From: a virus
Virus record (IMG/VR): IMGVR_UViG_3300006802_000539
Location: 1 to 24,499 of that record
Strand: one strand, 5' to 3'
Length of the DNA: 24,499 bases
Shown here: positions 1 to 24,499 of the stretch, piece after piece
How the letters are laid out: the number at the start of each line of letters is the position of its first letter
Position numbering within the stretch: position 1 is the stretch's first letter
Notes under the pieces: generated by a model
The model's database searches: none
The model's input: the letters and a program-made list of their open reading frames with translations, nothing else
What the model was told of the DNA's origin: nothing
Position numbers and translations under genes: made by a program

Positions 1-2
1 TT

Positions 3-365
3 AAGCAAACCGGTGAGGTTGGAATAGGAACTACTAGTCCTGGTGTGCCTTTAGATGTTGTAGGTCTTATACGTACTACTACAAGTTTTGTAGGTAATGC
101 TTGTATTGTAAATAACGTTACTTCAGCAACATCTGGTGGTAGTATTTTTTTTAAAAATAATAGCGGTGTAGATCTAGCAACTTTAGCAGACAATGGCAAC
201 GTAGGTATTGGAACTACTAGTCCTAGCGCAAAACTTACAGTTGCTAGTGGTGATGTTGAAGTTACTTTAAATACTAAAGGTATAATATTAAAATCACCTG
301 ATGGAACAAGATATAGAATAACAGTGGCTAATGGAGGTAGTTTAACATCTACCGCATTACCATAA
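3..365 (+). CDS. tail fibre protein, C-terminal fragment (5' truncated by window edge)
   Basis: Open from the left edge in the frame starting at base 3, so the true start lies outside the window; the GTG at 45 is internal. About 120 C-terminal residues are visible. They hold two copies of the motif GxVGIGTTSP followed by a hydrophobic Lx(D/T)V strand, 61 residues apart. This motif is common in trimeric phage tail fibres and in the stalks ahead of intramolecular chaperone domains. The end (SPDGTRYRITVANGGSL) resembles the short beta-rich tip seen on many marine phage fibres; no chaperone/endosialidase domain follows. Role inferred: receptor-binding or fibre tip at the cell surface. The family type is fairly sure, the receptor unknown. 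Confidence 0.75.
   Translation, partial: KQTGEVGIGTTSPGVPLDVVGLIRTTTSFVGNACIVNNVTSATSGGSIFFKNNSGVDLATLADNGNVGIGTTSPSAKLTVASGDVEVTLNTKGIILKSPDGTRYRITVANGGSLTSTALP
27..224 (+). repeat. pair of direct repeats encoding GTTSP in the fibre gene
   Basis: GGAACTACTAGTCCT occurs exactly at 27-41 and at 210-224, 183 bases (61 codons) apart and in frame. Similarity extends a few bases on either side. It is the DNA trace of the repeated fibre motif and could serve as a site for in-frame loss or gain of repeat units. Confidence 0.8.
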
Positions 366-392
366 AAATAATAATAATTTAAAACTAAAACA

Positions 393-812
393 ATGGGACA
401 TGGATACACGGGTAATCACCCAAGATACACAATGATTCACGACAGAGAATTAATTTACGATGCAAAAAAACAATTGCACAGAGCTGACAAATCATTACAC
501 GCTTATGATGACAAAAAGCATGCTGCTAAAAGTTATGGCGAGAAAAATAAAGCTGTAATGTCTTATAGTAGCGAAGCTGATAAAGCAGCTGCTATGATGC
601 TTCCGGGTAATATACATCCACTAAGTAAAGTTTATGGAAAAGTTAGAAACCTAGAAACATATATGCCAGTCGATAATAGAGCTGCAGCTAAAAAATTAAA
701 TAAAGGCGGCGAAAAAATTGATGCAATGGGAGATGGCGATGGTGATGTAGATGCTAATGATTTTGCTATGATTAGAGAAGGCGCTAAGAAAAAAGGATGT
801 AGCTATAAGTAA
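393..812 (+). CDS. hypothetical protein with EF-hand/dockerin-like acidic loop
   Basis: A 139-aa protein rich in Lys, Ala, His and Tyr in its first two thirds, with no signal peptide or membrane segment. Near residues 110-125 it carries GDGDGDVDANDFAMIRE, an alternating-Asp loop followed by a helix, like the calcium loops of EF-hand and dockerin modules. The spacing does not match a canonical 12-residue loop exactly, since one register lacks the first Asp. Similar acidic loops occur at the ends of marine phage proteins of unknown role. It sits between the fibre and the peptidase/holin pair, with only 2 bases before the next gene, so it may belong to the virion or to lysis. ATG 393 is preceded by an A-rich leader without a Shine-Dalgarno site. 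Function unknown. Confidence 0.7.
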   Translation: MGHGYTGNHPRYTMIHDRELIYDAKKQLHRADKSLHAYDDKKHAAKSYGEKNKAVMSYSSEADKAAAMMLPGNIHPLSKVYGKVRNLETYMPVDNRAAAKKLNKGGEKIDAMGDGDGDVDANDFAMIREGAKKKGCSYK

Positions 813-814
813 TA

Positions 815-1132
815 ATGGCTTTTAAAATAAATCCACCATATCATATTGATAACACGCCGATATATAAAGTTGATTTTAAAGATGGTGCTGTTCACGGTGT
901 TACTTTAAACACAGGGGCAATTGTTATAAATAGGCATTTACCTACTGACGTAGAGTCCCAGACTGTTAGTCATGAGATGGTTCATGTAGATCAAATAAAA
1001 CGCGGTGATTTGTCTTATGATGATAAATATGTTTATTGGTGTGGTAAAAAATATCCAAGATCTAAAATGAAAGAAGGTGATAAAAATTTACCTTGGGAAA
1101 AAGAAGCTTATGCAAAACAAAAAAGAATTTAA
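815..1132 (+). CDS. minimal HExxH zinc metallopeptidase-like protein
   Basis: A 105-aa protein with HEMVH at residues 53-57 followed by Q60 and G64, the pattern of zinc-dependent gluzincin-type peptidases. Near the C-terminus, PWEKEAY offers Glu95 or Glu97 as a third metal ligand, as in compact DUF4157-like domains. The upstream stretch TGAIVINRHLP would be the edge strand next to the active-site helix. No signal peptide is visible. The start lies 2 bases after the previous stop, and the last 23 bases overlap the holin gene, so the two are probably translated together. Seen: motif and overlap. Known: HExxH + E binds zinc. Inferred: role in lysis or in processing a virion or envelope protein; substrate unknown. 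Confidence 0.65.
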   Translation: MAFKINPPYHIDNTPIYKVDFKDGAVHGVTLNTGAIVINRHLPTDVESQTVSHEMVHVDQIKRGDLSYDDKYVYWCGKKYPRSKMKEGDKNLPWEKEAYAKQKRI

Positions 1133-1568
1133 AGACACAACAGTTGGTAAATTATTATTTGGAGCAGCGTCAGTTGTAAACCCAACTTTAGCTAATGTAT
1201 TAAAAGGAGTAACATCTCCTCAAGAAGCTATAGCTGAAATTACAAAATCTCCTGCGCCAGTTGAAGATAAAATTAAACTTCAACAATTAATATTTGATCA
1301 ACAGAATAAAGAAATAGAGGCCATTACTTCAAGATGGAAAGCAGACTCAATGTCTGATTCTTGGATGTCTAAAAACGTAAGACCATTAGTTTTAATATGG
1401 TGTATTGTTATATTTTCATTTGCTGGAATATTAGATAGCGTAGAAAGTATACCTTTTACAATACATGATAATTGGAACTCTACTTTTGAGAATGTTATGA
1501 TGGCCGTTGTATTAGCCTATTTCGGAGGACGCACGACAGAAAAAGCAACTAGTATATTTAAAAAGTAA
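1110..1568 (+). CDS. holin of the 3TM / GTA-holin type
   Basis: A 152-aa protein. The stretch WKADSMSDSWMSKNVRPLVL is the hallmark of the 3TM holin family (GTA_holin_3TM-like): a soluble amphipathic N-terminal half, then a conserved Trp/Asp/Lys-Asn-x-Arg-Pro block just before a membrane helix (about residues 90-112). A second hydrophobic helix follows (about 128-142), ending AYFGGRTTEK. A weakly hydrophobic segment near residues 10-25 may be the third. ATG 1110 is preferred over an upstream ATG at 1077, because homologous sequence begins there and the overlap with the peptidase is then only 23 bases. Holins make the membrane holes that end infection; no lysozyme or amidase is recognisable beside it. 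Confidence 0.8.
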   Translation: MQNKKEFKDTTVGKLLFGAASVVNPTLANVLKGVTSPQEAIAEITKSPAPVEDKIKLQQLIFDQQNKEIEAITSRWKADSMSDSWMSKNVRPLVLIWCIVIFSFAGILDSVESIPFTIHDNWNSTFENVMMAVVLAYFGGRTTEKATSIFKK

Positions 1569-1633
1569 AATACTAATAAAATAAGTGACTATAATTAAGT
1601 AAACAATTATTAAAATTAAATAAAAATTAAATT

Positions 1634-1894
1634 ATGAGTGAAGAAATTAAAAAAGTTAAAGAAGAAGATTTAAAAAAGATTCAAGAAAACCAAAACCAAA
1701 TGGCTCAAGTTATAAATCAAGTTGGCGCTATTGAAGCACAAAAACAAGATTTATTAGCTCAAGTTCCAGCAATTAGAAAAGCAATGGACGAGTTAAAAGT
1801 TGAGTTAGAAAAAGAATATGGTAAAGTAAGTATTAACTTAGCTGATGGTACTTATGAAGAGATTCCAGAAGAAACTCTTAAAAAAGTAGACTAA
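1634..1894 (+). CDS. small coiled-coil hypothetical protein
   Basis: An 86-aa, highly charged protein. Residues 1-60 form an evident heptad coiled coil (repeated Q/E/K with spaced I, L, V), including an AQKQDLLAQV segment. The short C-terminal tail (YGKVSINLADGTYEEI) looks like a beta hairpin. The pattern recurs in small proteins of marine phages; their function is not known to me. It lies 65 bases after the holin, the largest gap in this part, behind a purely A/T leader, and ends in a TAATG overlap with the next gene, so translation is probably coupled. A structural or scaffold-type helper role is possible but unproven. Confidence 0.7.
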   Translation: MSEEIKKVKEEDLKKIQENQNQMAQVINQVGAIEAQKQDLLAQVPAIRKAMDELKVELEKEYGKVSINLADGTYEEIPEETLKKVD

Positions 1895-2121
1895 TGGATT
1901 CTAATATAAGAAAAATCAGTATTGGCGCTGATTATAAAAATGATGCGATGCATTATTCTATAGGTCAGCAGGTTTATGGAGGACATGAAATACATTGTAT
2001 AATGCTTGATGAATCTGATAGTTCTTATAATATTTATATAAAGAAAAACGATGAGGTATTGCCATGGAAGAAGTTTAATTCTAATATGGCTATATCTGTC
2101 GAATATGATTTAGAATATTAA
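1894..2121 (+). CDS. hypothetical protein, 75 aa
   Basis: A small mixed-charge protein with alternating hydrophobic residues suggesting an all-beta fold (for instance YSIGQQVYGGHEIHCIML and SYNIYIKK). No membrane segment, signal peptide or catalytic motif is visible. Both ends are shared with neighbours through TAATG (stop TAA 2119-2121 overlaps the next ATG; its own ATG overlaps the previous stop), so it sits in a translationally coupled string leading to the terminase genes. I do not recognise a function. It may be a small DNA-packaging or capsid accessory protein, judged by position only. Confidence 0.6.
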   Translation: MDSNIRKISIGADYKNDAMHYSIGQQVYGGHEIHCIMLDESDSSYNIYIKKNDEVLPWKKFNSNMAISVEYDLEY

Positions 2122-2720
2122 TGAGAAGTATTCAAAATTTTATTATATCACCTCTTAATAATAGATATGAAAATGAAATTAAAATTGGTGATAAAAAATT
2201 AATTATAAACACTTCAATAGAAGAGTTTGAATTTATAAGTAGATTTGCTAAAGTAATAGCAACGCCTACAGCTTACGATACAGATATTAAAGTAGGTGAT
2301 ATAGTTATAGTGCATCATAATATATTTAGAAGATGGTACGATCAACAAGGTGATGAGCGTAATTCAGCTTCTTACTTTAATGAAGACTTGTATTTCGCTG
2401 CGCCTGATCAAATATACTTATATACAAATGATGGTAATTGGAAAACGTTTGGTGATTATTGTTTTATAAAACCAATTAAAGACAAATATTTAACTGGTGT
2501 AATAAAATACAACAATAAACAATTAGCTAAAAAAGGCGTAAACACCGGTGATTTAGTTGGTTATCCACCTAAACGTGAATGGAGGTTTTTAATTGATGAA
2601 GAACTTTTATATTGTATGAAATCTAAAAACATCTTTGCTAAGTATGAATACAAAGGAGACGAAGTTGAATATAATCCACGCTGGGCAAAAAGCGGTGGAA
2701 GAATTAATAAAGGTAGCTAA
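2121..2720 (+). CDS. putative GroES-like co-chaperonin / beta-barrel protein
   Basis: A 199-aa protein. Its centre (residues about 55-130) has the order expected of a GroES-like barrel: a VGDIVIVHHNIFRRWYD strand-and-turn, a variable loop, then an acidic Glu-Asp-x-Tyr segment, PDQIYLY and YCFIKPIKDK. The second half repeats a similar theme (VNTGDLVGYPPKREWRFLID). Phages such as T4 (gp31) encode GroES-like proteins that adapt the host GroEL for folding the capsid protein, and a place just before terminase, portal and capsid genes would fit. Sequence likeness to GroES is weak and I rate it as a hypothesis. The 3' end overlaps the putative small terminase gene by about 56-77 bases. Confidence 0.5.
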   Translation: MRSIQNFIISPLNNRYENEIKIGDKKLIINTSIEEFEFISRFAKVIATPTAYDTDIKVGDIVIVHHNIFRRWYDQQGDERNSASYFNEDLYFAAPDQIYLYTNDGNWKTFGDYCFIKPIKDKYLTGVIKYNNKQLAKKGVNTGDLVGYPPKREWRFLIDEELLYCMKSKNIFAKYEYKGDEVEYNPRWAKSGGRINKGS

Positions 2721-2919
2721 AGAACCTATTGTTGATTCAGATGATGATATATCAGCTGACAGATTAAAAAATGCAGCGGCAACTAAAAAGCTTGCTATAT
2801 TTGATGCTTTTGAAATACTTAATCGTATACAAGAAGAAAAAGATATGTTAGAGGATAAGCCTAAAAAAGAAACTAAAAAAGATACTTTTAAAGGTTTTGC
2901 AGAAGGGAGGTCTAAATAA
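2644..2919 (+). CDS. putative terminase small subunit
   Basis: About 91 aa, helical and charged, with a central stretch SADRLKNAAATKKLAIFDAF and a Lys-rich tail. It lies directly before the large terminase and shares TAATG with it, the usual place for the small DNA-recognition subunit. Assignment rests on position, size and helical character; no helix-turn-helix is certain. The start is ambiguous: ATG 2644 is chosen here; a TTG at 2635 would add three residues, and a TTG at 2665 has AAAGGAG six bases upstream, which would shorten it by seven. Whichever is right, the gene begins inside the previous one. Confidence 0.5.
   Translation: MNTKETKLNIIHAGQKAVEELIKVAKEPIVDSDDDISADRLKNAAATKKLAIFDAFEILNRIQEEKDMLEDKPKKETKKDTFKGFAEGRSK
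2905..2910 (+). promoter_or_regulatory. Shine-Dalgarno-like GGGAGG before the large terminase
   Basis: GGGAGG lies 8 bases before ATG 2919, within the last codons of the preceding gene. It is noteworthy because nearly all other starts in the window have A/T leaders with no such motif. It could be chance, as it also encodes Gly-Arg. Confidence 0.3.
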
Positions 2920-5138
2920 TGTATCAGCAAACTTTATACAAAATAGTAAATGATCATATAAACCCTAAGACTATTAAAAAATATAATAAGTCTAAAAAAT
3001 GGGAATATGGTTATAATAAAGAATTTGATATAGTAATTATAAGTAAAGATGGTACTATAGGCGATATATATGAAATACAAAATTTAAAAATAGCTTTACC
3101 TAAACCTAAAGATGTTTATAAATTTAAAAGTAATACTTGGGATAGATTTGATTATCCTAAAGAATTACAAAAAATAAAAACTGTTTTTGATTTTAAACAG
3201 TACCCACAAGATTTTAAAGAAAAATGGTATGATTACATCGATAATGAATTCACTCGTAGAGAAGAAGGTTTTTGGTTTTATAACAAAGACGTTCCTACTT
3301 ACATTAGTGGTACTCATTACATGTACTTGCAGTGGTCTAAGATTGACGTCGGGAAACCAGATTTCCGTGAATCAAATAGATTATTCTTTATTTTCTGGGA
3401 AGCTTGTAAGGCAGATTCACGATCCTTTGGGATGTGTTACCTTAAGAATAGGAGGTCCGGGTTTTCTTTCATGGCCTCAGGAGAGGTGGTTAACTTGGCA
3501 ACCATATCAAGTGACTCCAGGTATGGTATATTATCCAAGTCTGGACCTGACGCGAAGAGTATGTTCACAGATAAGGTGGTACCCATATCCGTTAATTACC
3601 CCTTCTTTTTCAAGCCGACCCAGGACGGAATGGACCGTCCAAAGACCGAGCTTGCCTACCGTGTCCCAGCCAGTAAATTTACCAGACGTAAACTTACCAG
3701 CACCGCCGACGAAACCTTACAGGATCTCAAGGGATTGGACACCACCATCGACTGGAAGAATACCGGTGACAACTCCTACGATGGGGAGAAGCTCAAACTC
3801 CTCGTCCATGATGAGTCGGGGAAGTGGGAAAAGCCCAATAACATCCTCAACAACTGGCGTGTCACCAAGACAACCTTACGATTAGGTAGTAGAATAGTTG
3901 GTAAATGCATGATGGGTTCAACTTCAAATGCATTAGATAAAGGAGGTAATAATTTTAAAAAATTGTATTATGATTCCGATGTTACAAAACGAAACGCCAA
4001 CGGACAGACTCGTTCGGGACTCTATTCTTTGTTCATACCTATGGAATGGAATTACGAAGGATACATTGATTCTTATGGACTACCTGTATTCGATACACCT
4101 AAAGAAAAAACGATCGGCCCTGATGGGTATGAAATAGAATTAGGTGTAGTTGATTATTGGAACAACGAAGTAAATGGATTAAAAGGAGATCAAGATGCTT
4201 TAAATGAGTTTTATAGACAATTTCCTCGCACGGAAAAACACGCATTTAGAGATGAAACAAAATCTTCTTTGTTTAATTTAACTAAAATATATCAACAAGT
4301 TGATTACAACGAAGAAATGTTATTAACTTCTCCGTTAGTTACAACTGGTAATTTTCAATGGGAAAATGGTATACAAGATAGTAGAGTTATATTTTCTCCT
4401 AATAAAGAAGGTAGATTTAAAATATCTTGGGTTCCACCTATTAATTTACAGAATAATGTTATAGTAAAAGGAGCTGTTAAATATCCAGGTAATGAACACA
4501 TGGGAGCTTTTGGTTGTGATAGTTACGATATTTCTGGAACGGTAGACAATAAAGGATCAAAAGGATCTTTACATGGTTTAACAAAATTTAGTATGGAGGA
4601 TTGTCCTCCTAATCATTTCTTTTTAGAATATATAGCTAGACCACAAACAGCTGATATATTTTTTGAAGATATATTAATGGCATTAGTATTTTACGGTATG
4701 CCATTACTTGCGGAAAATAATAAACCTAGACTTTTATATTATTTAAAACGTAGAGGTTACAGAGGTTATTCTATGAATAGACCTGATAAAGTTTGGAATA
4801 AATTATCAACTACTGAAAAAGAAATAGGTGGTATACCAAACTCTAGCGAAGATATAAGACAAGCTCATGCAGCTGCAATTGAATATTATATTGAAACATA
4901 TGTAGGTGAACTATCAGATAGATATGGCGATATGTATTTTCAACGTACATTAGAAGACTGGGCTAAATTTAATATAAACAATAGAACTAAATTTGACGCG
5001 TCAATAAGTTCTGGACTTGCTATAATGGCTTGTAATAAAAATAAATACAAACCGGTTGCTGAATTTAAAAAAGAGGCGGTGTCTCTAGGATTTAAAAAAT
5101 ATAGTAACTCTGGTTATACTTCAAAAATTATACAATAA
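2919..5138 (+). CDS. terL: terminase large subunit (packaging ATPase/nuclease)
   Basis: A 739-aa protein, longer than the usual 450-600, with about 100 extra N-terminal residues. The ATPase core has a degenerate Walker A-like loop (CYLKNRRSGFSF, residues 173-183) and Walker B KLLVHDESG (about 293-301) with catalytic D298-E299, followed by a coupling-type MMGSTSNALDKGG. The C-terminal RNase H-like nuclease shows its acidic residues in FGCDSYDISG (about 533), LLAENNKPR (about 598) and TKFDASISSGLA (about 693). It drives DNA into the prohead through the portal and cuts concatemers. The start overlaps the previous stop (TAATG) and the stop abuts the portal ATG. Odd: codons about 140-322 (Walker A to Walker B) use G/C-ending codons unlike the rest. 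Confidence 0.93.
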   Translation: MYQQTLYKIVNDHINPKTIKKYNKSKKWEYGYNKEFDIVIISKDGTIGDIYEIQNLKIALPKPKDVYKFKSNTWDRFDYPKELQKIKTVFDFKQYPQDFKEKWYDYIDNEFTRREEGFWFYNKDVPTYISGTHYMYLQWSKIDVGKPDFRESNRLFFIFWEACKADSRSFGMCYLKNRRSGFSFMASGEVVNLATISSDSRYGILSKSGPDAKSMFTDKVVPISVNYPFFFKPTQDGMDRPKTELAYRVPASKFTRRKLTSTADETLQDLKGLDTTIDWKNTGDNSYDGEKLKLLVHDESGKWEKPNNILNNWRVTKTTLRLGSRIVGKCMMGSTSNALDKGGNNFKKLYYDSDVTKRNANGQTRSGLYSLFIPMEWNYEGYIDSYGLPVFDTPKEKTIGPDGYEIELGVVDYWNNEVNGLKGDQDALNEFYRQFPRTEKHAFRDETKSSLFNLTKIYQQVDYNEEMLLTSPLVTTGNFQWENGIQDSRVIFSPNKEGRFKISWVPPINLQNNVIVKGAVKYPGNEHMGAFGCDSYDISGTVDNKGSKGSLHGLTKFSMEDCPPNHFFLEYIARPQTADIFFEDILMALVFYGMPLLAENNKPRLLYYLKRRGYRGYSMNRPDKVWNKLSTTEKEIGGIPNSSEDIRQAHAAAIEYYIETYVGELSDRYGDMYFQRTLEDWAKFNINNRTKFDASISSGLAIMACNKNKYKPVAEFKKEAVSLGFKKYSNSGYTSKIIQ
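3330..3885 (+). other. GC-rich codon-usage island within terL
   Basis: Hand counts give 34/60 G+C at 3601-3660 and 31/60 at both 3721-3780 and 3781-3840, against 15/60 at 4621-4680 in the same gene. The rise is mainly at third positions: ACC, GTC, CTC, GCC, AAG and GAG replace the ACA/ACT, GTA/GTT, TTA, GCT, AAA and GAA used elsewhere, while the protein keeps terminase motifs throughout. Edges are gradual on the left (3330-3430) and abrupt on the right (about 3880). Weaker patches follow at about 3983-4025 and 4106-4130. It looks like a recombined tract from a relative with different base composition; a chimeric assembly is the alternative. Confidence 0.75.
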
Positions 5139-7550
5139 ATGAGTGTTGACACTAATTATCTAAGTGGCTTTCCAAGTCAGGTGGTACCTACTGAGGAAAA
5201 GAACACATACGAATACGGCTTGAAAGTAGCTAGAGCTATTGAAAACGAGTGGTTCAGTAATAATAGATATGGAAGCGGTAGCGTAAGATATGGCTTATAT
5301 AAAACTAATTATGCTGAATATCATAATAGAAGACTATATGCTAGAGGAGAGCAATCAATACAAAAATATAAAGATGAACTTGCTATTAATGGTGATTTAT
5401 CTTATTTAAACTTAGACTGGAAACCTGTTCCAATTATTTCTAAATTTGTAGATATAGTTACAAATGGTTTAGCTGATAGAGATTACGATATAAAGGCTTA
5501 TTCACAAGATCCAGACTCGGTACAAAAAAGAACTAACTATGCTAATGCGCTGATGAGAGATATTCAAACTAGAGAATATCTACAAAAAGCTCAACAGGTA
5601 TTAGGCATGGATTTATATTCAACTGAAAACAAAGACAACTTGCCTGAAAATGAAGAAGAGTTATCTTTACACATGCAGCTTGATTATAAACAAAGTATAG
5701 AGATAGCAGAAGAAGAAGCTATTTCAAACGTGCTTGCTCAAAATAAATTTTACGAAACTAAAAAAAGAATTATACAGGATTTAGTTGTATTAGGTATTGG
5801 TGCTGTTAAAACCAATTTTAATCCAGCTAACGGTGTGACTGTTGAATATGTTGATCCTTCTAATCTAGTTTATTCATACACAACTGATCCTAACTTTGAA
5901 GACTTATATTATGTTGGAGAGGTTAAAATGATTAGCATGTCTGAACTTAAAAAACAATTTCCTTACTTAACTGACGCGCAGTTAAAAGAAATTGAAAAGT
6001 TTCCAGGTGAACAAAATTATTTAAGAAACTGGAATGAAACTCCTGATGTAGTTGCTGTAATGTTTTTTGAATACAAAACTTATATTGATCAAGTATTTAA
6101 AATTAAAAAGACAGATCAAGGTTTAGAAAAAGCACTAGAAAAACCTGACACGTTTAATCCACAGCCAAATGATAAGTTTGATAAAGTATCTAGATCAATT
6201 GAAGTATTATATACTGGTGCTAAAGTTTTAGGTATAAACGAAATGATTAAATGGGAAATGTCTGAAAATATGTCTAGACCATTTGCTGATTCTACTAAAG
6301 TTAGAATGAATTATTCTATATGCGCGCCTCGTATGTATCACGGTAGAATAGAATCTATGGTTAGTAGAATTACAGGGTTTGCTGATATGATTCAACTTAC
6401 TCATTTAAAACTACAGCAGGTTATATCACGTATGGTACCTGACGGTGTATTTGTAGATGTAGATGGTTTAGCTGAAGTTGATTTGGGTAATGGAACTAAT
6501 TACAATCCACAAGAAGCGTTAAACATGTACTTCCAAACAGGTAGTATTGTAGGTAGAAGTTTAACCCAAGATGGTGATCCTAACAGAGGTAAAGTTCCTA
6601 TACAAGAACTTAGAACTTCTAATGCTGGCTCTAAGTTGCAAAGTTTAATTAGCACGTATCAATACTATTTACAGATGATAAGAGACGTGACGGGACTAAA
6701 TGAAGCTAGAGATGCTAGTACACCAGACCCAGACGCGTTAGTAGGATTACAGAAACTAGCCGCTTATAACTCTAATGTAGCAACTAGACACATATTACAA
6801 GCTTCGTTATATCTAGCTGTTAGAACAGCAGAAAACATTTCACTTAGAATAGCTGATTGTTTTGATTACGAGCTGTTAGCTCAGTCTTTAAAACAGTCTA
6901 TAAGTAATTTTAATGTAGGTACGCTAGATGAAATACAAGACTTAAACTTATTTGATTTTGGTATTTATTTAGAATTAGAACCAGATGAAGAAGAAAAAGC
7001 GCAACTAGAACAAAGTATACAAATAGCTTTAAAGAGTGGTGGTATTAATTTAGAAGATGCTATTGATATTAGAGAAATAAATAATATTAAATTAGCTAAT
7101 CAATTATTAAAACTAAAACGTAAACAAAAACAAGCTCAAGAGCAACAGCAGCAGCAAGCTAATATTCAAGCTCAAGCAGCTGCTAATGCGCAAAGCGCTG
7201 AGCAAGCAGCTATGTATGAAGTTCAAAAACAACAGGCTATTGCTGAAACTCAAATGCAAATAGAACAAGGTAAATCTAATTTTGAAATACAAAAATTAGA
7301 AAAAGAAGCTCAGATTAAAAAAGAATTAATGGAGCAAGAGTTTCAATATCAGCTACGTTTAGCTGAAATGCAAGCAGCAGTTAAAAGAGAAAAAGAAAAA
7401 GAAATCGAAGATCGTAAAGATCAACGTACTAGAATACAAGCTACGCAGCAATCAGAAATGATTTCACAAAGAAAAAATGATTCTTTACCTGTAGATTTTG
7501 AATCACAAAATGATACATTAGGTGGTTTTGAATTAGAGCAGTTTGCGTAG
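5139..7550 (+). CDS. portal protein
   Basis: An 803-aa protein in the standard portal position, between large terminase and scaffold/capsid genes, with no gap after terminase. The first about 600 residues have the mixed alpha/beta make-up of portal clip, stem and wing, including a stem-like stretch around residues 390-440 (RMYHGRIESMVSRITGFADM) and RDVTGLNEARDAS near 515, which resembles the conserved segment of podovirus portals. Residues about 640-770 form a long Gln/Ala/Glu-rich coiled coil, probably the C-terminal barrel or crown inside the capsid. It forms the dodecameric DNA channel and nucleates head assembly. Similar long Gln-rich portal tails occur in crAss-like phages. The function call is strong; the residue-level fold is inferred. 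Confidence 0.88.
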   Translation: MSVDTNYLSGFPSQVVPTEEKNTYEYGLKVARAIENEWFSNNRYGSGSVRYGLYKTNYAEYHNRRLYARGEQSIQKYKDELAINGDLSYLNLDWKPVPIISKFVDIVTNGLADRDYDIKAYSQDPDSVQKRTNYANALMRDIQTREYLQKAQQVLGMDLYSTENKDNLPENEEELSLHMQLDYKQSIEIAEEEAISNVLAQNKFYETKKRIIQDLVVLGIGAVKTNFNPANGVTVEYVDPSNLVYSYTTDPNFEDLYYVGEVKMISMSELKKQFPYLTDAQLKEIEKFPGEQNYLRNWNETPDVVAVMFFEYKTYIDQVFKIKKTDQGLEKALEKPDTFNPQPNDKFDKVSRSIEVLYTGAKVLGINEMIKWEMSENMSRPFADSTKVRMNYSICAPRMYHGRIESMVSRITGFADMIQLTHLKLQQVISRMVPDGVFVDVDGLAEVDLGNGTNYNPQEALNMYFQTGSIVGRSLTQDGDPNRGKVPIQELRTSNAGSKLQSLISTYQYYLQMIRDVTGLNEARDASTPDPDALVGLQKLAAYNSNVATRHILQASLYLAVRTAENISLRIADCFDYELLAQSLKQSISNFNVGTLDEIQDLNLFDFGIYLELEPDEEEKAQLEQSIQIALKSGGINLEDAIDIREINNIKLANQLLKLKRKQKQAQEQQQQQANIQAQAAANAQSAEQAAMYEVQKQQAIAETQMQIEQGKSNFEIQKLEKEAQIKKELMEQEFQYQLRLAEMQAAVKREKEKEIEDRKDQRTRIQATQQSEMISQRKNDSLPVDFESQNDTLGGFELEQFA

Positions 7551-7580
7551 TATTTTTTATTAATTTTATATTATTTTATT

Positions 7581-8759
7581 ATGGCAAAACAAAAAGATTC
7601 TGGATCTTTAAAGATCAAGAAAAAATCTATTAAAGAACAGGTTTCAAATGATGAACCTATAAAAATAGATTTAGGTAAAAAAGTAGAAGAAACAGTTGAA
7701 CCAACTGTTGAAGCTAAAGTAGATTTAACAGAAGTAAAACAAGAAGAAGATGCCGTTCAAGAGCAAAGCACAGATGACAGCAATGCTACTATCGGAGAAC
7801 CCAAAGACAGTGGCGACAGCAAAGAAGTGGTTGAAGAAATACGGACCACCGAAGAACAAGAAGTAGAAGAAGTTACACCTTTAAAAGAAGTAACTAATGA
7901 AGAAGAAGAAAAAGTAGTTGAACCTAAAATAGAAAAACCAGAAATACAACTTCCAGAAAATGTAGACAAATTAGTTAAGTTTATGGAAGAAACAAATGGA
8001 ACTATAGAAGACTACGTAAGATTAAACGCTGACTACAGTAAAGTAGATACAAATGTTTTACTAAAAGAATATTACAAACAAAGCAAACCACATCTTAATG
8101 ATGAGGAAATAAATTTTATCATGGAGGAAAATTTCCAATATGATGAAGATGTTGATGAGGAGCGAGACATCAAAAGAAAAAAACTCGCTTATAAAGAAGA
8201 GGTTGCTAAAGCCAAAAACTTTTTAGATGATCTTAAAAACAAGTATTATGACCAAGTTAGATTAAGACCTGGTGTTACTGAAGAACAACAAAAAGCTATT
8301 GACTTTTTTAACCGCTATCAAAAAAATCAGGAAGTTGCTTTACAACAACACGAAGATTTTAAACAAAAAACGTCTAAATTATTTACTGATGAATTCAAAG
8401 GTTTTGATTTCAAAGTTGGTGAAAAGAAATTTAGATACGGTGTTAAAAATCCAAATGAAGTTGCAAAAGCTCAGAGTAATTTACAGGACTTTGTTCAGAA
8501 GTTCTTGGACGATAAGGGCAATGTAAAAGATACTCAAGGTTATCACAAAGCAATGTTTGCTGCTAGAAACGCGGATACTATAGCGCAGCATTTTTATGAG
8601 CAAGGTAAAGCCGATGCCGTTAAAGATGTTGTTAATAAATCTAAAAATGTATCAACAGAGGCGCGTACGTCTCCAAGTAATGATGTGTTTGTAGGTGGTG
8701 TTAAGGTTCGTGCTATTAGCGGTTCTGATGTTAGTAAATTAAAAATTAGAAAACGATAA
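7581..8759 (+). CDS. capsid scaffolding protein
   Basis: A 392-aa, very charged, mostly helical protein between portal and capsid genes. Residues 1-20 are basic (SLKIKKKS), about 25-130 are strongly acidic, low-complexity Glu/Val/Thr repeats, and the rest is helical with long coiled-coil stretches. It ends in a short basic tail (SKLKIRKR) that resembles its own N-terminus. Scaffolds of T7 and P22 type similarly use a small basic C-terminal helix to bind the capsid protein. It would guide prohead assembly and then leave. No protease motif is seen, so release rather than self-cleavage is likely. The segment at about 7778-7857 has G/C-ending codons unlike its neighbours. The leader is a run of T and A only. 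Confidence 0.75.
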   Translation: MAKQKDSGSLKIKKKSIKEQVSNDEPIKIDLGKKVEETVEPTVEAKVDLTEVKQEEDAVQEQSTDDSNATIGEPKDSGDSKEVVEEIRTTEEQEVEEVTPLKEVTNEEEEKVVEPKIEKPEIQLPENVDKLVKFMEETNGTIEDYVRLNADYSKVDTNVLLKEYYKQSKPHLNDEEINFIMEENFQYDEDVDEERDIKRKKLAYKEEVAKAKNFLDDLKNKYYDQVRLRPGVTEEQQKAIDFFNRYQKNQEVALQQHEDFKQKTSKLFTDEFKGFDFKVGEKKFRYGVKNPNEVAKAQSNLQDFVQKFLDDKGNVKDTQGYHKAMFAARNADTIAQHFYEQGKADAVKDVVNKSKNVSTEARTSPSNDVFVGGVKVRAISGSDVSKLKIRKR

Positions 8760-8776
8760 TTTAAAAACAATTAATT

Positions 8777-10258
8777 ATGCCCTTAAATCCCTTATTTGGT
8801 TCGTTGAACCCGTCACAATCTCAACAGATTTTGTCGGACAACTACCTTAGTTTTACGGATGGTACTAGAGATTTTTCTCAACAGTATCTTCCTGAAATCT
8901 ATGAAGCTGAAGTAGAGCGTTATGGAAACAGAACGTTATCTGGCTTCATTAGAATGGTCGGCGCTGAAATGCCGATGACTTCTGACCAAGTAGTTTGGTC
9001 TGAACAAAACAGATTACATATATCTTACGATACTGTACAGCCGTTAGGTGCTGCAGGAAACGTATTAGATTTATTTGTAATTCCAACAGCAGGACTTACT
9101 AACGTAATTACTCCAGGTATGACTGTAGTAATTCTACCTAAGTCTGGTGGTGATTCAATTAAAGCGTATGTTGCTGACTCTGGTATTGTTCCAGGATCTG
9201 CTCTTAACGCAAATGAAATCCAAGTTTTCCCATATATGGAAACTTCTGCTGGTGGTGGACAAATTCCTGCTGATGCTGTAGGATATAAAGTATTCGTTTA
9301 TGGTTCTGAATATCCAAAAGCTAGCTCAGGAGTATTAGAAAATGTTGAGCCTTCTTTCACTCAGTTCTCCAACAAACCAGTTATTATTAGAGATAGATAC
9401 GCTGTATCTGGATCTGATACTGCACAGATTGGTTGGGTTGAAGTAACTACAGAAGATGGTGCAACTGGATACTTATGGTATCTAAAAGCTGAATCTGAAA
9501 CTAGATTAAGATTTGAAGATTACTTAGAAATGGTAATGGTTGAAGGTGAATTAGCCGATGTAAATGGTGCTTCTGCAAACCTATTCCATACTCAAGCACA
9601 AGCTGGTATTACAGACTTTAATGCTAACAACGCTGCTTTACTAGGTACTGAAGGTTTATTTGCTGCTATTGAAGACAGAGGAAATGTATTCTCTGCTTTC
9701 GCTGGTGCATTAGCTGACTTTGATACAATTCTTGAGAACTTAGATAGCCAAGGAGCTATTGAAGAAAATATGTTATTCTTAGATAGAGCTACTGAGCTTG
9801 ATATTGATAACATGCTTGCTTCACAAAACTCTTATGGTATCGGTGGTACATCTTATGGTGTATTTGAAAACTCTGAAGAAATGGCTCTTAATTTACAGTT
9901 CTCAGGATTTAGAAGAGGATCTTACGATTTTTATAAGACAAGCTGGAAATACTTAAACGATGCTTCTACAAGAGGTGGATCTGAGTTCTTTACTTCAGGT
10001 GACGACATCGAAGGAGTATTAATTCCTGCTGGTACTTCAACTGTTTATGACCAAATTCTTGGTACAAACATTAGAAGACCTTTCTTACACGTAAGATATA
10101 GAGCTTCTCAAACTGATGATAGAAGAATGAAGTCATGGATCACTGGTTCTGTCGGTGGTGCTTTCACTTCTGATCTTGACGCAATGGAAGTTCATTTCTT
10201 ATCTGAGAGATGTTTATGTGTACAAGGTGCTAACAACTTCGTGTTGATGACATCTTAA
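8777..10258 (+). CDS. major capsid protein
   Basis: A 493-aa protein that follows the scaffold gene and precedes a strong hairpin, as expected for the most highly expressed gene. The N-terminal arm (about residues 1-60) leads into LSGFIRMVGAEMPMTSDQVV, then alternating beta and helical regions and a C-terminal ITGSVGGAFTSDLDAMEVHF that fits the last strands of an HK97-type shell protein. Codons include more C-ending choices (TTC, GAC, AAC) than neighbouring genes, consistent with high expression. It builds the icosahedral shell. No separate decoration or capsid-protease gene is recognisable nearby. The assignment rests on position, length, composition and general family likeness. Confidence 0.87.
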   Translation: MPLNPLFGSLNPSQSQQILSDNYLSFTDGTRDFSQQYLPEIYEAEVERYGNRTLSGFIRMVGAEMPMTSDQVVWSEQNRLHISYDTVQPLGAAGNVLDLFVIPTAGLTNVITPGMTVVILPKSGGDSIKAYVADSGIVPGSALNANEIQVFPYMETSAGGGQIPADAVGYKVFVYGSEYPKASSGVLENVEPSFTQFSNKPVIIRDRYAVSGSDTAQIGWVEVTTEDGATGYLWYLKAESETRLRFEDYLEMVMVEGELADVNGASANLFHTQAQAGITDFNANNAALLGTEGLFAAIEDRGNVFSAFAGALADFDTILENLDSQGAIEENMLFLDRATELDIDNMLASQNSYGIGGTSYGVFENSEEMALNLQFSGFRRGSYDFYKTSWKYLNDASTRGGSEFFTSGDDIEGVLIPAGTSTVYDQILGTNIRRPFLHVRYRASQTDDRRMKSWITGSVGGAFTSDLDAMEVHFLSERCLCVQGANNFVLMTS

Positions 10259-10266
10259 CATTTTAT

Positions 10267-10299
10267 AAGGTAAAGGGCGCTTCGGCGCCCATATACCTT
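10267..10299 (+). terminator. UUCG hairpin after the capsid gene
   Basis: GGGCGC-TTCG-GCGCCC (10275-10290) is a perfect 6-bp GC stem with a UUCG tetraloop. The flanks AAGGTA (10267-10272) and TACCTT (10294-10299) can extend it beyond a small internal loop. It lies 9 bases after the capsid stop codon. Only a weak T-run follows, so it may be a partial terminator or an mRNA 3'-end stabiliser that favours capsid message over downstream genes. Confidence 0.8.
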
Positions 10300-10323
10300 T
10301 AACTTATTTAATTATATTATATC

Positions 10324-11103
10324 ATGACAAAAAAGAAAAAACAAAAAGAAGAAGTTGTTGTTGACAACTCTTGGGAAATAAAAGATAGACAATATTATTT
10401 ATTAGGTAATAAAGAACCTCTTACATATACATTGTCTTCAAGACATACACAAAGGTATCCTTTACTTTGGTTTGATGCAGAGAAAAACGAGCAAAGAGCT
10501 TTAAGATATGCTACAAATCAGTCATCACCATTTGTTGATGAGCAAAAAGGAGAGGTAACATTAAAACATATTCAATTTAAAGATGGTGTTTTAAATGTTC
10601 CAAAACAATATCAAGCTTTACAAAAACTATTATCATTATACCACCCAGCATTAGATAAAAAATATGCTGAAAGAAAACCTGTTCAGGTTGCTACCAATGA
10701 AGTAGAAGAAATAGAGTTTGAAATAGACGCGCTTAACATTGCTAGAGGTATGGATATTGATTTAGCTGAAGCAATATTAAGAGTTGAAAAAGGAACAAAG
10801 GTCTCTGAGTTAAGTACAAAAGAACTTAAAAGAGATATATTAGTTTTTGCTAAGAAAAATCCTAAGCTTTTTATTAAATTAGCCGCAGATGAAAATATAC
10901 AACTTAGAAATATAGCTATTAAAGCTGTTGAACAAGGTGTAGTAACGCTGGCTAATAAAAACAAAGATTTTGTTTGGGCTGAAACTAAAGAACAAATAAT
11001 GAAAGTTCCTTTTGGAGAAAATCCATATAGCGCTTTTGCTAGTTTCTTACAAACTGACGAAGGTATTATGGTTTTAAAATCTATTGAAAAGAAACTATAC
11101 TAG
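10324..11103 (+). CDS. conserved capsid-adjacent hypothetical protein
   Basis: A 259-aa soluble protein. The N-terminus is strongly basic (MTKKKKQKEE). Residues about 20-105 look beta-rich (YYLLGNKEPLTYTLSSRHT, LLWFDAEKNEQRALRYATNQ) and residues about 130-250 are helical and charged. No signal peptide, membrane segment or catalytic motif is seen. I associate this layout with proteins directly after the capsid gene in marine tailed phages, whose role is not established; a head-completion, minor capsid or regulatory role is possible. It is enclosed by two UUCG hairpins, so its mRNA level can be set apart from both the capsid gene and the tail genes, which is unusual in this densely packed region. 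Confidence 0.7.
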   Translation: MTKKKKQKEEVVVDNSWEIKDRQYYLLGNKEPLTYTLSSRHTQRYPLLWFDAEKNEQRALRYATNQSSPFVDEQKGEVTLKHIQFKDGVLNVPKQYQALQKLLSLYHPALDKKYAERKPVQVATNEVEEIEFEIDALNIARGMDIDLAEAILRVEKGTKVSELSTKELKRDILVFAKKNPKLFIKLAADENIQLRNIAIKAVEQGVVTLANKNKDFVWAETKEQIMKVPFGENPYSAFASFLQTDEGIMVLKSIEKKLY

Positions 11104-11111
11104 TAAATAAT

Positions 11112-11134
11112 AAGGCGGGTTCGCCCGCCTTTTA
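11112..11134 (+). terminator. rho-independent terminator with UUCG loop
   Basis: AAGGCGGG-TTCG-CCCGCCTT (11112-11131) is a perfect 8-bp stem with a UUCG loop, followed by TTTATTATAA. It lies 8 bases after the stop at 11103 and has the GC stem plus T-run of an intrinsic terminator. It separates the 259-aa gene from the tail genes that begin at 11153. Confidence 0.87.
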
Positions 11135-11152
11135 TTATAATAAAAATACACT

Positions 11153-11899
11153 ATGGCTATAAACGTAAACACTGTATATAGAACCGTGTTGTCAATATTA
11201 AATAAAGAACAACGTGGTTATATGACGCCTGATGAATTTAATAAAACGGCTACACAAGTACAGTTAGATATATTTGAAAAATACTTTGATGATTTAAATC
11301 AACAGTTACGCGTGGCGCAAACAGATACTGATTATGCGGACAGGCAAATGAATATAGATGAAAAAATAGCTATATTTAAAACCTTTGGAACTTGTACCTA
11401 TGTACCAGGCCAGGGGTATTTTGATTTACCTACAACAGACTTTTACGGAACTACACCCGAGTTTTATAGACTTGGAACTGTTGTATACAATGACGACGTA
11501 GAACTACAAAGATTAGATAGACAAGATTTTTACTATGCTGAAAAATCTAAACTAACTAGAGCGTCAATTACATTTCCAACTTACTTATATGAAAACGAAA
11601 GAGTATTCGTTAGACCTACTAGTATACAAACTGGTATAACAGCTAACTATGTGCGTAAGCCTAATGATGTTAGATGGGGTTATCAAATTGGTGGCCAAGG
11701 TCAGTATGTATATGATCCATCAGCATATAATGAAACTACAAACCCTACTGGTTCTGTACAGTTTGAGCTTCACCCATCTGAACAAAGTGAAGTTATAATA
11801 AAAATATTAATGTACGCGGGTATTATAATAAGAGATCCACAAATCGTACAAGCTGCAGCTCAAGAAGCAGCAATGAATGAGCAAAACGAAAAACTATAA
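11153..11899 (+). CDS. head-tail connector / ring protein
   Basis: A 248-aa protein at the start of the tail block. The N-terminus is helical (TVLSILNKEQRGYMTPDEFN, then VQLDIFEKYFDDLN), the middle is beta-rich (FYGTTPEFYRLGTVVY, LYENERVFVRPTS), and the C-terminus is helical and Ala/Gln-rich (AGIIIRDPQIVQAAAQEAA). This order recalls short-tail connector proteins of the tail tubular A/ring type, which stack below the portal. Its N-terminal segment recurs in environmental podovirus-like genomes. It follows the terminator at 11112-11134, so it likely opens a transcription unit, although no promoter is recognisable in the short gap. Only 3 bases separate it from the next gene. Ring or adaptor role inferred. 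Confidence 0.65.
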   Translation: MAINVNTVYRTVLSILNKEQRGYMTPDEFNKTATQVQLDIFEKYFDDLNQQLRVAQTDTDYADRQMNIDEKIAIFKTFGTCTYVPGQGYFDLPTTDFYGTTPEFYRLGTVVYNDDVELQRLDRQDFYYAEKSKLTRASITFPTYLYENERVFVRPTSIQTGITANYVRKPNDVRWGYQIGGQGQYVYDPSAYNETTNPTGSVQFELHPSEQSEVIIKILMYAGIIIRDPQIVQAAAQEAAMNEQNEKL

Positions 11900-11902
11900 T
11901 AA

Positions 11903-13075
11903 ATGACGTTAATATCTGAAAACAATAGACAGTACTACGCGGGAACACAAACGTTCATAGCAGATGGTGTTAACTTTGATTTTACCACTACATTTAACAC
12001 TGATTTAGTTTTTGCAACAGCTGATCCAACAAATGTTAATTGGCCTACAAATAATTTTTATTTAGAGGTTAGTATTGATGGCGGTTTAACATACACACCA
12101 TTATATAATACGTATACAGTTTCTGGTAACACAGTTACTGTTACAGCTGGATTAGCCGCTGGTAATTATTTAAAAGTACAATTAACTGAAAATACCGTTT
12201 GGAACAACTATGGTGGATATTCATATACTAGTTTAGCAGATGTTATCACAAATTATATGATAGCATATGTAGGCGCTGGTAAATTAATACCAAGCGTAAA
12301 AAGAACAGATGTTATATTTCATGCTAAGCGAGGACTGCAAGAGTTCAGTTATGATACGTTAAAAAGTATTAAATCTCAAGAATTAGAAATACCACCTAGC
12401 TTATCATTAGTAATACCACAAGATTATGTGAACTATGTAAGATTAGCATGGAAAGATGATTTAGGTGTATTGCATACTATACAACCTAACAATGGTTTAA
12501 CTACTAATCCATACCAAAGCTTAGCACAAGATCAAGATGGTTTACCTATCCAAGACGCTTTAAATGAAAACTTAGAAACAACTTCATTAACAACTAGAGC
12601 TTGGAAGCAAGCTAATACTAGATTAATAACAGGTTGGGACGGTAATTACTGGAGTTATTATACTGATTATTTTAACACGCCGTTTCCATTATACTGGAAC
12701 GTGATAGCTGGACAAAGATATGGCTTAAATCCACAGACAAGTCAAGTAAATGGTTGGTTTGGCATAGATGAAAGGCAAGGTAAGTTTACTTTTTCTAGTG
12801 ATTTAGTAGGTAAATGCATAGTAATAGAATACATTTCTGATGGTCTTGCTTATGATTTAGATACTAGAGTACCTAAAATGGCTGAAGATGCTTTATACGC
12901 GTATATAAATTACAATATACTAGCGTCTCGAGTTCGTATACCAGAATATATTGTACAAAGATATAGAAAAGAAAAGAGTGCTAAACTTAGAAATGCTAAA
13001 ATTAGATTATCTAATATTAAGTTAGATGAAATAGTACAGGTTATGCGTGGTAAATCTAAATGGATTAAACACTAA
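11903..13075 (+). CDS. tail tubular A / gp4-like adaptor with extra N-terminal beta domain
   Basis: A 390-aa protein. Residues about 1-100 form a separate beta-rich domain (NTYTVSGNTVTVTAGLAAGN, then LKVQLTE) like small beta-sandwich modules of phage tails. The remainder begins IPSVKRTDVIFHAKRGLQEF and ends with helices (MAEDALYAYINYNILASRVR, then QRYRKEKSAKLRNAKIRLSN). This helical core suits a tail-stabilisation or adaptor ring (T7 gp11 / P22 gp4 type) that seals DNA in the head and receives the tail tube. It lies between the connector and the muzzle-type gene, with gaps of 3 and 6 bases. Fold and role come from layout and family likeness; the extra domain is seen directly. Confidence 0.68.
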   Translation: MTLISENNRQYYAGTQTFIADGVNFDFTTTFNTDLVFATADPTNVNWPTNNFYLEVSIDGGLTYTPLYNTYTVSGNTVTVTAGLAAGNYLKVQLTENTVWNNYGGYSYTSLADVITNYMIAYVGAGKLIPSVKRTDVIFHAKRGLQEFSYDTLKSIKSQELEIPPSLSLVIPQDYVNYVRLAWKDDLGVLHTIQPNNGLTTNPYQSLAQDQDGLPIQDALNENLETTSLTTRAWKQANTRLITGWDGNYWSYYTDYFNTPFPLYWNVIAGQRYGLNPQTSQVNGWFGIDERQGKFTFSSDLVGKCIVIEYISDGLAYDLDTRVPKMAEDALYAYINYNILASRVRIPEYIVQRYRKEKSAKLRNAKIRLSNIKLDEIVQVMRGKSKWIKH

Positions 13076-13081
13076 AATTAA

Positions 13082-16000
13082 ATGGCAGAAATAAAAAATA
13101 CTTTTCTAAAGTCCAAGATGAACAAGGACTTAGACGAAAGACTATTACCCAACGGAGAATATCGTGACGCACAAAATATAGCTATATCAAAGTCAGAAGA
13201 TAGTAATGTTGGAGCTGCTGAAAATATACAAGGAACAAGACCTGTTTTAAATGGTGACATTGGATTACAAATGTCTGCTGTATTAGGTGTTGGTGGTCAG
13301 TACTTAAAAGCTTGCGGCCAATATGTAGACGAGGTAAATAGTAAATTGTATTTGTTTTTAACTAACAACACGTTGAGTAATTTAAACTATCAAACTGGTT
13401 TAAATGTTAATCATGCTATTGTTAGATATGATTTTGCAACTGGTGATATATTTATTTATTCTGCTGGTAAGTTTTTAAATTTTTCTTACGCTTGGAAAAT
13501 TAGAAGTGTAAATCTAATAGAAGACTTATTATTTTTTACAGATAATAGAAACCAACCAAGAGTGATAAGCGTTAGAGATGAGTTTGCTACACCTATTGAT
13601 AGGTTTACTAGTATTGCTGATTTAGCTTATACAACAGAAGATCATGTAACTGTTTGTAAATATGCGCCTCATAAAGCAATAGACGTGTACAAGGAAACAG
13701 CGCCAGGTGTTTTTGAAACAACAATGACAGACGCGCTTACTCCAAATTTACCAGTTATTGTAGAAGCTACAACAGCTTTTACTCCAGCTGCTGGGGCTAT
13801 AATAGAAGTAGATATTACGTTGCCTCCTTTCACAACGTTTGCGCCAGGTTTTTCAATACCTGATTTAAAAGATTTACAAATATGGACTAGTGATGGTCAA
13901 ATAACTCAAACAGATAATGCTTATGTTGCTCTTGCTGGTTTACCAGATGGTTTATTAGCAGATCAAATACAAGTTGCCTATAGATCTGGTGGTGCTCCAA
14001 CACTTAGGTTTCCATTAGGAGTTGGATTATATTTTGGTCCTCAAAATCCTAACTTTGTAAACAATGCTGGAGTATCTACATATGCTGGTGATGGAGAATT
14101 TTTAAAAGATAAATTTGTAAGATTTAGTTATAGGTTTAAGTTTTTAAATGGTGAGTTCTCTGTAATGGCGCCGTTTACTCAACCCTGTTTTATACCTGAA
14201 AATTTTGGATATTTTGTAGAAAACAGTGAAGAAGCAACTTATGAAAGCACTGTTGTTAACTTTATGCAAAATCAAGTTAATAAAATTTTGCTGCAAATAC
14301 ATATGCCGGATGATATTGATGGAACGCAATTAAATGCTGATGAAATAAGAGAAAAATTAAAAATATCTGAAATAGAGATATTATATAAAGAGTCTGATGG
14401 TTTAGCGGTCCAAGTAGTTGAAACAATTGACTCAAGTGATTTAAATACTGCTGGTGCAGTTACTACTTACGAATATGAATATCAATCAACAGAGCCTTTT
14501 AAAACACTACCAGAAGCACAAACAACTAGAGTGTATGATAAAGTACCAGTTAAAGCACATGGTCAAGAAATAATAAGTAATAGAGTTGTATATAGTAATT
14601 TTCAAAACAAGCATACACCACCTGAAGCTTTAGATTATAATGTTGGTGTGTCAGCTAAGTTCGACGCTTCAACTATTGCAGCTACTAATAATTTAGGTGA
14701 TTATGCTTTTTATGGTTATCCAAATCATACATTAAAACAAAACAGAACTTATCAAGTAGGTATTGTATTATCAGATAGATACGGTAGAACTTCAACTGTT
14801 TTGTTATCAAACAATCAAAGTTTTGTTACAGCGAGTGGAACTAATTTTGGTGGTGATACAATTAATTGGCCTTATAGAGATAGCTTTGACAACTTTACTG
14901 GTTCAGATAATTTATTGTATTGGCCTGGTGATAGTTTAAAAGTTTATTTTAATAACTTAATTAGTTCAACTAAAAATGAACAAACAGGTACACCTGGTCT
15001 ATATAATGGAGATCCATTGTCAGTTAATTATAATCCACTTGGTTGGTATACTTGGAAAATAGTTGTTAAACAAAAAGAACAAGAATACTATAATGTTTAT
15101 TTACCAGGTATAATTAACGGACATCCTTTTGAAGCTCCTCAATTTAGCATAAACAATGAGGAGGGTGAAATAGCTCACGCGGTGTTATTTAATGATAATA
15201 TAAATAAAGTACCTAGAGACTTAAGTGAAGTTGGTCCTGATCAAACACAATATAGAAGTAGTGTTAGAATGTGGGGTAGAGTAACACCTCAAATATATAT
15301 AGATAATAATCCAAGTTCTGGTTTTACAGATAGTCCTTATTACAATTCACAATATTATCCTTTGATACCAGCGGATACAGTTTCAGCAATTGCTAAATTA
15401 AACGAATTATTTCAAACAAGAAGGACAAGTTCAGTAGTTTTTAATGATGTTTATGAAGAAGAAAGTAATCCTCTTGTTGGAAGAATTATAACTAGAAAAC
15501 CAATAGGTTCAATTGGTGATAATCCGCCAAGTAATATATATCCGTTTTGGTTAAGTGTATATGAAACAGCTCCAACAGAATCAAGATTAGAAATATTTTG
15601 GGAGACATCTACGTCTGGTAGAGTTAAAGATTTAAACACCGCTATTGAAAATAGTCTACCTGCCGGTTCACCTTCTACATTAGAAAATTTAACAGGAGCT
15701 AGTAATATAAACTTTAAAGAAGACAGAGATTATACAGATCCAGCTACTGTATATACAGCAGGTACTGGTCCTATTATAACAAATGATTTTTATCCAGAAG
15801 ATGCTGGTGGTGCAACTATAAACGACGCTATGTCTATGACTATGACTGTTGTAGATGGCAATGGTACAGATGTAAGTTCTAGATTTAATTTAGTTAGAAC
15901 AGCTGGTACTGGTAACGGAGGACCAGCAACAACACCTAATGGTTTTGCTAACTCTGTGTATGATACATTTACTATACAAATAGCAGACTATTTTGTTTAT

Positions 16001-17659
16001 TTAGAAAGCTCTAATTTAAGAACTTTTCAAGCAACGTTTGATATTACAAATACGGTGACAGGTGTTACTACTTTTGGAATAAGTAGTCCATTTGAATTTT
16101 CATTAGATAATGAAGCGCCAACGGCAACTCTATTAGTACCAACACATTGGAATTATAATGAGTTTGTTCAGTATGGCGGAGGTGGACCAGCTAACAACCC
16201 AGTAATATCAGCTGTAAATGGAACAGCAGCGCCTAGTCCTACAGATGTTTTAGAATTAGTATATAGTATAAATACTCAGACTCAATATGGAACTCTAGTA
16301 AATATATTTAGCATAGACCCTGGAACTGGTGAAATTAGTCAAAACCCAGGAACTACAATGTCTGGACCTTATAATATACAATTTGCTATTACTGATGCTA
16401 ATGGCGCTGGATTAACTACCACATTAACTGTTGATTGGACTTTTGGTGAGTTACAAGTTAATTGTAATATGATTCAAGCTGATTTAACCACTGTGCCTTT
16501 TTTACAAGGCTCAGATGTAGGTGGTGTATTTTGGTCTAATAAAACAGGTACAACTTTACCTGTTGATTACAATAATAACCCGCCAGCTGGTTTTACTGAT
16601 TGGGTTAATAATGTACCTGCGCCTCAAGATCCTGTTAATATATCAACTATTAATGTGCCTTTATGCTTGGGACAAACAAGATCAGCTAAATCTTACAATG
16701 CGTCTTATGGTCCTAGCTGGTGTTCACTATCACCACAAGGCTTAATGCAAGGCAAGTGGTATGTTACTATTAGATTTACACAGTTAATAAACGGTTATGA
16801 TGCTACGCTGCCTACAGATGTAAGCGCTTTCTTTAAATTAGCAATACAACAAAGGTCAGAACCAGCAATAGCTGGGCCATGGAACAACGCTATTGATTTA
16901 GAAGGTGTAGATGTTAATAGTGAATTTAATAGAGGAGAGTGGTTAATTAATTATCCGGGTGGCGTAAACCCATATAGTTTTGCAATACAAAACGGTACAT
17001 TAAAAAATACAACTGGAGTTATTCCTACTTATCCTACGCCCTACTTTGATGAAATGAAAATCACAGCAGATCGCCCACAGTCTCCAACTAGTACTCAATT
17101 AGTTTTAGATGTAACAAGAACATTTGTGTTTAATGGAAATAATCCAGCAAGAAGAGGTGGGTATAGAGTTATGGCTAATACACTAAGAGGTGATTTAACA
17201 AGATATGATTCTTGCTCGGCTAGTTATGCTGATGATAGTCAAGTTACAATGAGTGTAGTATATGGTGATTTTAATTATCCAAATGGAACTACAGAAATAG
17301 CTTGGCAATATTCTGTATCTCAAGTAGCAGAAATAGATGAAGCATCAGCGCAAAATACAAGTAGTCCTTTTGTAAATGTATACGCAAGAGAACCTATATT
17401 TAGATATGTAACAGAGTTTTATTTAGATGCTAATTTAACAACGCCTTGGGTACCAACTCAAACAGGTGCTAATACTTGGCACGCATATAAAAGAAGATCA
17501 GGAGCTGGAACACCAGGTCTTTATCCAAACCCATTTGGAGATGATAGAGCGGCAATAAGTAATGCAACAGTTTCAAGTACGCAAAATGATAGAAGATGGA
17601 TTGGTCAGTTTAATGCAACAGGCGGTAAAGTAGGTAGATCATATCCAACAGTAAATTAG
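13082..17659 (+). CDS. giant tail-tube / muzzle-type protein with Ig/cadherin-like insert
   Basis: A 1525-aa protein, the largest complete gene. It opens with FLKSKMNKDLDERLLPNGEY and RDAQNIAISKSEDSNVGAAE, a start shared by large tail proteins of many environmental phages and comparable to T7 gp12-like and crAss-like muzzle proteins. Residues 1-about 900 are beta-rich (probable propeller/tube), with QVGIVLSDRYGRTSTVLLS near 560 and DLSEVGPDQTQYRSSVRMWG near 710. From about 1000 to 1120 lies a cadherin/Ig-like stretch (FSIDPGTGEISQNPG, then YNIQFAITDANGAG), followed by a Cys-containing C-terminal part of unknown fold. It likely forms the tail tube that touches the cell and carries fibres. Domain borders are estimates. 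Confidence 0.72.
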   Translation: MAEIKNTFLKSKMNKDLDERLLPNGEYRDAQNIAISKSEDSNVGAAENIQGTRPVLNGDIGLQMSAVLGVGGQYLKACGQYVDEVNSKLYLFLTNNTLSNLNYQTGLNVNHAIVRYDFATGDIFIYSAGKFLNFSYAWKIRSVNLIEDLLFFTDNRNQPRVISVRDEFATPIDRFTSIADLAYTTEDHVTVCKYAPHKAIDVYKETAPGVFETTMTDALTPNLPVIVEATTAFTPAAGAIIEVDITLPPFTTFAPGFSIPDLKDLQIWTSDGQITQTDNAYVALAGLPDGLLADQIQVAYRSGGAPTLRFPLGVGLYFGPQNPNFVNNAGVSTYAGDGEFLKDKFVRFSYRFKFLNGEFSVMAPFTQPCFIPENFGYFVENSEEATYESTVVNFMQNQVNKILLQIHMPDDIDGTQLNADEIREKLKISEIEILYKESDGLAVQVVETIDSSDLNTAGAVTTYEYEYQSTEPFKTLPEAQTTRVYDKVPVKAHGQEIISNRVVYSNFQNKHTPPEALDYNVGVSAKFDASTIAATNNLGDYAFYGYPNHTLKQNRTYQVGIVLSDRYGRTSTVLLSNNQSFVTASGTNFGGDTINWPYRDSFDNFTGSDNLLYWPGDSLKVYFNNLISSTKNEQTGTPGLYNGDPLSVNYNPLGWYTWKIVVKQKEQEYYNVYLPGIINGHPFEAPQFSINNEEGEIAHAVLFNDNINKVPRDLSEVGPDQTQYRSSVRMWGRVTPQIYIDNNPSSGFTDSPYYNSQYYPLIPADTVSAIAKLNELFQTRRTSSVVFNDVYEEESNPLVGRIITRKPIGSIGDNPPSNIYPFWLSVYETAPTESRLEIFWETSTSGRVKDLNTAIENSLPAGSPSTLENLTGASNINFKEDRDYTDPATVYTAGTGPIITNDFYPEDAGGATINDAMSMTMTVVDGNGTDVSSRFNLVRTAGTGNGGPATTPNGFANSVYDTFTIQIADYFVYLESSNLRTFQATFDITNTVTGVTTFGISSPFEFSLDNEAPTATLLVPTHWNYNEFVQYGGGGPANNPVISAVNGTAAPSPTDVLELVYSINTQTQYGTLVNIFSIDPGTGEISQNPGTTMSGPYNIQFAITDANGAGLTTTLTVDWTFGELQVNCNMIQADLTTVPFLQGSDVGGVFWSNKTGTTLPVDYNNNPPAGFTDWVNNVPAPQDPVNISTINVPLCLGQTRSAKSYNASYGPSWCSLSPQGLMQGKWYVTIRFTQLINGYDATLPTDVSAFFKLAIQQRSEPAIAGPWNNAIDLEGVDVNSEFNRGEWLINYPGGVNPYSFAIQNGTLKNTTGVIPTYPTPYFDEMKITADRPQSPTSTQLVLDVTRTFVFNGNNPARRGGYRVMANTLRGDLTRYDSCSASYADDSQVTMSVVYGDFNYPNGTTEIAWQYSVSQVAEIDEASAQNTSSPFVNVYAREPIFRYVTEFYLDANLTTPWVPTQTGANTWHAYKRRSGAGTPGLYPNPFGDDRAAISNATVSSTQNDRRWIGQFNATGGKVGRSYPTVN

Positions 17660-17683
17660 ATAAAATATAAGTGATTATAAATT

Positions 17684-19159
17684 ATGGCTATAGCAGTAGA
17701 AGTAAATTACTTTAATTCCTTTTGGTTAAAAAGAGTTGCTGATAGAGGAGCAGATGCTACAATTACATCTGGATCAAGAGGCGGCAATGTGTTTCCAGGT
17801 ATAATTGATACACCAGCTTTTCCATACTATGCTAATACAACAACTAATATAATAGAACTATATGACTGGTATGTTGAAGAAGCTAGAATTAGAGGAGGGT
17901 ATAATAATACTAATGTAGACTATGGGGTTAAAGCTTACTTAGAAGAAGAATATCCTCAGTCAGCAATTAGGTTTAACTCTATGATTTATAGCGGTATATA
18001 CAACGCTAGAACAGGTGTTAATAATACCAATCAATTTCCTGTTGGTGAAGAAATTATAAGAAGCGTAGACCCTAAACATGGTAGTATACAAAAGCTATAC
18101 GCTGAAGATACTAACTTAATTATATTCCAAGAGACTAAAGTAAATAGAGCTTTAATTGACAAAGATGCTATTTATTCTGCAGAAGGAGGTGGAACAGTTA
18201 CTTCTTCTAATGTTGTTATAGGTCAAATAGTTCCTTACGCTGGTGAGTATGGTATAAGTAAAAATCCAGAAAGTTTTGCAGTGTATGGATTTAGAAAATA
18301 TTTTACAGATAAAAATAAAGGATCTGTACTTAGATTATCTCACGATGGTATTACAGAAATATCAAGATATGGTATGACTGATTATTTTAGAGATCAATTT
18401 AACTTAGTAGACAACGGTGTTGAAACAGGTGAGTTGATTGGTGCTTGGGATAATTATACAAAACAATACATATTGTCTATTAAACCATGGGATATGAGTT
18501 TTGATAATCAAAACTTTAACACTTTAGCTTTTGATGAGAGTGTACTTGGTTGGCCAACATTCTATACGTATAACCCTGAGTTTATGTTTAGTGTAAATGG
18601 TAATTTTTATTCAATACCTAATCAATACGTAAGTGATCCTAATTACACTAGAGCAGATGGTAATGTATATCAGCATTATGTAGAAGGAAGTGGAACAAAT
18701 AGAAATACTTATTATGGTAATTATAGTGACTCAAGTATTACGTTTGTATTAAACCCTAATCCTTCAACACAAAAAGTATTTAAAACTATTAGTTATGAAG
18801 GTAACAATGGTTGGCAAGTAGATTCTATAACTTCAGATGTAACAGGTTTAGATTTAATTAACGCTGTTTGGCAAACTACAAATGATCAGTCAGCTCAAAT
18901 ATTAAGTTATAACGAAGGTGCTTATACAGAAAACAACATACAGTATCACGCTGGGTTTACTAGAAAAGAAAATAAATACGTAGCTAATTTAATTAACAAT
19001 TCGCCTGTGGCAGAAGGTGAAGTTATATTTGGAGTTGATATTAGCGGTATAAAAGGTTATGTAGCAACAGTTAAAATGTCTACAGATTCATCAACAAATG
19101 TTGGTGGTGTTAAAGAATTATTTGCATCATCATCGGAATTTGTTGTATCATCAATTTAA
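17684..19159 (+). CDS. tail protein partner of the muzzle-type protein
   Basis: A 491-aa, beta-rich protein. Its central part holds YAEDTNLIIFQETKVNRALI, VVIGQIVPYAGEYGISKNPE and GSVLRLSHDGITEISRYGMT, a run familiar to me from the C-terminal half of large tail-tube proteins in related phages, where it may be on the same chain as the 'LDERLLPNGEYRDA' start. Here it is a separate gene, 24 bases after the giant protein, with its own ATG and A/T leader, so it is probably a real subunit rather than a broken fragment. No catalytic motif or membrane segment is seen. Likely part of the distal tail or nozzle. Function inferred. Confidence 0.65.
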   Translation: MAIAVEVNYFNSFWLKRVADRGADATITSGSRGGNVFPGIIDTPAFPYYANTTTNIIELYDWYVEEARIRGGYNNTNVDYGVKAYLEEEYPQSAIRFNSMIYSGIYNARTGVNNTNQFPVGEEIIRSVDPKHGSIQKLYAEDTNLIIFQETKVNRALIDKDAIYSAEGGGTVTSSNVVIGQIVPYAGEYGISKNPESFAVYGFRKYFTDKNKGSVLRLSHDGITEISRYGMTDYFRDQFNLVDNGVETGELIGAWDNYTKQYILSIKPWDMSFDNQNFNTLAFDESVLGWPTFYTYNPEFMFSVNGNFYSIPNQYVSDPNYTRADGNVYQHYVEGSGTNRNTYYGNYSDSSITFVLNPNPSTQKVFKTISYEGNNGWQVDSITSDVTGLDLINAVWQTTNDQSAQILSYNEGAYTENNIQYHAGFTRKENKYVANLINNSPVAEGEVIFGVDISGIKGYVATVKMSTDSSTNVGGVKELFASSSEFVVSSI

Positions 19160-19169
19160 ATTATATTAT

Positions 19170-19577
19170 ATGGATTTTAAAACAAGAGCTGTAACAGTTA
19201 AAGACTGGGACATGCTAGTTGAATGGTGGGATTGGTGGCCAGGTTGGACAGCACCACCACAAGATTTTTTACCAAATCACGGTACAGGAGGTTTTATTGT
19301 AGAAAAAAACAATCAACCAATCGTGGCGGGCTTTGTTTATTTTACTAACTCTAAAGTGGCTTGGGTTGAATGGATTATCTCTAGTCCTAATTACAAAGAA
19401 GATGACAGACGAGACGCGATAGAGTACTTAATTAATGAATTAGAACAATTTATAGTAAGCATGGGATATAAATATATGTTTACTAACTTACAACATAAAG
19501 GATTAATAGAAACACATAAAAAATTAGGGTGGAATATGGACGAAAAACCATCCTACGAATTAACAAAAAATTTATAA
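19170..19577 (+). CDS. GNAT-family N-acyltransferase-like protein
   Basis: 135 aa starting at ATG 19170; upstream in-frame ATGs fall inside the tail gene and add no conserved sequence. The order fits a compact GNAT fold: FKTRAVTVKDWDMLVEWW (first strand and helix), GGFIVEKNNQPIVAGFVYF (strands 2-3), KVAWVEWIISSPNY (strand 4), a helix beginning DDRRDAIEYLINELEQF, and ETHKKLGW, typical of the last GNAT motif. The acetyl-CoA loop, usually (Q/R)xxGxG/A, is unusual here (KEDDRRDA), so cofactor binding needs testing. GNATs move an acyl group from acyl-CoA to an amine. Its place among virion genes, 10 bases after a tail gene and 1 before an ejection gene, suggests modification of a virion or host protein; substrate unknown. 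Confidence 0.65.
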   Translation: MDFKTRAVTVKDWDMLVEWWDWWPGWTAPPQDFLPNHGTGGFIVEKNNQPIVAGFVYFTNSKVAWVEWIISSPNYKEDDRRDAIEYLINELEQFIVSMGYKYMFTNLQHKGLIETHKKLGWNMDEKPSYELTKNL

Positions 19578-19578
19578 T

Positions 19579-20304
19579 ATGGGAGCAGCAACTGCAACAC
19601 TTGTCGGTATGGGTGCATCAGCTTTAACAAAAGGTATTTCAGCTGGTGTGCAGGCTAGAAGAGCCGCTGAAAGAGCTAGAAACGCTCAACGTGCATTGGA
19701 TAATTTTGAAAATAACAGGCAGGCTGTTATAAATCCATATGCAGGTGTTGAAGATGTTAGTGAGTTAGCGCAAGATTTATCAGCGCAAATAACTAATCCT
19801 TATGCTGATCTAGCTGTTGCTACGCAAGCTGCAGAGATGCAGGCTGAGGAAGCTGATATAGCTTTAGCAAATACACTAGATACTTTACGAGCTACAGGTG
19901 CTAGTGCTGGTGGTGCTACCGCTTTAGCTCAAGCAGCATTAAGAAGTAAAAAAGGTATTGCAGCTAGCATTGAACAACAAGAGGCTCAAAACGAAAGATT
20001 AAGAGCTCAGGGTGAAATGAATGCTATGAACCAAAGAATACAAGAGCAAAGAAGAATACAAGGTATAGATATAAGCGAAGCACAAAGAGTACAACAAGCT
20101 GAAGCTCAAGGCTTAGCGTTCCAATTCCAGGCTCAAGAACAAAGAGATCAAAACAAAATTGATAGGTTATATGGTGAAATGAGAACTAATCAAATGCAGC
20201 AGTTACAAAGTTCAGCAGATATGACTGGTGCTATAGCAGGCGCGTTTGGTGGCGCTGCTCAAGTTTTCGCTAGCCCATTAGGTGAACAAATATTTCCAGG
20301 TTAA
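19579..20304 (+). CDS. internal virion / ejection-type protein (Ala-Gln-rich)
   Basis: A 241-aa protein with a weakly hydrophobic Gly/Ala N-terminus (GAATATLVGMGASALTKGIS), a long Ala/Gln/Glu/Arg-rich helical middle (about residues 25-215) and a small-residue C-terminal segment (TGAIAGAFGGAAQVF) that could enter a membrane. This plan matches internal core proteins of short-tailed phages, such as T7 gp14, which are ejected into the host envelope ahead of DNA. It is followed after 11 bases by another protein of the same presumed class. Gene type is judged from composition, membrane-prone ends and neighbours; there is no motif that proves it. Confidence 0.6.
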   Translation: MGAATATLVGMGASALTKGISAGVQARRAAERARNAQRALDNFENNRQAVINPYAGVEDVSELAQDLSAQITNPYADLAVATQAAEMQAEEADIALANTLDTLRATGASAGGATALAQAALRSKKGIAASIEQQEAQNERLRAQGEMNAMNQRIQEQRRIQGIDISEAQRVQQAEAQGLAFQFQAQEQRDQNKIDRLYGEMRTNQMQQLQSSADMTGAIAGAFGGAAQVFASPLGEQIFPG

Positions 20305-20315
20305 TACAATATAAA

Positions 20316-21929
20316 ATGGCAAAAGCAAATCCAGGTAAATACATTACAGGTCCTGTATCATTAGGAAGATCAACAGCGGAGCAAGGTTTAATGCAGCTAG
20401 CTAGTGGTATTACTAGTGCCTATGGACAAACGTTAGAGTTAGGTATGAAAAGAGATTTAATGCAACAAGCGTTAATTGATAAAGAAAATCTTTCATATCA
20501 AAACATGTATGATAAGATTAATAAAATACCTGAAACAGGTGTAGCAAATCTTGATAAAAATATAAATAGTTTTTTTAATACAAATGCAGACAAGATATTT
20601 GAAATTAAAAAACATATGAAAAATGGTGATGTAAGCTTGCAAGAAGGTAATAAAGCTATACAACAATTAACCAACTACATAGATGAATACGCGGATCTTG
20701 CTCCTAAAATGATAGCACAAGCGCAGTATATGAAAGAAGCTATGAAAGATGGTACGCTTTCTAGAGTTAATGTAGATGGTTTAACAGCTATGATGATGGG
20801 TATTGCGGATAACAGTGCAGATATAGAGTTAGTAGAAAAAGATGGTCAAATGTATTTAACTGGATCTGGTAATATAAAAACTAGTGAAGGAGAAAAACCT
20901 TGGAACTATAATATAAATTTAGCGGAGTTTAAAAACATTGTTAATAAAGAAGGTTATACAATAGCTAGAACAGTTCCTACTATAAAAGATATAGGACTAG
21001 ACGCTATGTTTGAAGCTAACAAAGGTTTATTAAAAGGAGCTGTATCATATGAGAAAAGATATAATCCTAATACTCAAATGGATGAGTATATTGAAGTATA
21101 CGATGCGAATAAATTACAAGAAATGTTAGTTGGTAGAGGCGTATTTAAAGATTTACTTAGAAGTAATGACATGGATACTGTTTGGGCTGACGTAATAAAT
21201 AGAGGTCAAGATTCTTCTTGGGTTAAAGAAAATCAGTGGGATCCTAATAATGCTGAAATGGCTGCGCAAGCTGAAAGATGGTTTGTTGATCAAGCTGTTC
21301 AAAGAAACATACCGCCTGATCAAATAAAACAAATGCAAACAAGACCAACTAAAACAAAAGGTACAACAGGTGGTGGTACTTCAAAAGGGTTTGGTTATGA
21401 CGCATATGTAAACGTGTTAGGATTAATAGATGAAAAAGTTAGAGACGCTACATTTCCAGGTCAATTTTCTAAAGAAGCTATAAATTTAGATGACGCATCT
21501 AGATATTTAACTATCATGAATGATAAAAACATGGAGTTTTTAAGTTTAGATAATGAAGATAATTTAAACAAGCTTGTAACTCAAATGGACGATAATAAAA
21601 TTAAAACTCCAGAAGATTTAAAAAATAAATTAAAAAGCCAAGGGTTTGATGACTATGGCAATTTAATAGCGTTTATAAATACTGGTGGAGAATTAGAAGT
21701 TGTAAAAGGTTTTGATGGCACAGTAGAAGGTATGCTAGGAACCCTTAAAAAGTTTGGCGGTCTTAGCTCTAAAGAAAAATCAGAATTAACATCTGTAATA
21801 AATAATATTTCTACTTATGGTGGAGATATACAAAAGTTTGAAGAGTGGTATGACGGTACTGCAGCTGATGCAAAAGCTATTGAAGGTGCGGAGGAAGAAG
21901 AAATATTTTCTATATATTTAAAAGACTAA
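20316..21929 (+). CDS. internal virion / cargo protein candidate
   Basis: A 537-aa soluble, mainly helical protein with no membrane segment, signal peptide or recognised catalytic motif. The N-terminus (ASGITSAYGQTLELGMKRDL) is Gln-rich and resembles that of the preceding ejection-type protein. The middle contains many charged helices, and a low-complexity linker near residues 345-356 (TKTKGTTGGGTSKGFG) divides it into two parts. The C-terminus is acidic. Its position between two presumed ejection proteins suggests it is packaged in the head and delivered with them, like gp15-type proteins of T7 or cargo proteins of crAss-like phages. Function inferred from context only. Confidence 0.55.
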   Translation: MAKANPGKYITGPVSLGRSTAEQGLMQLASGITSAYGQTLELGMKRDLMQQALIDKENLSYQNMYDKINKIPETGVANLDKNINSFFNTNADKIFEIKKHMKNGDVSLQEGNKAIQQLTNYIDEYADLAPKMIAQAQYMKEAMKDGTLSRVNVDGLTAMMMGIADNSADIELVEKDGQMYLTGSGNIKTSEGEKPWNYNINLAEFKNIVNKEGYTIARTVPTIKDIGLDAMFEANKGLLKGAVSYEKRYNPNTQMDEYIEVYDANKLQEMLVGRGVFKDLLRSNDMDTVWADVINRGQDSSWVKENQWDPNNAEMAAQAERWFVDQAVQRNIPPDQIKQMQTRPTKTKGTTGGGTSKGFGYDAYVNVLGLIDEKVRDATFPGQFSKEAINLDDASRYLTIMNDKNMEFLSLDNEDNLNKLVTQMDDNKIKTPEDLKNKLKSQGFDDYGNLIAFINTGGELEVVKGFDGTVEGMLGTLKKFGGLSSKEKSELTSVINNISTYGGDIQKFEEWYDGTAADAKAIEGAEEEEIFSIYLKD

Positions 21930-21944
21930 TAAAATTAAATACAT

Positions 21945-24499
21945 ATGCTAGACGGTTATAGTTTAAAATCTATTATAGATCAAATGAAATCCGATGGTAG
22001 ATCTTTTGAAGAGATACAATCAGTCGTGCGTGAATATAAACGTAGAAAAGATTCACAGCCTGTTAGAGATATAGTTGGCATAACTATGGAGGATAAACCG
22101 TTAGAAGAGTTTGTTGCACCTGAAAAACAACCGTTAAGGTATATAAATTTTCAAACTAAAAACAAAAAAACTGGAGCTACAGAGTTTAAAATAGTATATG
22201 AAGATGAGTATAATAACATATATAAAGATCAAGAAGATTATCCTAATACATTTGAAGAATATGCTGGTGGTTTAAATACTGAAATAAAAACCGTTGATGA
22301 AGTTGAACCTGTAGATATTGGATCAGTTGAAAAAACTTCTAAAGATAAAACACTTGAAGCTTATAAAAAAGAAGTAGCTGAATTAAGAGATTTAATAACT
22401 CCAGAGAATTTTGAAAAAGAAATAATAGATTACATATTTCAACCATATAAAGCGCAACAAGTAAGACAATCAGAAGACATTGGCTTAACACAGCAAGAAG
22501 TTGATGAGCAAAATTTACCTGAAGATTTAATAAGTTTAGTAAGAGAAAAAGGTAAAGAAAATATTACTATAGAAGATGTTCAAGAAAATTATGGTGAACA
22601 GATATTTAATTTTATAAATGAAAAAAGAAGAGACGGTGTAAACGCTATTACAGGTAAATATAAAAATGATTTTGATCTTACTGAAGAAGATGTTGAGCGT
22701 TTAGAGTTTGATAGTTTACCAGGCGAACTAGGTATTGCTGCTGAGCAAGTATCTACTTATAATAAAGGTGTTACAGCTAGATATCGCAGTGATTTAGCTA
22801 AGGCTGGATTTACCGCAGCAGAAATAGAATCTTTAACAAAAAACATGGTTCCAGGTCAAACATATAAAATACCTACATTTGAAGGTGAAAGAGATGTAAT
22901 AGACTTAGGAGTAAGTAAAGATGGTAAGTATTCTGCATTATACCCAGAATATTGGGGAAAGAAAAAATATACATTAGCTAAATTCAATAGAGAAGCAGAG
23001 GTAAATAGATACATAACAAATTCTAATAAGCTTTACGAAAACTACGAAAAAGATCTTCAAAAACAAGTTGCTTTTGTAAATCAAAAATCTGCTCCATATA
23101 TAGAAGAATTAAAAGCTATAGAAACAGAGCTTAGAGTTTTAAACGCTACAGGCGCGCCAGCTGATAATAAAATAGCTATTGAAAACTTAAACAGAAAAAA
23201 ACAAGAAGTAATAGATAACTATCATAAATCTGGAATAAAAAAAGATCAAGAAGTTTTAAACAATAACATGCAGTTTGCTTTAGATTATGCTAACCAACTA
23301 GAAAAAACAAGTGAAGAGTTAGATGATTTAAACCTAATGATGTATAGTTCTAAGCTTAACTATGACATGTTTGATAGGCTTTTGTCAAATGTAAATCAAC
23401 AGATTATTGCACCTGCTGCTATAACTATTGGTTCAGTTAGTGCATTAACAGTTGGTAATTTAATGGATTTATTTGATCCAGTTGGGGGAAACGCAAAAGA
23501 TATATTTAATTCATCAATAGATTATTACGCTTTAACAGAAAAGACGGCTCAACAATTTCCTAAAGCCGCTTCAATTAAAGACGTAGGATCTTTAAGTGAT
23601 TTTGGTTTTTGGTCGCTTAACACTTTAGTTGATGGTGCTCCTAGTATTTTAGCTGTACTTGGGCCACAAGCTGGAGCAAGGATAAGTACTAAAATAGCTG
23701 CAAAAGGTTTAACAGGTTCTGCTAAAGATATAATAAAGAAAAACATTTTACAACAAACGGCCCTTAAAAATGCCTCTAAATTATCAATGGGATTATTTTT
23801 TGGTATGTCAGGTGGTGGTAAGTTTGGAGAATTAGAAACTTCGTGGAGAAACGCTGAAGAAAATATTAAAAACTTAAGAGCTCAAATAGATAATACTAGT
23901 GATTTAAATTTAAAACAAGATTTACTACAGCAATTAGATTATTACGAAGACGCAGCTGATTCTGCTAGATGGCAAAGAGCTTTAACAGGTGTTTTTTACG
24001 GTGGAGTAGAAATGTATTCTGAAAAACTAGGTACATTAAGATATATTAACGGTATACAAAAAGTAAATAAATATTCTAGACGAACTGGTATTCAAGACAC
24101 GTTTGTAAAAGGCTGGACTACAAGTAAGTATTGGAAAAATAGACTTAAGCAATTTGGCTATGGTACATTGGAAGCTGGAAAAAATGTAGGTATAGAAGTT
24201 GTAGAAGAAATAGCTGCTCAGATGGGTCAAAACATGATGGATAAAGTAATCATGGGTAATACAAAATCTTTAATAGAGGGTGTTGATATAGACTTAATGA
24301 GTAGAAGCGCTATGATAAGTCTTGGCTTACAAGCTCCACAAATGCTTGGTAATGTTAATAATATTTTTCAAAACGAATTAAGTACTTATAGACAAGTAAA
24401 ACAAAATCGAGCAGATACAACAAGGCTTCTAGAAATAGAACAACAACTTGAGCAAGGCAATTTATCAAGAGCTGAAATTAATGTATTACAAAAAGAAAA
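21945..24499 (+). CDS. large internal virion / ejection protein, N-terminal part (3' truncated by window edge)
   Basis: Starts at ATG 21945 and stays open to the right edge: I read all 851 codons without a stop. Residues about 1-150 are acidic and poorly ordered, including EKQPLRYINFQTKNKKTGAT. Residues about 110-460 are helical and charged with coiled-coil character. Residues about 485-600 hold Gly/Ala-rich hydrophobic stretches (IIAPAAITIGSVSALTVG; GAPSILAVLGPQAGA) that may be membrane-active. Amphipathic helices follow (GLQAPQMLGNV). Such very long proteins at the end of a short-tail module resemble T7 gp16-type or crAss-like cargo proteins injected to span the envelope. No lytic transglycosylase motif is visible in this part; it could lie beyond the window. 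Confidence 0.65.
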   Translation, partial: MLDGYSLKSIIDQMKSDGRSFEEIQSVVREYKRRKDSQPVRDIVGITMEDKPLEEFVAPEKQPLRYINFQTKNKKTGATEFKIVYEDEYNNIYKDQEDYPNTFEEYAGGLNTEIKTVDEVEPVDIGSVEKTSKDKTLEAYKKEVAELRDLITPENFEKEIIDYIFQPYKAQQVRQSEDIGLTQQEVDEQNLPEDLISLVREKGKENITIEDVQENYGEQIFNFINEKRRDGVNAITGKYKNDFDLTEEDVERLEFDSLPGELGIAAEQVSTYNKGVTARYRSDLAKAGFTAAEIESLTKNMVPGQTYKIPTFEGERDVIDLGVSKDGKYSALYPEYWGKKKYTLAKFNREAEVNRYITNSNKLYENYEKDLQKQVAFVNQKSAPYIEELKAIETELRVLNATGAPADNKIAIENLNRKKQEVIDNYHKSGIKKDQEVLNNNMQFALDYANQLEKTSEELDDLNLMMYSSKLNYDMFDRLLSNVNQQIIAPAAITIGSVSALTVGNLMDLFDPVGGNAKDIFNSSIDYYALTEKTAQQFPKAASIKDVGSLSDFGFWSLNTLVDGAPSILAVLGPQAGARISTKIAAKGLTGSAKDIIKKNILQQTALKNASKLSMGLFFGMSGGGKFGELETSWRNAEENIKNLRAQIDNTSDLNLKQDLLQQLDYYEDAADSARWQRALTGVFYGGVEMYSEKLGTLRYINGIQKVNKYSRRTGIQDTFVKGWTTSKYWKNRLKQFGYGTLEAGKNVGIEVVEEIAAQMGQNMMDKVIMGNTKSLIEGVDIDLMSRSAMISLGLQAPQMLGNVNNIFQNELSTYRQVKQNRADTTRLLEIEQQLEQGNLSRAEINVLQKE

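Follow-up and report, generated by a model that had tools for sequence, protein, structure and literature searches.

A predicted zincin-type metallopeptidase encoded beside a holin in a phage related to crAss-like viruses: a possible accessory of lysis

IrrE/PprI and ArdC are intracellular proteins, and the Peptidase M78/IrrE-PprI/ImmA group combines an HExxH motif with an ExEA-like helix (the M78 motif). The minigluzincins and other small gluzincins (abylysin, 4JIU; jannalysin, 4JIX; selecase; WLM and SprT domains) are proteins of about 100 residues with an HExxH helix and a later Glu in a second helix. Zincin-like MPTases that form part of multidomain polyvalent proteins have been proposed, in excerpts of PMC5512222, as phage-protein processors or effectors. 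In Listeria, a phage-derived secreted HEXXH metzincin cleaves a lipoprotein and raises sensitivity to holin/lysin lysis, according to excerpts of PMC8235301.

We analyzed a small HExxH gene, M, in the 24,499-base virus record IMGVR_UViG_3300006802_000539 (hereafter the window, the whole stretch of DNA under study). The features of the locus are the following:

815..1132, + strand: M (P0001), predicted zincin (gluzincin-type) metallopeptidase of 105 aa (open reading frame, profiles and AlphaFold2 model)
971..985, + strand: HEMVH codons, residues 53–57, predicted catalytic/metal-binding motif, inside predicted helix 44–63
1094..1111, + strand: WEKEAY codons, residues 94–99, inside predicted helix 93–101
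1110..1132, + strand: overlap of the end of M and the start of the holin gene, 23 bases (direct reading)
1110..1568, + strand: phrog_3427-type holin (P0002), 152 aa (PHROG phrog_3427 'holin', 1.1e-17)

The 105-aa protein with HEMVH and PWEKEAY (residues 93–99), the 23-base overlap and the recognisable holin next to it, all reported in an earlier sequence-only reading, were confirmed. The holin ATG at 1110 lies inside the end of M and consists of the second and third bases of codon Tyr99 plus the first of codon Ala100; an alternative longer start for the second gene is a GTG at 1077. Our preferred explanation, to which we assign a probability of about 45%, is that M is an accessory of lysis, a minimal gluzincin-type peptidase made late with the holin, with an M15 peptidase as the main endolysin. 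It draws on sequence, fold prediction, conservation, position and the finding that a near-identical genome has its endolysin elsewhere.

The best profile matches of M were phrog_10499 (3.9e-11) and phrog_16532 (4.6e-9), both PHROGs of unknown function, and DUF6782 (PF20573; 1.2e-4, 21.8 bits, under the 27-bit cut-off), which is named a putative metallopeptidase family. Peptidase_M78 (PF06114) scored 12.6 bits, under its 22-bit cut-off. NCBIfam yielded nothing for M, a PDB sequence search gave 0 matches, and no match to any known muralytic domain was found in PHROGs, Pfam or NCBIfam. An AlphaFold2 model built from an alignment of 29 relatives (pLDDT 83.1, pTM 0.71) comprised, in order, three strands, helix 44–63 carrying HExxH, three further short strands, and helix 93–101 carrying WExEAY. 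In Foldseek searches with this model, abylysin was the top PDB match (E 0.3, probability 0.87; none at E ≤ 0.001), and 12 viral models, of which three bear SprT-like names, were matched at E ≤ 0.001. VIA Z scores were 6.5 for IrrE (84 residues), 5.7 for ArdC, 4.8 for Wss1, 4.4 for abylysin and 4.1 for BepA. Metallopeptidases filled most upper rows of the fold matches, with modest individual scores. A zincin-like fold is predicted for M from the model, as had been proposed, but the suggested comparison with DUF4157 gave no match: Pfam listed none to this family with E as high as 1 (most matches weaker than about 0.1 are removed by HMMER filters), and neither it nor LAS-type hydrolases occurred in the fold-match lists, such lists being no evidence of absence.

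H53, E54, H57, Q60, E95 and A98 were invariant in all 150 unique members of the M family, including the window's, although the figure for HExxH is biased upward because part of the family was retrieved with HExxH-bearing patterns. E97 was kept in 142 of the 150 members and differed in eight, which makes E95 the better candidate for the third metal ligand; judging from the alignment, it likely has this role. The dN/dS ratio of M was 0.06–0.29 in five close pairs; this and the retained HExxH speak against a motif arising by chance. Viral contigs often carry the family: one scan gave 188 confirmed stretches, and a second at least 571 confirmed among the 600 matches listed. The fold prediction and the invariant active site argue for an accessory peptidase of lysis; the absence of a signal peptide from M itself counts against it.

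Distant phage homologues of M in XacN1, Cr30, Melnitz, vB_OspM_OC and pT24 lie among hypothetical genes with no annotated holin beside them, another point against a role in lysis. A glycoside hydrolase 108 gene is located about 0.8 kb upstream of the Melnitz homologue, and an rIII-like lysis-inhibition gene about 2.4 kb from that of vB_OspM_OC. Few bacterial genomes had a relative (3 of 98, counting the one from which the query came). All ten relatives from bacterial contigs had strongly hydrophobic, signal-like N-termini, with a 12-residue hydropathy of 1.88–3.35 (an internal Met was taken as the start of L192); in 148 others the median was 0.2 and the highest value 1.53. One of them, L191, exceeded the Peptidase M78 cut-off (23.7 versus 22); in NCBIfam, two bacterial relatives and P0002 gave matches only far under the cut-offs. 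Seven of the ten, paralogous signal-bearing HExxH relatives of M, came from one Bacteroidota genome (G024; L360, L363–L368). These N-termini speak for a function connected with lysis. In the M-family tree, however, where branches are long and mostly unsupported, the bacterial relatives group with long-branched T4-like phage homologues and not with the window's clade, which weakens the argument; export in the bacterial branch is therefore only a hint for M.

The fold comparison also raises the question of whether M could work inside the cell, as a protease of the IrrE/SprT/ArdC kind whose targets are host regulators, DNA-bound proteins or defences. The Z scores of IrrE, ArdC and Wss1 and the SprT-like names of three of the 12 viral models agree with this, as does the location of distant homologues among hypothetical genes of large phages, and the fact that the best solved-structure matches are IrrE/PprI and ArdC counts against an accessory of lysis. 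Nevertheless, Z scores under 8 may reflect only the common zincin core, and the position of M amid structural and lysis genes points to late expression; a cytoplasmic role also sits badly with the exported bacterial homologues, though they belong to a different branch. We regard an intracellular protease of this kind as improbable.

By TerL and capsid protein, relatives of the window in the phage collection were mostly Flavobacterium and Cellulophaga phages, along with a Maribacter phage and MW202828.1. Two other window genes had profile matches:

2121–2720: co-chaperonin GroES-like gene, close before TerL (phrog_13932, 7e-26)
17684–19159: gene with a crAss muzzle C-terminal domain (PF25729, 2.8e-13)

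The latter domain relates the phage to crAss-like viruses. An annotated groEL is present in related phages. The gene immediately 5' of M (393–812) had no family matches at E ≤ 0.1, and its C-terminal end is an EF-hand-like DGDGDVDANDF stretch. Contig G001 is 99.89% identical to the window across all 24,499 bases and then extends further, encoding a giant 2821-aa protein downstream. MW202828.1, which belongs to the sister clade, has a giant protein in a similar place and lacks M. That M is a domain of the giant protein in cultured relatives was rejected: run even at E 1 with filters off, the profile of M had no match in MW202828.1 or in the stretches NC_055854.1 (10000–59979) and PP540027.1 (27161–77160).

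The surroundings of M contain many small proteins, fibre-like genes (judged by eye) and TerL. Such a neighbourhood would suit a late intracellular peptidase that processes phage proteins in the course of assembly, or a packaged effector ejected with the DNA into the next host; the holin would then be a neighbour only through a late operon. The giant protein downstream in G001 and the functions proposed for the MPTases of polyvalent proteins point the same way. On the other hand, M is a lone 105-aa domain and not a polyvalent protein, and MW202828.1 has its similarly placed giant protein and no M. We regard a processing peptidase or ejected effector as somewhat unlikely.

The neighbour had been described as a holin with three transmembrane segments. 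Its assignment as a holin stood, while the three segments found little support. By hydropathy, P0002 has a single clear segment, beginning at residue 93 (2.39), plus a marginal one at the C-terminus (0.76), so "3TM" is the name of a family and not an observation; the match to Pfam GTA_holin_3TM (PF11351) was 19.0 bits, under the 24.8 cut-off. Three relatives in the same place scored 27.7, 40.5 and 44.3 with this model and a fourth had no match; all four divergent proteins in the holin place match phrog_3427. The AlphaFold2 model of P0002 had low confidence (pLDDT 64.7) and two long C-terminal helices.

Loci were retrieved by M, holin or TerL queries, with the best 80 taken per scan, and the fractions given here therefore describe the sample, not nature. 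Identical M sequences were merged, and L096 was dropped since its M is on the minus strand of the locus, reducing 150 unique M to 149. This M-bearing phage also has a second HExxH protein (L096:8646–9029, G010, minus strand) that matches phrog_15610 'protease' at 6.9e-30. A phrog_3427-type holin was found downstream of M in 127 of the 149 loci, always at E ≤ 1e-15 to the holin profile. The two genes overlapped or were within 10 bases in 60 loci, were 11–500 bases apart in 40 and farther apart in 27; among the 60 close pairs, the spacing was −23 in 14 and −4 in 14. This association favours a joint function in lysis. In 67 of the 127 pairs the gap exceeds 10 bases and often contains small unrelated genes, which detracts from that argument; the intruding genes fit a processing peptidase or effector.

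In L009–L016, M is 80–82% identical to that of the window and the holin about 37%; in L017–L018, M is 77% identical and the holin 99%. The whole-locus alignment to the window starts at 1591, just past the holin, in L010, L012, L014–L016, L019, L020 and L026. Comparison of these sequences indicates that M and the holin have been exchanged independently, which counts against a lysis accessory. The same applies to loci with M and no detectable holin (L052, L058, L059, L174, L187) and to holin-query loci with a holin and no M, with at least 2.4 kb upstream (L257, L260, L271 and L276, all four with M15 nearby; L263, with an amidase; and L262, L272 and L278). Obligate pairing was rejected, as exceptions exist in both directions. 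The suggested check of whether the pair is kept in relatives was answered in the affirmative for many relatives and not for all.

A TerL tree of 77 rows was built by a quick method, leaving out near-identical, short and <2.6 kb-upstream rows. The 35 M-bearing rows fell within one clade of 38, with three changes. Since M is confined to a single TerL clade, shared descent alone could keep it by the holin, and this too lowers the weight of the pairing as evidence for lysis. An independent-pairs test of M versus holin on this tree comprised three pairs only and was not decisive. Weak holin matches entered the holin states of the tree, for which reason its holin counts were not used, while the M counts are untouched. 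M was present in none of 80 loci retrieved by the sister-type TerL, 41 of which had at least 3.5 kb upstream; this argues against a processing peptidase or effector. A firm holin was found in seven of these 41.

The place before the holin is occupied in the sister clade as follows:

L312, L321, L328: M15 abutting the holin
L303, L304: Amidase_2 abutting the holin
L326, L334: Amidase_3 abutting the holin
L343: phrog_33083 endolysin abutting the holin
L346: 69-aa gene, not recognisable as an endolysin, abutting the holin

An endolysin of one of four types therefore abuts a firm phrog_3427-type holin in eight of nine loci (redundancy not removed), with a 4-base overlap in five of the eight. Seven of the nine holins match phrog_3427 in PHROGs, and those of L304 and L334 were recognised by our own profile (5e-58 and 4e-43). 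L299, L309, L322 and L348, whose holin hits are weak and lack a phrog_3427 match, were left out of the firm set, and so was L350 (own profile only, E 1e-3; like L348). In L309 and L322, M15 overlaps a membrane gene by 4 bases; this gene (L309:956–1441, L322:429–908) matches phrog_1544 (unknown function), not phrog_3427, and is a candidate for an undescribed holin family.

L209, L210, L211, L214 and L216 have holins 86–88% identical to that of the window, and in each the holin gene shares 4 bases with an M15 gene (Pfam 3.8e-15 for M15 of L210); a diverged M (E about 1e-15) follows the holin at a distance of about 0.5–0.8 kb. In the window's clade, M holds the endolysin slot, overlapping the holin or within 10 bases of it, in 60 of the 149 unique M genes. 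M15 starts 0.8–3 kb upstream of M in L131, L139, L153, L156, L161, L164 and L061, so part of the clade has M placed after the endolysin and before the holin. The sister-clade endolysins, the M15 genes overlapping L209-type holins and the M15 genes upstream of M all argue for an accessory of lysis, and the idea that a peptidase placed by a holin hints at lysis has thereby gained ground. The use of the slot by endolysins also makes a processing peptidase or effector less plausible.

Several other small genes were observed in these regions. Immediately ahead of the endolysin, a hydrophobic gene of 51–57 aa has the look of an additional holin of pinholin type (L328:1069–1242; likewise in L309, L312, L321 and L131, ahead of M15, and in L303, ahead of the amidase); the L328 copy had no PHROG match. 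Many relatives have, 0–5 bases before M, a conserved gene whose product is about 51 aa long (GLGDxIExxTKATGIK...CGCxxRxxxLNxxFPY); its copies include L139:2920–3075, L046:703–858 and, in a locus without M, L304:1939–2094. Small Met/His/Ser/Lys-rich proteins with the motifs MGHSP, SWMSKH and DMPxxKxAS are encoded near M in L163, L171, L046, L147 and L225; the motifs are possibly targeting or processing signals.

No lysozyme or amidase had been noticed beside the pair, and indeed no lysozyme, amidase or M15 match was obtained for the scanned main ORFs of the window in PHROGs and Pfam (for its last, cut ORF, PHROGs were run on the window version and Pfam on the longer-contig version), nor were PF08291 and PF13539 found over the whole window record. 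Amidase_2 (PF01510) was found in none of the whole records of 20 relatives. Two M-bearing loci (L055, L188) have a cut amidase-like ORF at the edge, under the Pfam cut-off or without a Pfam match. The near-identical contig continues past the window and encodes an endolysin:

33073–33561 of G001, about 8.3 kb beyond the right end of the window: M15-peptidase endolysin (PF08291, 8.3e-17; phrog_894 endolysin, 2.1e-32)

The absence of an endolysin from this phage is thereby ruled out, and the proposed lysis module lacking one could not be maintained. M15 passed the Pfam cut-off in 17 of 24 M-bearing records searched, among them all 11 of at least 47 kb; the seven records without an M15 match were 24.5–44 kb in size. 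The separate M15 peptidase is most likely the main endolysin of the phage. Given an ordinary cell-wall enzyme elsewhere in the near-identical genome, M is probably a helper during lysis or the late phase of infection and not a replacement of the endolysin, and the separate enzyme accords with an accessory role. The region near the M15 endolysin, past the right end of the window (L087:12820–15661, G001), also contains three more genes: one lipoprotein-like with a hydrophobic C-terminus, one whose product has a charged tail and a single hydrophobic segment, and one with a thioredoxin domain. This group possibly includes spanin parts.

The sequence-only reading would have given way to a separate endolysin together with loss of HExxH in relatives, or to a fold other than a zincin. 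A separate endolysin was found, whereas HExxH was kept in 150 of 150 members and no non-zincin fold emerged. As an accessory of lysis, M could act in the following way. We infer that M and the holin would be produced late from one coupled gene pair and that M would build up in the cytoplasm before lysis, held there because it has no signal peptide. The holin lesion would then admit it to the periplasm, where it may cut envelope proteins or peptide cross-links, aiding the M15 enzyme and phage release. The Listeria metzincin, as far as described in the excerpts of PMC8235301, is a precedent for such help.

A stronger form of this explanation, partly inside it and with odds that are not additive, makes M a murein endopeptidase: it would be a further endolysin, zincin in fold, that moved into the holin-coupled slot as M15 went elsewhere. 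Slot and 4-base coupling (14 unique M genes) are as for M15, Amidase_2 and Amidase_3, and the lack of a signal peptide is expected of a holin-dependent enzyme. However, every one of the 11 M-bearing records that reach 47 kb or more retains M15, and no zincin endolysin was found in the literature on endolysins with HEXXH, in the excerpts of it that include PMC8235301 and PMC12992299. No literature on DUF6782 or on a phage SprT-like metalloprotease in a lysis cassette was found either. We regard a murein endopeptidase as quite improbable. It would be just as much of a long shot that M represents a new class, a zincin endolysin of about 100 residues with HExxH that displaced unrelated endolysins from the position coupled to the holin within a single clade of the crAss-like-related Bacteroidota podophages and works alongside a relocated M15.

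Several unrelated endolysin folds occur in the slot before this holin. A zincin there, if true, would add a fold to the slot; or, if true, lysis by Bacteroidota phages would use an envelope protease besides a murein hydrolase. With so small a protein, an obvious active site and a family widespread in viral contigs, the matter lends itself directly to a test on purified protein.

Among known systems, M shares with the minigluzincins and small gluzincins its size of about 100 residues, the HExxH helix and the later Glu in a second helix; it differs in the three short strands that separate its two helices in the model, and the similarity to abylysin is weak (Z 4.4). With Peptidase M78/IrrE-PprI/ImmA it shares HExxH and the ExEA-like helix, and IrrE had the highest Z score, but M is under the M78 cut-off and is a single domain of 105 aa. 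Unlike the polyvalent-protein MPTases, which in the excerpts of PMC5512222 are part of a multidomain protein, it stands alone. The Listeria metzincin Mtz resembles M in its HEXXH; it is of phage origin and promotes holin/lysin lysis. In the excerpts of PMC8235301, Mtz differs in having its own signal peptide, the longer motif HEXXHXXGXXH/D, a Gram-positive host and a TIMP-like lipoprotein partner. The endolysin-holin pairs of phages, in which M15, Amidase_2 or Amidase_3 is coupled with phrog_3427, have the same slot, coupling and holin family as M, whereas M carries no known muralytic domain and M-bearing phages retain M15 elsewhere.
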